64,000 bases of DNA from an uncultured Coriobacteriaceae bacterium. Lineage in GTDB: Bacteria > Actinomycetota > Coriobacteriia > Coriobacteriales > Eggerthellaceae. Under the pieces are notes generated by a model. It saw only the letters and a program-made list of their open reading frames with translations. It ran no database searches and was not told the DNA's origin. Positions 1 to 64,000 of the stretch are shown in pieces. Both the position numbers and the translations under genes were made by a program. How positions within the stretch are numbered: position 1 is the first letter of the stretch; each line of letters opens with the position of its first letter. The stretch is from NCBI GenBank assembly GCA_902768975.1, contig CACXMZ010000005.1:186001-250000 (forward strand). Reading direction: 5' to 3'.

Positions 1-564
1 GGCTTCTTCAGCAAGCACTTCGGCAGAAGGTTGAACATTCAAGCCACAGTCGCTAAAAAGCAACATGCCATTTTCGCCATATTCGCTCTTTTCGCCGTCG
101 GGAAGAACCATGAGGAAGAAGGAGCTTACGTTTTTAACGCCAGGGGCCGTCTTCAAAACTTGTAGGGCCGCACGTAGAACGTCGCTTGTGGAATGGCAGG
201 CGCCTGCCACCATGCCGTCAGCTTCGCCAAGCTTGACCATCATGGTGCCAAAGTAGAGAACCTTGTCCATGGTAGCAAGGGCATCTTCTTCCGTAACGCC
301 CTTATGCTTGCGCAGCTCATAGAAGGCGTCGGCATAGCGCTGCTTTTCGGCAGAGGTCGCAACATCAACGATGCGAGCTCCGTCGAGCTTCTTGCCCGAA
401 GCATTGATTTCGGCTTCGTCGCCCAAGATGATGAGCTTAGCAAAACCTTTTTCGAGGATTTTTTCAGCTGCTTCAAGGGTACGAGGATCGTTGCCTTCGG
501 GAAGAACGATGGTTTTTACGTCCTTGGCCGCCAGATCGAACATAGAATCAATAAATGAACTCAT
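1..564 (-). CDS. pta: Phosphate acetyltransferase, N-terminal part (cut by window start)
   Basis: The 188 visible codons run without a stop off the left edge and match the N-terminal part of phosphate acetyltransferase, which interconverts acetyl-CoA and acetyl phosphate in acetate fermentation. Family landmarks are the opening segment with VLPEGNDPRTLEAA, then GMVAGACHST and the LFSDCGLNVQP segment near the edge. The ATG at 564 has an AAGGACGG ribosome site just upstream. A TTGACG hexamer at 634-639 (read on the minus strand) could be a -35 box. The family is about 320-330 residues, so roughly 140 residues lie outside the window. Identity is confident; whether ackA follows cannot be seen. 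Confidence 0.9.
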   Translation of the reverse strand, partial: MSSFIDSMFDLAAKDVKTIVLPEGNDPRTLEAAEKILEKGFAKLIILGDEAEINASGKKLDGARIVDVATSAEKQRYADAFYELRKHKGVTEEDALATMDKVLYFGTMMVKLGEADGMVAGACHSTSDVLRAALQVLKTAPGVKNVSSFFLMVLPDGEKSEYGENGMLLFSDCGLNVQPSAEVLAEEA

Positions 565-664
565 ATTGCCGTCCTTTTCTTGATGGAAATACCGCTAGAA
601 TAAGTTACCTAAAATACTGTTGTATCGTCAAGAAAAACCTTGACTTTTGACGGAGGCCAAAGAA

Positions 665-1684
665 GTGAAGACTATCAGTTTTGCTATCCCGTGCTATAAC
701 TCGGCTGCCTACATGGAAACGTGCATCAAAAGCCTGCTTTCCTGCGGTGATGACATCGAAATAATTATCGTGAACGACGGTTCAACGAAAGACAATACGT
801 CTGAAATTGCCCATGCCTACGAAAGCCGTTTCCCTGGTATTGTGCGTGCTGTCGACCAGGAGAACAGGGGGCATGGGGGAGCCGTTAACCACGGTCTTGA
901 AGAAGCAAAAGGCCTGTATTTTAAAGTGGTCGACTCCGACGACTGGCTCGACGAAACTGCCATGAAGGACTTGATGGCGTACCTACGCACCCAGGTTCAA
1001 GAAGACAATCCCTGTGACTTGGTTATTGCCAACTATATATACGACAAGGTAGACGAAGGCAAACAGACGGTAATGTCCTATACCAACGTGTTTCCCACAG
1101 ACCGCGTCTTTACCTGGGAAGAAATAGGGCGTTTCAGGCCAAGCCAATACCTGCTTATGCATAGCGTCTTTTATCGCACTCAGCTCCTAAAAGACGCCCA
1201 AGTTCAACTTCCCGAACATTGCTTCTATGTCGACAATATCTTTGTCTACGCCCCGCTTCCGCACGTTCAAACAATTCGTTATCTAAACCTCGATGTGTAC
1301 CACTATTACATTGGGCGTGAAGACCAAAGCGTTAACGAGAAAATCATGCTGTCGCGCATCGACCAGCAGCTGCATATTACGCGCTTCATGATAGACCACG
1401 TTAATCTTGAAGTAGTCCCAAATGAACAGCTGCGTGCATATATGTATAACTATCTTTCTATGATGATGTGCATCTGTAGTGTTTTCCTGCGGATGGAACC
1501 CACGGAAGAAAACGAACAAAAACGAGCCGAGATCTGGGAATATCTTCGCGCCAAGCGTCCGGAAATGTATGCCCGGGTTCGTGGGAATATTGTTAATTTC
1601 ACGACCAATTTCCCATCGCCCGCAGGGCGCGCATTGGCACTGGGCGGCTACCATCTGGCGCAAAAGATTTTTAAGTTCAACTAA
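665..1684 (+). CDS. Glycosyltransferase family 2
   Basis: A 339-residue GT-A fold glycosyltransferase that should transfer a sugar from a nucleotide donor to a cell-surface acceptor; the substrate is unknown. The N-terminal domain shows ISFAIPCYNSAAYM, the IIVNDGSTKDNT donor-binding loop, and VVDSDDWLD carrying the metal-binding DxD region. The remaining 220 residues are a typical variable acceptor domain, with no membrane segment seen. I choose GTG at 665 because GGAGG (653-657) lies 7 bases upstream; a TTG at 647 gives a six-residue longer reading without a ribosome site. It converges on dinB, with 5 bases between the stop codons. Confidence 0.85.
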   Translation: MKTISFAIPCYNSAAYMETCIKSLLSCGDDIEIIIVNDGSTKDNTSEIAHAYESRFPGIVRAVDQENRGHGGAVNHGLEEAKGLYFKVVDSDDWLDETAMKDLMAYLRTQVQEDNPCDLVIANYIYDKVDEGKQTVMSYTNVFPTDRVFTWEEIGRFRPSQYLLMHSVFYRTQLLKDAQVQLPEHCFYVDNIFVYAPLPHVQTIRYLNLDVYHYYIGREDQSVNEKIMLSRIDQQLHITRFMIDHVNLEVVPNEQLRAYMYNYLSMMMCICSVFLRMEPTEENEQKRAEIWEYLRAKRPEMYARVRGNIVNFTTNFPSPAGRALALGGYHLAQKIFKFN

Positions 1685-1689
1685 GCTAT

Positions 1690-2949
1690 TTATTTATAGT
1701 CGGCGGGATTTTTCGACGAAGACCCAGTGAGGTTTTCTAAGGTACGCATTTCGCTGCCAAGTACTACAGCTCCTTCACCAAATCGCTGGCGTATGGCGTC
1801 GGTCGCATGGCTCAGTTGCTTCTTTTGTTCGCGATTATGACCTTCTTCTTCGGACGTGGTATTGCCAAATAAGCTTAATTGACCCTCTGCTGAGTCGGTC
1901 AAATGGATAGCTGCTGCACCCACCAGCCGCAGGGGCATACCTTCAATCCATAGTTCGTCGAGTAAAACATTGAGCCGCGGGATAAAGTCATATTCGCTGT
2001 CACTCGCTTCATCGAGACTCGCGGTAGCAGTCTTTGCCTTCATGTCGGCATATTTGATCTTAAGGACAATGCCACGAGCAAAGCAGTCCTTCATACGAAG
2101 TCTGCGCGCAACCTTAGAAGCCACCGTTACAATAGCTGCTTCAATATCTTTGCGTTCAGTAAGGTCTTCTGCAAAACTCATCTCATTTGAAATTGATTTG
2201 ATTTCGTCTTCTGTGGTGACGGGGTCGGTGTCGGCGCCCAGACAACGTGCACGCATCATTTCCGCATTTTTACCAAATACTTTTTCAAGAATAATACTTT
2301 CCGCTTCGGCTACTTCACCCAAGGTACTAATGCCAAACTTCTTAAGCATCTCCTGGGCTACCGGGCCAATGCCGCTCATCACCTTGGTGGGCAAAGGGGC
2401 AAGAAACGCACGCTCACGCCCTGGGTACACCACCGTCAGGCCCTGGGGCTTGTCCATGTCAGATGCCACCTTGGCAACCGACTTTGAAACACCGAGCCCA
2501 ATGGATGCCGTCACGCCAAGTTTGGCAACTTCTGCCTGGATGCTTCGCGCAATTTCAACAGGGTCTTCACTGATATAGCGCGTGGGGCTAATGTCAAGAA
2601 AGGCTTCGTCAATGCTTACTTGCTGGAGTAGGGGGCTTTTTGAACGCATAATGTCCATGACCTGCTTCGATACTTCGCTATATCGGTGGTAATGCCCATG
2701 GGTCCAAATGGCGTCGGGGCATAATTTAGCAGCAGTTGAAGCTGGCATGGCGCTCCGAACACCATAGGCCCGCGCTTCGTACGAACAGGTTGAAACCACG
2801 CCGCGTTTGTCCGCTGAGCCACCCACAATAATGGGCTTTCCGCGCCACGCAGGGTGGTCGAGCTGTTCAACTGAAGCGAAAAATGCATCTAGATCTAGCA
2901 AAAGAATTGCTCGACCCTTCCAGCTTTCTTTGTCTGTAACAATTTCCAT
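1690..2949 (-). CDS. dinB: DNA polymerase IV (Y family, error-prone)
   Basis: A 419-residue translesion polymerase. The catalytic core is visible: LLLDLDAFFASVEQ with the first metal aspartate and steric-gate region, SYEARAYGVRSAMP, and the SIDEAFLDIS motif with the second acidic pair. A helix-hairpin-helix/thumb region follows (PTKVMSGIGPVAQEMLKKFGI), then a little-finger domain. The C-terminal tail of about 60 residues is polar and poorly conserved; no clear beta-clamp motif stands out. Its 146-bp upstream gap, shared with the divergent aminotransferase-like gene, contains no GAAC-N4-GTTC site, so SOS control is not supported by the sequence, unlike lexA and recA in this window. Confidence 0.93.
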   Translation of the reverse strand: MEIVTDKESWKGRAILLLDLDAFFASVEQLDHPAWRGKPIIVGGSADKRGVVSTCSYEARAYGVRSAMPASTAAKLCPDAIWTHGHYHRYSEVSKQVMDIMRSKSPLLQQVSIDEAFLDISPTRYISEDPVEIARSIQAEVAKLGVTASIGLGVSKSVAKVASDMDKPQGLTVVYPGRERAFLAPLPTKVMSGIGPVAQEMLKKFGISTLGEVAEAESIILEKVFGKNAEMMRARCLGADTDPVTTEDEIKSISNEMSFAEDLTERKDIEAAIVTVASKVARRLRMKDCFARGIVLKIKYADMKAKTATASLDEASDSEYDFIPRLNVLLDELWIEGMPLRLVGAAAIHLTDSAEGQLSLFGNTTSEEEGHNREQKKQLSHATDAIRQRFGEGAVVLGSEMRTLENLTGSSSKNPADYK

Positions 2950-3095
2950 AAAAAATAGTCTATCACCCCCTTGCCCAAAACGTTCATTGTGTTAGCATGG
3001 GTAACCCGCATCAAGTGCTCTTACATGCTTCTCTATTCGAATCTGATGCGTTTTACCAAACTTAAACGCAGCCACATTCAGCACGGGGAGGTGTA

Positions 3096-4223
3096 ATGGC
3101 TTCGCTTTTCAATATACAGTCGAATCTACGTGAAGCCGCACGCGCTTTGCCCGACAAGCCTGTTGCCATGCCCTACGACATGCGCAGCGAAGTAAGCTGG
3201 ATTGACTTTACCAATCACACCAATCCGCTTGGAACACCTAAGCCCATCGTGCAAGAAATACATACGGCCCTGGTCGACGGTGAGCACTGTTATATTCCCG
3301 ATCACGACGGCCGTTCCTTCCGTCATTCTATTGGCAACTACCTGGGTCTTGCCGCTGAAAACATTTTGCTCGGTACTTCGGTTTCGCAGCTTATTACCTA
3401 TGCGGCTTGCGCCTTCGACTATACGACGGTTGGCGTGAGCGAACCGTGCCCCTTGTCGTACGAAACGGCTATTGGCAATGCGGGGCACAGTATTCTCCCA
3501 TTGCAAAACCCCATTTCATTTGCCCCGGTAGACGCCCACCATGCCTTTTTGCAGGGTAACTTTAAGGGTCTGGTCCTGGGCAACCCTACCTATCCCACAT
3601 CACGCCTAATCCCCAAACCACAATTAAAGCAATACCTTGAAACCCTGGACTGGCTTATCGTCGATGAAAGCAATATCGAGCTCACCATCGGGGGTGAAAG
3701 TGCTGTTGGGCTCGTAGAGTCGTATCCTAATCTCATTGTTATAAGAAGCGCTTCGACCACCTATGGCATGCCTGGTATTCCCATCTGCTACATGGTTGCC
3801 CACCATGAAATGATTTCCCATATTGAACAATTCTATGCTGGCAGCGATATTGGCATGTTTGGCGAAGTACTTGCCTACCAGCTAGTATCTCAGAATATAT
3901 ATTTAGACGAAACGCATGACTTTCTGGAAAACGAAATCCCTTGGATGCAATGCCATCTCAGCTTGCTTCCTGGCGTAAATATCTTCCCGGCTGAAGCCAA
4001 CTTCGTCCTCTGCGAATTTAACCCTTCACCTGAAATGGAATTAGGTGTGGGCAGCGTGCAAGAATTGGTAACGAACCTCCAGCTTGCAGGCTTCCTGGTT
4101 GACGACTTGCACGACACGCCAGGCCTTCCGCACAATAATTTCTTCTGCGTAGCCGTACGCTTACGCGAAGAAAACGAGCGCCTGCTTTCTGCCATGCGCT
4201 CGATAATTAAATCCTTCGATTAA
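3096..4223 (+). CDS. Aminotransferase-fold protein (HisC/CobD-like) lacking the PLP lysine
   Basis: A 375-residue protein with the overall layout of fold-type I aminotransferases of the histidinol-phosphate aminotransferase / threonine-phosphate decarboxylase group: NHTNPLGTP near the N-terminus, VLGNPTYPTSRL, IVDESNIEL, NLIVIRSASTTYGMPGI and a C-terminal VAVRLREENERLL arginine. Key cofactor residues are changed. The usual SK or TK lysine that binds PLP is Thr (RSAST-T-YGMPG), the Asn of NNPTG is Tyr, the Tyr of DEAY is Asn, and the second Arg after the lysine loop is Pro. The cofactor aspartate (DES) remains. GGGGAGG precedes the ATG. It is either a non-catalytic homologue with a new role or a decaying enzyme; the intact 375-codon frame favours the former. 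Confidence 0.75.
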   Translation: MASLFNIQSNLREAARALPDKPVAMPYDMRSEVSWIDFTNHTNPLGTPKPIVQEIHTALVDGEHCYIPDHDGRSFRHSIGNYLGLAAENILLGTSVSQLITYAACAFDYTTVGVSEPCPLSYETAIGNAGHSILPLQNPISFAPVDAHHAFLQGNFKGLVLGNPTYPTSRLIPKPQLKQYLETLDWLIVDESNIELTIGGESAVGLVESYPNLIVIRSASTTYGMPGIPICYMVAHHEMISHIEQFYAGSDIGMFGEVLAYQLVSQNIYLDETHDFLENEIPWMQCHLSLLPGVNIFPAEANFVLCEFNPSPEMELGVGSVQELVTNLQLAGFLVDDLHDTPGLPHNNFFCVAVRLREENERLLSAMRSIIKSFD

Positions 4224-4237
4224 TGTAAAGCTGAATC

Positions 4238-5122
4238 TTAGTCGCGCGACTCGGCCCAATAAAAGACCGACATGGTACCCGGGCCAGAATGTGAACCGAT
4301 AACGGGGTCGAGCTGGTTAACAATGATTTCGCAGTCTGCAAAGGTGGCGTCGCCCTGTATGAGTTCAACAAGAACCTGGGCATCTTCAATGCAGTCGCCA
4401 TGACTAATACCAATATAGTGCGGCTCTATGCTTGGTTCGTATGTTTTCTTCAGATGGTCGAACAAGGCCTGGATTGAATGCTTACGCCCACGCACTTTTT
4501 CCATAGGAATAAGGCGGCCTTCATTGCTTACTTGCAGTATGGGCTTAATAGATAAAATGTTTCCCGCTGTTGCGCTTGTGCGCGAAACGCGCCCGCCGCG
4601 GTATAAATAAACGAGGTCGTCAACGGTAAACCACGACCCAACATTGAAGCGCTTTTCCACGATACTGGCATGAACTTCTTCAATGCTCTTGCCCAAACTG
4701 CGAAGGTGGGCTGCGTGCAGGACTAAGAGCCCTTCACCAAGGGCTGCTGCGCAGGTGTCGATGTAGTAAGCCTTGCGTTCGGGGTATTCCTTCAAGAGGT
4801 CGACAAGAATGCTTTCGGTCGATTCGTAGGTACCCGAAAGGGCACTTGAAAAGCCAACGTAAAGAATATCTTCGCCAGCCTCAAAAAGACTGCGAATAGT
4901 GTCGATTGACGTATTTTGGTAGGGGAGGCTGGTGGTATAAACAACACCCTTGCGCATATTTTCGTAGAAAGCCTTAAGGTCGGTCGGGGAAGCAGGGTCG
5001 TATGCGGGGTATTCTTCTTCACCGCTCATATATCGCAGGGGCAAAATAACCAGACCTAATTCATCAATGATGTGGTCTGGCAAATTGCAGCTCGAGTCAG
5101 TGAGGATAGTGAAATTAGCCAT
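4238..5122 (-). CDS. DegV family fatty-acid-binding protein
   Basis: A 294-residue DegV protein, a two-domain family that binds a fatty acid and, where studied, hands it to the FakA kinase. The sequence begins with ILTDSSCNLP and continues with TTSLPYQNT, the VGFSSALSGTYEST phosphate/lipid-head loop, IDTCAAALGEGLLV, and FTVDDLVYLYRGGRVSRTSATAG, all family hallmarks. Its length is normal (about 280-295). It is divergent from ileS across an 83-bp gap in which a minus-strand TATACT lies at 5150-5155 as a possible -10 box. No fakA homologue is in the window, so the partner must be elsewhere. Confidence 0.9.
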   Translation of the reverse strand: MANFTILTDSSCNLPDHIIDELGLVILPLRYMSGEEEYPAYDPASPTDLKAFYENMRKGVVYTTSLPYQNTSIDTIRSLFEAGEDILYVGFSSALSGTYESTESILVDLLKEYPERKAYYIDTCAAALGEGLLVLHAAHLRSLGKSIEEVHASIVEKRFNVGSWFTVDDLVYLYRGGRVSRTSATAGNILSIKPILQVSNEGRLIPMEKVRGRKHSIQALFDHLKKTYEPSIEPHYIGISHGDCIEDAQVLVELIQGDATFADCEIIVNQLDPVIGSHSGPGTMSVFYWAESRD

Positions 5123-5205
5123 GTGTCATCTTTCTCTTTTGTTTTGACTAGTATAATAGTTTAGTTTTGTATCAAATTGAATTCACAAAGTTATGAGGAA
5201 TATTC

Positions 5206-8037
5206 ATGGCAAACGACTACAAACAAACAATGATTTTTCCGAATACGGACTTCGACATGCGCGCGAACCTTCCGGAAAACGAACCGAAGCGCCTTGCATG
5301 GTGGGAAGAAATAGACATCTACCATAAGGTCCTTGAGAAGAATGCAGATGGTGAACCGTTTATTCTGCATGACGGGCCTCCGTATGCTAACGGGCCTATT
5401 CATATTGGCCATGCCTTTAATAAGATCCTCAAAGACTTTGTCAATAAAAGCCATGCACAAAAGGGTTATTTCACGCCCTATATTCCTGGGTGGGACTGCC
5501 ATGGCCAGCCCATTGAACATGAAGTGGAAAAGAAGCTCGGCACGGAAAAAATGAACGCGCTTTCCCAGGCAAAGATTCGCGAGCTGTGCCGTGAATGGGC
5601 GGAAAAGTTCGTAGACATTCAGCGTAACGGGTTTAAACGCCTTGGTGTTAATGCGGACTGGGACAGGCCTTATTTAACCTATACGCCCAGCTACGAGTCT
5701 GCCAATGTTGAAGTATTCAAGCAAATGTATCTGGACGGCGCCGTGTATAGGGGCCGTAAGCCCATTCACTGGTGTAAGCATTGCCACACGGCACTCGCCG
5801 AAGCTGAAATTGAATACGGCGACGAAACTTCACCTTCTATCTATGTGAAATTCAAGCTCGACAGCGTTCCTGAAGTCTTTGCCCAAGCAGGCGTTGACAT
5901 TGTACACGCCTGGGTGCTTATTTGGACTACCACGCCCTGGACGCTGCCTGCCAACGCTGCGGTAACGCTTGGCCCTGACTATGACTATTGCTTTGTCAAA
6001 GTGGGGGACAGCTTCCTCCTTTTCGCTAAGGACATGGTCGAAGCTGTCGCTGAAGACACGGGCTGGGAAAGCTATGAAGTAGTTTCAGAGGCGGGTGAAG
6101 CAGTTACCGTAAAAGGTGCTGCCCTCGAAGGCTTAACATATGAAACGCCCATTATGCATGAAGTGCAAGGTCGTTTTATTTTGGGCGATTTTGTCACCAT
6201 GGACGCAGGTACGGGTGTGGTTCATACCGCCCCAGGCCACGGTGTCGATGACTATTTGGCTGGTCAAAAATACGGTATTGAAACCCTCATGCCCGTGGAC
6301 GACGACGGGCGTTTCATGGACTATGTCGAACATTTTGCAGGCATGGACACGAATGAAGCTAACCCGCATATCATAGAATGGCTGCGCGAACAGGGCACCT
6401 TGGTTGGGCATAAAGACATCAACCATAGCTACCCTCACTGCTGGCGCTGCCATGAACCAGTTATCTTCCGCGCCACCGACCAATGGTTTGTTTCCATGGA
6501 CAAGACGGGCCTGCGTGAAGCTGCCCTCGACCAGATCCATAACCATGTGAATTTCATCCCCGAATGGGGCGTTAACCGTATTGGCGCTATGGTGGCCGAC
6601 CGTCCCGACTGGTGCATTAGCCGCCAGCGTAACTGGGGTGTGCCAATTCCTGTTTTTAAGTGCAAGAGCTGCGGTGAAACGGTTGCAACTGAAGCCACCT
6701 TCGATGCCGTTATCGACCTCTTCAACAAGGAAGGCGCCGACGCCTGGTTTACGCGCGAACCGTCTGAGTACTTACCGGCAGGTACCTGCTGTTCTTCCTG
6801 CGGCGGTACTGAACTGCTTCCCGACGACAATATCGTAGACGTCTGGTGGGAGAGTGGTGTTTCCCATGTCGGTGTATTAAAGCATCGTGAAGAAGAAGAC
6901 CACCTTCATTGGCCAGCTGAAATGTACCTCGAAGGTTCCGACCAACATCGCGGTTGGTTCCAGAGTTCACTGCTCTGTGGTGTTGGAGCCTTTGGTACAG
7001 CGCCCTATAAAAATGTTATGTGCTGCGGCTTCACCGTCGACGAAAACGGCGAAAAGATGAGCAAGTCCAAGGGCAACGGCGTTGACCCAGCCGACGTTAT
7101 CGCTCAATATGGTGCCGACGTCCTGCGTCTGTGGGTTTTCTCGAGCGACTATTCCGTCGACGTGTCTATCGGTGACGAAATTCTTAAAGGAACGAGCGAC
7201 GCGTATCGCAAATTCCGTAATACCCTGCGTTTTATCTTGGGTGCCCTTGACGACTTCGACGACGAACGTGATGCCGTAAAGTCCTTCGACGACCTCTTCC
7301 CTGAAGACCAGTGGGCCATGGCCCGTCTTGCCCAAGTGCTCGAAGAAGTAAACGCCGGTTATGACGCCTACCAGTACCATAAGGTCTTCCATTGCCTCTA
7401 TGACTTTATGGGTGAAGTATCGAGTATTTATCTTGACCCACGCAAGGACCGTCTGTATGCCGACGCGACGAATTCACTGGGCCGTCGCAGCGCTCAAACC
7501 GTTCTCATGAATGTGCTTGAAGTTCTTGTGCGCGTACTAGTGCCGGTACTTTCCTTTACGACTGAAGAAGTGTGGCAGCATTACCCACCAGCCATGCGCA
7601 ATCGCGAAGGGCGCCCCGTAAGCGTGCAGCTTGCTGGATGGCCTGAACGCGGCGACTTCTATCCTGCCTTGCCAGCAGAAACGCAGGGCCTCCTGGCAGA
7701 CTACGAAGCGGCGCTTGCTATTCGCGACGTTGCCAAAAAGGCCTTGGAAGACTCAGGCTTCAACAAGAGCCAAGAAGCTGAACTGGTGCTCACGCTTCCC
7801 GAAGATCTTTACGAAGTAGCTTCCCGCTACGACAAGCGCGTGTTTGAGGAGCTGTTTATTGTGTCTTCGGTTAGCTTCGAAAAGGGCGAAGAGGCGAACT
7901 GTGTGGCAAAGGCTTCCGCCCACGAAAAATGCCCGCGTTGCTGGAACTATCGCGAGCTCGGTGGCAACAGTGCCCATCCCGGTGTATGCCAACGCTGCGG
8001 TGACGTTTTGGACGAACTAGGTTATACCGAAGCATAA
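5206..8037 (+). CDS. ileS: Isoleucyl-tRNA synthetase
   Basis: A 943-residue class I synthetase that charges tRNA-Ile. The HIGH motif is in PIHIGHAFNKIL. The editing (CP1) insertion contains TTTPWTLPAN and the GTGVVHTAPGHG proofreading segment. The signature loop is EKMSKSKGNG, followed by an anticodon-binding helical domain and a C-terminal zinc-binding knuckle (CPRCW...CQRCG), which marks the bacterial zinc-bearing form. GAGG lies 7 bases before the ATG. The leader is only about 80 bases, too short for a T-box. The stop codon overlaps the lspA start as TAATG, so translation is probably coupled. Confidence 0.97.
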   Translation: MANDYKQTMIFPNTDFDMRANLPENEPKRLAWWEEIDIYHKVLEKNADGEPFILHDGPPYANGPIHIGHAFNKILKDFVNKSHAQKGYFTPYIPGWDCHGQPIEHEVEKKLGTEKMNALSQAKIRELCREWAEKFVDIQRNGFKRLGVNADWDRPYLTYTPSYESANVEVFKQMYLDGAVYRGRKPIHWCKHCHTALAEAEIEYGDETSPSIYVKFKLDSVPEVFAQAGVDIVHAWVLIWTTTPWTLPANAAVTLGPDYDYCFVKVGDSFLLFAKDMVEAVAEDTGWESYEVVSEAGEAVTVKGAALEGLTYETPIMHEVQGRFILGDFVTMDAGTGVVHTAPGHGVDDYLAGQKYGIETLMPVDDDGRFMDYVEHFAGMDTNEANPHIIEWLREQGTLVGHKDINHSYPHCWRCHEPVIFRATDQWFVSMDKTGLREAALDQIHNHVNFIPEWGVNRIGAMVADRPDWCISRQRNWGVPIPVFKCKSCGETVATEATFDAVIDLFNKEGADAWFTREPSEYLPAGTCCSSCGGTELLPDDNIVDVWWESGVSHVGVLKHREEEDHLHWPAEMYLEGSDQHRGWFQSSLLCGVGAFGTAPYKNVMCCGFTVDENGEKMSKSKGNGVDPADVIAQYGADVLRLWVFSSDYSVDVSIGDEILKGTSDAYRKFRNTLRFILGALDDFDDERDAVKSFDDLFPEDQWAMARLAQVLEEVNAGYDAYQYHKVFHCLYDFMGEVSSIYLDPRKDRLYADATNSLGRRSAQTVLMNVLEVLVRVLVPVLSFTTEEVWQHYPPAMRNREGRPVSVQLAGWPERGDFYPALPAETQGLLADYEAALAIRDVAKKALEDSGFNKSQEAELVLTLPEDLYEVASRYDKRVFEELFIVSSVSFEKGEEANCVAKASAHEKCPRCWNYRELGGNSAHPGVCQRCGDVLDELGYTEA

Positions 8038-8552
8038 TGAAGCACGCCAAGCCAGCCCAAGGTGCACCCTTTGGTGTAAAGCTTGCTCTCTTTATGGGGG
8101 TAAGCTTGGTGTGGCTTGTGCTCGACCGTATTACTAAAATTTGGGCCGACGGCGCCGAACCTGGCACCGTGCTCGTAGAAGACATTGGAGGACTCTTTGA
8201 GTTTGTCCTGGTACACAACACCGGTGCCGCCTGGGGCATGTTTTCTAATTCAACTTTTGCCCTCGGTATATTTAGCCTCGTGGTCTGTGCCGTTATCCTG
8301 GTAGTCCTTTGCACTTACATTCGCAAAGAGGGCAACCTCCTGCAGGTCTTTTTCCTGGCCTGCGTATTTGCGGGCGGCTTAGGTAATGCTATCGACCGTA
8401 TGGCTTATTCGTACGTTATCGACTTCATTAATGCCAAGTTTATTAGCTTCCCCGTGTTTAACGTTGCCGACATTGGCGTGACCTGCGGCATAGTTCTTTT
8501 TATGCTTGCAACCTTTATTCATGACAGCCAGCGAAGCCGTAAGGACGCATAA
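8037..8552 (+). CDS. lspA: Lipoprotein signal peptidase (signal peptidase II)
   Basis: A 171-residue integral membrane aspartyl protease that removes signal peptides from prolipoproteins after lipidation. Four hydrophobic segments are evident. The two catalytic aspartates lie in GNAIDRM and FNVADIGV, and the HNTGAAWGMF loop is a family signature. Its length is typical (150-180). It sits between ileS (TAATG overlap) and rluD (no gap), a very common ileS-lspA-rluD arrangement in Gram-positive bacteria, so a single transcript is likely. Confidence 0.95.
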   Translation: MKHAKPAQGAPFGVKLALFMGVSLVWLVLDRITKIWADGAEPGTVLVEDIGGLFEFVLVHNTGAAWGMFSNSTFALGIFSLVVCAVILVVLCTYIRKEGNLLQVFFLACVFAGGLGNAIDRMAYSYVIDFINAKFISFPVFNVADIGVTCGIVLFMLATFIHDSQRSRKDA

Positions 8553-9590
8553 ATGGCTGCCTCATATTCAATACAGGTTGAAGGTGCTCACGACGGCATG
8601 CGCCTCGATGCATTTCTGGCCGAAACGGGCTCTTATGCCAGCCGTAGCGCCGCAGTAAAAGCCATTGAATCGGGCCTTGTTTTTGTAAACGGTGCTCAGC
8701 AGTCGAAAAAGCATGTCCTTGCATTGGGTGAAACCGTTGTATACGAGGCTTTACCCGAACGCGAACTTCCGCCCCTCCAGGGCGAAGACATACCGCTCGA
8801 CATTCGCTACGAAGACGAACATCTTCTGGTAATAAGTAAGCAAACAGGTTTGTGCGTTCACCCTTCGCCTGGCCACTATGGGTCAACCTTGTGCCATGCC
8901 TTGGTATATAAATACGGGCGCGAAAACCTGGCCCACATCCAAGGGGGCGACCGCCCCGGTATTGTCCACCGCCTCGACATGGAAACAAGCGGGCTTATGC
9001 TCTGTGCCAAAACCGACGAAGCGGGCGACCTGCTCCAGGATATGATTCGCTTACGCACGGTGGATCGGCGCTATCTGGCCTTGGTGCATGGCAATATTGC
9101 TCACAACACGGGCATGATAGACCAACCTATTACGCGGGGTTATACCGACCGTTTACGTATGGTAGTAAGCGACCGCGGCAATTCACGCCAGGCTATTACA
9201 ACTTTTACCGTGCTCGAACGTTTTGAAGCAGCAGGAAAGGACAACGGCTTTAGCTTGCTGGAATGTAAGCTCTACACGGGCCGTACGCATCAGATTCGTG
9301 TACATATGGAATATATTGGCCACTGCTGTGTTGGTGACCCGCTCTATTCTTGGGGTCCTGAACAGGCACAACTTGGGCTTGAAAAGCGCCAATTCCTTCA
9401 TTCCTATGCCCTTGGATTCGAGCACCCCTATACCCACGAATATCTCAGCTTTATCGATGGTCTACCACCCGACTTGCAGGCATCGTATGACCTTATTAAA
9501 GAGCGGAGCATGGGTAAAACCGAAGATGGCCAGCGCATTCTAAACGAAATACAAAATGCCCCGGTACAAAGCGAAGCTATTCAACTGTAA
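8553..9590 (+). CDS. rluD: RluA/RluD family 23S rRNA pseudouridine synthase
   Basis: A 345-residue RNA modification enzyme. Residues about 11-70 form an S4 RNA-binding domain (MRLDAFLAETGSYASRSAA). The catalytic domain contains HRLDMETSGLML with the nucleophilic aspartate, followed by LECKLYTGRTHQIRVHM, both diagnostic of the RluA/RluD class. The S4 domain favours an RluD-like enzyme acting on large-subunit rRNA; the exact uridine cannot be told from sequence. The ATG follows the lspA stop codon without a gap, and AAGGAC lies within the end of lspA. The C-terminal 30 residues form a polar tail. Confidence 0.9.
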   Translation: MAASYSIQVEGAHDGMRLDAFLAETGSYASRSAAVKAIESGLVFVNGAQQSKKHVLALGETVVYEALPERELPPLQGEDIPLDIRYEDEHLLVISKQTGLCVHPSPGHYGSTLCHALVYKYGRENLAHIQGGDRPGIVHRLDMETSGLMLCAKTDEAGDLLQDMIRLRTVDRRYLALVHGNIAHNTGMIDQPITRGYTDRLRMVVSDRGNSRQAITTFTVLERFEAAGKDNGFSLLECKLYTGRTHQIRVHMEYIGHCCVGDPLYSWGPEQAQLGLEKRQFLHSYALGFEHPYTHEYLSFIDGLPPDLQASYDLIKERSMGKTEDGQRILNEIQNAPVQSEAIQL

Positions 9591-9635
9591 AGAAACAATC
9601 CGCTTCTTTATATTATTTGTACGTGTGGGTCTCGC

Positions 9636-9641
9636 TATAAT
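9636..9641 (+). promoter_or_regulatory. Possible -10 box for coaBC
   Basis: TATAAT lies in the 81-base gap between rluD and coaBC, 30 bases before the coaBC ATG. The best -35 candidate at a 17-base distance is a weak TTATTT. The perfect -10 hexamer in an otherwise short gap suggests coaBC has its own promoter. Confidence 0.4.
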
Positions 9642-9671
9642 AGGGAGCGCTCCAGTAACGAAAGGCAAGAA

Positions 9672-10877
9672 ATGGCTCAGAAAACCGTGGTATTGGGCGT
9701 TACCGCCTGCATAGGTGCATACAAGGCATGCTATATCGTTCGAGGGCTTCAAAAGGCTGGCCTTCGAGTTCGGGTAGTCATGACTGAACACGCGACTGAA
9801 TTGGTCGGTCCGAAGACCTTTGAGGCCCTGACTCATGAACCTGTGCTTGTAGGCATGTTTGACCCAGAAACGGAAGATTCCATACCTCATATCACGCTTG
9901 CTAACGAAGCGGACCTAATGATTATTGCGCCGTGCACTGCCAATACGCTTGCCAAGCTTGCCAACGGCATTGCCGACGATTTGCTCACTTCGGCAGCTCT
10001 TGCCATGCATTGCCCCATGCTAATAGCTCCAGCAGCCAATGTGCATATGTACGAAGACCCAAGCACTCAAGCAAATCTAGCCACCGTGCGCGAACGTGGC
10101 TGGACCATTATTGAGGGCGGGGAAGGCTATTTGGCCTGCGGCGATGAAGGCTATGGCCGCTTGGCTGAACCGGATGCCATCGTGGCTGCCGCACTTGAAA
10201 TTTTGGAAGTTCAGCCCGATCTAGCTGGTACGAAGGTGCTTATTACGGCAGGTCCAACGCGTGAAGCCATCGACCCGGTCCGTTTTATTACCAATTACAG
10301 TTCGGGCAAAACTGGCTACGCCCTTGCCGAAGCCGCCCGTGACCGTGGCGCCCACGTCACCCTGGTCGCAGGACCCACGGCTTTGGAAGACCCTACAGGT
10401 ATGGATGTTGTCCATGTCACTTCGGCTCAAGAGATGTTTAATGCCTGCGAGGCAGTATTCCCATCTACCGACATTGCTATTTTTTCTGCCGCGGTTTCAG
10501 ATGCGCGGCCCAAAATCGTGGCTGACCATAAGCTTAAAAAAGGAATTGACGACGCTGCCCTTACCACGATTGAACTGGTTGAAAACCCCGACATTCTTGC
10601 CACCCTTGCCGCAGAGAAGCTCGGTCAGGTCGTTATAGGCTATGCGGCCGAAACGAATGACGTCATTGCTAATGCACGCAAAAAGCTTGAAAAGAAGCAC
10701 GCCGATTTAATTGTTGCTAATGAAGTTTCGCCTCATAAGGGCTTTGGAACCGAAAATAACAAGCTTATATTTGTGACCGAAAAAGGGGAGGAAGAAGCTC
10801 CCGAGGCAAGCAAGGCAAAACTGGCAAATGTAGTTTTAGACAAAGCTTTAACATTACTGCTTGAAAAACGTAGCTAG
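9672..10877 (+). CDS. coaBC: Bifunctional phosphopantothenoylcysteine decarboxylase / phosphopantothenate-cysteine ligase
   Basis: A 401-residue cytosolic enzyme that makes 4'-phosphopantetheine for coenzyme A. The N-terminal CoaC flavoprotein half (about 1-185) has the GVTACIGAYKA nucleotide loop, the catalytic histidine in SIPHITLA, the PxxANT-type APCTANT motif, and the ACGDEGYGRL clamp with its reactive cysteine. The CoaB half (about 190-401) begins LITAGPTREAIDPVRFITN and shows SSGKTGYALAEAA and the KLKK lysines that mark the synthetase. GAAAGG precedes the ATG. The arrangement and length (about 400) are standard for bacteria. Confidence 0.95.
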   Translation: MAQKTVVLGVTACIGAYKACYIVRGLQKAGLRVRVVMTEHATELVGPKTFEALTHEPVLVGMFDPETEDSIPHITLANEADLMIIAPCTANTLAKLANGIADDLLTSAALAMHCPMLIAPAANVHMYEDPSTQANLATVRERGWTIIEGGEGYLACGDEGYGRLAEPDAIVAAALEILEVQPDLAGTKVLITAGPTREAIDPVRFITNYSSGKTGYALAEAARDRGAHVTLVAGPTALEDPTGMDVVHVTSAQEMFNACEAVFPSTDIAIFSAAVSDARPKIVADHKLKKGIDDAALTTIELVENPDILATLAAEKLGQVVIGYAAETNDVIANARKKLEKKHADLIVANEVSPHKGFGTENNKLIFVTEKGEEEAPEASKAKLANVVLDKALTLLLEKRS

Positions 10878-10917
10878 AGCATTTACTATATCGTACGCTG
10901 CTTTTTGCAGCACATAA

Positions 10918-10993
<76 letters not shown>

Positions 10994-10994
<1 letters not shown>

Positions 10995-11036
10995 TGAATA
11001 TAAAAGGAACCGCTTTGCGGTTCCTTTTATATTCAT
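10994..11036. terminator. Strong intrinsic terminator after tRNA-Pro
   Basis: A perfect 20-bp inverted repeat around a TTT loop starts on the last base of the tRNA CCA. The G+C-rich core GGAACCGC/GCGGTTCC is flanked by A-tract/T-tract arms, so it can terminate transcription from either side. Confidence 0.85.
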
Positions 11037-11147
11037 TACCGAGTTACGGGGTTTAATTCCTCGGTTCATTAGCAAGATAAACTGAAAGTTATCTTGCTTA
11101 CGGCGAGTGTCAAGGCCTTTAGAGCGAAGCGTGCCTTGACACGAGCG

Positions 11148-11229
11148 AAATCCTGTCAACCTGTCAAGGCTCGCGAAGCGACCGCTGAAAGCGGCTTGGC
11201 CTTTACAGGCGCGAAATCCTGTCTACCCG
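11148..11229 (+). repeat. Two repeats of the tRNA-Pro 3' end
   Basis: The tRNA T-loop/3' end segment AAATCCTGTCAACCCG (10975-10990) recurs as AAATCCTGTCAACC at 11148-11161 and as AAATCCTGTCTACCCG at 11214-11229. Both copies are preceded by GCG. They could be remnants of duplicated tRNA ends or of attachment sites left by an integrated element; no integrase gene is nearby. Confidence 0.6.
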
Positions 11230-11349
11230 CTCCGAAAGCGGCAAAACCCTTATTAATTATCTAAATGAAAATATCATTCCAACAAGGCTTTTCTTATAGT
11301 AAAGTATTACAGGTGCATTTAGCGAGTAATAGTATGTATATGTGCTCAT

Positions 11350-11369
11350 GGGCACTATATTTTGTGCCC
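11350..11369. promoter_or_regulatory. Inverted repeat around a -10-like box upstream of echA
   Basis: GGGCAC and GTGCCC flank an 8-base TATATTTT core about 75 bases before the echA start. An operator over the -10 region is plausible for a redox- or ferredoxin-regulated operon. No convincing -35 box lies at the right distance and no regulator can be named. Confidence 0.35.
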
Positions 11370-11443
11370 AAATGTCTTTTCGTGCCATTATTCGCCTAAA
11401 AGCTCTCGGTAAGGTGTTTTATTAGTTTGTGAAGGGGGCGACC

Positions 11444-13363
11444 GTGGGGCTTATAGGATTTCTTATCCTGTTTCCTCTGCTTTCTGCATTACTGTTGTTC
11501 TTCATTAAGAGCGACACCGCGCGCGACGCCATAGTAGTGGTATCTGTTGCCACTATCGTGGTTGCGACGCTTGCACTTTGCATAGGAAACCTTTCAACTC
11601 CGCCAGTCTACTTCGAATTCGACTCTCAAGTGGTCGAAATCGTCTGTACCATCCTTAGCGTGGTGATTGGCGTAATCATCTTGTGGTTCGCATGGAAGTA
11701 CAAAAACGTACTTGCTGGCGTTCTCGGGGCTATCCAGCTTGTGGCAGCACTGATTTTCGATTTTGCTGTTGCACCTGGTGTACACGTTGAACAGGGGCTC
11801 TATATTGATTCTCTGTCCGTGATGATGGCTTTCATTATTGGTGTCATTGGTTCTGGCATTTGCCTGTATGCCCTTGGCTACATGAAAGACCATGTTGCCC
11901 ATCATTCAGAAGAAGAGGACCGTCGTCCGCTGTTCTTTGCGCTTATGTTCCTCTTCCTTTCCGCCATGTTCGTGATCGTGTTCAGCAACAACATGATCTG
12001 GATGTTCACGGGTTGGGAAGTGACCACGCTGTGCTCCTTCTTGCTCATTGGCTACACCAGGACAGAAGAGGCAATCGCAAACTCATTCCGCCAGATTATT
12101 ATGAATATCGCTGGTGGCCTGGGCTTTTTGCTTGCGCTGTACTACTGCGCTATCAACATGCACACGCTTTCCTTTGTCGAATTCATCCAAATGGGCATTT
12201 CGGCGCCGGCCGTTATTTCGCTGCCTGTGTGTGCTCTCGCATTTGCGGGCATTACCAAAGCAGCTCAGATGCCCTTCCATTCATGGCTTTTGGGCGCCAT
12301 GGTGGCCCCTACGCCAACCAGCGCCTTGCTCCATAGCTCTACCATGGTTAAGGCAGGCGTTTTCCTGTTGGTAAAACTGGCTCCGCTCTTTGCCATTTCT
12401 ACCGCTCCTGCCGTTATGGTTGTGCTTATTGGTGGCATTACCTTTACGCTGGCAAGCTTTATGGCTATCAGCCAGAGCAACGCCAAGCGCGTGCTTGCGT
12501 ATTCAACCGTTGCCAACCTGGGTCTTATCGTGGCCTGTGCTGGCGTAGGTACCCCCGAAGCGGTTTGGGCAGCCATGTTCCTCATTCTGTTCCATGCTGC
12601 TGCTAAGAGCCTGCTCTTCCTGTGTGTTGGTACCGCAGAACATCACATTGGCAGCCGAGACATCGAAGACATGGACCTGCTCTTCGAACGCATGCCTCAG
12701 CTGGCTCGCAATATGATGGTAGGCATTATGGTTATGTTCATTGCTCCCTTTGGCATGCTTATTTCAAAGTGGGCGACACTCGTTTCCTTTGTCGACAACC
12801 ACCAGGTTGCACTCATCATTCTGCTGGCCTTTGGTTCGGCAGCAACCTTCATGTTCTGGGCTAAGTGGCTTGGCAAGCTTTCAGGCATTGCTGGTCACCC
12901 TGCTAATGTTGAAAAAACGGTATACAAGAGCGAATGGGCTGCCATCTATACCATGACAGCTCTTGCACTTGTCTTCTGCGTGGCCCTGCCTGTTATTTCT
13001 TCAGGCGTTGTCATGCCCTATATTAGCGGCGTCTATGGCTACACCATGATGGCTCTCGACTCCGACATCCTTGCTCTTATGAGCATTCTTTCTATTGCTG
13101 TTATCTTTGTTCTTCTTGCTGGAAGCACGGGTGGTTCAAAGAAGCGCAAGGTAGACGCCTATCTGGCTGGCGTGAGTGTTAATAATGCCGACCGTACCTA
13201 CCGCAATGCTTTAAGCCAAGAAGCAACGGCTACGGTGCGCAATATGTATCTCGCAGACACCTTTGGCGAAGAAACAATCACTCCTGTTGCGGTTGTTTCA
13301 ACTACCATCATTATTATCGGTGCGTTCGCGGCTGCTTTAGCAACCGTTGCGGCTTTGCTGTAG
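11444..13363 (+). CDS. echA: Ech-type hydrogenase membrane subunit A (NuoL/antiporter-like)
   Basis: A 639-residue polytopic membrane protein of the NuoL/M/N-Mrp antiporter family, the presumed ion-translocating arm of a group 4 [NiFe] hydrogenase. The conserved proton-channel glutamate lies in FTGWEVTTLCSF (about residue 192), and the TM7 lysine and loop in ITKAAQMPFHSWL followed by APTPTSALLHSSTMVKAG. A second lysine is in HAAAKSLLFL. About 14-16 hydrophobic spans can be counted. I prefer GTG at 11444 because AAGGGGG lies 5-6 bases upstream; a GTG at 11429 adds five residues. It is the first gene of a six-gene operon in Ech order (A-F), 10 bases before echB. Confidence 0.88.
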   Translation: MGLIGFLILFPLLSALLLFFIKSDTARDAIVVVSVATIVVATLALCIGNLSTPPVYFEFDSQVVEIVCTILSVVIGVIILWFAWKYKNVLAGVLGAIQLVAALIFDFAVAPGVHVEQGLYIDSLSVMMAFIIGVIGSGICLYALGYMKDHVAHHSEEEDRRPLFFALMFLFLSAMFVIVFSNNMIWMFTGWEVTTLCSFLLIGYTRTEEAIANSFRQIIMNIAGGLGFLLALYYCAINMHTLSFVEFIQMGISAPAVISLPVCALAFAGITKAAQMPFHSWLLGAMVAPTPTSALLHSSTMVKAGVFLLVKLAPLFAISTAPAVMVVLIGGITFTLASFMAISQSNAKRVLAYSTVANLGLIVACAGVGTPEAVWAAMFLILFHAAAKSLLFLCVGTAEHHIGSRDIEDMDLLFERMPQLARNMMVGIMVMFIAPFGMLISKWATLVSFVDNHQVALIILLAFGSAATFMFWAKWLGKLSGIAGHPANVEKTVYKSEWAAIYTMTALALVFCVALPVISSGVVMPYISGVYGYTMMALDSDILALMSILSIAVIFVLLAGSTGGSKKRKVDAYLAGVSVNNADRTYRNALSQEATATVRNMYLADTFGEETITPVAVVSTTIIIIGAFAAALATVAALL

Positions 13364-13373
13364 AAAGGGGGTT

Positions 13374-14255
13374 ATGATGGATATGAATTTCTTCCTTTCA
13401 ACAATTATCGGAACACTCTGCTTTGCCGTTTTGGCACCTATTGTTGGCTGCCTTTTGAGTGGTGCAGACCGCATTATTTCTGCCCGTATGCAAGGCCGTG
13501 TTGGTCCTAAGCTTCTGCAGCCCTATTGGGACGTTCGCAAACTTCTGGGCAAAGACAAGATTGCAGTTTCCGGTAGTGAAGACACCTATATTAACCTGGC
13601 GCTCTTCTTCTCGCTGCTCGCTGGTGGCATATTCTTTAGCGGCGGAAACTTCCTGCTTGTGGTCTTTGTTATTACGCTTTCAAGTCTCTTCTTTATCGTG
13701 GCAGCTTACTCAACCCGTTCGCCCTATGCAGAAGTTGGTGCAGCGCGCGAAACTTTGCAGGTCATGTCTTATGAACCCATGATCCTGCTCATGACCGTAG
13801 CGTTTTACCAAGTAGTAGGCACCTTCGACGTTGGTGGCGTCATGCTTATGAACCATCCCGTAATCTGCACGGCTTGGGCTGCCTTCCTTGGTTTGCTTTT
13901 CGTACTTACTATCAAGCTGCGCAAGAGTCCCTTCGACATTTCTTCGAGCCACCATGCTCACCAGGAAATTGTTAAGGGCACCACCACCGAAATGAGTGGT
14001 CCGACGCTCGCTAAAGTCGAAATCATGCACTGGGTTGAAAACGTGCTCTTTATGGGCTGGGTCGGCGTATTCTTTGTCTACGCTAACCCCATTTCAATCG
14101 CAGTCGCTCTTATTGCCGTCGTCCTTATTTACTTTTTCGAAATTTGGATCGACAACAACTTTGCACGTGTTAAATGGCAGGCCATGCTCAAGTGGGCATG
14201 GATTGCTGCCCTGATTGCCGGTGGCCTCAATGTGGCCTTCCTGGCGTTTATGTAG
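13374..14255 (+). CDS. echB: Ech-type hydrogenase membrane subunit B (NuoH-like)
   Basis: A 293-residue membrane protein homologous to complex I NuoH / HycD, which anchors the hydrogenase module in the membrane. It contains GADRIISARMQGRVGPKLLQPYWDVRKLL, cut here as ARMQGRVGPK, the NuoH signature for the quinone-site equivalent region. It also has AAYSTRSPYAEVGAARETLQ, with the acidic residues of loop 5, and SPFDISSSHHAHQEIVKG. Seven to eight hydrophobic segments are seen. The start is the ATG at 13374, preceded by AAAGGGGG; the frame is open further upstream but overlaps echA. Group 4 hydrogenases carry this subunit in place of a cytochrome b. Confidence 0.9.
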   Translation: MMDMNFFLSTIIGTLCFAVLAPIVGCLLSGADRIISARMQGRVGPKLLQPYWDVRKLLGKDKIAVSGSEDTYINLALFFSLLAGGIFFSGGNFLLVVFVITLSSLFFIVAAYSTRSPYAEVGAARETLQVMSYEPMILLMTVAFYQVVGTFDVGGVMLMNHPVICTAWAAFLGLLFVLTIKLRKSPFDISSSHHAHQEIVKGTTTEMSGPTLAKVEIMHWVENVLFMGWVGVFFVYANPISIAVALIAVVLIYFFEIWIDNNFARVKWQAMLKWAWIAALIAGGLNVAFLAFM

Positions 14256-14269
14256 GGAGGGGGAGCACT

Positions 14270-14716
14270 ATGGGTTTTGCAAGTAAGTCACCGTGGGTCA
14301 TTCACTATGACGCATCCAGCTGCAACGGCTGCGACATTGAAGTCCTTGCGGCGCTGTGCCCCGGCTATGACGTTGAACGTTTCGGCATTATTAATACGGG
14401 TAACCCCAAGCATGCCGACATCTTCTTAGTTACCGGCAGTGTTAACGAACAGAATAAGCCAGTTCTTCAGGAAATTTACAGCCAGATGCTTGAACCAAAG
14501 GTAGTAGTTGCCTGTGGTTGCTGCGCCTGCACGGGTGGCGTTTTCCACGACTGCTACAACGTTCTTGGTGGTGTAGACAAGGCCATTCCGGTCGACGTGT
14601 ATGCTCCCGGTTGTGCGGTGCGCCCCGAAGCCATTATCGACGCTGTTGTCGAAGGCCTTGGCGTACTTGAGCAAAAGAGCGAAGCGCTCAAAGAACAGCA
14701 GAAGAGGGGGGCATAA
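14270..14716 (+). CDS. echC: Ech-type hydrogenase small subunit (NuoB-like)
   Basis: A 148-residue iron-sulphur subunit carrying the proximal [4Fe-4S] cluster next to the NiFe site. Cluster cysteines are in DASSCNGCDIEV, VACGCCACTGG and APGCAVRPEA, matching the short EchC/NuoB-type small subunits, which lack the long C-terminal domain of uptake hydrogenases. The ATG at 14270 has GGGAGGGGG upstream. The tail of about 20 residues is charged (Lys/Glu). It lies between the NuoH-like and NuoC-like genes as in known ech operons. Confidence 0.92.
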   Translation: MGFASKSPWVIHYDASSCNGCDIEVLAALCPGYDVERFGIINTGNPKHADIFLVTGSVNEQNKPVLQEIYSQMLEPKVVVACGCCACTGGVFHDCYNVLGGVDKAIPVDVYAPGCAVRPEAIIDAVVEGLGVLEQKSEALKEQQKRGA

Positions 14717-14717
14717 T

Positions 14718-15290
14718 ATGGAATACACCAAGACTTTCCAAGACCTCCAGCTGGACAATTTGGTTTCGACGGCAGAACGCTTAAAGCGAGAAGGCTGGCG
14801 TTGCGTTCAGCTGTTTTGTACCAACACTGAAAATGGCGTTGATATGACCTATACCTTCGCCAATGAATATACCTTGGCCAACTACCAGGTCCGCGGTGTC
14901 ACCAAAGACGACGTCGTGCCGTCAATCCAGGACCAATTCCTGGGTATTTTCCCCTTTGAAAATGAATCTGCCGACCTGTTTGGCATTCATATCGACGGTA
15001 TGGTACTCGACTTTGCTGGCCAATTCTATGCTATTGCAGAAAAGGACCCCATGACGGTCCTGACTCCCGAAGCTAAGGAACGCCAAGAAAAGGAAGCCAA
15101 GAAGGCCGCTGCAGCCGCTGCGAAAGCAGCTAAGGACGCCGAAGCTGCTAAGGGTGCTGACGAAGGTGAAAAATCTGAGGCAGACCTTGAAGCAAAGCTT
15201 GCAGCCATGGATCCTGAAAAAGCGGCCAAAGTACGTGCTGCCATGGAAGCTAAGAAGAAGAAAGAAGCAGAAAAAGGAGGGGATGCGTAA
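14718..15290 (+). CDS. echD: Ech-type hydrogenase subunit D (NuoC-like) with Ala/Lys/Glu tail
   Basis: A 190-residue protein. The first 115 residues resemble the NuoC / HycE N-terminal domain: VRGVTKDDVVPSIQDQF, then FPFENESADLFGIHIDGM, the region that normally carries the ExxxxxLxxI contact to the large subunit. Residues about 118-190 form a low-complexity tail rich in Ala, Lys and Glu that should be helical or disordered; EchD proteins I know of lack such a long tail. The ATG at 14718 follows AAGAGGGGGG and starts one base after echC. The stop overlaps the echE start as TAATG. Confidence 0.85.
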   Translation: MEYTKTFQDLQLDNLVSTAERLKREGWRCVQLFCTNTENGVDMTYTFANEYTLANYQVRGVTKDDVVPSIQDQFLGIFPFENESADLFGIHIDGMVLDFAGQFYAIAEKDPMTVLTPEAKERQEKEAKKAAAAAAKAAKDAEAAKGADEGEKSEADLEAKLAAMDPEKAAKVRAAMEAKKKKEAEKGGDA

Positions 15291-16378
15291 TGGGTCAGCA
15301 TACTGTTATTCCCTTTGGTCCGCAGCATCCTGTTCTGCCTGAGCCACTCCATCTCGACCTGGTAGTCGACGACGAAGTAGTCGTTGAAGCCATTCCCCAG
15401 ATTGGCTTTGTTCACCGCGGTCTGGAGCGTCTCACGCAAACACGTGACTATAACCAGTTCATTTATATTGCAGAACGCATCTGCGGCATTTGTGCCTTTG
15501 GCCATAGCCTCGGTTATGCGGAAACCATTGAAGAACTCATGGGCGTTGAAGTGCCCAAGCGCGCTGAATATCTTCGCGTTATTCTTCATGAGCTTTCGCG
15601 TGTGCATTCGCACCTTCTGTGGCTGGGCTTGGCTGCGGACGCATTTGGCTATGAAAGCCTCTTCATGCATTGCTGGCGCCTGCGCGAACGCATCTTGGAC
15701 GTGTTTGAAGCTACAACAGGCGGCCGCGTTATTCTGTCCGCCGTTTTGGTGGGCGGCATGGTGCGCGACCAGGATTCTTCGATTCTACAAATGATGCGCG
15801 ACACACTTGAAGGTATCAAGGACGAATATGCCCAACTTTGTAAGGCCTTCCTTGAAGACAGCAGTGTAAAGAACCGCCTGGTGGGCGTTGGCACCATTTC
15901 TACCGAAGATGCCCTTAACTACAGCATGGTTGGCCCCTTTGCACGTGCTTCTAACGTCAACAACGACGTTCGTTGCCTGGGTCGCGGCGGCTATGCGGAC
16001 CTGTCCGACTTTCAGCCCATCCTTGAAACGGGCGGCGACTGCTTCGCTCGTGCGAAGGTACGTGCGCTTGAAGTACTGCAAAGTATCGACATCATTAACG
16101 AAATGATCGACAAGATCCCCGACGGTCCTGTCTTTGAAGAAGTTAAGGGTGCTCCTGCAGCGGGCGCACAGGCGTGCAATACGCTTGAACAGCCACGTGG
16201 CGAATGCTACTACTATGCTCTGGGCAATGGCACGAAGTATCTTGAACGTATGCGCATGCGCACGCCTACCAGTGTTAACCTGGCTGGTATGGCTACCGCC
16301 CTAAAGGGCTGCGACCTTGCCGACGTAAATATGATCGTGCTTACTATCGACCCCTGCATTAGCTGCACAGAAAGGTAG
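15290..16378 (+). CDS. echE: Ech-type [NiFe] hydrogenase large subunit
   Basis: A 362-residue catalytic subunit (NuoD-like) for reversible proton reduction. The nickel ligands are intact: ERICGICAFGHSLGY (Cys65 and Cys68) and DPCISCTER (Cys356 and Cys359). This makes it a true hydrogenase rather than a complex I subunit. The stop codon comes directly after the Arg three residues beyond the last cysteine, exactly where maturation proteases cut other large subunits, so there is no C-terminal extension to remove. The start overlaps echD (TAATG). hyp maturation genes are not in the window. The closest class is group 4 (Ech). Confidence 0.94.
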   Translation: MGQHTVIPFGPQHPVLPEPLHLDLVVDDEVVVEAIPQIGFVHRGLERLTQTRDYNQFIYIAERICGICAFGHSLGYAETIEELMGVEVPKRAEYLRVILHELSRVHSHLLWLGLAADAFGYESLFMHCWRLRERILDVFEATTGGRVILSAVLVGGMVRDQDSSILQMMRDTLEGIKDEYAQLCKAFLEDSSVKNRLVGVGTISTEDALNYSMVGPFARASNVNNDVRCLGRGGYADLSDFQPILETGGDCFARAKVRALEVLQSIDIINEMIDKIPDGPVFEEVKGAPAAGAQACNTLEQPRGECYYYALGNGTKYLERMRMRTPTSVNLAGMATALKGCDLADVNMIVLTIDPCISCTER

Positions 16379-16387
16379 GGGAGACTG

Positions 16388-16840
16388 ATGGGAAGTTTTA
16401 AACTTGGCACTATGACCATCAAATCCATTTTCAGCAAGCCTGAAACGGTGCTCTATCCCGTTATGGAAAAGACGGCACCCGACGGGCTTAAGGGTCATAT
16501 TGCAAACGACATGAAAGTCTGCATTCTCTGCGGCATTTGCGAGCGCACCTGCCCAGCGGGGGCGCTAAGGGTAGACAAGGCCGAGAATCTTTGGGCCATC
16601 GACAGCTTTGCCTGTGTTCAGTGCGGTGCCTGCACCCGCGCCTGCCCCAAGGACTGCCTCACCATGGAACCCACCTACAAAAAACCCGCTGCTTCTATGG
16701 GCGAAGATGTTTTTTACAAGCCGGAAGAAACAGAAGAGGAACGGGCTGCTAAAGAGGCTGAAAAAGCTGCTAAAATTGAAGCAGCTAAAAAGGCTAAAGA
16801 AGCAAAAGACGCAGCTAAGGCGGAAGAGACCAGCGATTAA
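16388..16840 (+). CDS. echF: Ech-type hydrogenase ferredoxin subunit with Ala/Lys/Glu tail
   Basis: A 150-residue protein with two [4Fe-4S] binding motifs, CILCGICERTCPAGAL and CVQCGACTRACPKDCL. It is the electron wire from soluble ferredoxin to the small subunit (NuoI / HycF family). After residue about 105 it ends in a charged Ala/Lys/Glu-rich tail very similar in composition to that of EchD. GGGGAGA precedes the ATG. It is the last gene of the operon, followed by an intrinsic terminator. Confidence 0.9.
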   Translation: MGSFKLGTMTIKSIFSKPETVLYPVMEKTAPDGLKGHIANDMKVCILCGICERTCPAGALRVDKAENLWAIDSFACVQCGACTRACPKDCLTMEPTYKKPAASMGEDVFYKPEETEEERAAKEAEKAAKIEAAKKAKEAKDAAKAEETSD

Positions 16841-16865
16841 ACGTACGCAGGGTTTGAAGATTTCT

Positions 16866-16889
16866 ACCGGGCGTCCTAGCGCGCCCGGT
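16866..16889 (+). terminator. Intrinsic terminator of the ech operon
   Basis: ACCGGGCG pairs with CGCCCGGT across an 8-base loop, followed by TTTGCTTATTT. It lies 25 bases after the echF stop. Confidence 0.8.
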
Positions 16890-16939
16890 TTGCTTATTTA
16901 AAGAAGAGGAACCGTACAACGGAAACTGAACAGAACAGA

Positions 16940-17596
16940 GTGCTAGAAACATCCGTTTCCAATGATTCAGGCGAAGTAAGCGACGCTATTTTTACGCTGC
17001 CTAATATCATCTCTTTTATACGCCTCCTACTTATTCCCGCATTCTTTCTTCTCTTGCTCAATGGGCACGACATTCCCGCTACCGTCATGTTTGCCCTCGC
17101 GGCAGCAACCGACTGGGTAGACGGCCTTGTTGCAAGATCCACCAACAGCGTGAGCAAGCTTGGTCGCATTCTCGACCCCGCTGTAGACCGCCTTCTTATG
17201 ATTTTTGGCGTTATAGGGCTTATGCTCGTTAACCGTCTTCCGGTATGGATAATGATTCTTATCTTTTTGCGCGACATTATTATGCTCTTTGGTTACTACG
17301 CCATGCTCAAAATATATCGGGTGCGCGTCGACGTCATTTTTGCTGGTAAAGTGGCCACTACATTGCTCTATATTGGTCTGGCGGCACTCTGCCTAAATGC
17401 ACCACTTATTCCCGGATTGGGCATTTGTGACTTTGCCTGGCTCCCAGGTTTCACGTCCGACCCAGCACCGTGGGGTATTTGGTTTGTTTACGCGGGCGTT
17501 GTCCTGGGTATATTCACGACGGCTTACTATGCCATTATCGGTCTATTGTCCTGCCATCAAGTAGTGGTTAAAGCGGCTGCAAAGAGGCAATCGTAA
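16940..17596 (+). CDS. pgsA: CDP-alcohol phosphatidyltransferase (PgsA-like), first copy
   Basis: A 218-residue membrane enzyme that joins a CDP-activated diacylglycerol to an alcohol, normally glycerol 3-phosphate on the way to phosphatidylglycerol. The full family motif is present: D-W-V-D-G-L-V-A-R, eight residues, then G-R-I-L-D-P-A-V-D. Five to six hydrophobic spans follow. It starts at a GTG with no good ribosome site close by, so the first 15 residues are uncertain. A second enzyme with the same motif is fused to CinA at 40.4-41.5 kb; which of the two makes PG and which another phospholipid cannot be told. The vanW-type gene follows without a gap. Confidence 0.82.
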   Translation: MLETSVSNDSGEVSDAIFTLPNIISFIRLLLIPAFFLLLLNGHDIPATVMFALAAATDWVDGLVARSTNSVSKLGRILDPAVDRLLMIFGVIGLMLVNRLPVWIMILIFLRDIIMLFGYYAMLKIYRVRVDVIFAGKVATTLLYIGLAALCLNAPLIPGLGICDFAWLPGFTSDPAPWGIWFVYAGVVLGIFTTAYYAIIGLLSCHQVVVKAAAKRQS

Positions 17597-19606
17597 ATGG
17601 CACGTTCGTCTAACAACAAAGGGAGAAATACCCGCTCTGCTTCATCAAACTCGAAGCAGCAGCGCGCGCATAAGGGCCAACAACGCGCGGCTCTCGCCAA
17701 AGAAAAGGCAGGCCAGGCTGCCACGGGTATTCTGGGGTCCCTTATCGACCTCATTCGTTCTTCACGCGCAGCCTTGCTCATTAGCATTGTTTTAGCACTG
17801 GTGCTCTTCGGCGGTCTGTTCGACTTTGTTGCCAATTTCGGAAAAGCTTATTCGGGCGTGACCGTGGGCGGCCTTGACATTAGCGGCCTTAAAGCCGAAC
17901 AGGTTGAAGAAGTCGTGGGGAAGGAATATGCGGGACGCCTTAACAGTGCCGGCGTTTCCATCTATGCGAACCAGGACGCTTTCAATGACCGTATTTCGGA
18001 GTATGAATATATAGACAGCGAAGAAATTTCAGCCGAAGAAGAACGTGCTGCTCGTCGAGCATGGTCTACCGATGCCGCGTCTTTGCAGGCCTATATCGAC
18101 TACGAAAAACTCACGAAGGAAGCAATGGAAGTGGGGCGCGAAAACCCCCTCGATCGCTTTACCCTCTTTTTTCAACCACGCGACATTAGCATTCCCCTTA
18201 ACTTTAATGAAGCCATCATTGAATCCTTGGCTCATGAAATAGACCTCAGCATTGGTGAGCCCCTCGTTAATTATGGGGTGGAAATCGTTGACGGCTATGT
18301 AGCGGTAAGCGAAGGCAGAGACGGTGACATGGTTAACCGTGAAGTCCTTAAGCAGCAAATTACCGAACAGCTTCTTTCGCCCGACGCCGACAACCGTGCC
18401 TTTGTTGTTGAAACCGAATTTACCCCTGTGCAGATTACCCAACAAGCTGCCCAGGCCTGCGCCGACCATATTTCCCGCGTGATTTCGAACGGCATTGTCT
18501 TTTCCTGCGAAGGGCGCGACTGGACGGCCGACTCGGCAACACTTGGCTCGTGGATACAAACGCCTTTGTCTCGAAACGAAGACGGGACGTATTACCTTGC
18601 CCCTAGTTTCGCGCTACAGACCGCGCGCTCAAGTGTGCTTTCGCATATTCCGCCCAACTATGAAGGCGGGGAAGGGCATGTTCGCTTTGTTAAAAATGGG
18701 GACGATATATATGTCCATGCCACTTCGAACGGAACATTCCCCTTGGTAGGCGACGCACTCGAAGAACTCAATATCAATCTCTTCGGTTCAAAGTCTGGAA
18801 ATACAGAAAATAGCATTGGGCCAGACCAAACCCTTCGTGTTGAACTAGGCTCCGCTGAAATACCCGCCGAAATGACGCTCGAAGAAGCCTTATCTTTCGG
18901 CATTGTTACCCCTATTTCTGAATTTGAAACTGAATATACCTCGGGTGCATTTGAACGTAATACCAATATTCATCTTGCCGCCGACTTGCTCAATAATTCG
19001 ATTGTTCCTGCCGACGGTGGTATCTGGAGCTTTAACAAGACTGCAGGCGAATGCAACGCGGAAAAGGGCTTCCTCGAAGCCCATGCCATTGCGGGCAACA
19101 CCCTCATCGACGAAATTGGTGGTGGCATTTGCCAGGTAGCGACCACCGTATTTAATGCGGTCTATGAAGCTGGCTACCCCATAGTTGAGCGCCATAACCA
19201 TAGCATCTATTTCTCGAGTTACCCTCAGGGCCGTGACGCAGCGGTAAGCTGGCCCGACCTTGACCTTAAATGGGAAAACAATTCACCTTCAGACATTCTT
19301 GTAAAAATGAGCTATACCGACACCACGGTTAAAGCGGTTTTGTACGGTGAAACCATGGGCTATACCGTTGAGTCTGAAGAAGGCGAAATACAACCCGGTG
19401 CTGCCTTTACGACTGTCTACGAAACCGACGACACCTTATACCCTGGTACAGAGTATGTACGCACCTATGGCTACGACGGCCACACTGTCACGGTTACGCG
19501 TAATGTATACGACTCAAAGGGCGACATCGTCAGTACCGACCAATTTACTTCAGCCTATTCGCCCCAAAATACCATTGTTGTCCGTGGTCCATCTTCGAGT
19601 TCCTAG
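17597..19606 (+). CDS. VanW family membrane-anchored cell-wall protein
   Basis: A 669-residue envelope protein. A basic N-terminus of about 55 residues precedes one membrane anchor (about 58-82), after which the chain is extracellular. There are repeated putative peptidoglycan-binding modules (SGVTVGGLDISGLKAEQ type). The VanW domain then shows FNKTAGECNAEKGFLEA, EIGGGICQVATTVFNA and ERHNHSIYFSSYPQGRDAAV, and a C-terminal G5-like beta domain ends the protein. VanW is named from vancomycin-resistance clusters but its biochemical activity is unknown, so resistance should not be assumed. The ATG follows the pgsA stop codon directly; dacA begins 12 bases later. Confidence 0.85.
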   Translation: MARSSNNKGRNTRSASSNSKQQRAHKGQQRAALAKEKAGQAATGILGSLIDLIRSSRAALLISIVLALVLFGGLFDFVANFGKAYSGVTVGGLDISGLKAEQVEEVVGKEYAGRLNSAGVSIYANQDAFNDRISEYEYIDSEEISAEEERAARRAWSTDAASLQAYIDYEKLTKEAMEVGRENPLDRFTLFFQPRDISIPLNFNEAIIESLAHEIDLSIGEPLVNYGVEIVDGYVAVSEGRDGDMVNREVLKQQITEQLLSPDADNRAFVVETEFTPVQITQQAAQACADHISRVISNGIVFSCEGRDWTADSATLGSWIQTPLSRNEDGTYYLAPSFALQTARSSVLSHIPPNYEGGEGHVRFVKNGDDIYVHATSNGTFPLVGDALEELNINLFGSKSGNTENSIGPDQTLRVELGSAEIPAEMTLEEALSFGIVTPISEFETEYTSGAFERNTNIHLAADLLNNSIVPADGGIWSFNKTAGECNAEKGFLEAHAIAGNTLIDEIGGGICQVATTVFNAVYEAGYPIVERHNHSIYFSSYPQGRDAAVSWPDLDLKWENNSPSDILVKMSYTDTTVKAVLYGETMGYTVESEEGEIQPGAAFTTVYETDDTLYPGTEYVRTYGYDGHTVTVTRNVYDSKGDIVSTDQFTSAYSPQNTIVVRGPSSSS

Positions 19607-19618
19607 GTTAGGTTTTAC

Positions 19619-20998
19619 ATGCTTTGCAATAAATCTTTCATCCGCATAAGTTCTTTGCTCGCTGTGTTTGCCTTGGCTCTATGCTGCTTTGTCCCTTCGG
19701 CCTACGCTGAAGTACGCAAGGCAGACATTGTATTGGGTGACACCGTGGAAGCCCTCGGACTTACCGTTGCAGACTGCCCAAGCATTGAAGCCGAGCATGC
19801 CATACTCATGGACGAAGCTGGTAATGTCTATTTCGAACGTGACGCCGACGCGCCCGTACACATTGCAAGCATCACCAAGATAATGACAGCCATTACCGCC
19901 CTCGATTCGGTCCCTGCGGAAACTGAAATTACCGTAAGCGAAACGGCCGCCTATATTGGCGAATCAAGTGCCTGGCTCCAAACAGGGGACACTATGCCGC
20001 TTTCTGAAGCTCTTAAGGCGCTTCTGGTACCCAGCGGCAACGACGCTGCCCAGGCTATCGCTGAATCAATTGGTGCTGTAATGCTCAGCGCTGAAGGGGG
20101 CGACGCAAGCGACACTGACGCATGCTGCCAGCGCTTTGTTGATGCCATGAACGCTAAAGCGGCTGAACTCGGTATGACCAATTCGGTCTTTACCAATCCG
20201 CATGGTCTCGATGACGGCATTTACGACGCCGACATGCATTGCAGCGCACGTGACGTGGCAAAGATGTCGGCCTATGCCATGCAGAAGCAGGCTATTCGCG
20301 ACATTACCAGCCTTGCAAATGCGAGTTGCCTTATAAACCGCAGTGGTGAAACTATTACGGCCGAATTCGAAAGCACGGACCTGCTTTTGGGCGAATATGA
20401 AGGCACCTGCGGCATAAAGACCGGCTTCACCGACACGGCTGGCGCCTGTTTTGCCGGTGCTTGCAACCGTGGGGAGGACCTCTATGCTATCGTGCTCGAC
20501 TCCATTGACGAATGGGAGCGTTTTGAAGACGTACGGGCCATGTGGGACTGGTATTACACTCACTGCATAGACCTTCCATTGGCAAACACCGAATCTTTCA
20601 CCGTAAATGCTCAGGGAGAAACGGTTCCTTTGGTTGCCCAGGTTCCTGCAGCCGCTTGGCTCGACAAGCGCGTTGACGCTACCCTTGAAGACCCGAATGC
20701 GACCGTTCGCGTGTTTAACATAGAAGGCAACGTCAGCCAAGAGGTCGAATACGACTACCCTGAAGGAACGGTTCATGCTGGCGACGTGGTAGGCACCATA
20801 ACCTATAAGCAACGCAATGAAGTTGTTGCCACCGCACAAATGGTGGCTGCACAGGACCTGCCTGGTCCAAATATTATTGAAATGATTTCAATATGGTGGA
20901 ACAGGCTTATTGGGGGCTTTGTAAATGACGACGGCATTGCCGAACCAAAGCTTTATAACCAGATGCCAGTCATTAACGACAAGAACGCCCAGTCGTAG
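19619..20998 (+). CDS. dacA: D-alanyl-D-alanine carboxypeptidase (penicillin-binding protein 5 type)
   Basis: A 459-residue secreted serine peptidase that trims the terminal D-Ala of peptidoglycan stem peptides. A signal peptide runs to about residue 30 (CFVPSAYA followed by EV). The active-site triad of motifs is complete: SITK (Ser84, Lys87), SGN in LVPSGNDAAQ, and KTG in CGIKTGFTDTAG. A beta-rich C-terminal domain and an amphipathic stretch with paired tryptophans near residue 430 probably dock on the membrane. It is clustered with vanW-type and pgsA genes, all envelope functions. Confidence 0.93.
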   Translation: MLCNKSFIRISSLLAVFALALCCFVPSAYAEVRKADIVLGDTVEALGLTVADCPSIEAEHAILMDEAGNVYFERDADAPVHIASITKIMTAITALDSVPAETEITVSETAAYIGESSAWLQTGDTMPLSEALKALLVPSGNDAAQAIAESIGAVMLSAEGGDASDTDACCQRFVDAMNAKAAELGMTNSVFTNPHGLDDGIYDADMHCSARDVAKMSAYAMQKQAIRDITSLANASCLINRSGETITAEFESTDLLLGEYEGTCGIKTGFTDTAGACFAGACNRGEDLYAIVLDSIDEWERFEDVRAMWDWYYTHCIDLPLANTESFTVNAQGETVPLVAQVPAAAWLDKRVDATLEDPNATVRVFNIEGNVSQEVEYDYPEGTVHAGDVVGTITYKQRNEVVATAQMVAAQDLPGPNIIEMISIWWNRLIGGFVNDDGIAEPKLYNQMPVINDKNAQS

Positions 20999-21011
20999 AA
21001 GGAAGGGAACC

Positions 21012-21458
21012 ATGGAAAACACTTGCCCTGTTTGCAATAGTCCTATTAAGGAAAGCGACTCTTCCTGTCCTTCATGCGGTTTTAAGATGCTTGGTTCAAC
21101 TGAAGAATTTCAGCCCATTTCTTTGGATGGCGAACAACAAGCTATCCCCAAGAAAAAGCCGAAAGCCGCTCAAATAGCTTCCTTCATTATTGTGCGTGGT
21201 CCCCAAATTGGAACCTCGTATCGCCTTGACGACAAGCAACTCACCGTTGGGCGTTCGCCTCAGTGCGACATTTTCCTCAACGACATGACGGTATCACGCG
21301 ACCATGCCATAGTGTTTCCCCGCGAAGGCAAGTTCGTTATCAAGGACAACCAGAGCTATAACGGCATTTGGATCAACAACGAAAGCATCGAAGAGGCCGT
21401 TTTGCACGACGGTGATATTGTTCAGATAGGTGCTTTCTGCCTGAAATACGAAGAATAG
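21012..21458 (+). CDS. Zinc-ribbon plus FHA domain protein
   Basis: A 148-residue cytosolic protein. Residues 4-25 form a four-cysteine zinc ribbon (CPVCNSPI and CPSCGFKML). Residues about 60-148 form a forkhead-associated domain with LTVGRSPQCDIFLNDMTVSRDHA and NGIWINN, the set that binds phosphothreonine peptides. The start at 21012 has GGAAGGGA upstream. No Ser/Thr kinase or partner is encoded nearby, so its ligand is unknown. It lies 8 bases before iorA and 13 after dacA, so it is probably co-transcribed. Confidence 0.85.
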   Translation: MENTCPVCNSPIKESDSSCPSCGFKMLGSTEEFQPISLDGEQQAIPKKKPKAAQIASFIIVRGPQIGTSYRLDDKQLTVGRSPQCDIFLNDMTVSRDHAIVFPREGKFVIKDNQSYNGIWINNESIEEAVLHDGDIVQIGAFCLKYEE

Positions 21459-21466
21459 GACATGAC

Positions 21467-23212
21467 ATGGAATTATTGTCTGGCAATGAAGCCATTGCCC
21501 AGGGTGCCTGGGAAGCAGGTTGCGGCATTGGCGTAGGGTACCCGGGAACTCCGAGCACGGAAACGCTTGAAGCTTTTGCCAAAAAAGAAGCCGTCTACGC
21601 CGAATGGTGCCCTAATGAAAAGGTGGCCCTCGAAGTTGGGGTAGGGGCAAGCGCTGCTGGAAGCCGCGTCCTTGCTACCATGAAGCATGTTGGGGTAAAC
21701 GTTGCTGCCGATCCACTCTTTACCGCGGCTTATACCGGCGTAAACGGAGGCTTAGTTTTGCTTGCCGCCGACGACCCTGGTATGCACTCAAGTCAGAATG
21801 AACAGGACTCGCGCTATTATGCGCTCGCGGCTCATGTGCCGGTATTCGACCCGTCAGATTCCCAGGAAGCCCACGACTTTACGAAGGCTGCCTATGCCTT
21901 GTCTGAAGAATTCGACACGCCATTTATGATTCGTTCGACGGTTCGCATCAGTCATGCAAAGACCCCTGTCAACACGGGTGAGAAGGAAAACTATCAGCCC
22001 AAGGTCTATGAAAAGGACCCCACTAAATGGGTGATGATGCCTGCCTATGCCAAACTGCGGAGAGTCGAACTCGACAAGCGCGACGCCGCTTTGTCTTCCT
22101 GGGTTGAAGAGTGCCCCTTTAACATTATTGAGCAGCGCGAAACAAGCAAGGGCTTCATTTGCAGTGGCGCCGTCTACCAATATGTACGCGACGCTTTTCC
22201 GGAAGCTTCGGTATTAAAACTGGGTGTGACCTGGCCTCTTCCGAAGCAGAAACTGGAAAGCTTTGCAAATATGGTCGAAGACGTTTATTGCATCGATGAA
22301 GCATCGCAATACTTAAGCAGCCAGATCTTGGCACTTGGTATTGAGCTTTCCCAGACACCGCATCCACTTCCAGCGGCAGGGGAGCTTTCCTCCCGTGCCC
22401 TCCGACTAGCTTTTGACGATACCGAGGCCACCACAGAACCAGAAGCCAAGCTGCCAGCACGTCCACCAGCGCTTTGTGCGGGTTGCCCGCATCGTTTGGT
22501 CTTTAAGGAACTCGCACGTGCCAAGTGCATTATTACGGGCGACATTGGCTGCTACACCTTAGGGGCCCTGCCGCCCCTTGCCGCCATGGACACCACAGTC
22601 TGCATGGGCGCTTCGATTTCCATGGCCCATGGCTTTGAACTTTCGTATGGCGAAAGTGAACATGCCCCCGTTGTTGCCGTTATAGGGGACTCCACTTTTG
22701 CCCATTCAGGGATCACCAGTTTGCTCAATACCGTGTATAACCAAGGCGTTGGCACGGTATGCATTCTAGACAACCGCACAACGGGTATGACAGGCCACCA
22801 GGGCAACCCCGTAAATGGCAAAACCTTACAAGGGCGGCAAACGCGTGAATTGAATCTTGAGGAACTCGTTAAGGCGCTTGGCGTTGAAGATGTAGCCACG
22901 GTTAATCCTAACGACATGAAGGCAACGCGCCAGGCAATCAAGCAAGCCCTAGAAGCAAAGGACAGGCTTTCTGTTATCGTCTTTAGAAGCCCCTGTGTGC
23001 TCCTGCGTGACTCTTTTGTTGCCCAGGCACCCTATTACGTAAACGGCAACTGCACAGCCTGCGGTTCCTGCATTTCCCTTGGTTGTCCTGCCATAGAAAA
23101 GAACCCTGCCGACGGCACGGCTTCTATTGAAGCAAGCATGTGCGTAGGCTGCGGGCAATGTAGCCAATACTGTGCCTTCGAAGCCATTACTCAAAGCGAA
23201 GGGGGGCGGTAA
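21467..23212 (+). CDS. iorA: Indolepyruvate ferredoxin oxidoreductase, alpha subunit
   Basis: A 581-residue thiamine-diphosphate enzyme that oxidatively decarboxylates aryl pyruvates from aromatic amino acids to aryl-acetyl-CoA while reducing ferredoxin. The pyrimidine-binding half starts ELLSGNEAIAQGAWEAG. The TPP-binding half contains CAGCPHRLV, GDIGCYTLG and GDSTFAHSG followed by DNRTTGMTGHQ. The C-terminus carries two cluster motifs, CTACGSCISLGCPAI and CVGCGQCSQYCAFEAI, the first with an odd spacing before its last Cys as usual for IorA. iorB follows after 2 bases. Confidence 0.93.
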   Translation: MELLSGNEAIAQGAWEAGCGIGVGYPGTPSTETLEAFAKKEAVYAEWCPNEKVALEVGVGASAAGSRVLATMKHVGVNVAADPLFTAAYTGVNGGLVLLAADDPGMHSSQNEQDSRYYALAAHVPVFDPSDSQEAHDFTKAAYALSEEFDTPFMIRSTVRISHAKTPVNTGEKENYQPKVYEKDPTKWVMMPAYAKLRRVELDKRDAALSSWVEECPFNIIEQRETSKGFICSGAVYQYVRDAFPEASVLKLGVTWPLPKQKLESFANMVEDVYCIDEASQYLSSQILALGIELSQTPHPLPAAGELSSRALRLAFDDTEATTEPEAKLPARPPALCAGCPHRLVFKELARAKCIITGDIGCYTLGALPPLAAMDTTVCMGASISMAHGFELSYGESEHAPVVAVIGDSTFAHSGITSLLNTVYNQGVGTVCILDNRTTGMTGHQGNPVNGKTLQGRQTRELNLEELVKALGVEDVATVNPNDMKATRQAIKQALEAKDRLSVIVFRSPCVLLRDSFVAQAPYYVNGNCTACGSCISLGCPAIEKNPADGTASIEASMCVGCGQCSQYCAFEAITQSEGGR

Positions 23213-23214
23213 CC

Positions 23215-23799
23215 ATGACCATGCCTTCTATCATGCGTGTTCTGCTCGCGGGCGTTGGCGGCCAGGGAACCATCCTCGCGGCGGACCTCCTCGCAAAAAC
23301 CGCCATTGCTTCAGGCTTGGAAGTAAAGCTCTCTGAAATACATGGCATGTCCCAGCGCGGTGGTTCGGTAACCACGGTTGTCAACATGGGTGAAAGCGTT
23401 CACTCGATGGTAATTTCGGAAGGGGAGGCCGACTATCTTCTTGCTTTCGAAACAACCGAAGCCCTGCGTAATATTCATTTTCTTAAGCCCGGCGGAAAAA
23501 TCTATGTTAACGATATTCAGATTAGCCCGCTGCCCGTACTAACGGGCAAAGCACTCATGCCGAGCAACCCACAAATGCGTCTTGAACAATATGGGGCCCA
23601 CCTTATTCCTGCCCAGGACCTGGCCCTTCAGGCGGGTTCCGCTAAAAGCGCTAACGTGGTTTTGCTTGGGGCCCTTTCAACAGGTTTGCCCTTTGCAGAC
23701 GATGTCTGGGAAGAACAAATTCGCTTAAAGGTTCCGCCCAAAACCATAGACGCCAACCTGGAAGCCTTCCGCCTCGGGCGTTCCTGCGTCCAGCCTTAG
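23215..23799 (+). CDS. iorB: Indolepyruvate ferredoxin oxidoreductase, beta subunit
   Basis: A 194-residue partner of IorA, homologous to the gamma domain of 2-oxoacid:ferredoxin oxidoreductases. It shows LLAGVGGQGTILAADLLAKTA, the CoA-proximal glycine motif, followed by SEIHGMSQRGGSV, characteristic of this subunit. GGGGGG sits just before the ATG, within the end of iorA. Together with IorA it supplies low-potential ferredoxin that could drive the Ech complex encoded 5 kb upstream (inference). Confidence 0.92.
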   Translation: MTMPSIMRVLLAGVGGQGTILAADLLAKTAIASGLEVKLSEIHGMSQRGGSVTTVVNMGESVHSMVISEGEADYLLAFETTEALRNIHFLKPGGKIYVNDIQISPLPVLTGKALMPSNPQMRLEQYGAHLIPAQDLALQAGSAKSANVVLLGALSTGLPFADDVWEEQIRLKVPPKTIDANLEAFRLGRSCVQP

Positions 23800-23829
23800 T
23801 TCTTCCACGTACCCCTCAATAGGCTCTTT

Positions 23830-24774
23830 ATGGCTTTGGAAAACCTCCCAGAACCCGTTATAACGCGTTTTGCGCCTTCGCCAACGGGGCGCATGCACGC
23901 GGGAAATATATTCAGTTATCTCTCTGCCTGGCTTCTTACCAAGCGGGTGGGCGGTACAGTTCTCTTGCGTATAGAAGACCTCGATTCGAGCCGTTCACGC
24001 GCTGCCTACGCCGACCACATTAAGCAGGATTTTGAATTGCTCGGTCTTTTGTGGGACGGGGAAGTAATGTACCAATCTAAGCGTTGGGAAGCCTATGAAG
24101 CAGCCTTTCGCGCCTTGAAAGAACGTGGCTTGACATACCCCTGTTTTTGTACCCGCGCAGACATCCATGCCGCTTCGGCTCCACATGCGGGTGAACAACT
24201 GGTCTATCCTGGAACCTGCGCCCTGCTTTCGCCCGAAGAACAGTCCACTCGTTTACGCGAACTTCAACACGATGGACGCCAGCCGTCTATTCGCTTAAAG
24301 GTAGGCTACGAAACTATATGCTTTGAAGACCTTTTGCAGGGTGAGCAACACTTTTCGTGCGCAGATGACTGCGGTGACTTTGTTATACGCCGCAGTGACG
24401 GTGGCTTCGCGTACCAGCTCGCTGTGGTGGTGGACGACGCTGCACAGGGTGTGAATCTTGTCGTGCGTGGGACAGACTTGCTTTCTTCAACCCCTCTGCA
24501 AATCTACCTTCAACAGCTCTTGGACTTAGAACAGGTGCACTATGCGCACGTTCCCCTTATCTGTGCTGCCGACGGCAGGCGTATAGCAAAACGCGACCAT
24601 GACGCGTCGCTTGAAGAACTGCTTGTTCAGTACAAAACGCCTGAGGGCGTCCTGGGGCATATTGCCTTTATTGCGGGCCTCATAAATAAAGATCAGGCGC
24701 TTACCACTCAAGAGCTCCTAGAGTCTGCCCAGTTATCTGCCGTAAAGGGTGTTAAAAAGATTACGTGGCACTAA
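23830..24774 (+). CDS. gluQ: Glutamyl-Q tRNA(Asp) synthetase
   Basis: A 314-residue homologue of the catalytic half of glutamyl-tRNA synthetase, without the anticodon-binding domain; such proteins attach glutamate to queuosine in tRNA-Asp. Visible are RFAPSPTGRMHAGN (HIGH region), the LLRIEDLDSSRS segment, the zinc site with YPCFCTRADI and a later YPGTCALL, and the KMSKS equivalent RIAKRDHDASL. The short length separates it from full GltX. The stop codon overlaps the stop of convergent menA by three bases. Confidence 0.88.
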   Translation: MALENLPEPVITRFAPSPTGRMHAGNIFSYLSAWLLTKRVGGTVLLRIEDLDSSRSRAAYADHIKQDFELLGLLWDGEVMYQSKRWEAYEAAFRALKERGLTYPCFCTRADIHAASAPHAGEQLVYPGTCALLSPEEQSTRLRELQHDGRQPSIRLKVGYETICFEDLLQGEQHFSCADDCGDFVIRRSDGGFAYQLAVVVDDAAQGVNLVVRGTDLLSSTPLQIYLQQLLDLEQVHYAHVPLICAADGRRIAKRDHDASLEELLVQYKTPEGVLGHIAFIAGLINKDQALTTQELLESAQLSAVKGVKKITWH

Positions 24775-25736
24775 ATAAGGCACACGCCTAAATTACTGGC
24801 AAGAATAGCTGCTGCGTAGAAGGAACCCAGGGCAATATTGAGACCAGTGATCTGGCTAAAGGCTTGGGCACGGGTTTGCGCCGTCAGCGGATTAGCAAGG
24901 AGGGCGCGCCCGAGCGGGTGGGCGGCAAGCAGCATAAAGGGCAAGATGACCCAGCCATTTCTAAACCACACCAGCACGATGATGCAAATAGCCGCAAGCC
25001 ACACGAAAATAAGCGCATGGTAGAGCGTTTTCATATTGTCGTACCCAATAAGAACAGGGAGGGTCCTGCGCTGTGCAGCCTTGTCTTTTTCAATGTCGCA
25101 ACCATTGTTGGTAAGCATAATTAAAGCGACGCCAATCATCACGGGAAGGCCCCAGATAAAAACGCGGAGGTCAGCCTGAAGCGTAAGGCAGTAATAACTT
25201 GCAAACGTAACGAGACCACCGAAAGTAAAGCCACTCACGACTTCACCAATGGGTAAGTACGAAATAGGAGTTTTACCACCAGAATACAGAAAGACAATAG
25301 CGGCACCAATTAAGGCTATAAACAGGGGCAAGAACCCAGCGGCTACCACGCAATAAATACCCAGAATGAAGGCTGCGGCAACAAGGCCAAGAGCATAATA
25401 GAGCACCGTGCGGGGGTTCACATTGTTATAGACCAAGACGGCATCACTTGGATCCGCCTGATTGTCGAGAGTGTCGGTGCCTTTTTTGTAATCGAAATAG
25501 TCATTAATGGTATTAACGGCGCTCTGAAACAAGACGCTAATAGCAAGAAGGACGCATACCATCAGGCCACTTACGGAATGCCATTCAGGGACCGCAAGAG
25601 CCAAGGCAGTTGCAGTAAGCACGGGGAAAATTGCAGCCGGCCAGGTATGGGGAGCCGCAAGTTGCACCATCAGCTGTGGTGTAAGCGGTGCATATGTTTT
25701 GCCATTTTCTTCCATAATCTTATTGTACCTGTTCAT
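24771..25736 (-). CDS. menA: 1,4-dihydroxy-2-naphthoate polyprenyltransferase (UbiA family)
   Basis: A membrane prenyltransferase that attaches the polyprenyl tail during menaquinone synthesis. Two Mg-diphosphate motifs are clear: SAVNTINDYFDYKKGTDT and NNGCDIEKDKAAQRRTLPV, with eight to nine hydrophobic spans. The frame is open back to a GTG at 25790, but that would run through the galE -10 box, and no candidate start has a good ribosome site. ATG 25736 (given here) or ATG 25715 are more likely; the family begins close to LTPQLMVQLAAPHT. It is the only gene reading minus between 5.2 and 29.3 kb. Confidence 0.87.
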   Translation of the reverse strand: MNRYNKIMEENGKTYAPLTPQLMVQLAAPHTWPAAIFPVLTATALALAVPEWHSVSGLMVCVLLAISVLFQSAVNTINDYFDYKKGTDTLDNQADPSDAVLVYNNVNPRTVLYYALGLVAAAFILGIYCVVAAGFLPLFIALIGAAIVFLYSGGKTPISYLPIGEVVSGFTFGGLVTFASYYCLTLQADLRVFIWGLPVMIGVALIMLTNNGCDIEKDKAAQRRTLPVLIGYDNMKTLYHALIFVWLAAICIIVLVWFRNGWVILPFMLLAAHPLGRALLANPLTAQTRAQAFSQITGLNIALGSFYAAAILASNLGVCLI

Positions 25737-25767
25737 TTCAAATAATTCTGCAAAGTCATTAGCCCTA

Positions 25768-25773
25768 TAATAG
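25768..25773 (+). promoter_or_regulatory. -10 box for galE
   Basis: TATAAT lies 33 bases before the galE ATG in the gap between divergent menA and galE. No strong -35 box is evident at 16-18 bases. Confidence 0.4.
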
Positions 25774-25805
25774 GCAGAGGTATTGTTCACACGGTAAGGA
25801 GTGTT

Positions 25806-26825
25806 ATGGGTAGCATATTAGTTTCTGGCGGAACAGGCTTTATTGGCAGCCACACCTGTGTCGAGCTCATCGAAGCCGGCTATGACATCGTCGTTTTTGA
25901 CAACCTGTCGAATTCAAAGCTCGAATCTCTCAACCGCGTAGAACAAATCTGCGGCGTACGCCCCCGTTTTTATGAAGCAGACATGCTCGACAGGGAGGCG
26001 CTTGAAAATATCTTCGCTCAGGAAAGCATCGATGCCGTCATCCATTTTGCGGGCTACAAGGCAGTCGGGGAAAGTGTTGCCAAGCCCTGGGAGTATTATC
26101 ACAACAATATTTCAGGCACACTCACTTTGCTCGACGTCATGCGCGATCATGGCTGTAAAACCATAGTCTTTAGTAGTTCGGCCACCGTATATGGCGACCC
26201 TGCCTTTGTGCCTATTACTGAAGATTGCCCCCTTGGCACGCCAACGAACCCCTATGGCAAGACCAAGAGCATGCTCGAACAAATCCTTTCTGACATGTGC
26301 GTCTCTGACCCAGAGTGGAACGTTTCACTCCTGCGTTACTTCAACCCCATAGGCGCGCATAAGTCGGGCCTCATTGGCGAAGACCCGAATGGCATTCCCA
26401 ACAATCTTATGCCTTACATCACGCAAGTTGCTCTGGGTAAGCTTGAAAAACTGGGCATCTTTGGCAACGACTATGACACTCCAGACGGCACGGGCGTGCG
26501 AGACTATATCCATGTGGTCGACCTTGCGAAGGGCCATGTTGCAACCCTGAAGGCCACCGAAGGCGACACCGGTGTCCATATTTGGAACCTGGGAACCGGC
26601 CAGGGCTATAGCGTGCTCGAAGTAGTCCATGCCTTTGAAAAAGCAAACGATTTAACCTTGCCTTATGAATTCCTACCCAGGCGCGAAGGCGACGTAGCCC
26701 AATGCTATTCTTCGGCCGAAAAAGCAAAGCGCGAGCTTGGATGGGTTGCGGAATTAGGTCTCGAAGACATGTGCCGCGACAGTTGGAATTGGCAGAAGAA
26801 TAATCCCCACGGTTTTGAAGGCTAG
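25806..26825 (+). CDS. galE: UDP-glucose 4-epimerase
   Basis: A 339-residue short-chain dehydrogenase-like enzyme that interconverts UDP-glucose and UDP-galactose for glycan synthesis or the Leloir pathway. It has VSGGTGFIGSHT, the NAD-binding glycine motif, the catalytic FSSSATVYG serine region, and NPYGKTKSMLE with the Tyr-Lys pair; LLRYFNPIGAH is specific to GalE. TAAGGAG precedes the ATG. It is followed after 3 bases by a phosphohexomutase, a sensible sugar-nucleotide pairing. Confidence 0.94.
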   Translation: MGSILVSGGTGFIGSHTCVELIEAGYDIVVFDNLSNSKLESLNRVEQICGVRPRFYEADMLDREALENIFAQESIDAVIHFAGYKAVGESVAKPWEYYHNNISGTLTLLDVMRDHGCKTIVFSSSATVYGDPAFVPITEDCPLGTPTNPYGKTKSMLEQILSDMCVSDPEWNVSLLRYFNPIGAHKSGLIGEDPNGIPNNLMPYITQVALGKLEKLGIFGNDYDTPDGTGVRDYIHVVDLAKGHVATLKATEGDTGVHIWNLGTGQGYSVLEVVHAFEKANDLTLPYEFLPRREGDVAQCYSSAEKAKRELGWVAELGLEDMCRDSWNWQKNNPHGFEG

Positions 26826-26828
26826 ACT

Positions 26829-28514
26829 ATGGACTATCGCAATTCCGCCCAAGAGTGGCTCGAACAATGCAATGACGCTGAGCTCAAAGAACAGCTAGCG
26901 GCCTTGCTTGAAACAGGTACCGAAGAAGAAATCGCTGACGCCTTTTTTCAGGACCTCAGCTTTGGAACAGCGGGGCTTCGCGGTGTTATTGGACCGGGCA
27001 CGAACCGCATGAATGTATATACCGTTGGTCGCGCTACCCAAGGCTTAGCCGACTACATAAATGCTACGTGCACCAATAGCCCTGCTCGGGTTGCTATCGC
27101 GCGTGACAGCAGAAACAAGGGCAAAGTCTTTGTAAAAGTAGCTGCCAGCGTGTTGGCTGCCAACGGAATTGAAAGCTATCTATACCCGCGCATTGAACCC
27201 GTTCCTGCGCTGAGCTTTGCCGTGCGCGACTTGGGCTGCTTTGCGGGTATTTGCATGACGGCAAGCCACAACCCGGCTTCGTATAATGGCTATAAGGTCT
27301 ACGGGGCAGACGGATGTCAAATTACGTCTGAAGCGGCGGCGTCTATATCTGCTTCCATTGCCAATATTGACCCGTTTACCCAGGTCAAAACCATGAATTT
27401 CGAAGAAGCCGAAGAGAGTGGCCTCATTAAATGGATAGGGGAGGAAACCCTCGATCGCTTTGTTAATGCGGTATGCCAGTGCGGGCTTGAACTCCCCGAA
27501 GCACAAGACGAAGCACTTTCATTGGTCTATACGCCCTTATGTGGGTCCGGTCTTGAGTGCATGCAGCGAATCTTTGATTTCGCTCATATTAAAGAGCTAA
27601 GCTTGGTCGAACAACAAGTGCAACCCGACGGTAATTTCCCGAGCTGCGAATACCCAAACCCCGAAGAGCGTTCAGCTCTTGAAGTGGGTTTGCAGGTCTG
27701 TAAGGAGAGGGGAGCAGACCTTCTTATGGCCACCGACCCCGACGCTGACCGTCTTGGCATTGCCGTTGCCCATGAAGGCGACTACGTGCTACCAACGGGT
27801 AATGAAGTGGGCATTTTGCTTTTCGACTATCTGTGCAAAATGCATACGCAACTTGGCACCATGCCGAGCAATGCCTTGGCCATTTCAACCATAGTGTCGA
27901 CTGCCATGATAGACGCGATTGCCGCCACATACGGTGTCGAAATTCGCCGTACGCTTACTGGCTTTAAGTACATAGGCGACATCATTACTGAACTTGAACG
28001 CAATGGGGAAGAGAAGCGCTTTATTCTTGGTTTTGAAGAAAGCTACGGCTACCTAACGGGCGCCCATGTGCGCGACAAGGACGCCATCAATGCGGGCTTG
28101 CTCGTGTGCCAAATGGCGCGCTACTACAAAAGCCAGGGCAAAGACTTAATTGAAGCGCTCAACGAACTGTATGAACGCTATGGCTATTATGTCAACCGCA
28201 CGGTCAATATTGCATTCCCTGGTGCTGAAGGCGCTCAGTCTATGGCTTCAATTATGACAGCGCTACATGAAAACCCGCCAGCTGAACTTGCGGGCATACC
28301 TATTACGGAAGTTGTTGACTACCAGGATGGGGTCGGCAGCCTGCCAAGCGCTAACGTGGTAGAGCTGCGCATTGCAGAAGGTACAAAGATTATCTTTAGG
28401 CCAAGTGGCACCGAGCCTAAGATGAAACTGTATCTTTTTGCAAAAGCGCCCAGTGCAAGCGAAGCGCAACACTTGCTTGATACGCTTGAAGAAGCGGCAC
28501 GAAAGCTCACCTAA
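26829..28514 (+). CDS. pgm: Phosphoglucomutase / phosphomannomutase
   Basis: A 561-residue alpha-D-phosphohexomutase of the long PgcA type. It has FGTAGLRGVIGPGTNRMN at the N-terminus, the phosphoserine loop GICMTASHNPASYNG, the metal loop ATDPDADRLGIAV, the sugar loop LGFEESYGYL, and the phosphate-binding C-terminal IFRPSGTEPKMKLY. It converts hexose 6-phosphate to 1-phosphate. The exact sugar preference is not decidable. A GAAGG ribosome site lies inside the end of galE. Confidence 0.93.
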   Translation: MDYRNSAQEWLEQCNDAELKEQLAALLETGTEEEIADAFFQDLSFGTAGLRGVIGPGTNRMNVYTVGRATQGLADYINATCTNSPARVAIARDSRNKGKVFVKVAASVLAANGIESYLYPRIEPVPALSFAVRDLGCFAGICMTASHNPASYNGYKVYGADGCQITSEAAASISASIANIDPFTQVKTMNFEEAEESGLIKWIGEETLDRFVNAVCQCGLELPEAQDEALSLVYTPLCGSGLECMQRIFDFAHIKELSLVEQQVQPDGNFPSCEYPNPEERSALEVGLQVCKERGADLLMATDPDADRLGIAVAHEGDYVLPTGNEVGILLFDYLCKMHTQLGTMPSNALAISTIVSTAMIDAIAATYGVEIRRTLTGFKYIGDIITELERNGEEKRFILGFEESYGYLTGAHVRDKDAINAGLLVCQMARYYKSQGKDLIEALNELYERYGYYVNRTVNIAFPGAEGAQSMASIMTALHENPPAELAGIPITEVVDYQDGVGSLPSANVVELRIAEGTKIIFRPSGTEPKMKLYLFAKAPSASEAQHLLDTLEEAARKLT

Positions 28515-28521
28515 TTTCCCT

Positions 28522-29310
28522 ATGGGCGACCGCATTACACAAGAGGGGATTCGCGGCCTTCTACCCGAGGCCCACAAAGCAAGGCTTTGTATTGAGGTGC
28601 TCGAAAGCATTGTAAGCACCAACGACTATCTAAAGCAGACGGAACCTGTAAAAGAATGTACCTACCGCGTCGTTATTGCCGAAGAACAAACCGGTGGCAA
28701 AGGAAGGCGTGGCAAGCAGTTTCTTTCACCACGCGAGTGCGGCATCTATCTGAGCATACAATTTCAGATCCAAGATGCTGGTGCGTCATACGCCCAGGAG
28801 TTAACGGCCCTTTCAGCTATTGCGGCATGTCGTGCCATAGAAACGCATACCAATAAGCAGCCTTTAATAAAATGGCCCAATGACGTATATTGCGACGGGA
28901 AAAAGGTATGCGGCATCCTGTGCGAAAGCCAAATCGAAGCATATTCGGGTAAACCGAGTTCTTTTATTGCCGGTATAGGCATCGACGTGTATAAACCAGG
29001 AATTAGCCAAATAGCCGCTGAAAGCATAGGCTACCTTGCCGAAGCAGAAGAACAAGGCCTCAGAAATAGGCTCATTGCGTCTTTAATTGAGCAACTTATA
29101 GCATTGCAAATAGAAGGGACCGAGGGCGCGAGGGAAGAATACCGAAAGCGCTCAATGCTTCTTGGACGAGACATTGTCCTGCAATACGACGATTCGCGCT
29201 GCATTCAGGCATATGTTGAAGACATCAACGACCAACTACAGCTTCTCGTGAAAAATACAGATGGTTCCCACGATGTACTTGACATGGGAAACTTCAGTAT
29301 TAGCTTCTGA
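28522..29310 (+). CDS. birA: Biotin-[acetyl-CoA-carboxylase] ligase
   Basis: A 262-residue enzyme that activates biotin with ATP and attaches it to carboxylase carrier proteins. SIVSTNDYL, GGKGRRGKQFLSP (the biotinyl-AMP loop) and IKWPNDVYCDGKKVCGIL with the catalytic lysine are all present, followed by a small C-terminal SH3-like domain. There is no N-terminal helix-turn-helix, so it is the monofunctional (non-repressor) type. The frame is open upstream into pgm, but ATG 28522, 8 bases after the pgm stop, gives the usual length. It is the last plus-strand gene before the strand switch. Confidence 0.9.
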   Translation: MGDRITQEGIRGLLPEAHKARLCIEVLESIVSTNDYLKQTEPVKECTYRVVIAEEQTGGKGRRGKQFLSPRECGIYLSIQFQIQDAGASYAQELTALSAIAACRAIETHTNKQPLIKWPNDVYCDGKKVCGILCESQIEAYSGKPSSFIAGIGIDVYKPGISQIAAESIGYLAEAEEQGLRNRLIASLIEQLIALQIEGTEGAREEYRKRSMLLGRDIVLQYDDSRCIQAYVEDINDQLQLLVKNTDGSHDVLDMGNFSISF

Positions 29311-29358
29311 CCTGCACTTTCAATGGGTGAGTATATGCACTGTGTAATCTCACTATTT

Positions 29359-29386
29359 AGTTAACATAACATATATTATCAAGATT
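29359..29386 (-). other. dif: Probable dif site (XerC/XerD recombination site)
   Basis: Read on the minus strand, this 28-bp site has a left half AATCTTGATAA, a 6-base centre TATATG and a right half TTATGTTAACT. The right half is near-identical to XerD-binding arms of known dif sites (TTATGTTAAAT in proteobacteria, TTATGTAAACT in Bacillus, TTATGTCAACT in Streptomyces). The left half ends in the typical GATAA. It lies in the 130-bp gap where the plus-strand gene arm (ending birA) meets the minus-strand arm (ending dut), as expected for a replication terminus. Confidence 0.78.
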
Positions 29387-29408
29387 TATTCTATTGAAGA
29401 TCAAAATA

Positions 29409-29433
29409 AGAGAGGGCTCGTAAAAGCCCCCTC
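29409..29433. terminator. Probable bidirectional terminator between birA and dut
   Basis: AGAGGGCT and AGCCCCCTCT form an imperfect hairpin, with A-rich sequence on its left; read from the minus strand this gives a T-rich tail after dut. Confidence 0.5.
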
Positions 29434-29440
29434 TGAAACC

Positions 29441-29887
29441 CTACTGTACGCCGCTGCTTCCAAAGCCCCCAGCACCGCGTGACGTTTCTGAAAGCTCGTT
29501 AACTTCAAGCAGCTTAACTTGTTCAACTTTCATTATGACAAGCTGCGCGATACGGTCGCCAGCTTTTATTTCAATGGGTACCTGGGCGTCCAGGTTAATA
29601 CAAATACAGCCTAATTCGCCGCGATAGCCACTATCTATAAGCCCGGGTGCATTTACTAAGGACAAACCCTGTTTAATGGCTGAACCGCTTCTTGGTAATA
29701 CAAAACCCGCGTAGCCTTCAGGAATTGCTACGGCAAGCCCCGTAGGCACCAATGCCCGCTCAAATGGCTGCAGCGTAACATCTACCAAAGAACGCAAGTC
29801 TATGCCCGCGTCACCTTCATAGGCAGATTCAGGAATAACTGCTTCACTATTGAGCTTCTTTACGGGTAATTCCAAAAAATCGAACAT
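29441..29887 (-). CDS. dut: dUTP diphosphatase
   Basis: A 148-residue trimeric dUTPase that hydrolyses dUTP to dUMP, keeping uracil out of DNA and feeding thymidylate synthesis. All five family motifs are visible, including AYEGDAGIDLRS, PRSGSAIKQGL, NAPGLIDSGYRGELG, GDRIAQLVIMKV and the C-terminal P-loop-like RGAGGFGSSG. It lies 4 bases after nrdR, so the two nucleotide-metabolism genes probably form one transcript. Confidence 0.95.
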   Translation of the reverse strand: MFDFLELPVKKLNSEAVIPESAYEGDAGIDLRSLVDVTLQPFERALVPTGLAVAIPEGYAGFVLPRSGSAIKQGLSLVNAPGLIDSGYRGELGCICINLDAQVPIEIKAGDRIAQLVIMKVEQVKLLEVNELSETSRGAGGFGSSGVQ

Positions 29888-29891
29888 TTGT

Positions 29892-30335
29892 TTAGAGACC
29901 TTTCAAGGCGCTCGCAAACTCTTCTACCGTCTTAAAGTCCTTGTATACGCTGGCAAAACGAATATATGCCACGTCGTCAAGGTCCTTCAGGCGCTTTAAG
30001 ACCATGTCGCCCAAGTCCTTAGACTTGATTTCAGAAACGTTGGCATTGCGCAATTCCGACTCCATGCTGTCGACCAGACCATTAATCTGTTCAGGAGAAA
30101 TATGGCGCTTTGCGCAGGCGATATACACCCCACGTATAATTTTTTCACGGTCATAAACTTCAGATGTACCGTCGGTCTTTAAAACAATGAGCGGGTTTTC
30201 ACCGAGACGTTCATAAGTCGTAAAACGACGGCCGCAATCGAGGCATTCACGACGACGGCGAATGGTTGAACCGTCTTCAGAAGGACGAGAGTCTACTACT
30301 TTAGATTCGGTTTGACCGCATGATGGACAGCGCAT
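29892..30335 (-). CDS. nrdR: Transcriptional repressor NrdR
   Basis: A 147-residue regulator of ribonucleotide reductase genes. The N-terminal zinc ribbon is MRCPSCGQTESKVVDSR followed by CLDCGRRFTTYER. The rest is an ATP-cone nucleotide-binding domain (LIVLKTDGTSEVYDREKI). GGAGG lies 7 bases before the ATG at 30335. A palindrome resembling an NrdR box lies 40 bases upstream, which would allow autoregulation. No nrd genes are in the window. Confidence 0.95.
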   Translation of the reverse strand: MRCPSCGQTESKVVDSRPSEDGSTIRRRRECLDCGRRFTTYERLGENPLIVLKTDGTSEVYDREKIIRGVYIACAKRHISPEQINGLVDSMESELRNANVSEIKSKDLGDMVLKRLKDLDDVAYIRFASVYKDFKTVEEFASALKGL

Positions 30336-30374
30336 GATAATCCTCCGTTTCTAGTGCATTTAGGATAGGTTACC

Positions 30375-30390
30375 ACACAAAATATGGTGT
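30375..30390. promoter_or_regulatory. Possible NrdR box upstream of nrdR
   Basis: The 16-base near-palindrome ACACAAAATATGGTGT matches the general NrdR-box form (ACAC, A/T-rich ATAT centre, GTGT). Usually two boxes occur in helical phase; a second one is not evident. Confidence 0.4.
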
Positions 30391-30407
30391 TTCTAGTCCT
30401 AATTTAT

Positions 30408-30440
30408 GCACCCTGCCCTAGCGGTTGTAGGACAGGGTGC
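30408..30440. terminator. Hairpin after the SOS membrane-protein gene
   Basis: GCACCCTG-c-CCTA pairs with TAGG-a-CAGGGTGC across a 7-base loop, 26 bases beyond the stop of the small membrane gene. There is no strong T-run on the minus side, so termination may be partial. Confidence 0.5.
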
Positions 30441-30465
30441 CAACGCAGCCAAAACCGAGGAATGA

Positions 30466-30816
30466 CTAAATACCAAAGTAGAGGGCACAAACCGCAATAA
30501 GGGAATAGACAATACCGGCTGCCACGGCCTTTTTACGGCTAATGCCACCTAAGGGTTTGCCGGCTAAGTCCCCCGTGCGGAAGTCGTAATATGACGGACT
30601 TTTTTGCATGAGATGGAAAATGCGCGCCTTTATACGTTCAAACCAGGAAACATGCTTTGCGGTATAAAGCTTAGTAAAGTCGATCTGGAAAAACTCTGGG
30701 TCCTGCTTACCTGCCGGAAACATAATGATGCGCTCGTTTTCATTGCTGTACCGAGAGCAATCGGGCTGCAATGCGCTGGTGCCAGCAACATATACATGTG
30801 TGGAAAAATCTTTCAT
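30466..30816 (-). CDS. Small single-span membrane protein, SOS-controlled, function unknown
   Basis: A 116-residue protein that I do not recognise. The N-terminal 95 residues are hydrophilic with many aromatics. Residues about 97-115 form one hydrophobic segment preceded by SRKK, so the protein should be tail-anchored with its body in the cytoplasm. The ATG at 30816 follows AAAGGAGG. The promoter is near-ideal: TTGACA (30883-30888), a 17-base spacer and TATAGT (30860-30865), with a LexA-box-like sequence inside the spacer and another just downstream. It is divergent from lexA, the position held by SOS division inhibitors such as yneA in Bacillus and divS in Corynebacterium, but it lacks their LysM domain. 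A division-inhibitor role is inference. Confidence 0.75.
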   Translation of the reverse strand: MKDFSTHVYVAGTSALQPDCSRYSNENERIIMFPAGKQDPEFFQIDFTKLYTAKHVSWFERIKARIFHLMQKSPSYYDFRTGDLAGKPLGGISRKKAVAAGIVYSLIAVCALYFGI

Positions 30817-30841
30817 TTTTCTCCTCCTTTGCTCTTGCATA

Positions 30842-30910
30842 GAACTCATGTTCGTGTATACTATAAAACGAACATTGGTTCTTGTCAACAGTTTTTTCAA
30901 ACATTTGTTC
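30842..30910. promoter_or_regulatory. Three LexA-box-like sites and divergent SOS promoter
   Basis: Three GAAC-N4-GTTC-type sites lie in 69 bases: GAACTCATGTTC (30842-30853), GAACATTGGTTC (30870-30881) and AAACATTTGTTC (30899-30910, one mismatch). The middle site fills the spacer of the minus-strand TTGACA-17-TATAGT promoter. The third lies 23 bases before the lexA ATG and should block lexA transcription. Confidence 0.88.
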
Positions 30911-30932
30911 GGAATTTGAAAGGGCGGGAATT

Positions 30933-31568
30933 ATGGCAAAAGGAATTACTAAAAAGCAGCAGGCGGTCTTGGACTGCATTGAAGGCTATATCGCTGAAAA
31001 AGGCTATGGTCCCTCCGTGCGCGACGTATGCGCCATGCTGGGCCTTTCTTCCCCTTCGACGGTTCACGTCCATTTAAAGGCCCTCGAAGAAAAGGGCTAT
31101 ATTAAGAAGGACCCTCTCACTTCGCGTTCTATTACGCTGGTCAACAGCCCCAACGTCAGGAATACCGGCGTTATAGGTGCTACCAATTACAATATTATTG
31201 AACTTCCTTTAGTGGGCGACGTTGCTGCAGGCGCTCCTATCCTGGCTGAAGAAAACATCACTAACCATATTTCCTTGCCAACGGAAATCGTGGGCGATTC
31301 TGCTTCCTTCTTGCTTTCCGTTCACGGGGACTCTATGGTCGAAGCTGGCATCAACGACGGGGACTACGTCGTCGTGCGCGAACAGCAAACCGCCAACAAT
31401 GGCGACATTGTAGTTGCCCTCATTGAAGACGGTGCTACGGTAAAGCGCTTCTACAAAGAGGCAGACCACATCCGTCTTCAGCCGGAAAATTCTTCCATGG
31501 AACCGATTATCGTTACGGACTGCGCCATCGTTGGCAAAGTGGTAGCGCAATTCAGGCGCATCGTTTAA
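30933..31568 (+). CDS. lexA: LexA repressor
   Basis: A 211-residue SOS repressor and self-cleaving protease. The N-terminal winged helix (KKQQAVLDCIEGYIAEKG, then SSPSTVHVHLKALEEKGYI) is followed by the cleavage site in VAAGAP (Ala-Gly). The catalytic serine is in HGDSMVEAGI and the lysine in GATVKRFY. The ATG at 30933 has AAAGGGCGG upstream; the open frame continues to 30882 but lies in the operator region. The stop codon overlaps the stop of convergent hflX. Confidence 0.96.
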   Translation: MAKGITKKQQAVLDCIEGYIAEKGYGPSVRDVCAMLGLSSPSTVHVHLKALEEKGYIKKDPLTSRSITLVNSPNVRNTGVIGATNYNIIELPLVGDVAAGAPILAEENITNHISLPTEIVGDSASFLLSVHGDSMVEAGINDGDYVVVREQQTANNGDIVVALIEDGATVKRFYKEADHIRLQPENSSMEPIIVTDCAIVGKVVAQFRRIV

Positions 31569-32863
31569 TCCTGGGGCAGCACAAAGCGCCCGAAACGTTC
31601 AACAAAAGCTTGCGGCACACGCACCACAAGGCGTGTGCCGTTTTCGGTATGGTCTTCTTCGATAATGTGACAGCGCTCATGGATAAACGAAACCTCTTTC
31701 CCTTCCGTGTAAGGGATTAAGAGGCACATGGTTTCGTCCTGGGCAGCAGCAAGTTGGGCAATGCGCGATATGAGCCCTTCAAGGCCCGTGCCTTTTTGGG
31801 CAGACACGAATAAAGCCTGGGAATTGCGTGCCTTGAGCACTTCGAGTTCTTCGGTGGAAAGCAAATCGATTTTGTTGAAACAAAGCTGGCGGACAATAGA
31901 CTGGGCGCCAATTTGTTCAAGAACTTCGTTCACCGCATCGATCTGACGCTCGTAGTTTTCATAGCTCGCGTCAACGACCTGAAGAATAATGTCGGCTTCG
32001 CGTATTTCGTCGAGGGTGCTTTTGAAGGACTCAACGAGCATGGTCGGCAATTTCTGGATAAAACCTACCGTGTCGGTAAGGGTAATTTCCCGCCCTTCAG
32101 GAAGAACGAGTTTACGCGTCGTAGAATCAAGCGTAGCAAAGAGCTGGTCCATTTCAAGGACTTCGGCACCACACAAGGCATTGAGCAAGCTCGATTTTCC
32201 AGCGTTGGTATAGCCGGCAAGAGCAACGCGTAATACCCCGCTCTGCCGGCGCGAAGCACGTTGCACTTCCCTATTCTTTTCAAGTTCAGCAAGTTCACGC
32301 TTAATACTCGTTATGCGATTGCGCACCATGCGGCGGTCGACTTCGAGCTGGCTTTCACCTTCACCAAAGCGCGAACCAACGCCACCACCCATGCGGTTGC
32401 TGGCCAGGTGTGCCCACATACCACGCAGGCGAGGTAGCAAGTATTGATTTTGAGCAAGGCGGACCTGCAGGCGCCCTTCCTTGGTTGTGGCATGCAAAGC
32501 AAATATGTCAAGGATCAAGGCCGTGCGGTCGATGACCTTCACGTTCTTACCAACAAGCTTTTCCAAATTCGACTGTTGCGAAGGTGTTAGTTCATCGTCG
32601 AAGATAACTACATCAGCAGAAAAGCTTCTGCAGAGTTCGGCAATTTCAGCAGCCTTGCCGCTCCCTACGAATGTTTTAGGATTGGGAGTTTCAAGTTTTT
32701 GGCTTGTTTGGGCGACAACTTCCACACCAGCGGTGGTTGCCAAACGGCCCAATTCGGCAAGGGTTTCTTCGGCAGAAAGCGCTGAATCTTGCCGCACAAT
32801 GCCAACAAGAATACCCCGCTCGGGCACGGGGGCGGTACTTCGAAGCGGAAAGCGACTACTCAT
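31565..32863 (-). CDS. hflX: GTPase HflX
   Basis: A 432-residue ribosome-associated GTPase that splits stalled or heat-damaged ribosomes in studied bacteria. The N-terminal HflX domain includes PKTFVGSGKAAEI, DDELTPSQQSNLE and the DRTALILDIFALHATTKEG segment. A basic coiled helix leads to the G domain with GYTNAGKSSLLNAL (G1), DTVGFIQKLP (G3) and NKIDLL (G4). Its ATG overlaps the miaA stop as ATGA, so the miaB-miaA-hflX transcript is translationally coupled. Confidence 0.95.
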   Translation of the reverse strand: MSSRFPLRSTAPVPERGILVGIVRQDSALSAEETLAELGRLATTAGVEVVAQTSQKLETPNPKTFVGSGKAAEIAELCRSFSADVVIFDDELTPSQQSNLEKLVGKNVKVIDRTALILDIFALHATTKEGRLQVRLAQNQYLLPRLRGMWAHLASNRMGGGVGSRFGEGESQLEVDRRMVRNRITSIKRELAELEKNREVQRASRRQSGVLRVALAGYTNAGKSSLLNALCGAEVLEMDQLFATLDSTTRKLVLPEGREITLTDTVGFIQKLPTMLVESFKSTLDEIREADIILQVVDASYENYERQIDAVNEVLEQIGAQSIVRQLCFNKIDLLSTEELEVLKARNSQALFVSAQKGTGLEGLISRIAQLAAAQDETMCLLIPYTEGKEVSFIHERCHIIEEDHTENGTRLVVRVPQAFVERFGRFVLPQD

Positions 32864-33804
32864 GCTTTAGCCCCTTCGATAATTTCAAGCGATGCCTGGC
32901 AGAGCGCTTCAAGATTAAAGTCGGTCGCGTCGAGCCAATGAATTCGCTGGTCTTTTCTAAACCAAGTCCGCTGGCGTTTGCCGTAGCGGCGCGTCGCAAG
33001 CTTTACGGCATCGACTGCTTCTGCAAGCGAAGTTTCTCCGTCCAAATAAGCCACGAATTCCTTATAGCCAATCGCTTGTTGTGACGTAATAGCATCCCTC
33101 ATGCCCTGGGCAAGCAAAGACTCAACCTCGTTAAGAAGACCTGCTTCCATCATGGCATCAACACGTGCGTTTATGCGAGCAGCTAGCACCTCTGGTTCAA
33201 CCTGCAGCCCAATCTGAATAGAAGGATAATATGCTTCGATTTCAGCAAATTGCTCCTTCTGTTCGGCATAGCTCAAGCCTTCCTCGTGAATTTCAAGCGC
33301 TCGAATAACGCGCTTAGAGTCGGCAATGGGAATGACTTGGGCAGACGCAGGATCCACGCTATTAAGCGCGTCCCATACCGCCTGGGGCCCACTACTACGA
33401 AGCAAGGCCGCGTAGTAGTCCCGTATGGGGTTTCCGACCTGTTCACCTGCAGGAAAAACAAAGTCATCGATAACTGCCCGCACATAAAAACCTGTGCCCC
33501 CACACAGAAGCGTGCGCTCCCCTTCCCTGTCGCGCGATTCGATAATGGGGCGCGCATAAGCCTGAAAGAGCGAAGCCGAAAAAGCTTCGCCCGGGTCAAC
33601 AACATCGAGCCCATAATAAGAAACGCTTCGTTCACTTGCGGGTATCTTGCCCGTGCCGATGTCCATTCCCCGGTAGACCTGCATGGAGTCGGCGCTCATA
33701 ATGGCAGCGGGAAGTTTTTCTGCGATGGCCTGGGCAAGGGCGGTTTTTCCGCTGGCCGTGGGGCCCACTACGCAAATGAGAGGCTGTTTAAGTTCAACGG
33801 ACAC
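32860..33804 (-). CDS. miaA: tRNA dimethylallyltransferase
   Basis: A 314-residue enzyme that adds a dimethylallyl group to A37 of tRNAs reading UNN codons, the substrate for MiaB encoded just upstream. GPTASGKTALAQAIA is the P-loop; SADSMQVYRGMDIGTGK and the FYVRAVIDD region are family motifs; KLATRRYGKRQRTWFR near the C-terminus binds tRNA. It starts with GTG, overlapping the miaB stop codon (TAGTG). Confidence 0.95.
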   Translation of the reverse strand: MSVELKQPLICVVGPTASGKTALAQAIAEKLPAAIMSADSMQVYRGMDIGTGKIPASERSVSYYGLDVVDPGEAFSASLFQAYARPIIESRDREGERTLLCGGTGFYVRAVIDDFVFPAGEQVGNPIRDYYAALLRSSGPQAVWDALNSVDPASAQVIPIADSKRVIRALEIHEEGLSYAEQKEQFAEIEAYYPSIQIGLQVEPEVLAARINARVDAMMEAGLLNEVESLLAQGMRDAITSQQAIGYKEFVAYLDGETSLAEAVDAVKLATRRYGKRQRTWFRKDQRIHWLDATDFNLEALCQASLEIIEGAKA

Positions 33805-35150
33805 TATGAAATAAGACTTCCGCGTAAATACCAGGTTTTTGATTCGTCGATCTGAACGGGTAGAATCTTGCCCGCAAGCGCCTGGACCGCTTCGTCGCTT
33901 TCCGTCTGAACATGAACCGTCAGACCATGTTCGGACTTTCCCATGGCAACCCCGCTACCCTTCTTGGCCTCCCCTTCAAACAAGACCCGGGCAAGATGGC
34001 CTTCGTAGGCCTTGTTGGCAGCCAAGGCCCCTTCTTCAACAAGGGCGCGTAAGCGTTCAAAGCGTTCAAGTATGACTTCACGCGGCGTGTTGTCTTCCAT
34101 TTCATCTGCGGGAGTCCCCGCTCGTTTACTGTAGATAAAAGTAAAGACCTGGGTGTAACCAACTTCACGAACGATTTCGCAGGTACGCAAAAAATCTTCT
34201 TCAGTTTCACCAGGGAAGCCCACAATAATGTCGGTCGAAAGAGCAATATCGGGGCGAACCTGGCGCAGCTTTTCTATAAGCGAAAGGTAATGTGCGGCCG
34301 TATAGCGCCTATTCATGGCTTCAAGTATGGCGTCGGAACCCGACTGTACCGGCAAATGTAAGGCAGGCATAAGATTTTCCAATGTGGCAAAACGCTCGAT
34401 GACGGCATCGCTTAAGTCTTTGGGGTGGCTCGTGGCAAAACGAATACGCTCTACCCCACTTGCTGAAACGGCGTCAAGGACTTCGTCAAAACGAGGAGTG
34501 CCATAAAGGTCGCGCCCATAGGAATTGACGTTTTGCCCCAGAAGCGTAATTTCCTTCACGCCTTCTGAAACGTAGGACCGTGCCTGAGCTTCAATTTCTT
34601 CAAAGGGGCGACTAATTTCGCGCCCACGTACATAAGGGACCACACAATAGGTGCAGAAATTATTGCAGCCAACGGTAATGGGAAGCCACGCGGCCCATGC
34701 CTGTTCGCGCGACTCCGGCAGGGCATCGTGGAAGTCGCTACGACCATCAATAATGCTGGCCTGACGCGTTTCTTCTTCGACTACTTCCTGCAAAAGATGC
34801 GGCAGCTCGTCTAGATTATGAGTCCCAAAAACCAAGTCCACATGGGGCAAAGAGTCAAGCAAGGCCGCACCGTCGCGTTGGCCAATGCAACCGCCAATGC
34901 ACACATAGCGCTTGGAAAAACGCGACGCAGGGCGCAAGGGAATGTTTTTCATCGAAGCAACCTGCCCCATCAGGCGCTCGTCGGCCTTTTCACGTACACA
35001 ACAGGTCATAAATACCGTTACGTCAGCTTCAGGTATGGTTTCAACGGGGCGCATGCCAAGTTCTTGCAGCATGCCAGAAACACGCTCAGAGTCGTGTTTA
35101 TTCATTTGGCAACCAAAAGTGGTGATGCTAAACGTGGCTCCGGAAAGCAT
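33804..35150 (-). CDS. miaB: tRNA-2-methylthio-N6-dimethylallyladenosine synthase
   Basis: A 448-residue radical-SAM methylthiotransferase that completes ms2i6A37 in tRNA. The UPF0004 domain starts TTFGCQMNKHDSERVSG and contains two more cluster cysteines (TCCVREKA, CIGGCIGQ). The radical-SAM cluster is in GCNNFCTYCVVPYVRGREISRP. A C-terminal TRAM domain follows (about 380-448). FGCQMN rather than GCAKN separates MiaB from RimO. It is followed by miaA with overlapping codons. Confidence 0.95.
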   Translation of the reverse strand: MLSGATFSITTFGCQMNKHDSERVSGMLQELGMRPVETIPEADVTVFMTCCVREKADERLMGQVASMKNIPLRPASRFSKRYVCIGGCIGQRDGAALLDSLPHVDLVFGTHNLDELPHLLQEVVEEETRQASIIDGRSDFHDALPESREQAWAAWLPITVGCNNFCTYCVVPYVRGREISRPFEEIEAQARSYVSEGVKEITLLGQNVNSYGRDLYGTPRFDEVLDAVSASGVERIRFATSHPKDLSDAVIERFATLENLMPALHLPVQSGSDAILEAMNRRYTAAHYLSLIEKLRQVRPDIALSTDIIVGFPGETEEDFLRTCEIVREVGYTQVFTFIYSKRAGTPADEMEDNTPREVILERFERLRALVEEGALAANKAYEGHLARVLFEGEAKKGSGVAMGKSEHGLTVHVQTESDEAVQALAGKILPVQIDESKTWYLRGSLIS

Positions 35151-35156
35151 GAAGCC

Positions 35157-35489
35157 CTAGAAAGTTACCACGTCTTCGGACTGAGGAACGCCCGTAGAAT
35201 AATGCGGCACAATGCGAAAACGTATAGCCGTACGATATTCGCCGTCAATAACGATGTCTGCAAAGTTAGGGATGCAGGCAACTTCTATTCCAATGGGAGA
35301 AAGGAAGCCCCTGGAGATGGCAATGGCTTTAACCGCCTGATTAACAGCCCCAGCGCCTACCGACTGAATTTCAACGGGAACGCCGTCCTTTACCATTCCA
35401 GCAATGGCGCCAGCAACAGAAGCGGGTGAAGACTTTGAAGAAACCTTAAGTAGGCCAACTTCGGAAATAGTATCTTGTGTTGTGGTCAA
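35157..35489 (-). CDS. spoVS: Stage V sporulation protein S family (SpoVS)
   Basis: A 110-residue protein of the SpoVS family (Alba-like fold), with LLKVSSKSSPASVAGAIAG, IQSVGAGAVNQAVKAIAI and IVIDGEYRTAIRF. SpoVS occurs in many non-sporulating bacteria, so it does not imply spores; its molecular role is unclear. About 25 extra residues at the C-terminus exceed the usual 86-residue length. I choose TTG at 35489 because AAAGGA lies 6 bases upstream; a TTG at 35507 would add six residues. Its place near rny and miaB matches Bacillus gene order. Confidence 0.88.
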   Translation of the reverse strand: MTTTQDTISEVGLLKVSSKSSPASVAGAIAGMVKDGVPVEIQSVGAGAVNQAVKAIAISRGFLSPIGIEVACIPNFADIVIDGEYRTAIRFRIVPHYSTGVPQSEDVVTF

Positions 35490-35642
35490 TGCGCGTCCTT
35501 TGTCCAATTTAACTGCAATAGTAGTGCTCTACATACTTCATATTTACCAACTTGGAAAGCTGGTAACTGTAAATTGTAGCGATTAAGCGCTCATCAGGCA
35601 AATTGTAAGTAAAAAAGTTTAGCTAAAGGGACTTGCAAAGAC

Positions 35643-36743
35643 CTAGCGGCTACTTTCGTCAAGCGGAATGGAAAGGTGTATGGCTCCGTTGCGCACCGTA
35701 ACCGAAACTTCAACTTCGGGGTTAAGGTAATAACTTTCAGCGAGTGGCTCGAATGCTTCCCGTAATGCCGAAGCAAGCTGATTCTTTTCGCTATTTGAAA
35801 GTTTAAGGCCGGGCGCGTTACTGAGCTGGGCAATTTCTTTTGCACCACGTTTTTTGGGCTTTTTGGCATTTGATGTGGGCTTTTGCACATTAAGAGACTC
35901 TACGAATGGTGCAAGGCTTGCAATTTCGCCGTCCATAATACGTCGGGCACTTCGCTCAGAAAGCTCGAGCCCAATAGAAGACGCAAGAGCACTAAATTCG
36001 CTCGGGTCCGAAGCGAGGGCCAGGCGCTTACAGACGTCGATTTCTTCGGGGTTTTCGCAAAATGCGCGCGTACTCGTCGGAAGCAGAGCGCAACCGAATT
36101 CCCAGAGCGTTGCGGCAATTTCAACGGGGCTCCCCAGGTAAACCGAGCAGTTTTCCTTGTCTACGTAGGCAAATTCGGCAACGATACGATTAACATTGCG
36201 CGTCCCCCGTACCACCACCGTACCGCTTTCGTTGAGTAAAAAGGACGGCATTGAGCTCTGGTCGACTTTTTCAGGGAGCTTGGTTGTGTCTGTCTCTATG
36301 ACGAAAGACGTACCGCCACCCAGCTTTGTAGCAACAACGCTTGCTGCCTTTGAATTAAGACGCACGGCGTACAGGGCCATACCACGCCCATGCACGCCCC
36401 AGGTGTCTATGTGAACACTGTCAAGCTTGCTTGTAACGCGGGCGTCGAATATACGCTTAACCATATGCTGGGGAATGCCGTCGCCGTCGTCTATCATGGT
36501 AAGGCGGCGATCATTACCTTCCTTTGAAGTAGCCAAAAAGATATGGCGCGCATGGGCGTCGCGGGCATTGCGGAGCATCTCAATAACAATGTCTTCCGTG
36601 CTGCGTACGTCATGGCGCGCCTGACGGCGTTCTGCTTCAGATACTTTAAGAACAACGAAGCCATCCCCGAGATCGTCTTCAACCCGGAGATGGCTTTCGC
36701 CTGTTACTTGCTCGATAAAGTCTGTAAGGTCTTGCGTGGGCAT
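35643..36743 (-). CDS. Stand-alone GHKL-type ATPase of unknown function
   Basis: A 366-residue soluble protein. The first about 170 residues form a GHKL (gyrase, Hsp90, histidine kinase, MutL) ATP-binding domain: N box EDIVIEMLRNARDAHA (Asn59), G1 IDDGDGIPQHM (about 85-94) and G2 GVHGRGMALYAV (about 116-127). The helix-rich remainder includes a basic linker KKPKKRGAKE. There is no histidine-phosphotransfer site, receiver or MutL C-terminal domain, so I cannot assign a family function. It lies 6 bases before rny in transcription order reversed (rny ends at 36750), in the place of ymdB between rny and spoVS in Bacillus, which hints at RNA decay or signalling but proves nothing. Confidence 0.75.
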   Translation of the reverse strand: MPTQDLTDFIEQVTGESHLRVEDDLGDGFVVLKVSEAERRQARHDVRSTEDIVIEMLRNARDAHARHIFLATSKEGNDRRLTMIDDGDGIPQHMVKRIFDARVTSKLDSVHIDTWGVHGRGMALYAVRLNSKAASVVATKLGGGTSFVIETDTTKLPEKVDQSSMPSFLLNESGTVVVRGTRNVNRIVAEFAYVDKENCSVYLGSPVEIAATLWEFGCALLPTSTRAFCENPEEIDVCKRLALASDPSEFSALASSIGLELSERSARRIMDGEIASLAPFVESLNVQKPTSNAKKPKKRGAKEIAQLSNAPGLKLSNSEKNQLASALREAFEPLAESYYLNPEVEVSVTVRNGAIHLSIPLDESSR

Positions 36744-36749
36744 GCGTGC

Positions 36750-38324
36750 CTACTTCGCAATACCTTCAGCGCGGCTTTCTCGGATAACCACAACCTTAAC
36801 CTGGCCAGGATACGTGAGTTCATTTTCGATCTGCGACGCAATGTCGTGAGCCATAACTACCGTTTCGGCTTCGTCGACTTCGTCGGGCTTGACCATAACG
36901 CGTACTTCACGGCCGGCCTGAATGGCGTAGGTGCGTTCAACACCCTTGTGCGAATTGGCAATTTCTTCAAGCTTTTCGAGACGCTTAACGTATGCGTCGA
37001 GCGTTTCCTTACGAGCGCCGGGGCGTGCCGCAGAAACCGCGTCTGCCGCTTGCACCAAAACGTCCAAAACGCTGTCGGGCTCCACGTCGTTATGATGGGC
37101 TTCGATGGCATGAACGATTTCCGGCTTTTCACCAAGGCGGCGAGCCAAGTCGGCGCCAATAACCGCATGGCTGCCGTCGACTTCATGGTCGATAGCTTTG
37201 CCAATGTCATGCAAGAGACCTGCGCGCTTTGCCGGAATAGGATCAAGGCCAAGTTCTGAAGCCATGACTCCAGCAAGGTAAGCAACTTCAAGCGAATGGT
37301 TCAAAACATTTTGACCATAGCTCGTGCGGAACAGAAGGCGCCCAAGAGTTTGTTCAAGGTCTGGGTGAAGGTCATGAACGCCGGATTCAAAGGTGGCCTT
37401 TTCGCCAGCCTCCTTCACTTTTTGGTTCACGAGCTTTTCGGCCTTCTTAAACATTTCTTCAATGCGCGCCGGATGGATGCGGCCGTCGGCAACGAGGTTT
37501 TCCATAGTTACGCGACCAATTTCACGGCGCACCGGATCGAAGCAGCTAATGGTGACACATTCAGGAGTGTCGTCGATGATGAGGTTCGTTCCCGTTAGCT
37601 GTTCGAAGCTGCGGATGTTGCGACCTTCGCGGCCAATAATGCGACCTTTCAAGTCGTCCGAAGGAATAGCGATGGTCGAAACGGTAACCTCAGCCGAATG
37701 GTCGGCAGCAACACGCTGGATGGCAAGAGAAAGAATTTCACGAGATTTCTTGTCTGCCTCCGCCTTGGCGCGTGTTTCAGATTCGCGAATGATAGTGGCC
37801 GACTCAATAGCAACTTGGTCCTTCAAGTTGTTAAGGAGTTCTTCTTTTGCTTCTTCAGACGTAAGACCAGCAACCTTTTCAAGCTGACGGTTTACAGCTT
37901 CGTATTCTTCGTCCAAAGCAGCATGACGTTCCTTAAGCTTGCGCTCGCTTTCCTTTAAGTCGCGTTCGCGCTTTTCGACTTGCCCCTGCAAACTAGAAAT
38001 CTGATGTTCGCGCGAGTCGAGTGAGTCACTGCGATGATCGAGCGATTTTTCACGTTGATTCAGCCTGTCTTCCGCCGCACGTGCTTCTTTAAGGCGTTCG
38101 TTCTTTTCAGATTCAGCCGACTGGCGAATCTTAAATGCCTCGTCCTTTGCTTCAATTTCAGCCTCTTTTTTGAGCGTTTCAGCTGCTGAACGAGCAGAAT
38201 CGAGGATAGATTGCGCTTCTTTTTCGTCACGTTTTTGGGCGGAGGAAGCGATAACACGTGCAAGTATAAAGCCCAGGGCAAAACCTACAACGGCACCAAT
38301 GACCAGCATTAATACATCTGTCAT
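36750..38324 (-). CDS. rny: Ribonuclease Y
   Basis: A 524-residue membrane-anchored endoribonuclease that starts mRNA decay. An N-terminal transmembrane segment ([18 protein letters not shown]) is followed by about 190 residues of charged coiled coil. A KH domain ([20 protein letters not shown]) and an HD metal-phosphohydrolase domain ([19 protein letters not shown]) come next. The ATG at 38324 has AAAGGAGG 6 bases upstream; the frame is open 29 codons further but without a ribosome site. The family length is about 520. Confidence 0.95.
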
Positions 38325-38526
38325 GGTTCCTCCTTTCGTCGTTTTAAGTTCGTTTCCAATAAAAAATGCCAGGTAAATACCTAGCATGAGAAAAGACGCA
38401 GAATAAGGCAATTTATATGCGGTTGTTAAAATATATAAAATACCTTTTCAGGTACGCATTCTCATACGCCAAATATAATACCTAAAAATTGAACGGTATC
38501 TTCGAGAATGCTGCTAAAACATATAA

Positions 38527-39039
38527 TTATTCTAGGATAAGGCCTGAACCTTTGAATGTGTCAGACCATTTTCTGCAGGCCCGGGATGCAATTCCTACCG
38601 AATAACCCTTAGAAATGAGCTTGCGATAGGCTGCTGCGTAAGCGTCCTTGGCCTTAGGGGGGTGGTTGATAAGGTATTCATAGGCCCGCTCTTCCTGAGA
38701 TTCTTCGTCGAGCCCATAGCTTTCAGGCCACCCTTCAAGCGCTGATGGGTCCAGGCCGTGCTTTTCAAGGTCACGCGTAAGGCCATAGAGCCCCTTCCCC
38801 GCGGTAACCTTACCGCGCACAAAGGATTCAAGGAAGCGCGTGTCGTCCACCAGGGCACAGTCAATTGAGCGTTGGATAGCTTCTTCGATCTGTTCCTGTG
38901 TGTAGCCGTCTGTGATAAGACGGTCGAAGAGTTCTTTGCTTGAACGGTCCGGCTTGCGTTCCTTCGCGCGTTTACGCTTTCCCTGTGTACGTGAGCCCTC
39001 TGGCGAGGGCTCACAACTTGTACCAAAACTCATGCGCAT
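38527..39039 (-). CDS. recX: Regulatory protein RecX
   Basis: A 170-residue modulator of RecA filaments built of three-helix repeats: LFDRLITDGYTQEQIEEAI, LESFVRGKVTAGKGLYGLTRDLEKHG and AAAYRKLISKGYSVGIASRACRKW. It starts 42 bases after recA, its usual partner. The N-terminal 25 residues are basic and unconserved. Between recX and rny lies a 200-bp A+T-rich gap without a gene. Confidence 0.88.
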   Translation of the reverse strand: MRMSFGTSCEPSPEGSRTQGKRKRAKERKPDRSSKELFDRLITDGYTQEQIEEAIQRSIDCALVDDTRFLESFVRGKVTAGKGLYGLTRDLEKHGLDPSALEGWPESYGLDEESQEERAYEYLINHPPKAKDAYAAAYRKLISKGYSVGIASRACRKWSDTFKGSGLILE

Positions 39040-39081
39040 AACGACTGCTGCCTTGCCAGCTTAAGCACTTTGCTCAAGCAA

Positions 39082-40140
39082 TTACTTTGTTGGCTTAGGG
39101 ACAGGAGTTACTTCCTGTTCGCTTGCGGGAGTCGGTTCAACTACCGCCATGTCAAATTCTTCGCGAACCTTGCGTTCAATTTCGTCGCGGAGTTCAGGGG
39201 CATTACGCAGGAAGTCCTTTGCGGCTTCGCGGCCTTGGCCAAGACGTTCTTCCCCATAGGTATACCAAGCACCGCTCTTCTTGACGACGCCACATTCAGC
39301 CGCCATGTCGAGGATGCAGCCTTCCTTGGTAACACCTTCGCCATAGATAAGGTCAAATTCAGCCTGGCGGAATGGCGGAGCAACTTTGTTCTTGACCACT
39401 TTAGCGCGCACGCGATTACCAATGGTTTCACCATTGAGCTTTACGTAGTCGCACTTACGCACTTCAATACGAACTGAACTAAAGAACTTCAACGCACGAC
39501 CACCAGTCGTAGTTTCCGGGTTGCCAAACATAACGCCAATTTTTTCACGCAGCTGGTTAATGAAGATACAGGTCGTATTTGATTTGGAAAGCGAACCTGC
39601 CAACTTGCGGAGAGCCTGGCTCATAAGGCGGGCCTGGAGGCCAACCGTCGTGTCGCCAATTTCGCCTTCAATTTCAGCGCGCGGAACCAAGGCGGCAACA
39701 GAGTCAATAACTACGCAGTCCACGGCCCCGCTGCGCACGAGCATGTCGCAAATTTCGAGGGCCTGTTCACCCGTGTCGGGCTGGCTGATAAGTACGCTGT
39801 CGATGTCGACCCCCAAGCGCGAGGCATAGACAGGGTCAAGGGCGTGTTCAGCGTCGATAAAGGCAACGGTACCGCCCAGGGCCTGTGCTTCTGCCAGAAT
39901 GTGAAGGGCAAGCGTAGTCTTACCGCCCGATTCAGGACCATAGATTTCCACGATACGGCCGCGCGGCACCCCACCGATGCCAAGAGCCGCGTCGAGCGGC
40001 AGGACGCCCGTCGGAATTACTTCAATTTCAAGCTTATGTTCAGCGTCGCCATATTTCATGATGGCGCCCGCACCGAACTTCTTTTCGATTTCGTCAGTCG
40101 TCAGTTTTAGCATCTTGTCTTTATCCAGGTTTTCAGCCAT
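39082..40140 (-). CDS. recA: Recombinase RecA
   Basis: A 352-residue ATP-dependent DNA strand-exchange protein and co-protease for LexA. The P-loop [23 protein letters not shown]-type segment ([12 protein letters not shown]) and the MAW/L1-L2 region ([16 protein letters not shown], then [21 protein letters not shown]) are intact. The ATG at 40140 has AGGAG upstream. The frame continues to 40179, but that would run into the promoter. An SOS-type promoter with an embedded LexA box lies 40-70 bases upstream. Confidence 0.97.
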
Positions 40141-40182
40141 TTTTCTGCTCCTATTTCTTCTTACCGGATGATGACACATTCT

Positions 40183-40210
40183 ATTATACGAACATTTGTT
40201 TGTTCGTCAA
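40183..40210 (-). promoter_or_regulatory. recA promoter with LexA box
   Basis: On the minus strand TTGACG (40205-40210), a 16-base spacer and TATAAT (40183-40188) form a good promoter. GAACATTTGTTT (40190-40201), a one-mismatch LexA box, fills the spacer, the same architecture as the SOS promoter at 30.87 kb. Confidence 0.82.
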
Positions 40211-40240
40211 GATAAAATGTGAATAAACTTATCCTACGGA

Positions 40241-40332
40241 AAAAAGGTCTCAGAACACACCTCAAAAAGGTCTCAAATATGTCACAGAAAGCTCCGCAAA
40301 AGTGTCAACAAAGACTCATCAAAAAGGTCTCA
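40241..40332. repeat. Three copies of AAAAAGGTCTCA upstream of recA
   Basis: AAAAAGGTCTCA occurs exactly at 40241-40252, 40264-40275 and 40321-40332, in the 222-base gap between the pgsA-cinA fusion and recA. Read toward recA it is TGAGACCTTTTT. The spacings of 23 and 57 bases do not fit a simple tandem. Function unknown; candidate regulator binding sites or weak pause/termination signals. Confidence 0.7.
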
Positions 40333-40362
40333 AAAAGCTCACAGAGCAGTTCAGTGGCGCGT

Positions 40363-41514
40363 TTATGCCCCCAGTATGGCCAAGAGGAGCCTTAACGATT
40401 CCTCCACAGTTTGAGCCCGCACTTCCCCGCGGTCGCCACTAAAGACGAAATGATGCGCTTCGCTGCCACGGGGCCCCGCAAGACCAATCCAAACCGTGCC
40501 AACCGGTTTTTCGACGCTTCCGCCCCCTGGCCCAGCGATGCCGGTAACGGAAACGGCATAGTCAGCTCCCGTGGAATTGCGTGCCCCTTCAGCCATTTGG
40601 CAGGCAACAGCTTCGCTCACCGCACCCACCGTTTCGAGCGAGTGGCTAGAAACTCCCAGAAGGCCTTGCTTTACTTCGTTAGCGTAACTCACAACGCTCC
40701 CAAGATAGACGTCGGAAGAACCGGCAATAGACGTCAGTTCAGACGCAATAAGGCCGCCCGTACAACTTTCGGCCGTAGCAAGAGTCACACCCGTTTCGCG
40801 GGCACGCTCAATAACTTCTTCAGCGAGTTCGCAAAGCGACGCCTGCTCCGAAAGCGGCAGTGCGTCAATTTCAGCACCTTCACTTCCCCGCCTTCTGAAG
40901 CCAATAAGATGGCGGGCCTTATACAGGTAGTCGATCATGGAAATAATGGTAAGCGCGAGGGCGATAATCATAATGAACCAGCTGAAAATATAGAGCCAGT
41001 CGGCACGCAAGGGACTACTCACGTAAATAACGTCACTGTCTTTAATGATAAAGAGAACGATGGCTATCATCTGGAACACGGTCTTAACCTTGCCGTACCA
41101 GCTGGCCGCAATAACTTCACCCTTGCTGGCGGCAACCATGCGCACGCCAGAGACAATGAATTCTCGCGAAATAATTACGAGAGCCACCCATGAAGGAATG
41201 ACCGCCAATTCAATCAGGCCAAGCAAGGCAGCCGTCACAAGGAGCTTGTCGGCCAAGGGGTCCATGAACTTACCGAAGTCAGTCACTTCCCCCCTGCTGC
41301 GAGCTAAATAGCCGTCAAGCATGTCTGTTAACGAAAGGATTATAAAGACCGCAGCAGCAATCCACGGCTTAGCCATGTCGAGCTGCATGCTCGCTGGGAA
41401 TACGTCGGGCCAGGGGGCAACAAGGACCAGCACGAACAAAGGTATAAGCAGAATGCGCGCGAGGGTAACCCTATTCGCGGGAGTCCACAATTCTTGTTCG
41501 TATGGCTGAGTCAC
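40363..41514 (-). CDS. pgsA-cinA: Fusion: PgsA-type phosphatidyltransferase + CinA C-terminal (PncC) amidase domain
   Basis: One 383-codon frame joins two proteins that are usually separate neighbours. Residues about 1-205 form a CDP-alcohol phosphatidyltransferase with the full motif D-M-L-D-G-Y-L-A-R, eight residues, G-K-F-M-D-P-L-A-D and several membrane spans. Residues about 225-383 form a CinA C-terminal domain: LATAESCTGGLIASELT, then VSYANEVKQGLLGV and VTGIAGPGGGSVEKPVGTVWIG, the nicotinamide-mononucleotide amidase fold. The junction is charged (YKARHLIGFRRRGSEG) with no stop or internal ribosome site. The N-terminal CinA (COG1058) domain is absent. Order rimO-pgsA-cinA-recA is conserved in Gram-positives, so a gene fusion is natural. 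Confidence 0.88.
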   Translation of the reverse strand: MTQPYEQELWTPANRVTLARILLIPLFVLVLVAPWPDVFPASMQLDMAKPWIAAAVFIILSLTDMLDGYLARSRGEVTDFGKFMDPLADKLLVTAALLGLIELAVIPSWVALVIISREFIVSGVRMVAASKGEVIAASWYGKVKTVFQMIAIVLFIIKDSDVIYVSSPLRADWLYIFSWFIMIIALALTIISMIDYLYKARHLIGFRRRGSEGAEIDALPLSEQASLCELAEEVIERARETGVTLATAESCTGGLIASELTSIAGSSDVYLGSVVSYANEVKQGLLGVSSHSLETVGAVSEAVACQMAEGARNSTGADYAVSVTGIAGPGGGSVEKPVGTVWIGLAGPRGSEAHHFVFSGDRGEVRAQTVEESLRLLLAILGA

Positions 41515-41516
41515 GA

Positions 41517-42872
41517 CTATTCTGCCTCCATGTCATAAAGCAGTGTATCAGCAATTGTGACACGCACTACCCCTCCAATGTCCCCCGTGCTTAAAAATAC
41601 AACACCATCAACATCGGGCGCCTGGCACATCGCACGCCCATAAAGCTGGCCGTCTTCTTCACGCCCAAGCACGAGTACGTCAATGGCCTGACCAATGCGC
41701 TCTGCCACGCGCGCCGAAGAAAGCGAGTCGGCAATGTCGCGCAAGGTCTGAGCCCGCTCTGCCTTTACTTCTTCGTCTACCTGCTCGGCCAATTTTGCCG
41801 CGCGCGTACCTTCTTCTTGTGAATAAGCAAAGACGCCCACATAGTCAAACTCCGCGTCTTCAACAAACTGGCACAGCTCTTCAAAGTCTTCGTCTTCTTC
41901 ACCAGGAAAACCCGCAATTAAGGTCGTACGGAGCGTCACGCCTGGAATACGACTCCGGATCTTGTTGACCAGATTCAGGAAGGCTTCGCCTGAACCCACA
42001 CGGTTCATAGCGGCAATTAGTCTAGGGTTGGCATGCTGAAGCGGAATGTCGAGATATGAAGCAATATTGTCGTGTTCGGCAATAACATCGAGAAGTTCGT
42101 CACTTACCCCTTCGGGCTGAATATACATAACGCGGAACCAAGTTTCAGAAAATGATTCAGCCAGGCGCTTCAAAAGCTGCGCCAAACTGGATGGTTCGCT
42201 GAAGTCCTGGCCCCAACGCCCCGTGTCCTGCGCAATGAGAACGATTTCAGCCGCGCCAGCAGCCACGTGCGCAGAAACCTCTTGGTAGATTTCTTCGTAG
42301 GAGTAGCTGTGGTAACGCCCGCGAATAAAGGGAATCGTACAGAAGCTGCAGAAACGGTCGCAGCCATCAGATATTTTTACGTAAACGCTCGGCTCGCTCA
42401 TGGGAATAAAAAGCTGTGCGCCACCAAGCCTACCAGGGAACAGACGCCCAACGACAGACACGATGTCGTCTTCGGCCGAACAAGGAACAAAGCATTCCAC
42501 TTCAGGGAGCGACTCTTCAAGTTCTTCCCCGTAGCGCGAAGGCATACAGCCCGCCACAATAAGCTTCGCCTTCCCTGCAGCAACACGCGGAAGTCCATAA
42601 AGGTCAAAAATCGCGTCGATGCTTTCTTCGGTGGCAGCTTGAATAAATGAGCACGTGTTTACAATGATGCAGTCTGCTTTTGCGGCGTCGTCGATTATGC
42701 TGGCACCCGCCGCGAGCAGCTTTTCAACCATGCGGCTCGAGTCAACTTCGTTCTTGGCGCAACCCATTGTCAGCACAAACACCTTTAAAGGCGATACAAC
42801 AGCAGCCCCACCTGCACCGGTAGAGCTGCGTTCTTCTTGGGCTATAGCGGAAAGTTTGTCTTCCACTTCCAA
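41517..42872 (-). CDS. rimO: Ribosomal protein S12 methylthiotransferase
   Basis: A 451-residue radical-SAM enzyme that methylthiolates an aspartate of ribosomal protein S12. LTMGCAKNEVDSSRMVEKL is the RimO-type opening, with further cysteines in VNTCSFIQAA and VAGCMPSRYG. The radical-SAM cluster is in SDGCDRFCSFCTIPFIRG, and a TRAM domain closes the protein. It is followed after 2 bases by the pgsA-cinA fusion. Confidence 0.93.
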   Translation of the reverse strand: MEVEDKLSAIAQEERSSTGAGGAAVVSPLKVFVLTMGCAKNEVDSSRMVEKLLAAGASIIDDAAKADCIIVNTCSFIQAATEESIDAIFDLYGLPRVAAGKAKLIVAGCMPSRYGEELEESLPEVECFVPCSAEDDIVSVVGRLFPGRLGGAQLFIPMSEPSVYVKISDGCDRFCSFCTIPFIRGRYHSYSYEEIYQEVSAHVAAGAAEIVLIAQDTGRWGQDFSEPSSLAQLLKRLAESFSETWFRVMYIQPEGVSDELLDVIAEHDNIASYLDIPLQHANPRLIAAMNRVGSGEAFLNLVNKIRSRIPGVTLRTTLIAGFPGEEDEDFEELCQFVEDAEFDYVGVFAYSQEEGTRAAKLAEQVDEEVKAERAQTLRDIADSLSSARVAERIGQAIDVLVLGREEDGQLYGRAMCQAPDVDGVVFLSTGDIGGVVRVTIADTLLYDMEAE

Positions 42873-42875
42873 ACC

Positions 42876-43373
42876 TTAACGATAGTTCACATACTGAAGG
42901 GGCTGCCCGTAGTCCTGCCCTTTCAAGAAACTAATAACTTCCTGGAGGGCGTCACGCGAAGGGCTCGAAACGCGAAGTTTGTCACCTTCGATGGCAACCT
43001 TGACCTTATATTTCTGAGCCTTGATGTCCTTGTTAATAGTTCCCGCTGTGTCGCGGTCGATACCCTCAATAATCTTAGCAACGCGACGCACGGTGCCACC
43101 CGAAGCAGCTTCGGAAGCTCCGAATTGCACGGCACCTAGGTCCACGCCACGCTTAACAAGCTTCGACTGCAAAATGTCGATAACCTGCCCCGCCACAAAG
43201 TCGGCTGGAGCTTGCACCGTAATAGTCTTGGCCTGCTTGTCCAGGTTCAAGCTTGCGCCCGAATCCTTCAAGTCGTAGCGATTAACAACTTCCTTTTTAG
43301 CCTGCTGGCAGGCGTTGTCAACTTCTTGCATGTCGACGGTAGAAACCACGTCGAAGCTTTGTTCTTTAGCCAT
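42876..43373 (-). CDS. yajQ: YajQ family nucleotide-binding protein
   Basis: A 165-residue protein of the YajQ family, with FDVVSTVDMQEVDNACQQA at the N-terminus, EVVNRYDLKDSGAS and a C-terminal DALQEVISFLKGQDYGQPLQYVNYR segment (given here only by its ends). Some members bind cyclic di-GMP and act as regulators; the general role is unknown. It lies 3 bases before rimO in the same operon direction. Confidence 0.92.
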   Translation of the reverse strand: MAKEQSFDVVSTVDMQEVDNACQQAKKEVVNRYDLKDSGASLNLDKQAKTITVQAPADFVAGQVIDILQSKLVKRGVDLGAVQFGASEAASGGTVRRVAKIIEGIDRDTAGTINKDIKAQKYKVKVAIEGDKLRVSSPSRDALQEVISFLKGQDYGQPLQYVNYR

Positions 43374-43404
43374 GGGCTCTCCTTAATTCATCAAAAAATT
43401 CAGG

Positions 43405-44598
43405 CTACTGACCAAGCTCTTCGCCTTCGGCTTCGCCTTGCGTTTCACCTTCGGTGGCTGTTTCGCCACCCGCTTCGGCACTGTCGGCAGTACCCGCAGT
43501 AGTAGAGTCAGTGTTGGCCGTTGTGGAGTCAGTAGAACCGGTAGATGCCGAAGACCCAGAACTGGCAGCACCAGTGCTATCGGCCGCCTTTACGCCAGGA
43601 TGGTCGGCCAGCCATTTAGCCAAAATGTCGCTGAAGTGCCAGGTCATATTGACGATGCCATCGGCGTCGGTTTCAAGCTTCACGGGTTCGCCGTCAATCT
43701 TGATGCTCACTGGCGTTGGATTAGCCGTAATAAACTGAATTGAGTCAGACGAAGTAAAGGTACGCGTTGCCGGGCCTTCAACTGCTTCGCCAACCTGAAT
43801 TTCGCCGTCTACATACACTTCGATCCAGGAAACATTGTCGGCTTCAACAGAGTATTCAAGGGTAAAGTTCGTGGGCGCCTTAGCCGCTTCAATCGCCGCA
43901 TTTTCGGAAGATTCAACGCCGGTAACGGGGACGGTCACGACTTCTTCTTTTTCTTCCTTACGCGTGCAGCTAAAAATCTGTGAAACGATAAGAGCCAGCA
44001 CGATAAGACCAACAAGACCCGCTACTAAATAGCGCCAATTTGCCTGCAAGAAGCCCACGGCCGCAGGGCCAGAATAAAAGTTTGTATAGTTGTTATGCGG
44101 CAAAACCGTGCCACGCGCCTGGTGGGTGCGGCTTTCGGGGTACAGACGGTCTTCGGTGCGACCCCTTGAAGAACGGCCACGGCGGCGCGAAGAAGCCTGG
44201 GCTTCGTCTGCCAATGCTTCACGTTCGTCGTTTTCATAGAAGGTACGACGTGCAGCATTACGGGTAATTTCACGGTCGCGCAAACGAGCGGAATTGTGCG
44301 AAGAAGGCATGTCGATGCCTGTGGGGCGCATGCGGCTCGTTTCGTATTCAACCTGGTAAGCATAGAGTTCGTCCAGGTACATACCGGTAATTTCGGTAGG
44401 GTTCAGCCCTAAGTAGCGCGCATAGCCATTAACCATATTGCGGGCATAACCACGCGGCGGCATAGCTGCAAAGTCGCTATTTTCTATGGCCTGCAAAATG
44501 TCGGGCCTAATACGCAAGCGACGCGCCGTTGCGTTCAGGTCAAGCCCTTTGCGCTCGCGCGTATTACGGAGAACTTCGCCAAAACTAATCTTTTCCAT
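43405..44598 (-). CDS. RodZ-like protein (helix-turn-helix, one membrane span, DUF4115)
   Basis: A 397-residue membrane protein. Residues about 5-70 form a Cro-type helix-turn-helix (RERKGLDLNATARRL, then DILQAIENSDFAAMPPRGYARN). A polar linker leads to one membrane span (about 186-208). The outer part has a DUF4115-like beta domain (VSWIEVYVDGEIQVG). The end is a Ser/Thr/Glu/Gly-rich tail of about 60 residues. RodZ links MreB to the wall in rods; here no mreB is in the window, so RodZ-like is as far as I go. Adjacent to ftsK, as ymfM is to spoIIIE in Bacillus. Confidence 0.85.
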   Translation of the reverse strand: MEKISFGEVLRNTRERKGLDLNATARRLRIRPDILQAIENSDFAAMPPRGYARNMVNGYARYLGLNPTEITGMYLDELYAYQVEYETSRMRPTGIDMPSSHNSARLRDREITRNAARRTFYENDEREALADEAQASSRRRGRSSRGRTEDRLYPESRTHQARGTVLPHNNYTNFYSGPAAVGFLQANWRYLVAGLVGLIVLALIVSQIFSCTRKEEKEEVVTVPVTGVESSENAAIEAAKAPTNFTLEYSVEADNVSWIEVYVDGEIQVGEAVEGPATRTFTSSDSIQFITANPTPVSIKIDGEPVKLETDADGIVNMTWHFSDILAKWLADHPGVKAADSTGAASSGSSASTGSTDSTTANTDSTTAGTADSAEAGGETATEGETQGEAEGEELGQ

Positions 44599-44604
44599 AC
44601 GAAC

Positions 44605-46974
44605 CTACTCTCCTAAGCTTTCATCACTTGCTTCAAATGCTTTGAGGCTTTCCAGTTCAAGGGCGTCTACTAGGACCTCGCGCGGCTTGCTGCCGTTAGG
44701 GGGCCCCACAATGCCCTTTTCTTCAAGCATGTCCATTATACGCCCTGCTCGTGAATATCCTACGCTCAAGCGGCGCTGGATGTTTGAAGTAGAACCAAGG
44801 CCAGAATTGACCACGATTTCGGCCGCTTCCCACAAAAGCGGGTCGTCGGGGCCGCCGGAACCACCACCGTCGCCCATTTGGCCAATGGTGATAAGGTTTG
44901 TGTTCAGGATTTCATTGTGATATTCAGGTTCACCCTGCGACTTGAGGTGCTCAACTACCGAAGCAATTTCGTCGGGCGATGTGAAGCAACCCTGCAAACG
45001 CACCGGCTTGGGGTATTCGGGCTTTGAGTAGAGCATGTCGCCATTACCAATGAGGCTTTCGGCACCCGTCTGGTCCAGAATAACGCGGCTGTCAATGCCA
45101 CTAGCCACGTTAAGAGCAATACGGCAGGTAATATTTGCCTTGATAAGACCGGTAACTACATTTGTAGATGGGCGCTGGGTAGCAATAATCATATGGATAC
45201 CTGCAGCGCGAGCCAGCTGGGCCAAACGTGAAATAGACGCCTCGACTTCCTTCCCCACATTCATCATGAGGTCGGCCAGTTCGTCGATAACAATAACGAT
45301 ATAAGGCAGCTGTTCGGCGGGTTCGTCGCCAATAAGCATGCCGTCCTGGGCCTTCTTATTGTACTGGCTGATATTGCGTGCTCCCACACTAGCAAAGGTC
45401 TTCAGACGGCTTTCCATTTCGGCCACCGCCCAGGCAAGGGCACTCGCCGCTTCCTTACATTCCGTTACCACAGGAACATAGAGGTGCGGGATACCGTTAT
45501 AGGGCGTGAACTCAACGCGCTTCGGGTCAATCATAATGAAGCGCACTTCAGCGGGCGTTGCCCGCATAAGAATAGACATAATCATGCCGTTAATGGCAAC
45601 CGACTTACCAGAACCGGTCGTACCGCCCACAAGCAGGTGCGGCATCTTGGAAAGATCGTCGATGACATAATTGCCTTCAACGTCTTCGCCCACTACCATC
45701 TGGAGCGGACCGCCCTTGATACCCTTCAAAATGTCGCCGAGTAAAACGGTCTGGCGCTTCACATTGGGCACTTCAATACCCACGTATTTCGTGCCAGGAA
45801 CAGGGCTAAAAATACGCACACCCGGTGCCGCGAGTGCACGGGCAATGTCGTCGGTAAGACCGGTAATCTTGGCCACGCGTACGCCCGAAGGCAGGTCGAC
45901 CTTAAACAAGGTAACGGTGGGGCCCGCCACCCAGTCAACCACGCGCGCATCTATGCCAAAGTCAGACAGGGTCTCTTCGAGTTCAAAGGCCGTGCTGCGC
46001 AAAATGTCGTCGCCTTCACGGTTTTTCTTGCCACCTGCATTGGTTTGAAGCAAGTCCATCTTAGGCAGCACAAAGTCCTTGGTTGGCTTTGGCGTGACCA
46101 CGGCCTTTTCAGGCTTGGGCGCATTAAGCGCAATGGTTTCGGCTTCAGAAGCGTCCTTCTTCTTGGGCGAACGAAGCTTGCGCGTCATGGCTTCAGACTT
46201 GGGCTTCCCTTCGTCTTCAAGGGCGATGGTATTCAATTCAGACTCGTCAAGCTCATTCAAGAGCTCCAGGCGGCTGCGAGCAGGCGCGGGGCGCGGCAAG
46301 TCGATTTTGGGCATTTCTGCCTGCCAGGAACCATCGAAGAGTTCGTCGCGCTTTTGGAGGAGCTTTTCGATGAGACCCCTGAACGAAAAACCAATAATAA
46401 GCAGGGCCACCAGTATGAGGCCGACCACAAGCACGGTACTCACCACCTGGCCCATGAGCAAAAGCAGGACCCAGGCAATCGCCGCACCAATATAGCCACC
46501 CTGGTTCACCAAATTGGCACGCGAAAAGAGTGGTTCAAGGGTTTGCTGCTGAACCCCTGGAGTGTAAAGCGCATACAGGACCAAGACCGCAAGGAAAAGC
46601 AGCAAAAGCCCTACTGCCACACGAACAGGTACTTCCTGCCCGTCTGGTTTCGCAAAAAAGGTTGCAGAAATCAGAATCATAACAAAGGGCAGTATGAAGG
46701 CGCCTTTGCCCAGCCCTACATGAATAATGTTTGAAAGCCAGGTGGTCAAAATACCACTGGGCGACATAATGGCAATGATAAAAAGCACAACGGCAATAAC
46801 GGCGCAAATCACGCCCCAAATGTCGCGACGAACACGGTCGTCAACCAGATGCGCACGGGCAGCACCTTGCCCACCAGAACCAAGCTGGCGGGCAGCTTGC
46901 TTTTCGGAAGGTGCTTGAGCTTTACGTTTGGTGGTTTGCTTTTTGTCTGCGCTCGACTCTTTTTTGCGAGGCAC
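44605..46974 (-). CDS. ftsK: DNA translocase FtsK/SpoIIIE
   Basis: A 789-residue septal DNA pump that moves chromosome ends to daughter cells and, in many bacteria, activates XerCD at dif. There are four membrane spans in the first 180 residues and a variable linker. The motor domain contains the Walker A GGTTGSGKSVAING and VIVIDELADLMM. A C-terminal gamma winged helix (RRLSVGYSRAGRIMDMLEEKGIV) reads polar DNA sequences. With a likely dif site 15 kb away, the pairing is biologically coherent. It is of normal length for the short Gram-positive type. Confidence 0.96.
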   Translation of the reverse strand: MPRKKESSADKKQTTKRKAQAPSEKQAARQLGSGGQGAARAHLVDDRVRRDIWGVICAVIAVVLFIIAIMSPSGILTTWLSNIIHVGLGKGAFILPFVMILISATFFAKPDGQEVPVRVAVGLLLLFLAVLVLYALYTPGVQQQTLEPLFSRANLVNQGGYIGAAIAWVLLLLMGQVVSTVLVVGLILVALLIIGFSFRGLIEKLLQKRDELFDGSWQAEMPKIDLPRPAPARSRLELLNELDESELNTIALEDEGKPKSEAMTRKLRSPKKKDASEAETIALNAPKPEKAVVTPKPTKDFVLPKMDLLQTNAGGKKNREGDDILRSTAFELEETLSDFGIDARVVDWVAGPTVTLFKVDLPSGVRVAKITGLTDDIARALAAPGVRIFSPVPGTKYVGIEVPNVKRQTVLLGDILKGIKGGPLQMVVGEDVEGNYVIDDLSKMPHLLVGGTTGSGKSVAINGMIMSILMRATPAEVRFIMIDPKRVEFTPYNGIPHLYVPVVTECKEAASALAWAVAEMESRLKTFASVGARNISQYNKKAQDGMLIGDEPAEQLPYIVIVIDELADLMMNVGKEVEASISRLAQLARAAGIHMIIATQRPSTNVVTGLIKANITCRIALNVASGIDSRVILDQTGAESLIGNGDMLYSKPEYPKPVRLQGCFTSPDEIASVVEHLKSQGEPEYHNEILNTNLITIGQMGDGGGSGGPDDPLLWEAAEIVVNSGLGSTSNIQRRLSVGYSRAGRIMDMLEEKGIVGPPNGSKPREVLVDALELESLKAFEASDESLGE

Positions 46975-47033
46975 GGCTAAACTCCTTTTTTCTGCGTTTA
47001 AGCTGCGTTTATTTCCAAAAAGGTATTATACCC

Positions 47034-48905
47034 CTATACGTCCAAAATGTTCACAATAACCATAGGTCGCTGCTTCGCGCGTTCCCATAACACCGACTGC
47101 AAGGATTGGCGGCAGGCTTTTTCAATTTCTGCCACCTTACCTGCGGCAAGCTGCTTTTCAATACTGCGCGTCACCACGTCGAGCGCCTCTTCGGCCAAAT
47201 ACGCGTCGTCTTCGCCTGAAATACCGTGCATTTGAACCGCAACCTCCCCAATGAGCTTCTGAGCTTTGCGGTCAATAGCAGCAGCAATGGTCGCAAAGCC
47301 CTGCTCTGACAAGGCACTTCGTTCATCGAGCACGTCTTGGCTGGTATCGCCCACGGAAAGGCCGTCCACCAACACCACGCCACTCGGAACACTTTCACCC
47401 AGCTCTACCCCACGCGCCGTCACATTAAGGCTTTCGCCATTTTCCAAGATGAAAACATTCTTTTCAGGGATGCCCGTGGCCTGGGCCAGGCGCGCATGGG
47501 CACGCAAATGGGCCGCTTCACCGTGAACCGGCATAAAATACTTCGGCTTCACAATTGAAAGAATGATCTTAAGTTCTTCGGCACCCGCATGACCAGAAAC
47601 ATGAACGCGGGCACGGCGCTTGTCAAAGACGTCGGCACCCACTTTTTCGAGCAAGTTCACCACACGAATAACAGCCTTTTCATTGCCAGGAACGGGGGTC
47701 GCACTAATAATGACCGTGTCGCCTTCGTCAAGATCGATGGTCTTATGCTCACCGTTGGCAATACGAGCCAACGCCGAAAGCGGTTCACCCTGGCTGCCAG
47801 TGCACATGACCACAATTTTGTCGGGCGCCATACCCTTGCAGTCGTAGGCATCCAGGATGTCACGGTCCTTCACGTGCAAGTAGCCCAAACGCCGCGCAAT
47901 GTCGGTATTCTGCACCATGGAACGGCCCGTTACGACCACCTTGCGCCCGCAGGCAACCGCTGCGTCGCAAATCTGCTGCATGCGGTGAATATGGCTTGCA
48001 AAACTTGCAATAATAACGCGCCCCTTGGCATGGGCGATAATGTCGTCGAGGGCCTTTCCCACTTCAGCTTCAGAAGGTGTAAAGGCGTCCACATTCGCAT
48101 TAGTAGAGTCGCTCATAAGAAGGTCGACGCCAATCTTGGAAAAGCGTGCCAGGGCACCAAAGTCCGTAGTTACTCCGTCGATGGGCGTTTGGTCGAGCTT
48201 GAAGTCGCCCGTATGAAGCACATTACCCGCGGGTGTTTGGAAGAAGATGCCCACGGCGCCAGGAATGGAATGGTTAACCGCAAAGAAGTCGCAGCTAATC
48301 TTTCCAAACTTCACACGCTGGCCGGGCTTAATTTCAATGAGCTTCGCATTCTTCACCTTATGTTCGGCAAGCTTGCCTTCGATGAGGCCCAAAGTAATTT
48401 TCGTCGCATAAATGGGCACTTCACGGTCGAGGTCTTTAAGGAGGTACGGCAAAGAACCCGTATGGTCTTCGTGGCCATGGGTTACCACAATGCCGCGCAA
48501 CTTGTCGGCATTTTCGAGCACATAGGTATAGTCAGGCAGGATGAGGTCGATGCCTGGATGGTCGTCGTCGGGAAACATAAGACCTGCGTCGTCCAAGACC
48601 ATGTCGTTGCCACATTCAAGCACCGTCATGTTTTTGCCGATGGCGTCCAAACCGCCCAAGGGGATCACACGCAAAAGAGCCTTGGCGTCGGTAGCTTCAG
48701 CACTCGCACGGCGTTGTGAATTTTTCTTTGCCGCAGACCCATTGGCAGACTTCTTCTGCTGCTTGGCATTTTGCTGTTCGCGGCGCTCTTCTTCATTTGA
48801 AAGCTTAGGACGTGCCGGCTTTTCGCGCTGCACGTGTTTGTACGTCTGCTTTTGGCGCACACGCTTTTTGCCCGCACGCGCGGGCTGCTTATTCGATTCT
48901 TCCAT
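47034..48905 (-). CDS. rnj: Ribonuclease J
   Basis: A 623-residue metallo-beta-lactamase-fold RNase with 5'-exo and endo activity. After an unusually long basic, Gln/Lys/Arg-rich extension of about 80 residues, the canonical protein starts LRVIPLGGLDAIGKNM. The metal site is VVTHGHEDHTGSLPYL; beta-CASP and VSGHAGAEELKIIL segments follow. The extension is probably disordered and RNA- or partner-binding. It lies between dapA and ftsK, as the rnj gene does in Bacillus. Confidence 0.94.
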   Translation of the reverse strand: MEESNKQPARAGKKRVRQKQTYKHVQREKPARPKLSNEEERREQQNAKQQKKSANGSAAKKNSQRRASAEATDAKALLRVIPLGGLDAIGKNMTVLECGNDMVLDDAGLMFPDDDHPGIDLILPDYTYVLENADKLRGIVVTHGHEDHTGSLPYLLKDLDREVPIYATKITLGLIEGKLAEHKVKNAKLIEIKPGQRVKFGKISCDFFAVNHSIPGAVGIFFQTPAGNVLHTGDFKLDQTPIDGVTTDFGALARFSKIGVDLLMSDSTNANVDAFTPSEAEVGKALDDIIAHAKGRVIIASFASHIHRMQQICDAAVACGRKVVVTGRSMVQNTDIARRLGYLHVKDRDILDAYDCKGMAPDKIVVMCTGSQGEPLSALARIANGEHKTIDLDEGDTVIISATPVPGNEKAVIRVVNLLEKVGADVFDKRRARVHVSGHAGAEELKIILSIVKPKYFMPVHGEAAHLRAHARLAQATGIPEKNVFILENGESLNVTARGVELGESVPSGVVLVDGLSVGDTSQDVLDERSALSEQGFATIAAAIDRKAQKLIGEVAVQMHGISGEDDAYLAEEALDVVTRSIEKQLAAGKVAEIEKACRQSLQSVLWERAKQRPMVIVNILDV

Positions 48906-48936
48906 GTAGTTCCTTAATCTACCTTGTATGGCAGAC

Positions 48937-49833
48937 CTAAAGGACGCCCACTTCCTTCAACACTGCTTCAAGGTCGCGCGTTTGTTCGGGCGTTGCCTCG
49001 ATAAGCGGAAGGCGCAAACCACCAACGGGTACGCCTATAAGGTTGAGCGCCTGCTTGGTAAGGATGGGATTGGTTACTACAAACAGCCCCTTCATAATGG
49101 GCATGAGCGCTTCGTGAGCAGCGCGAGCCGCATCCCAGTCCCCCGCAGCGCAGAGGTCTACCAGTTCCTTCATTTTCTTAGGCACCACGTTACCAGCCGT
49201 GCTAATAACGCCATGCCCACCCTTTTCCATTAATGGCAACGTCATAGAGTCGTCGCCCGAAAGCACGCAGAAACCTTCTGGCGCACCTTCGCATATTTCA
49301 GCCATCTGGTTAATGTCGCCAGACGCTTCTTTCACATAGACAATCTGTTCAACGTCGTGGGCCAAGCGCAGCGTGGTTTCCGCCGTCATATTGACCGAAC
49401 AACGCCCGGGAATGTTATATACCACCGTGGGAAGATCGACTTCTTCAGCAATGGCCTTGAAGTGCTGGTACAAACCTTCTTGCGGAGGCTTGTTGTAATA
49501 CGGCACCACAGCCATAATGCCCTGGGCGCCCAGCTTCTTGGCTTCCAGACCCAGTTCAATGCTGCCGGCAGTGTTATTCGAACCCACATTAGCAATAACG
49601 GGAACGCGTCCTGCCACCTGGTCGATAACGGTTTCGAAAAGCAAGAGCTTTTCGGCCGTAGTAAGCGTGGGGCTTTCGCCCGTCGTGCCGCACACCAAAA
49701 TAGAGTCGCTCCCCCCGTCAACGAGGAAGTCAACCAAATTGCGGGTACGCTCAACGTCAAGCTTCAGGTCCGCGTCGAAGGGCGTAACCATGGCTGGAAT
49801 CATGCGACCAAAAATGGGTTCTGCTGTATTCAT
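48937..49833 (-). CDS. dapA: 4-hydroxy-tetrahydrodipicolinate synthase
   Basis: A 298-residue aldolase that condenses pyruvate with aspartate semialdehyde in the lysine/diaminopimelate pathway. It has LVCGTTGESPTLTTAEK, the catalytic Tyr region VVYNIPGRCSV and the Schiff-base lysine in VYVKEASGD. It lies 31 bases upstream of rnj. A minus-strand TTGACA (about 49902-49907) could be a -35 box. dapB is the neighbour on the other side. Confidence 0.96.
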   Translation of the reverse strand: MNTAEPIFGRMIPAMVTPFDADLKLDVERTRNLVDFLVDGGSDSILVCGTTGESPTLTTAEKLLLFETVIDQVAGRVPVIANVGSNNTAGSIELGLEAKKLGAQGIMAVVPYYNKPPQEGLYQHFKAIAEEVDLPTVVYNIPGRCSVNMTAETTLRLAHDVEQIVYVKEASGDINQMAEICEGAPEGFCVLSGDDSMTLPLMEKGGHGVISTAGNVVPKKMKELVDLCAAGDWDAARAAHEALMPIMKGLFVVTNPILTKQALNLIGVPVGGLRLPLIEATPEQTRDLEAVLKEVGVL

Positions 49834-49992
49834 GGGGTGCTCCTTTTAAGCTGTCATTTAACAATGCCCATGTGTCATTACAGGCTGTATTATCGCACGC
49901 TTGTCAAAAACATGCGAGAAACTATGTGCGAAATTTGGTGGACGGTGTAAATGGATGCACCTGAAAAACACCTAAGAGGCGCTCTTTACCCA

Positions 49993-50757
49993 TTAGTCCA
50001 TGAAGTTTTCCAGGCCAACAACAAGGCCGCTGCGCTCGCCCACGCTGCGGATGCCCAGCAGGACGCCCGGCATATAACTTTCACGGTCCCAGCTTTCATG
50101 CTTAATGGAAAGCGTCTGGCCCAAAGACCCAAAGATAACTTCCTGGTTTGCCACAAAACCCATACTGCGCGCTGAATGAACCGGGACGCCTTCAACGAGG
50201 GCGCCACGCGCACCGGCGCAGCCTTCAATTTCCGTTTCTGCACCAGGAGCCGCGCTTTCAAAACCACGCGCTTCAGCAATCATTTGTGCCGTGCGTATGG
50301 CCGTACCCGAAGGGGCGTCCTTCTTGTTGCAATGGTGATATTCGAATACTTCGGCTTCGGGGAAATACGGAGCTGCCGCCTTAGCGAACTGCATCATAAG
50401 CACCGCACCCGTGGTGAAGTTGGGGGCCACAAACAAGCAGGTGCCTTCCGGTGCCAGCGCCGCAAGTTCTTCAAGCGTTTCGTTGCTCATGCCGGTCGTG
50501 CCTACCACGCAGTCCACGCCCGTAGGCAGCGCTTTGCGCAGGTTTTCAGCCACCACTGCCGGCGCCGTAAAGTCCACGAGTACGTCAAAGCCACCCGCCT
50601 CTAGCGCTTCTTCAATGCTCTTGTAGACGGGGAACTCACCCATTTCACCGTAGGGGTCAATACCACAGACAACTTGCATGTCGTCTGCCGCCGTAACCGC
50701 ATTTACCACGGTGGAACCCATGCGCCCCGCGCACCCACATACCGCAACATTAATCAT
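49993..50757 (-). CDS. dapB: 4-hydroxy-tetrahydrodipicolinate reductase
   Basis: A 254-residue NAD(P)H-dependent reductase for the step after DapA. VAVCGCAGRMGSTVVNAV is the nucleotide loop; EVFEYHHCNKKDAPSGTA is the substrate-binding signature with catalytic His and Lys. A 159-bp gap without a gene separates it from dapA; this gap holds the likely dapA promoter. Confidence 0.96.
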   Translation of the reverse strand: MINVAVCGCAGRMGSTVVNAVTAADDMQVVCGIDPYGEMGEFPVYKSIEEALEAGGFDVLVDFTAPAVVAENLRKALPTGVDCVVGTTGMSNETLEELAALAPEGTCLFVAPNFTTGAVLMMQFAKAAAPYFPEAEVFEYHHCNKKDAPSGTAIRTAQMIAEARGFESAAPGAETEIEGCAGARGALVEGVPVHSARSMGFVANQEVIFGSLGQTLSIKHESWDRESYMPGVLLGIRSVGERSGLVVGLENFMD

Positions 50758-50801
50758 AGCCTGCTCCCTTCACGTTTCTTCTATTGTAGCAGCAGAAAAA
50801 C

Positions 50802-53618
50802 TTATGGCTTATTGATATCGGTCAGCTTAAATCTGGGAATGCGACGCAAAGCAATAATACTCATCAGTAATGAAAGGATCGCGCTAAAAACAACCCCAAT
50901 AACAACAGCAGCTACATTGATACCCTTATAGAAGAAAGTGAAGCTTACCTCAATGGACCCAACCGTAATGCTGCCCATAACAATACCCAAAACAAGTCCG
51001 ATTAAAATGCCAACGATGGTAAACACAATGGTGTCGTTGTAAATGTATTTCTTGGCGTCTTTAACCGAAAAGCCGTTGATCATAAGAACGATAAGCTCAC
51101 GCTTCTTTTCATCAATAAACATAACATTCAAATTCAGGAGTACCACTAATGCCATTAAGGAAGCAAGCACAAGATAGATCATAACCACATTGCTTGACAC
51201 GGAAGAAAAAGTTCTGAAATTATTCGCTTGCATTTCTTTGTCATTAAACATTTCACTGAAGCTCTCCACCGTAAGGAGTTTTTCTTTAACCTTTTCGATG
51301 GAAGCATCGTCAATGTTGGCCAGAATTGCGTTGGCCTCAAATTCGGTGTCAAACAAGGCCTCGTAAGCATCGCGCCCCAGCACCATTTCATTGCTCTGAA
51401 GATAATACGTATAAAAACCCGCAATAGGAACTTCGTAGTTTGTTCCATCAGAGCCTTTCACGATTAGTATGTCGCCCACCTTGGCATTATGATGGGCTTG
51501 AACGGCAGAACAGACCCATGCACCTTCAGAAGAAAGTTCCCCACCGTAAAATTCAGCTTCAGGAATGTGGTAGAGCCTCGTGAATTCACTGTTGTCCTTG
51601 GGGACGACTAAACGTATATTGGTCTCTTCGCCCGAAGGAAGTTCAACAATGAGCGGTTTTCTGTATACCGAAGAAGCGGTAAACCCTTCATCTTCAATTA
51701 TGGACTGAATTTTTTCGTCCGAGTTTTCTTCGTTATCGTCTACAAAACTAATGGTATTGAAGTGGTAGATGTCGCGATAATGGAAGTCGAAACTATCGAG
51801 CACGTTATTGTTGAGAGTAATGGCAGTAACCACCAAAGCCGTACAACCTGCAACCCCGACAACCGTGCTAAAAACACGCCGCTTGTCGTTCAGGCAGTTA
51901 TTAACTATGGTCTGGTAATACAGCGGGAGCTTGTTCCATACAGCCCATTTTTCAAAGAAACGTTCTTTGCCCGTAGGTGGCTTTTCCCCACGAAGCAGTT
52001 CAACTGCATGACTACGTAAAATAGAATGGCAAGCAAGCCAAGTAGCACCCAAAACCAATAATAGTTCAATGCCAGAAGTAATCAGGGCAAGAGGAATGCT
52101 GAAATATCTTTGTATGCCAGCAAAAATAAAGCTTTGGGAAACTGCAATACCGATAATACTTTCGACCAACACCGTGCCAATTATTAAGCCACACACAGAT
52201 CCGATAACGACCGCGATTGCCGTGTAGAGCAAAAAGCTCGCAGTAATTTCACGCCGACGGAGGCCAAGTGCCTTCTTGGTGCCCACAAGGATAATCTGTT
52301 CGTGAACTAAGCGACTTACCGCTGAATAACTTACCAACATGCCAACGATAACAAAAAGTGCTGCCATAGAATAACTCATGCGAATCATGATGTCTGCGAG
52401 TGCATCTGCCGAAGTTACTCCGCCATTATTGCTGCGCGAAACATAGGCCCAATTGACGTCCTTCAGCTGGTCCAACTTGTCGCGTGCTTCGTCTACCTCT
52501 GCCGTCTTGTCCTGTAATTCTTTGCGAGCGTCTTCTATTTCCTGTTCTTTTTCGCTCAGTTCATCGCGCGCTTTATCAAGCTCTTTCCTTTGTTCCTTAA
52601 TCTGTTCTTCAGATTGTGCAACTTGTTCCGCTAAACCAGGCTGAGCAAGAGCAAGAAGTGCCCCGCCTTCTTCTATCATCTTTTTGGTGTCGTCGATTTC
52701 TTTTTCGGCAGCAGCGAGCTTTTCTTCCCCGTCGTCAATTTCGGCGCGAGCATCCTTGAGCTTGCGCTCCCCGTCGGCAATGTCTTCGCGCGCGTCAGCA
52801 AGCTTGGTTTCGCCTTCTGAAATTTCATCTTCAACTTCAGTGCGCAAGTCCACATAGCGTTCATGGGCCAAGGTGGTGCCCAACTCATTGATACGATCTT
52901 CGATTGCGTCAGATGCGTTTGCGTATTCTTTACTAAAGGTATTAAAGCTATCAAGTTCATGCGAACGTATATTTACCACGGGCCAAAGGTCGAAGAAGGC
53001 TTCGCTGTTAAACACATCCGGGCAGACCCAGCAGACAGCAGTAATTGTGCCCGAACCAAAAGGCGAAATCCCATAGCTAGAGCTGTCGATAGCAACAAAC
53101 TCTGGGCTGTTGGCAATACCCACAATTGTAAAGTCATAACAACACAAGTAATCGTCTTCAGGTTTTTCAAAACTGAAGGTATCCCCCACTGTTAAGCCAA
53201 GCTTGCTTGCCGAAGCTTCAAGCATAAGCAATTCATTGTCCTGGACGGGCAGCTTTCCCTCTTTAATATCCAGCATATTAATGGACTCGGGCAAGGACAA
53301 AACCTTTGCCGAAGTACGTTCATTGCCTATATTCATCTTCAAGAAGGTCTGGCGCGTCGCCTCAACTTCGTCTATACCTTCTAGACCTTTGAGTTTTTCG
53401 ATATCACTTTCAGTAAAACCGTAGGCAGAAGTAATTTGAAAATTGTGAAAGTTATAGTCATCGAAATATGCTTGAGCCGTGTTTTCAATAGCCGCACTCA
53501 TCCGGTAAATACCTACAAAAATGCCCACGCTTAAGGCAACAAACATCATGATGCTAATGAACGACACAATTGTCGCTTTAATATTTGCCAGGAGTTCTTT
53601 GAACTGGGTCGGTTTCAT
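50802..53618 (-). CDS. Large FtsX-type ABC permease with cytoplasm-external coiled coil
   Basis: A 938-residue permease made of two FtsX-like cores. An N-terminal span (about 18-40) is followed by an extracytoplasmic beta domain. Residues about 255-388 form a long heptad-rich coiled coil made almost only of Glu, Lys, Asp, Arg and Ala. Three spans follow at about 410-540, then another extracytoplasmic domain and three C-terminal spans (LVLASLMALVVLLNLNVMF and beyond). This is the MacB/FtsX mechanotransmission fold rather than a channel-type transporter; the substrate is unknown. Coiled-coil inserts occur in FtsX-type permeases of Firmicutes and Actinobacteria. It follows the GAF-ABC gene after 9 bases. 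Confidence 0.85.
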   Translation of the reverse strand: MKPTQFKELLANIKATIVSFISIMMFVALSVGIFVGIYRMSAAIENTAQAYFDDYNFHNFQITSAYGFTESDIEKLKGLEGIDEVEATRQTFLKMNIGNERTSAKVLSLPESINMLDIKEGKLPVQDNELLMLEASASKLGLTVGDTFSFEKPEDDYLCCYDFTIVGIANSPEFVAIDSSSYGISPFGSGTITAVCWVCPDVFNSEAFFDLWPVVNIRSHELDSFNTFSKEYANASDAIEDRINELGTTLAHERYVDLRTEVEDEISEGETKLADAREDIADGERKLKDARAEIDDGEEKLAAAEKEIDDTKKMIEEGGALLALAQPGLAEQVAQSEEQIKEQRKELDKARDELSEKEQEIEDARKELQDKTAEVDEARDKLDQLKDVNWAYVSRSNNGGVTSADALADIMIRMSYSMAALFVIVGMLVSYSAVSRLVHEQIILVGTKKALGLRRREITASFLLYTAIAVVIGSVCGLIIGTVLVESIIGIAVSQSFIFAGIQRYFSIPLALITSGIELLLVLGATWLACHSILRSHAVELLRGEKPPTGKERFFEKWAVWNKLPLYYQTIVNNCLNDKRRVFSTVVGVAGCTALVVTAITLNNNVLDSFDFHYRDIYHFNTISFVDDNEENSDEKIQSIIEDEGFTASSVYRKPLIVELPSGEETNIRLVVPKDNSEFTRLYHIPEAEFYGGELSSEGAWVCSAVQAHHNAKVGDILIVKGSDGTNYEVPIAGFYTYYLQSNEMVLGRDAYEALFDTEFEANAILANIDDASIEKVKEKLLTVESFSEMFNDKEMQANNFRTFSSVSSNVVMIYLVLASLMALVVLLNLNVMFIDEKKRELIVLMINGFSVKDAKKYIYNDTIVFTIVGILIGLVLGIVMGSITVGSIEVSFTFFYKGINVAAVVIGVVFSAILSLLMSIIALRRIPRFKLTDINKP

Positions 53619-53627
53619 GGGAATGCT

Positions 53628-54845
53628 CTACCAAACCAAATCAGTTGCTCGTGCAGGATGACGGTTGACCGTGACTTCATGAGTGCGCCCATCACGCATG
53701 CGCACCACACGGTTTGCCATACGCGTAATTTCTTCGTTATGGGTCACCATGACCAAGGTCGTTCCGTCTTTGATAACTTCTTCCATAACCTGCAACACTT
53801 CGATACTGGTAGCATAGTCAAGCGCCGCCGTGGGTTCGTCGGCCAAGATGATATGCGGGTTCTTAACAAGCGCACGTGCAATACTCACACGCTGTTGCTG
53901 GCCGCCCGAAAGCTGGCTTGGATAGCTGCGCATACGGTCTTCAAGCCCAACCACCTGCAGCACCTTTTCCGATTCGCGGGGTTCTTTTACCAGTTCGGCA
54001 ATGAGATTCAAATTTTGCAGGGCATTCAGATTGGGCATCAAGTTGTAACTTTGGAAAATAAAGCCAATGTTGTTACGGCGAAATTCTGTCAGTTCGTCCT
54101 GAGTGGCATGGCTTAAATCCTGCCCTAAATAACTAATTTCACCCGAAGTCGCCTGGTCCATGCCGCCGATAATATTGAGAAGGGTCGACTTTCCACAACC
54201 ACTTTCGCCCAAGAGCACCAGAAATTCGCCCTCGTACACGTCGAGATTAACGCCCTTGAGCACTTTGGTCAGTATTTCACCATTTTGGAATTCACGGGTT
54301 ATACCGCGCAAGCTCATAACAATGTCGCCATGTTCCCAGGGCGCGGCCAAAGCTTCGTTTTCTTCAATGGCTATAGCAGCCATCAAAACGAGCATTTCGA
54401 ACAGGTCGGCTTCTTCTTCGGTGAAAGGCTCTTCGGTCTTGATAACCTGAACAACGCCAAGATCTTCGTTCGTACTCGAAAGCGGCATGGCAAGCATCGA
54501 AGCAATTGCCTCACCTTCGAAGTCGGTTAAAGTTTCGGCGTCGTATTCGGGCTTGAATTCTAGATAGCGTTCAGGCATCTGCTTTTCAAAAACACGTCCA
54601 ACAGCCCCTTCGCCAATAGCATGCCGGCGATTGGTAATGTCCATAGGACCAATCCAATAATACGGACGAAGCTGGGCATTTTCAGATGCGTCGGTGTACC
54701 ACACAACCGCTGCCTGCGCACCGCAGCTGTCGACTATAAGACGCAACCCGCCTTTAAGCGCACTTTCAAGGGTTTCTGAAGTAGAAATAATCCCCTGAAG
54801 TTCGCCAATAGTTTTGTAATACTGCAACGCTGCTTTGTCCAACAT
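53628..54845 (-). CDS. ABC transporter ATPase with N-terminal GAF sensor domain
   Basis: A 405-residue ATPase in which a GAF domain precedes the ABC domain. Residues about 15-165 read as [40 protein letters not shown], then [18 protein letters not shown] and [21 protein letters not shown]. Residues about 178-395 form a MacB/LolD-type ABC domain with [14 protein letters not shown] (Walker A), [15 protein letters not shown] (signature), [12 protein letters not shown] (Walker B) and a VTHNEE switch histidine. Export ATPases of this class normally begin at the ABC domain, so the sensor fusion is unusual and suggests ligand-gated transport or mechanotransmission. It pairs with the FtsX-type permease downstream. 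Confidence 0.88.
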
Positions 54846-54943
54846 AAGCTATCCTCACTTGCGCTTCTTATATATGCACTACATGCACGTATTCTAGCTT
54901 TGTTATACTTTACAAAAAAATGTAACGAATTGAGAGAGAACTT

Positions 54944-55240
54944 ATGGATATATCATTTGAACAAGAAGGAACTGAGCTTGTCGTAGCTTTAAAAGGCAAC
55001 CTGGACACCGTTGCGGCGCCCGAACTCGAAAGCGCCTTATTTAGCAAGCTCGATGGTGTTGAAAAGCTTGTGTTCGACCTGACCGAATTAGATTACATCG
55101 CTTCTTCGGGCCTGCGCGTCCTTTTAGCTTCTCAAAAACGCATGAACCGTCAAGGAGAAATGATTGTCCGCGGCGCAAATAGCGACATCATGGACATCTT
55201 CGAAATGACCGGTTTTGTTGAGTTTCTTACCATCGAATAA
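54944..55240 (+). CDS. STAS domain protein (anti-sigma-factor antagonist type)
   Basis: A 98-residue single STAS domain similar to SpoIIAA/RsbV. It has VVALKGNLDTVAAPELESAL and DLTELDYIASSGLRVLLASQK, with the phosphorylatable serine in the ASSGLRVLL motif. GAGAGA lies 6 bases before the ATG. It is read divergently from the GAF-ABC gene across a 98-bp gap and followed after 58 bases by an RsbW-like ATPase. No sigma factor or PP2C phosphatase is encoded nearby, so the controlled target is unknown. Confidence 0.9.
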   Translation: MDISFEQEGTELVVALKGNLDTVAAPELESALFSKLDGVEKLVFDLTELDYIASSGLRVLLASQKRMNRQGEMIVRGANSDIMDIFEMTGFVEFLTIE

Positions 55241-55298
55241 CTAGCCATGCGTTTCTTCGCTCACAAGACTTATTACCTACGGTAAAGCCATCTGCACT

Positions 55299-55706
55299 AT
55301 GGAAGTTGAAGCAAATATCGCAAACGTTGCAGTTCTCGACGAGCATGTTGCCCAGGCTCTTGAAGAGCATGGTGTTGACCATAAGTCCAAGCAGCAGATT
55401 AAGCTTGCCCTCGAAGAAATACTTGTCAATGTTGCGAGCTATGCCTACCCCGAAGAACAAGGCACTATGGCAGTTGACCTTAGCATTTCAGACAATGTGG
55501 TCACACTCAAAATCAGTGACAACGGACTTCCCTTCGACCCTTCCGATGCAAAAGAGCCCGACATTGGTCTTTCTGCTGAAGACCGCGACATAGGCGGACT
55601 TGGCGTGTTCCTGGTCCAAAAGCTTATGGACGACATGGTCTACGAACGCGTAGATGACAAGAACGTACTTACCATAACGAAGGCCTTTACTCCCGAGTCT
55701 GCTTAG
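55299..55706 (+). CDS. RsbW-like serine kinase / anti-sigma factor ATPase
   Basis: A 135-residue HATPase_c protein of the RsbW/SpoIIAB type. The N box is IKLALEEILVNVASYAYP, G1 is KISDNGLPFDPSDAK and G2 is DRDIGGLGVFLVQKLMD. Such proteins phosphorylate a STAS partner and bind either that partner or a target. The ribosome site before ATG 55299 is poor. Adjacent STAS and ATPase genes form a minimal partner-switch pair. Confidence 0.9.
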   Translation: MEVEANIANVAVLDEHVAQALEEHGVDHKSKQQIKLALEEILVNVASYAYPEEQGTMAVDLSISDNVVTLKISDNGLPFDPSDAKEPDIGLSAEDRDIGGLGVFLVQKLMDDMVYERVDDKNVLTITKAFTPESA

Positions 55707-55731
55707 CGCCATTTAATAAAGAACGCGTATG

Positions 55732-55759
55732 AAAAGAGCTGCATCACTGCAGCTCTTTT
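55732..55759. terminator. Bidirectional terminator between the partner-switch genes and pnp
   Basis: AAAAGAGCTGCA and TGCAGCTCTTTT form a perfect 12-bp stem with a TCAC loop, A-tract and T-tract on either side, between two converging transcripts. Confidence 0.88.
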
Positions 55760-55812
55760 GAATCAAGGTTTGTGCTTACGCTGTTTGCCTGGTAAGCATT
55801 TTGTTACGCGTA

Positions 55813-57987
55813 CTAGCGGTTGCGATTGCGCGGCTTGCGATGTTCGCGGTTTCCACCTTCGCGGTCGCCACCACGACGATCGCCGCCTTCGCTTGCAGGA
55901 GCGTCGGGCTTGTCGATGCGGTCAAGCGAAATCTTACCCGTGGCAGGGTCGACTTCGATAACTTCAACTTCAACCGTGTCGCCCATACCGAGGACGTCTT
56001 CCACGCGCGCTACGCGGCCATTGGCCATGCGAGAAATATGCAGGAGGCCGTCCTTGGAACCAGTAAGCTTAACAAAGGCGCCAAAGTCCTTAATGCCCAC
56101 AACTTCGCCCGTGAAGGTTTCGCCCACTTCGGGCTCCTTCACGATGTCGAGGATGGCAGCCTTAGCAGCTTCGCCTGCGGGGCCTTCAACCGCAGCAATA
56201 TGAACCGTACCGTCTTCTTCGATTTCAATGGTGGCACCCGTTTCTTCTTGCAGGGCACGAATAACCTTGCCGCCCGTACCAATGACGTCGCGGATCTTGT
56301 CCACAGGAATATGGATGGTTTCAATGCGCGGTGCATAGGGCGAAAGTTCTTCACGCGGTGCAGCAATTTCAGCAAGCATCGCATTCAAAATGAAGGCGCG
56401 GCCTTCCTTGGCCTGCTGCAGTGCCTTGCCCAAAATTTCAGTGGAAAGACCCTTGGCCTTATTGTCCATCTGCAGCGCGGTAATACCCTTGGACGTACCG
56501 CAGACCTTAAAGTCCATGTCGCCGAGGAAGTCTTCCAGGCCCTGGATGTCGGAAAGAATAACGACGTCGTCACCTTCCTTGATAAGGCCCATGGCAATAC
56601 CAGAAACCGGCGCACTAATAGGCACACCAGCATCCATGAGGGAAAGTGTTGAGCCGCAGGTGGAAGCCATGGAAGAGCTGCCGTTGGACTCAAGCACTTC
56701 GCTTACCACACGGATGGCATAGGGGAAGCTGTCTTCGTCGGGCAGCACCGGAAGTAAGGCGCGTTCTGCCAAGGCACCGTGGCCAATTTCGCGGCGCTTC
56801 GGTGCACCCATGCGGCCCACTTCACCCGTGCAATACGGCGGGAAGTTGTAGTGATGCATGTAGCGCTTGCCTTCTTCAGGTTCAATGGTGTCGAGGCGCT
56901 GGCCGTCGCGCAGCGTACCGAGCGTGCATACAGAAAGAGCCTGCGTCTGGCCGCGCTGGAAGAGGCCGGAACCATGTACGCGGGGCAAATAGCCCGGGCG
57001 AATATAGAGCGGGCGGATTTCGGTGGCACTACGGCCGTCCACGCGTTCGCCCGTACCAATAACCATGGCGCGCATGGCATGCTTTTCAAGCGCTTTGCAA
57101 GCAGCGGCGATGTCGGCACCCCATGCTTCACGCTCTTCTTCGCTGAAGTCGTTTTCCTTGATGGAAGCCTTCAGGGCTTCGACCTTGGTAACGCGGCTTG
57201 CCTTGTCGGCGTCGCGCAGAGCAGCAGCCATTTCAGCTTCATGGGCGTTCACGCGCTCAGCGATAACCGGATCTGCTTCGTGAATCTTGTACTCGAGCGG
57301 CACGATGTCGCACTTGTCTAAGAAGCGCTGCTGGGCTTTGCAGAATTCAGCAATGGCTTCCTGGCCAAATTCCATAGCCGCGAGCATGTCTTCTTCGGTA
57401 ATTTCATGGGCGCCCGCTTCAACCATGGAAATGAATTCAGCGGTACCGGCAATGGTTAGTTCAACGTCACTCGTTTCCTGTTCTTCGTAAGTGGGGTTAA
57501 CAATCCACTCACCCGTTTCGGTATTGCGCGCAATACGCACGCAGGCAGCGGGGCCTTCAAAGGGAGCGCCGCCAGCCATGAGTGCCGCAGAGGCACCGCC
57601 CACGCAAATGCAGTCGGGCGGGTTAACGCCGTCGCACACAAACGAGGTAGCCACCACATGGACTTCCTGCTTGAAGCCTTCGGGGAAGCCGGGGCGAATC
57701 GGACGGTCGATCATGCGAGCTGTGAGCGTGCCCTTTTCGCTCGGGCGGCTTTCACGCTTCAGATAGCCACCAGGGATGCGGCCCACGGCATACATTTTTT
57801 CAATAAAGTCTACGGTCAGCGGGAAGAAGTCATAGTCCTTTTCTTCCTGGGAAACAACCGCAGTAACCAGGCAGGTGGTTTCGCCCTGGGTTACTAAAAC
57901 GGAACCCGTGGTTTGCTTGGCCAACTCGCCTGTTTCAAATCGATAGGTCTTGCCATACAGTTCAAATTCTTCAACTACTTTGTTCAT
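55813..57987 (-). CDS. pnp: Polyribonucleotide nucleotidyltransferase (PNPase)
   Basis: A 724-residue phosphorolytic 3'-exoribonuclease. Two RNase PH cores are separated by a helical linker: PRESRPSEKGTLTARMIDRP-like segments (SRPSEKGTLTARMIDRPIRP) in the first, and VLPDEDSFPYAIRVVSEVLE with SSMASTCGSTLSLMDAG in the second. A KH domain (IGTGGKVIRALQEETGA) and an S1 domain (GEVVGIKDFGAFVKL) follow. The C-terminus is Arg/Gly/Asp-rich and probably disordered. ATG 57987 matches the usual family start (NKVVEEFELYGK), though an ATG at 58035 is open in frame and neither has a strong ribosome site. rpsO precedes it, as in most bacteria. Confidence 0.94.
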   Translation of the reverse strand: MNKVVEEFELYGKTYRFETGELAKQTTGSVLVTQGETTCLVTAVVSQEEKDYDFFPLTVDFIEKMYAVGRIPGGYLKRESRPSEKGTLTARMIDRPIRPGFPEGFKQEVHVVATSFVCDGVNPPDCICVGGASAALMAGGAPFEGPAACVRIARNTETGEWIVNPTYEEQETSDVELTIAGTAEFISMVEAGAHEITEEDMLAAMEFGQEAIAEFCKAQQRFLDKCDIVPLEYKIHEADPVIAERVNAHEAEMAAALRDADKASRVTKVEALKASIKENDFSEEEREAWGADIAAACKALEKHAMRAMVIGTGERVDGRSATEIRPLYIRPGYLPRVHGSGLFQRGQTQALSVCTLGTLRDGQRLDTIEPEEGKRYMHHYNFPPYCTGEVGRMGAPKRREIGHGALAERALLPVLPDEDSFPYAIRVVSEVLESNGSSSMASTCGSTLSLMDAGVPISAPVSGIAMGLIKEGDDVVILSDIQGLEDFLGDMDFKVCGTSKGITALQMDNKAKGLSTEILGKALQQAKEGRAFILNAMLAEIAAPREELSPYAPRIETIHIPVDKIRDVIGTGGKVIRALQEETGATIEIEEDGTVHIAAVEGPAGEAAKAAILDIVKEPEVGETFTGEVVGIKDFGAFVKLTGSKDGLLHISRMANGRVARVEDVLGMGDTVEVEVIEVDPATGKISLDRIDKPDAPASEGGDRRGGDREGGNREHRKPRNRNR

Positions 57988-58049
57988 GCTACTTGTTTCA
58001 ACTTTCTCTTCTTTCCCATACGCCCCATTGCGCATGGACCCACAAAAGA

Positions 58050-58076
58050 CAAGCCCGCCGAATAGAGGCAGGCTTG
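58050..58076 (-). terminator. Hairpin between rpsO and pnp
   Basis: CAAGCCCGCC pairs with GGCAGGCTTG with one mismatch; on the minus strand the right arm is followed by GTCTTTTG. It may terminate or attenuate the rpsO transcript before pnp. Confidence 0.6.
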
Positions 58077-58083
58077 CAATTCA

Positions 58084-58371
58084 CTAGATGTTGTCGCGGA
58101 TACCGAGCTTGGCGATAAGATCGCGGTATTCCTGAATGTCGCGATTCTTGATGTACTTCAAAAGACCGCGGCGCTTACCAATGAGCATCATCAGACCGCG
58201 ACGAGAATGATTGTCCTTCTTGTGCGTCTTCAGATGTTCGGTAAGGTTTGAAATGCGCTCGGACAGGATAGCAACCTGTACTTCAGCAGAGCCGGAGTCG
58301 CCTTCACCCTTACCAAATTCCTTGATAATTTCTGCAGTGCGTTCTTTGGAAATGCTAAGCTTGTCAGCCAT
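58084..58371 (-). CDS. rpsO: 30S ribosomal protein S15
   Basis: A 95-residue ribosomal protein that binds 16S rRNA helices 20-22. It shows [39 protein letters not shown] and [11 protein letters not shown], all diagnostic. AGGTGGG precedes ATG 58371. It is transcribed from about 170 bases upstream through a highly structured leader. Confidence 0.96.
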
Positions 58372-58546
58372 GATTCCCACCTTTCTATTCTGGCCAGCCT
58401 GCCTAGCAGGTGGCACTTTTCCTTGCCAACCCGCACTTTGCGGGCGGCACTTGTACGGTCCACTTTTAGCTGGGAATGCATGCCAGGTGGCGCGTGCAAT
58501 CTAAGCTAAAAGCAATGCTGCGTTGTAAGCAGCGCGTGCCATTATA
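58372..58546 (-). promoter_or_regulatory. Structured rpsO leader and promoter
   Basis: TATAAT on the minus strand (58541-58546) gives a leader of about 165 bases before rpsO. The leader can fold into several hairpins: GCTGC/GCAGC, TTTTAGCT/AGCTAAAA, CCCGC/GCGGG, and GCCACCTGC with GCAGG-TGGC just before the ribosome site. S15 represses its own translation through leader RNA in many bacteria; this leader is a plausible case, but I cannot match it to a known class. Confidence 0.5.
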
Positions 58547-58610
58547 CGCATGCGGCGCGACCTGCGCAAACAAATGTGCAGGCTGTGTGGTGGAAAAGAA
58601 CACGCAGTCG

Positions 58611-58616
58611 TATAAT
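58611..58616 (+). promoter_or_regulatory. -10 box for the SGNH hydrolase gene
   Basis: TATAAT lies 30 bases before the ATG at 58647. The hexamer 17 bases upstream is only weakly -35-like. Confidence 0.4.
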
Positions 58617-58646
58617 ATCTGCTACGAACTAAAGAATGGACCATAA

Positions 58647-59489
58647 ATGAACCAGAAACCACAACACGCTTCCCGTTCCCCTAAAGGAATCGACCCAGCT
58701 GCACTCTTAGTGGCACTCATTCTCCTCTGCGGAGTCGGAGGTATTGCCGTAGGCTCTTACGTAAAGTCTCATGCCGCTTCCCCAGGGGCCGAAACTTCCG
58801 CCCTCTTAAGTACTTCATCAAGTGTTTCGGGCCAGGGCACTGGGGAAAACACCAATACGGCCACAAGCGAATCTGTTTCAAGTACCGACACATGCACCGC
58901 TGGTAGTTCGAGCGCAGCTGAACCTGCCGAAGAGCTTCCCCCCTTCGACGCAAAGGCATACTTCGCCGAAAAGCACACGGGCGAAAATGGTCAAGACATC
59001 CACGAGCCTCTGCTTATTGGCGACAGCGTTGCCGCAGGTGCTACCGATGCCTTTTACGAATTCTTCCCCTATGGCCTAGTAGACGCCGTGGTGTCTCGCA
59101 ATATCTGGGAAAGCCCCTACCCGACCTATCGCGATGAAGGGACGGCCGGCAAGGTTATTATCTTTTGTCTGGGCACCAACAATGCGGTTGTGGACTGGCA
59201 GATCGACGACGAACTTCTGAATTCGGTTGAAGACGACAAAGTGGTTTTCTTTGTAAATACGCGCTGCACGGAAGAATGGGTCGACTCAACGAACCACGAA
59301 CTGGCTGCCGCGGTTGAGCGCCACCCCAACTTGGTTGGCGTCATCGACTGGTATGGCTATTCAGAAGGCCACGACGAATGGTTCGCCGGCGACGGCACTC
59401 ATCTCACTGAAGAAGGCGCCCGCATTTACATGGGCTATATCTACGACAACGTTACCGCCTACTTAGACAAGCATCCTTTGTCGCAGTGA
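58647..59489 (+). CDS. Membrane-anchored SGNH/GDSL-type hydrolase
   Basis: A 280-residue extracytoplasmic protein. An N-terminal hydrophobic segment (about 18-38, LLVALILLCGVGGIAVGSYV) acts as signal anchor. A Ser/Thr-rich linker leads to the SGNH domain from about residue 122: LLIGDSVAAGATDAF (nucleophile Ser), FCLGTNNAVVDW (block III Gly/Asn) and GDGTHLTEEGARIY (catalytic Asp-His). This layout resembles the acetyl-transferring C-terminal domain of OatA-type O-acetyltransferases without the membrane acyltransferase part. Esterase or O-acyltransferase are both possible. It is the only plus-strand gene between 55.7 kb and the window end. Confidence 0.83.
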   Translation: MNQKPQHASRSPKGIDPAALLVALILLCGVGGIAVGSYVKSHAASPGAETSALLSTSSSVSGQGTGENTNTATSESVSSTDTCTAGSSSAAEPAEELPPFDAKAYFAEKHTGENGQDIHEPLLIGDSVAAGATDAFYEFFPYGLVDAVVSRNIWESPYPTYRDEGTAGKVIIFCLGTNNAVVDWQIDDELLNSVEDDKVVFFVNTRCTEEWVDSTNHELAAAVERHPNLVGVIDWYGYSEGHDEWFAGDGTHLTEEGARIYMGYIYDNVTAYLDKHPLSQ

Positions 59490-59556
59490 ACGTGCCGTAT
59501 ATGAATTGTGCTCGGAGCATGGGCGTGCTTGCTCGCCATGACTCAGCCCGCATGGC

Positions 59557-60378
59557 CTAGAACAGGCCACAGGTTAAGAGCTGGTTTAAGGCTTTCGAAT
59601 TAATGTTTTGGGTTTCGCGCAGCCAACGATGGGCAAAATGAAGCACGGCAAAAGACGCTTCAACGGGTACCTGCATTTCTACGATTTCGTCGAAGGTGGC
59701 CCCAAGAAATACCTGGGCCCAACGCAGGGTTTCCGCTTCAATTTGTACGCGGTCGAAGCTGTTGCCGCATGCTTCGCACACATAGCCTCCATCGCTAAAG
59801 GAAAATCCAACGAACTGCTCGGATCCTGTTTCGTTTCCATGCTGCTGGGCACCATTCGCTCCATTATTCTTGGCCACATGGGCCAGTTCAAGGCCGCAAG
59901 AAATGCAATGGTCCAAGACAGGGCGTATACCCAAAAGGGCAAACAGTTTGATGAGGAAGGCAGCCGTAATGGCAGGCATCTGCTCTTCGGCGATGCCGTC
60001 GAAATGCGCAAGCGCAGCAGACGACATAGCAGAAAGGTGTTCAACCGGAAGGTCAGGCAAGGCCACCTGTGCCAAACAATCAAGGATGGGCGACGCCGCA
60101 TAGCTTGCCGCCACATTGGTGCGCACAGCGTCGTGGCTTTCCAGGAGGCGGGGCTCGCGAGCAATGTCTAGGTTGCTCCCCCGCACAAGCATGACTTCGC
60201 TTTCGCAAAACAGGTCGAGGCGCGTGGCAAAACTGCTCGTGGGTTTGCGGGCACCCTTCGCAACGGCCTTCACGAGCGACCCGTCGCCTGCAAGCATGGT
60301 AAGAATAAGGTCGGCTTCGCCCAGCTTGGTTTTCTTGAGCACAAGTACGCTCGCGTGGTAGTTGCGCCCCGCGCTCAT
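59557..60378 (-). CDS. recO: DNA repair protein RecO
   Basis: A 273-residue recombination mediator that helps RecA load on SSB-coated DNA. The N-terminal OB fold shows SVLVLKKTKLGEADLILTML and VAKGARKPTSSFATRL. A helical domain with the zinc knuckle C-I-S-C-G and C-E-A-C-G follows. It begins 3 bases after era, its common partner (era-recO). Confidence 0.92.
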   Translation of the reverse strand: MSAGRNYHASVLVLKKTKLGEADLILTMLAGDGSLVKAVAKGARKPTSSFATRLDLFCESEVMLVRGSNLDIAREPRLLESHDAVRTNVAASYAASPILDCLAQVALPDLPVEHLSAMSSAALAHFDGIAEEQMPAITAAFLIKLFALLGIRPVLDHCISCGLELAHVAKNNGANGAQQHGNETGSEQFVGFSFSDGGYVCEACGNSFDRVQIEAETLRWAQVFLGATFDEIVEMQVPVEASFAVLHFAHRWLRETQNINSKALNQLLTCGLF

Positions 60379-60381
60379 GCC

Positions 60382-61299
60382 CTAGATGCCTTCCCCGTAA
60401 CCGAAACGGCGAATTTGGTTCAGGTCGCGGCGCCAGTTTTTGCGCACCTTAACGTGCAAGTCCAAGAACACACGGCTGCCGAGCAGCTGCTCCAAGTCCT
60501 GGCGGGCTTCAGTGCCCACCCGCTTAAGAGCCGCCCCGCCCTTGCCTATAATCATGCCCTTTTGGCTTTCGCGCTCAACGTAGATCATGGCGTAGATGCG
60601 TTCAAGGTTTTTCTTCTGGTCGTATTCCATGTCGTCGACCACCACGCCAATGGCATGGGGAATTTCGTCATGGAAGGAACGGAGTATTTTTTCGCGAATA
60701 AATTCAGCCACCACTACTTCAATGGGTTGGTCGGTTTCCATGTCGGCCGGGAACCATTGGGGGCCTTCGGGCAACATGCCTGCACACACGGTCACGAAGG
60801 CATCGACCCCTTCGCCCTGCGTAGAAGACACCACACAAACGGCATCCCACTGCGCGCGTTCTTGGGCAGCTTCAATCTGCGCCTGAATGGCATCCTTGCC
60901 CACCAAGTCAGCCTTATTTACCACCAGAATCTTTTTCGCCTTGCATGCCTTAACGTGCTGAAGCACCCATTCGTCGCCCGTACCCAATGGGGCCGAAGCG
61001 TCGAGCAAAAAGGCAACGGCATCTATGCCGTCGAGGGCTTGAAGAGCACTCGCATTGAGTTCTTCGCCCAGGACGTCGTGGGGCTTGTGTAGGCCCGGTG
61101 TGTCCACCAATACAAGCTGGAAAGTTTCACGCGTGAGCACCGCACGAAAGCGATGTCGCGTGGTTTGCGCCGTTGAAGACGTAATAGCAATCTTTTTGCC
61201 CATGATGGCGTTAAGCAGCGTGGACTTGCCCGCATTGGGGCGCCCTACCAGGGCCACGAAACCTGAACGGAAAGGCTTATGAGGTGAACATTCGGACAA
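60382..61299 (-). CDS. era: GTPase Era
   Basis: A 305-residue ribosome assembly GTPase that binds the 3' end of 16S rRNA. The G1 motif is GRPNAGKSTLLNAI, with the Era-specific ITSSTAQTTRHR switch I, DTPGLHKPHD (G3) and VVNKADLV (G4). A C-terminal KH domain contains GMIIGKGGAALKRVGTEARQDLE. It belongs to the phoH-ybeY-dgkA-era-recO cluster, a classic Gram-positive arrangement. Confidence 0.96.
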   Translation of the reverse strand: MSECSPHKPFRSGFVALVGRPNAGKSTLLNAIMGKKIAITSSTAQTTRHRFRAVLTRETFQLVLVDTPGLHKPHDVLGEELNASALQALDGIDAVAFLLDASAPLGTGDEWVLQHVKACKAKKILVVNKADLVGKDAIQAQIEAAQERAQWDAVCVVSSTQGEGVDAFVTVCAGMLPEGPQWFPADMETDQPIEVVVAEFIREKILRSFHDEIPHAIGVVVDDMEYDQKKNLERIYAMIYVERESQKGMIIGKGGAALKRVGTEARQDLEQLLGSRVFLDLHVKVRKNWRRDLNQIRRFGYGEGI

Positions 61300-61312
61300 G
61301 GTAACCAGCCTC

Positions 61313-61675
61313 TTAGAACAACTTCGGAACGAATATGGTTAAGCCCGCAACAAGCGATGCAATCGAAAGCACGAGCACGGCACCCGCAGCAACGTCCTTG
61401 GCGCGCTTAGCCTGGGGCTTAAAGGTTTTTACCGACAAATCAACCATGTCTTCGACGGCAGTATTAATGCACTCCCCGCCCAGTACCGCACCGATGCAAA
61501 AGACCACAACGAGCCACTCAAAGGCAGAGATATGCAGTGCAATGCCCAGCACAATGGCCACTATGGCAACGGCAGACTGAATACGAAAGTTGCGCCCCTT
61601 CGCTGCCGCCTTAATGCCATCAAAGGCGTGCTGAAATGATTCTGCGAGAGGGGTTGTTTCGCCGCTTGGCTTCAT
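61313..61675 (-). CDS. dgkA: Diacylglycerol/undecaprenol kinase family protein
   Basis: A 120-residue membrane kinase. A short soluble start (SFQHAFDGIKAAAKGRNFRIQ) is followed by three hydrophobic spans. The catalytic loop region is VLGGECINTAVEDMVDL, with the conserved Glu and Asn-Thr-Ala-x-Glu. In Gram-positives this family phosphorylates undecaprenol for wall synthesis. ATG 61675 has GGAGG upstream and lies 1 base from the ybeY stop; the longer open frame overlaps ybeY and is not credible. Confidence 0.92.
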   Translation of the reverse strand: MKPSGETTPLAESFQHAFDGIKAAAKGRNFRIQSAVAIVAIVLGIALHISAFEWLVVVFCIGAVLGGECINTAVEDMVDLSVKTFKPQAKRAKDVAAGAVLVLSIASLVAGLTIFVPKLF

Positions 61676-61676
61676 A

Positions 61677-62135
61677 CTAGAGCGCCCTCCAGGCCTGTAA
61701 GATTTCCTGCTCGCGTGCTTCCATGGCTTCTGCTTCTGCGTCTTCCATGTGGTCCATGCCACAGAGATGCAAAATACCATGGACCAGTAGCAGCTCAAAC
61801 TCTTCAACGATGCTGGTGCCATAGTCGTCGGACTGAGCAGCCGCCACGTCGGGGGCAATAACAATGTCTCCCAATTCATAGGGAGCGTCTTCGCCAGCCG
61901 CCTGGGAAACTTCGTCGTCTATATTGTCGCATTCAAAAGAAAGGACGTCGGTCGGACCTTCCATGCCGCGGTATTCCTTATTCAGTCGCGCCATTTCGTC
62001 GTTGCTCACAAAGGTCACTGAAAGCTCCGCGTGGGCGGGCAGCTCCATCTGCTCCATGGCAAAAATACACAGGCCTTCAACGTTAACTTCTTCAACGAGG
62101 TCATTGCCATGTTCAACGGTTACTAATACGTCCAT
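61677..62135 (-). CDS. ybeY: Endoribonuclease YbeY
   Basis: A 152-residue zinc endoribonuclease for 16S rRNA 3'-end maturation and quality control. The metal motif is VHGILHLCGMDHMED; TDVLSFECDN and ELGDIVIAPDVA are further signatures. The start ATG 62135 has AAGGAGA 4-5 bases upstream; a GTG at 62153 would add six residues. It follows phoH across 54 bases. Confidence 0.95.
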   Translation of the reverse strand: MDVLVTVEHGNDLVEEVNVEGLCIFAMEQMELPAHAELSVTFVSNDEMARLNKEYRGMEGPTDVLSFECDNIDDEVSQAAGEDAPYELGDIVIAPDVAAAQSDDYGTSIVEEFELLLVHGILHLCGMDHMEDAEAEAMEAREQEILQAWRAL

Positions 62136-62189
62136 GTGCTCTCCTTGCACCACGTTATTGGGGCCAAAACTCGCGAAGGTTTTGGCTGG

Positions 62190-63191
62190 TTAAATAACAA
62201 TCCCGTCGGCGGGGTCTTTGCTTTCGCGCGTCGCCACGTCCGCCGCAAAAGCGTTGTCGTAGGCACTTACAATAGCTTGCACGAGTGAATGGCGCACGAC
62301 GTCCTTGCCCGTAAAGTCGCAAAAGGCAATGCCGTCGATACCGTCGAGTACGCTGCGTACCTGCTTCAAGCCGGAAACCCCTTTGGGAATGTCGATCTGA
62401 GTCGTGTCGCCCGTAATAACCATCTTCGAGCCAAAGCCAAGGCGCGTCAGAAACATCTTCATCTGTTCGGGCGTGGTGTTTTGAGCTTCGTCCAAAATAA
62501 TGAAGCTGTCGTTTAAAGTGCGGCCACGCATGAAGGCAAGCGGAGCAATTTCAATAACGCCGTCGTCCAGGTAGCGGTTCGCGCGTTCCATGTCGCACAT
62601 GTCAAAGAGGGCGTCGTAGAGCGGGCGAATGTAAGGATCCACCTTTTCGTTTAAGGTACCTGGCAAAAACCCCAGGCTTTCCCCTGCTTCAACAATAGGT
62701 CGCGTTAGGATAATACGGCCCACTTCCTTGCGTTTAAGCGCCGCCACTGCCATGGCCATGGCAAGGTAGGTCTTGCCCGTACCAGCAGGACCCACACCAA
62801 AGGTAATCGTATTTTTGCGGATGGCATCGACGTAGGTTTTCTGGCCCGCTGTTTTGGGGCGCAGGGCACGCCCGCGGTAGGTCAGCAGGATGTCGTCACG
62901 CAGGGCGGAAGGCGCATAGTCGCCGCTGCGCAAAAGGTCAATGGAATTGCGCACGTAAGCCTGGTCGGGCACGCCACCGGCTTCAATATATTTAATAAGC
63001 TCGTTAAAAAGCGTGGTCAGCACTTGCACTTCGTCGTGGGAGCCACTCAAGGTTACGGCATTGCTGCGCACGGTTACGCGGGCGTCGAAGGCGTCTTCAA
63101 TAAGGTGCAGCAATTCGTCGCCACTACCCACCACGAGGGCCATGTCGATTGAATCTGGTACGTTAAAAGTAATGTTGGTGTCGCTTGTCAT
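62190..63191 (-). CDS. phoH: PhoH family ATPase
   Basis: A 333-residue P-loop ATPase of the PhoH/YbeZ family, which works with YbeY in rRNA processing. A KH-like N-terminal part is followed by GVGPAGTGKTYLAMAMAV (Walker A), IILTRPIVEAGESLGFLPG and IILDEAQNTTPEQMKMFLTR (Walker B). Its ATG overlaps the mtaB stop as ATGA. Synteny with ybeY is the standard one. Confidence 0.93.
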   Translation of the reverse strand: MTSDTNITFNVPDSIDMALVVGSGDELLHLIEDAFDARVTVRSNAVTLSGSHDEVQVLTTLFNELIKYIEAGGVPDQAYVRNSIDLLRSGDYAPSALRDDILLTYRGRALRPKTAGQKTYVDAIRKNTITFGVGPAGTGKTYLAMAMAVAALKRKEVGRIILTRPIVEAGESLGFLPGTLNEKVDPYIRPLYDALFDMCDMERANRYLDDGVIEIAPLAFMRGRTLNDSFIILDEAQNTTPEQMKMFLTRLGFGSKMVITGDTTQIDIPKGVSGLKQVRSVLDGIDGIAFCDFTGKDVVRHSLVQAIVSAYDNAFAADVATRESKDPADGIVI

Positions 63192-64000
63192 AGGCTAAAT
63201 GTTCCATCCTTTTCATTGTAGTCGCGCAAGGTGGCGTCCACTAAGGCGCCGCGCTGCGCACTTTCGGGAACGCGCACTTCAAAGTAAGATTCGCTCATGC
63301 CGCGCGCGTCCCCTTCTATAAGTATACGCTCTTGGGAACCCATGCGTTCCTGTGCTTCGGTATTACGCAATTCCTTGGCGAGGTTCTGCATGCGCTCCAT
63401 CCGCTCAGCCTTCACGTCGGGCGCGATCTGATCAACGCGCTCTGCGGCTGGTGTGCCATCGCGCTTTGAATAACGGAAGATATGCATACGCGAAAAATGG
63501 CAGGAACGCGCAAGATTCAAGCTTGCCGCAAAGTCTTCTTCCGACTCCCCGGGGAAGCCCACAATAAGGTCCGTCGAAAGCGAAAGTTGCGGAATGGCAG
63601 CGCGGAGTTTTTCAATAGTGGCAAGGTATTCTTCGGAGTTATAACGACGTGCCATGTCGTGCAATACCTTGGAGGAACCGCTCTGCAGGGGTACATGCAA
63701 ATGACGGCAGACCATGCCATCATGGCTGGCGAGCACTTCGATAAGGGCATCGTCTATGGTTACCAGTTCAATACTCGAAATGCGCAGGCGAGTTTCAGGG
63801 GCAAGAGAGCGCAGCTGCAGAATGAGGTCTGCAAGTGAAGTCCCCTGCCAGTTATAAGCACCCAAGTCTATGCCAGTGAGCACCACTTCGTGGACGCCCG
63901 CCTGGGCATAGGCCTGCACTTCGTCGATGACCTGCTGAACAGGAACCGACCAGGCCTTACCGCGCGCCACATGCACAATGCAGTAGGTACAGGCATTGTC
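63188..64000 (-). CDS. mtaB: tRNA t6A37 methylthiotransferase MtaB, C-terminal part (cut by window end)
   Basis: The 270 visible residues read without a stop from the right edge and form the C-terminal two thirds of a radical-SAM methylthiotransferase. The edge falls within the cluster motif (CTYCIV followed by ARGKAWS). GIDLGAYNWQG, LRISSIELVTID and the LSTDLIVGFPGESEEDF segment with a C-terminal TRAM-like domain support MtaB (ms2t6A) over MiaB or RimO, which are both present elsewhere in the window. About 160 residues are outside. Confidence 0.9.
   Translation of the reverse strand, partial: DNACTYCIVHVARGKAWSVPVQQVIDEVQAYAQAGVHEVVLTGIDLGAYNWQGTSLADLILQLRSLAPETRLRISSIELVTIDDALIEVLASHDGMVCRHLHVPLQSGSSKVLHDMARRYNSEEYLATIEKLRAAIPQLSLSTDLIVGFPGESEEDFAASLNLARSCHFSRMHIFRYSKRDGTPAAERVDQIAPDVKAERMERMQNLAKELRNTEAQERMGSQERILIEGDARGMSESYFEVRVPESAQRGALVDATLRDYNEKDGTFSL

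Follow-up and report, generated by a model that had tools for sequence, protein, structure and literature searches.

A CobD-like protein of the Eggerthellaceae that lacks the PLP lysine and is kept by strong purifying selection

The gene at positions 3096 to 4223 of the window, by which we mean the whole stretch of 64,000 nucleotides that was analysed, encodes a CobD-like protein that is functional as judged by selection, old, and free of the PLP lysine throughout its Eggerthellaceae members. Having lost the lysine along with almost every other contact to the B6 cofactor, the protein must do something other than normal B6 chemistry. We consider it fairly probable that it is a PLP-free pseudoenzyme: on a CobD-type scaffold of fold type I, the cofactor site would have been dismantled a single time, ahead of the radiation of the Eggerthellaceae, and strong selection has maintained the protein since. 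No papers on this protein family were found in the open-licence literature.

The gene and its upstream signals

The genome holding the window has a size of 1.89 Mb. A preliminary description of this DNA had proposed that the frame is full-length and preceded by a good ribosome-binding site, and both were located as follows:

2988..2998, + strand: extended -10 promoter-like element TGTGTTAGCAT; the strict pattern, picked after viewing the regions, is present in 39 of the 62 upstream regions, where 0.01 would be expected
3085..3091, + strand: ribosome-binding site GGGGAGG, read directly from the sequence
3096..4223, + strand: gene for the lysine-less CobD-like protein; full-length open reading frame with an ATG start, 375 aa; PF00155 at 47.4 bits; 63 orthologues; dN/dS 0.019

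A defence-system search returned 0 matches, and the only RNA family with a match was tRNA (10918-10991 of the window).

Loss of the cofactor site

The contacts made by class I enzymes with PLP are listed in PMC9309667. The segment RSASTTYGMPG of the window protein aligns with RTxSKxxGxAG of HisC/CobD, and the residues of the cofactor site were tallied in 26 CobD/HisC paralogues versus the 63 orthologues:

3294..3296, + strand: Ile67, position of the cross-subunit Tyr of YPD (Tyr in 26/26 paralogues, none seen in members)
3378..3380, + strand: Ser95, position of the phosphate-loop Gly (Gly in 26/26 paralogues, 0 members; Thr 34, Ser 27, Ala 1)
3450..3452, + strand: Pro119, position of the ring-stacking aromatic (Phe/Tyr in 26/26 paralogues; Pro in 53/63 members, aromatic in 0/63)
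3591..3593, + strand: Tyr166, position of the Asn of NNPTG that contacts PLP O3' (Asn in 26/26 paralogues, 0/63 members; aromatic in 61/63)
3663..3665, + strand: Asp190, position of the Asp at the PLP pyridine N1 (26/26 paralogues, 63/63 members); the sole contact fully kept
3672..3674, + strand: Asn193, position of the Tyr of DEAY at PLP O3' (Tyr/Phe in 26/26 paralogues, 9/63 members)
3756..3758, + strand: Thr221, position of the Schiff-base lysine (Lys in 25/26 paralogues, 0/63 members)
3780..3782, + strand: Pro229, position of the PLP-phosphate Arg of LRxGY (Arg in 26/26 paralogues, 0/63 members; Pro 53, His 9, Asn 1)

The family thus lacks the Schiff-base lysine and nearly all of the other PLP-binding residues of PLP-dependent fold-type-I enzymes. 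The preliminary description had placed Thr opposite the lysine, Tyr at the Asn of NNPTG, Asn at the Tyr of DEAY and Pro at the phosphate-binding Arg. All four substitutions are present in the window protein, and three of them mark a loss that extends to every orthologue. The exception is the Tyr of DEAY, the loss of which is not family-wide because 9 of the 63 orthologues retain Tyr or Phe. Ile67, Ser95 and Pro119 represent further lost contacts that had not been listed before.

Position 221 belongs to the most variable columns of the family alignment, ranking 328 of 375 by entropy, and is occupied by E in 32 members, T in 7, V in 7, A in 4, H in 3, D in 3, S in 2, N in 2, I in 2 and M in 1. 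This variability indicates that no replacement residue has been selected there, and a special role for Thr, which is present in only 7 of the 63 orthologues, is not supported. Read from the alignment, the conserved feature at this position is the absence of lysine, and the Thr itself carries no message. The preliminary description had also raised the possibilities that close relatives might still possess the lysine or that another lysine might fill the pocket. Neither was observed: the orthologues with the lysine number 0 of 63, none of the 63 rows contains a lysine at 216-226, and there is no conserved lysine column elsewhere in the alignment, the most lysine-rich column reaching 59%. A lysine filling in from elsewhere was therefore rejected. 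The finding that 61/63 members have an aromatic residue at position 166 and 62/63 have Pro or His at position 229 suggests that the site formerly holding PLP has been filled and remodelled.

Family assignment and predicted fold

The protein belongs to the aminotransferase superfamily by its match to Pfam Aminotran_1_2 (PF00155; 47.4 bits versus a cut-off of 19.7). This domain was matched in all 27 scanned members, none of which contained any other Pfam domain or a known catalytic motif other than Aminotran_1_2. The best NCBIfam models were CobD (TIGR01140; 134.7 bits, cut-off 290.55) and HisC (TIGR01141; 98.2 bits, cut-off 276.55), so that the scores lie far below the level at which either equivalog would be assigned. 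The CobD and HisC sequences of the PDB align along the whole protein with Thr standing opposite their lysine, and the best PDB profile match is CobD (E 1.9e-39). CobD, the L-threonine-O-3-phosphate decarboxylase of the vitamin-B12 pathway (PDB 1lc5, 1lc7, 1lc8 and 1lkc), is the closest known protein by both profile and fold, and in the tree the family branches with CobD-like proteins. However, the family is without the Schiff-base Lys, the Asn of NNPTG, the phosphate Arg, the stacking aromatic and the N-terminal HGG of CobD, the latter being present in all 7 aligned CobD-like paralogues and in 0 members. The C-terminal PGL...YFCVAVR of the window protein resembles the corresponding part of CobD (PGL...VAxR). 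With HisC, the histidinol-phosphate aminotransferase, the fold is shared and the alignment is full-length, but the family lies outside the HisC clade and has lost the cofactor site.

The AlphaFold2 model of the window protein, for which the input consisted of this protein, two orthologues and 29 mostly lysine-bearing HisC-like proteins from viral contigs, had a pLDDT of 80.9 and a pTM of 0.81. An earlier model from 3 sequences only was unusable (pLDDT 38); the viral homologues were included to add depth, and a scan with a HisC alignment found none. The top structural match of the predicted model was Salmonella CobD (Z 39.1, 2.2 A over 335 residues), and Foldseek concurred. On the strength of this match the fold is predicted to be intact, and the model is used for the overall fold only. 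A regulator of the MocR/GabR type was considered and rejected, because PF00155 stands alone in 27/27 scanned members and only about 35 residues precede the fold in the 375 aa, leaving the protein without a fused N-terminal DNA-binding domain.

Several relatives encountered in these searches deserve mention. HisC/CobD-like proteins are encoded in 46 viral contigs (L196-L241), with the lysine mostly present in the aligned rows. The closest paralogue of the window protein (30%) is a lysine-bearing CobD/HisC-like protein in a 766-aa open frame (L110, G130:C7:4843-6847), which may be a fusion. In genus g44, a CobD paralogue found at L192 (G119:C40) and L194 (G113:C3:4649-14620) has Ala at the lysine position (SFTAPFAMAG and SFTASYAMAG) but has NNPTG and the phosphate Arg intact; a lysine-bearing CobD (L191 and L193) is encoded in these genomes as well. 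Here the PLP lysine was lost a second time, independently.

Distribution and origin

Within the Eggerthellaceae, orthologues were found in 63 of 138 genomes and in 23 of 48 sampled genera at a threshold of E < 1e-60, after which the matches drop to ordinary paralogues with E values of about 1e-24 at best. A contig of a red-deer Eggerthellaceae MAG holds a 97% identical copy. Samples taken at the order, class and phylum levels revealed no other bacterial family with the gene. Members scored between 482 and 616 bits with the family HMM and everything else scored 181 bits or less, the two top-scoring non-members being CobD-like proteins with the lysine. In a maximum-likelihood tree, all tested members form one clade with a support of 100/100 and a stem length of 1.94. 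This clade nests in a moderately supported (82/91) CobD-like group, apart from HisC.

A tree of DinB placed gene-bearing genomes to either side of the midpoint root; the starred branches force at least 4 changes of state; this spread fits an ancestral gene followed by several losses, with a root that is not fixed. Lineages without the gene show empty dinB-degV sites in an unchanged gene order (about 130 bp in L130, 35 bp in L140 and 8 bp in L139). The gene therefore appears to be ancestral to the Eggerthellaceae and to have been lost cleanly in some lineages. As about half of the sampled genomes of the family are without it, its role is not universal.

Selection on the gene

The view of the preliminary description that this is not simply a broken gene is borne out by the selection test that was run. 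Comparison with a 97% relative gave a dN of 0.020, a dS of 1.065 and a dN/dS of 0.019 (Nei-Gojobori), with dS being near saturation. This ratio of about 0.02 amounts to strong constraint and is the lowest among seven neighbouring genes (DinB 0.038, GT2 0.031, IleS 0.039, RluD 0.037, LspA 0.059, DegV 0.064). Across the 63 orthologue matches, 0 internal stop codons were found. The gene is kept by strong purifying selection and is not decaying.

Gene neighbourhood

The gene is flanked by the following genes:

1690..2949, - strand: dinB (DNA polymerase IV), head-to-head neighbour with IMS and IMS_C domains; upstream in 57/61 loci
4238..5122, - strand: DegV-family gene (PF02645), the other border of the empty site in relatives

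A functional link to DinB was rejected, because genes with DinB domains are present in all 138 genomes of the family, including many without our gene, and because G019 and genus g38 keep the gene with no dinB next to it. We attribute the adjacency to inheritance of the gene order and do not claim dinB as a partner. No constant operon partner was found across the loci compared. Between the window and the closest relative, the DegV-family gene shows only 73% identity, against 88-97% for the neighbours, and is possibly a replaced or fast-evolving copy.

Interpretation

We propose that the cofactor site of a CobD-type ancestor was dismantled once, before the radiation of the Eggerthellaceae. As judged from the aligned residues, the aromatic at position 166 and Pro229 would take the place of PLP, and the protein would work by binding and not by aldimine chemistry. 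It may be a sensor, a regulatory or a scaffold protein, the putative working surface or pocket of which would be marked by residues that are newly conserved in the family:

3486..3488, + strand: His131, conserved only in this family (His in 60/63 members, 0 paralogues)
3603..3605, + strand: Arg170, invariant in the family (63/63 members, 7/26 paralogues)
3933..3950, + strand: EIPWMQ motif, residues 280-285, family signature (Trp283 in 63/63, Gln285 in 62/63; variable in paralogues)
3993..3995, + strand: Glu300, conserved in the family (62/63 members; variable in paralogues)

Asp190, Glu191, Arg170 and Trp283 are invariant across the 63 members, and Arg355 is retained in 56 of them. A binding or regulatory role is probably the best description of the function. 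The reading as a pseudoenzyme draws on the complete loss of Lys, Asn166, Arg229 and the aromatic at 119 (each 0/63 versus 25-26/26 in paralogues) with the Asp kept, on the dN/dS of 0.019, the single 100/100 clade, the upstream promoter-like element and the CobD fold match, and on precedents for lysine-less, non-catalytic proteins of fold type I. One of these is SPT1/LCB1, the non-catalytic subunit of serine palmitoyltransferase, which lacks the PLP lysine and is kept by selection (PMC6148460). The other is Rv3778c of Mycobacterium tuberculosis, a relative of PLP enzymes without the conserved lysine that was judged likely to be non-catalytic; it was described as a distant relative of cysteine desulfurases and selenocysteine lyases, not of CobD (PMC12910592). 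A point against this reading is that Asp190 and Arg355, both retained, might still take part in ligand binding or in a reaction. More tentatively, the CobD scaffold may have been converted once, in the ancestor of the Eggerthellaceae, to a cofactor-free protein with a new activity, be it PLP-independent catalysis or small-molecule sensing, that is marked by His131, Arg170, EIPWxQ and Glu300.

PLP-independent activity is possible and constitutes the main rival to a pseudoenzyme. In the form of a new enzyme on the CobD scaffold, with the old pocket (Asp190, Arg170, His131, Arg355, Glu300) acting on a phosphorylated or carboxylated small molecule, we regard it as rather unlikely. The conservation of His131, Arg170, Gln285 and Glu300 in this family alone, the retention of Asp190 and Arg355 and the strong selection are consistent with such an enzyme, but Aminotran_1_2 was the sole match and brought no known catalytic motif with it.

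Less likely still is a non-catalytic subunit that, like SPT1, completes or stabilises the active site of a lysine-bearing PLP partner across the dimer interface. The fold does dimerise with the active site at the interface, and SPT1, itself without the lysine, is needed for the activity and stability of SPT2 (PMC6148460). However, SPT1 works only with the lysine-bearing SPT2, whereas most member genomes have no clear CobD, and G045, a genome in one contig rated 99% complete, keeps the gene although no HisC or CobD passed the threshold used there; the five top class I/II aminotransferase matches of this genome are of other kinds. It is therefore unlikely that a HisC or CobD partner is obligatory for the family, and another PLP enzyme may act as the partner. 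Moreover, no PLP-enzyme gene is a constant neighbour across the loci compared, and the cross-subunit Tyr that would serve the partner's PLP is lost.

It is very improbable that the protein uses PLP or PMP without a lysine, as ColD/E1 do. These are PMP-dependent dehydratases in which His replaces the lysine and the other cofactor contacts are kept. Asp190, the partner of the pyridine nitrogen, is present in 63/63 members and could hold the cofactor together with other contacts, but the phosphate Arg, the phosphate-loop Gly, the stacking aromatic, Asn166 and the cross-subunit Tyr are all gone, and His occupies the lysine position in just 3 of the 63 members. Lastly, a gene drifting after loss of function can be dismissed: several lineages have lost the gene and can thus do without it, but decay is refuted by the selection evidence (dN/dS of about 0.02, no internal stops in 63 matches), and the family-wide age, the many invariant residues and the conserved promoter-like element also speak against it.

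Since the protein exceeds the Pfam cut-off for aminotransferases, automatic annotation is likely to label it a PLP enzyme, and the metabolism reconstructed on that basis would be misleading for at least 63 Eggerthellaceae genomes. The constraint on the gene, which in the closest species pair is stronger than that on housekeeping neighbours such as ileS, indicates an unrecognised function under selection. As a populous, lysine-less family of fold type I with a single origin, these proteins represent a clean test case for the reuse of a scaffold after cofactor loss.

Follow-up and report, generated by a model that had tools for sequence, protein, structure and literature searches.

A putative chromosomal dif site with converging KOPS-type octamers in a Coriobacteriia genome

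Described dif systems and the site on contig C5

The main text of Kono et al. 2011 reports a predicted dif for all 66 Actinobacteria genomes examined, and the four Coriobacteriia genus names for which we searched this main text are absent from it (PMC3025954). The Actinobacteria dif sites of that study resemble the site described here in their 11-6-11 layout, their GATAAT and TTATGT cores and their single copy near the terminus, and differ from it in the centre and in the outer ends of the arms; the Frankia alni seed sequence has 17 of 28 bases in common with it (PMC3025954). The Escherichia coli system involves the same recombinase pair, the same FtsK gamma domain and the same octamer, GGGNAGGG, as we find here (PMC5357621), whereas the guide form of Bacillus subtilis is GAGAAGGG. 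When compared base by base with the sequences that we take to be the E. coli and B. subtilis dif sites, the present site shares 19 of 28 bases with the former (10 of 11 in the XerD arm and only 5 of 11 in the XerC arm) and 20 of 28 with the latter (again 10 of 11 in the XerD arm), in which CodV and RipX correspond to XerC and XerD. We therefore regard this dif as a further case of a site type that is already known.

The stretch of DNA analyzed here, referred to as the window, comprises 64,000 nucleotides and corresponds to positions 186001-250000 of contig C5 in a 1.89-Mb draft genome of 10 contigs that is approximately 96% complete. The initial annotation had proposed a 28-bp site composed of a XerD-type arm, a 6-base centre and a XerC-type arm, and this site is present on the minus strand, within a gap at 29311-29440 bounded by convergent genes for a biotin-protein ligase and a dUTPase (Table 1). 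Its two 11-bp arms are partly inverted around the 6-bp centre, and the XerD arm is conserved.

Table 1. Coordinates of dif, its neighbouring features, ftsK and the KOPS-type octamers, numbered from the first position of the window
Feature	Position	Strand	Remarks
dif site, 28 bp	29359..29386	-	AATCTTGATAA TATATG TTATGTTAACT (XerC arm, centre, XerD arm)
XerD-type arm TTATGTTAACT	29359..29369	-	10/11 identical to the E. coli and B. subtilis dif arm
Central region TATATG, 6 bp	29370..29375	-	
XerC-type arm AATCTTGATAA	29376..29386	-	inner GATAA invariant across relatives; outer five bases vary
Biotin-protein ligase gene, birA type	28438..29310	+	Pfam BPL_LplA_LipB; true start possibly further in; flanks dif
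Hairpin beside dif	29409..29434		fold -13.9 kcal/mol, z -3.2
dUTPase gene, dut	29441..29887	-	Pfam dUTPase; adjacency and orientation to dif conserved in relatives
nrdR gene	29892..30335	-	Pfam Zn_ribbon_NrdR and ATP-cone; member of the conserved nrdR-dut-dif neighbourhood
ftsK, full length	44605..46974	-	Pfam FtsK_4TM, alpha, SpoIIIE, gamma; 15 kb from dif
KOPS-type octamer GGGAAGGG	18669..18676	+	points to dif
KOPS-type octamer GGGTAGGG	21639..21646	+	points to dif
KOPS-type octamer GGGCAGGG	30411..30418	-	points to dif
KOPS-type octamer GGGAAGGG	33520..33527	-	points to dif
KOPS-type octamer GGGAAGGG	38792..38799	-	points to dif
KOPS-type octamer GGGTAGGG	59115..59122	-	points to dif

A pattern search of the 1.89-Mb genome returned one exact copy of the 24-nt core of dif. 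The next-nearest sequence, which is the sole match within three mismatches, lies on contig C8 and departs from the core at three positions that affect both arms. In addition, a 28-position profile built from the sites of 22 relatives, with the present genome excluded from the build, recovered the site in the window at an E-value of 1.1e-6 and yielded no second match at E<=10 in the 1.89-Mb genome. The single copy anticipated by the initial annotation was thus confirmed by the pattern search, and the profile scan revealed neither a rival nor a better site. A plasmid-borne origin was also considered and was rejected, as a plasmid collection contained no similar DNA.

Orientation switch, guide octamers and recombination proteins

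Cumulative coding orientation along the 362 kb of contig C5 peaks at position 215309, 50 bp from the start of dif at 215359. A simple ORF-based recount, restricted to frames of at least 100 aa, assigned 21 of 24 genes to the plus strand on the left of dif and 27 of 30 to the minus strand on the right. These values are nearly equal to the 22 of 26 and 29 of 33 obtained earlier, and the proposed location of dif exactly at the gene-orientation switch holds across the whole contig.

GC skew on C5 is weak, with positive values left of dif and negative values right of it. The earlier expectation of a skew extreme at dif was only partly upheld: the sign changes across the region, but the cumulative maximum is found at 157689, 58 kb to the left of the site. 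The local skew maximum of two relatives is likewise off dif, by 61 kb in G034 and 30 kb in G035, and accepted dif sites of Legionella are located between 89 bp and 79 kb away from the skew turn (PMC9765430). Because the skew is weak, is displaced in both relatives and has this precedent in Legionella, we did not take the 58-kb displacement as a refutation (PMC9765430). As a weak marker that is displaced both here and in the two relatives, GC skew was set aside as the arbiter of the terminus; AT skew and third-position skew on C5 were uninformative.

In the present genome, dnaA and dif are located on separate contigs, C2 and C5, and the antipodal position of dif was therefore read from relatives assembled as a single contig, in which the distance from dnaA to dif amounts to 46% (G034), 54% (G035) and 51% (G008) of the circle. 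The coding-orientation peak, the converging octamers described below and the location of the relatives' dif opposite dnaA support the earlier proposal that the window spans the replication terminus. Contig C2 also carries six perfect parS sequences (TGTTTCACGTGAAACA) at C2:227383-228480, five of them within 250 bp, at 4-5 kb from dnaA. The minima of GC skew and coding orientation fall around 157 kb of C2, approximately 76 kb from dnaA, which means that the skew is offset not only from dif but also from the origin.

All six GGGNAGGG octamers within the window are directed at dif, and the inward-pointing arrangement from both sides that had been predicted for FtsK-orienting octamers extends along C5, where plus and minus copies number 20:1 left of dif and 5:18 right of it. 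In lagging-strand genes, which run against the trend, the count is 12:0 in favor of dif; since all 12 still aim at the site, the polarity is not explained by gene direction. The related word GGGGARG behaves similarly (56:5 on the left, 9:41 on the right, and 26 of 26 toward dif in against-trend genes), with its switch located between 214.0 and 217.0 kb of C5 and dif at 215.4 kb. GGGNAGGG is also polarized in G034 (19:3 and 7:22) and G035 (9:2 and 2:15), and in both genomes it switches within approximately 4 kb of dif; in G034, coding orientation and GC skew, unlike GGGNAGGG, do not switch so close to the site. A ranking of the 11,442 xxxNxxxx patterns that occur at least 8 times in each of three genomes, uncorrected for gene direction, places GGGNAGGG first by minimum z over the three.

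Two other candidate guide words were rejected: GAAGAAG, which is strongly skewed but tracks gene direction (46 vs 49 in lagging-strand genes), and the B. subtilis form GAGAAGGG, which is unpolarized on C5 (3 vs 5). On contig C2, the dnaA contig, we looked for polarity of GGGNAGGG or a flip at the origin and saw none, and in this respect the present genome, with polarity around dif and none on the origin contig, differs from E. coli. This result is in line with a rise in KOPS density towards dif (review, PMC5357621), yet it also limits our claim of an E. coli-type KOPS polarity.

As for the proteins, a XerD gene at C5:87232 scores above the NCBIfam cut-off, and a XerC-like gene at C5:159374 has XerC as its best match at a score below the cut-off (295 vs 335 bits). 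Tyrosine-recombinase motifs are conserved in both products, and a third Xer-like recombinase gene is located at C10:19734. The full-length FtsK encoded in the window has membrane, motor and gamma domains, and its gamma domain matches PDB entries 2j5o and 2ve8/2ve9, the last of which we take to be the KOPS-bound structure of FtsK-gamma.

A second FtsK-related gene was observed on contig C2. This gene (C2:171506-173830, plus strand; loci L137 and L212:1506-3833) encodes a 775-aa protein that combines the alpha, motor and gamma domains of FtsK with the ATPase domain of DnaA. The Walker A motif of its FtsK motor is altered to GGPGSGTG, whereas the DnaA part retains GPPSCGKTH and has a changed Walker B. 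Its FtsK part is approximately 48-51% identical to the host FtsK, and its gamma domain appears intact. No second FtsK-DnaA fusion was present among the matches listed for 301 genomes of the order, and no mention of the term was found in the open papers searched. The fusion lies in an island of re-joined replication-protein pieces (C2:162861-175074, plus strand; loci L211 and L212), which encodes a 417-aa fusion of a DnaA N-terminal domain with a DnaB helicase domain, a 159-aa DnaA ATPase fragment that stands alone and a short DnaB-like protein. The island also encodes RtcB, an FtsH-like AAA-peptidase that is soluble, and a PD-(D/E)XK protein assigned to a candidate defence family. Downstream of the island are BrxP/SspB-like genes, and for the 199-aa ORF at its start a comparison with 300 other genomes of the order gave no relative. 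We consider it unlikely that this rebuilt second FtsK also reads the dif/KOPS system. If it does bind the same octamers, an initiator-derived domain would be linked with the guide sequences of the terminus, perhaps as a decoy in a defence-like island.

dif-type sites and filamentous elements in related genomes

The same profile detected a dif-type site in 91 of the 97 family genomes with good coverage, representing all 42 genera and, for the most part, once per genome. In the 22 relatives, columns T18-T23 (TTATGT) and A25 of the XerD arm are invariant, as are most of AA.T and the GATAA of the XerC arm. Within the genus, TGATAATAYATGTTATGTTAACT plus one or two bases forms a conserved block, and the surrounding gap diverges.

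The neighbourhood of the site is conserved as well. Both nrdR and dut adjoin dif within the genus, and in a number of the family's other genera dut lies no more than approximately 1.5 kb from dif, with constant orientation. Among 80 dUTPase loci retrieved by name, 27 have a dif-type site on their piece of sequence, every one of them in the same orientation, and a reversed control pattern gave zero matches across these 80 loci. The named relatives of the neighbouring dUTPase come from Olsenella, Thermophilibacter, Slackia, Ellagibacter and other Coriobacteriia. In G017, G120, G129, G133 and G009 (loci L214-L216 for three of them), another dif-type site is present at a large distance from the first; these sites could possibly represent further Xer-using elements or secondary replicons.

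In one relative, G114, an element is integrated at the site. This genome has two dif-type sites separated by 6.2 kb, with genes for Zot/pI-type assembly and G2P-type replication proteins between them, and homology of the right flank to G115 restarts exactly at the second site. The flanks are continuous over one empty dif in G115 and G037, and G116 also has a single dif. Based on sequence comparison, and with XacF1 as the comparison case for Xer-dependent integration of a filamentous phage (PMC5666396), this arrangement looks like an integration of that kind, and of all the observations made here the insertion comes closest to a functional indication that the site of this family is a Xer substrate. 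The inovirus-like element itself (L213:6675-12860, approximately 6.2 kb), located exactly at the host dif, also encodes a restriction-alleviation protein. Zot- and Rep-type genes related to those of G114 were observed on a 5103-bp contig of G146 (C29, the whole contig; L240) together with one perfect dif-type site; its open frames run off both ends, which suggests a circular phage form with its own attachment site.

Interpretation and significance

The comparisons presented above make it nearly certain that the 28-bp site is the chromosomal dif, a putative XerCD dimer resolution site, which belongs to the class Coriobacteriia and probably to the Eggerthellaceae. Three other readings were weighed. 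The conserved stretch might be nothing more than a terminator of transcription or a regulatory palindrome of another kind, as the gap separates convergent genes and contains a genuine hairpin, the probable shared terminator of both. The hairpin, however, adjoins the 28 bp and lies outside rather than inside them, and the 28 bp are conserved despite differing neighbour genes and gap lengths; moreover, the letters of the XerD arm are common to E. coli and B. subtilis and the stretch occurs once per genome, which makes such a signal highly improbable. Likewise, the family harbors Xer-using filamentous elements with dif-like sites, and contig C10 carries a third Xer-like recombinase gene, both of which would suit an attachment scar or a dif-like site of a Xer-using phage or plasmid instead of the host dif. 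We assign this reading only a minute probability, given that no element flanks the site here, that the order nrdR-dut-dif is kept across genera in one orientation, and that the profile search left the genome without any other candidate host dif.

The displaced GC-skew maximum could also be expected if the orientation switch were the breakpoint of a recent inversion and not the replication terminus. Against this, the KOPS-type octamers reverse at this point also in against-trend genes, with a like reversal at dif in two other genera, and dif lies opposite dnaA in the single-contig relatives; a breakpoint is accordingly very unlikely.

If the site is the chromosomal dif, its operation can be proposed by analogy with E. 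coli and other models, from which the assignment of arms to proteins, the order of cleavage and the activation by FtsK are inferred. Recombination would fuse sister chromosomes into a dimer that needs resolution. FtsK at the closing septum would then load on KOPS octamers, whose orientation would steer it towards the terminus, and would bring two copies of dif together, with its gamma domain activating XerD on TTATGTTAACT. Cutting and exchange of strands around the 6-bp centre, by XerD first and XerC second, would split the dimer.

In the open papers searched, we found no statement on GGGNAGGG polarity in Coriobacteriia or on filamentous phages at Coriobacteriia dif. The additions made here are modest and comprise an E. 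coli-like KOPS polarity in the class, the conservation of dut beside dif, and a filamentous prophage inserted at dif in one relative. The presence of the E. coli octamer far from the Proteobacteria, with differing words in the firmicutes, supports a GGGNAGGG code that is either old or repeatedly favoured.

For this organism, dif fixes the chromosome terminus to the base. For the Coriobacteriia, which include Eggerthella, Slackia, Olsenella and their kin, common gut bacteria, the analysis offers a dif profile that covers the family, dut next to dif as a conserved landmark, and GGGNAGGG as a usable prediction of the guide octamer. The site also explains the insertion point of filamentous phages in the family.
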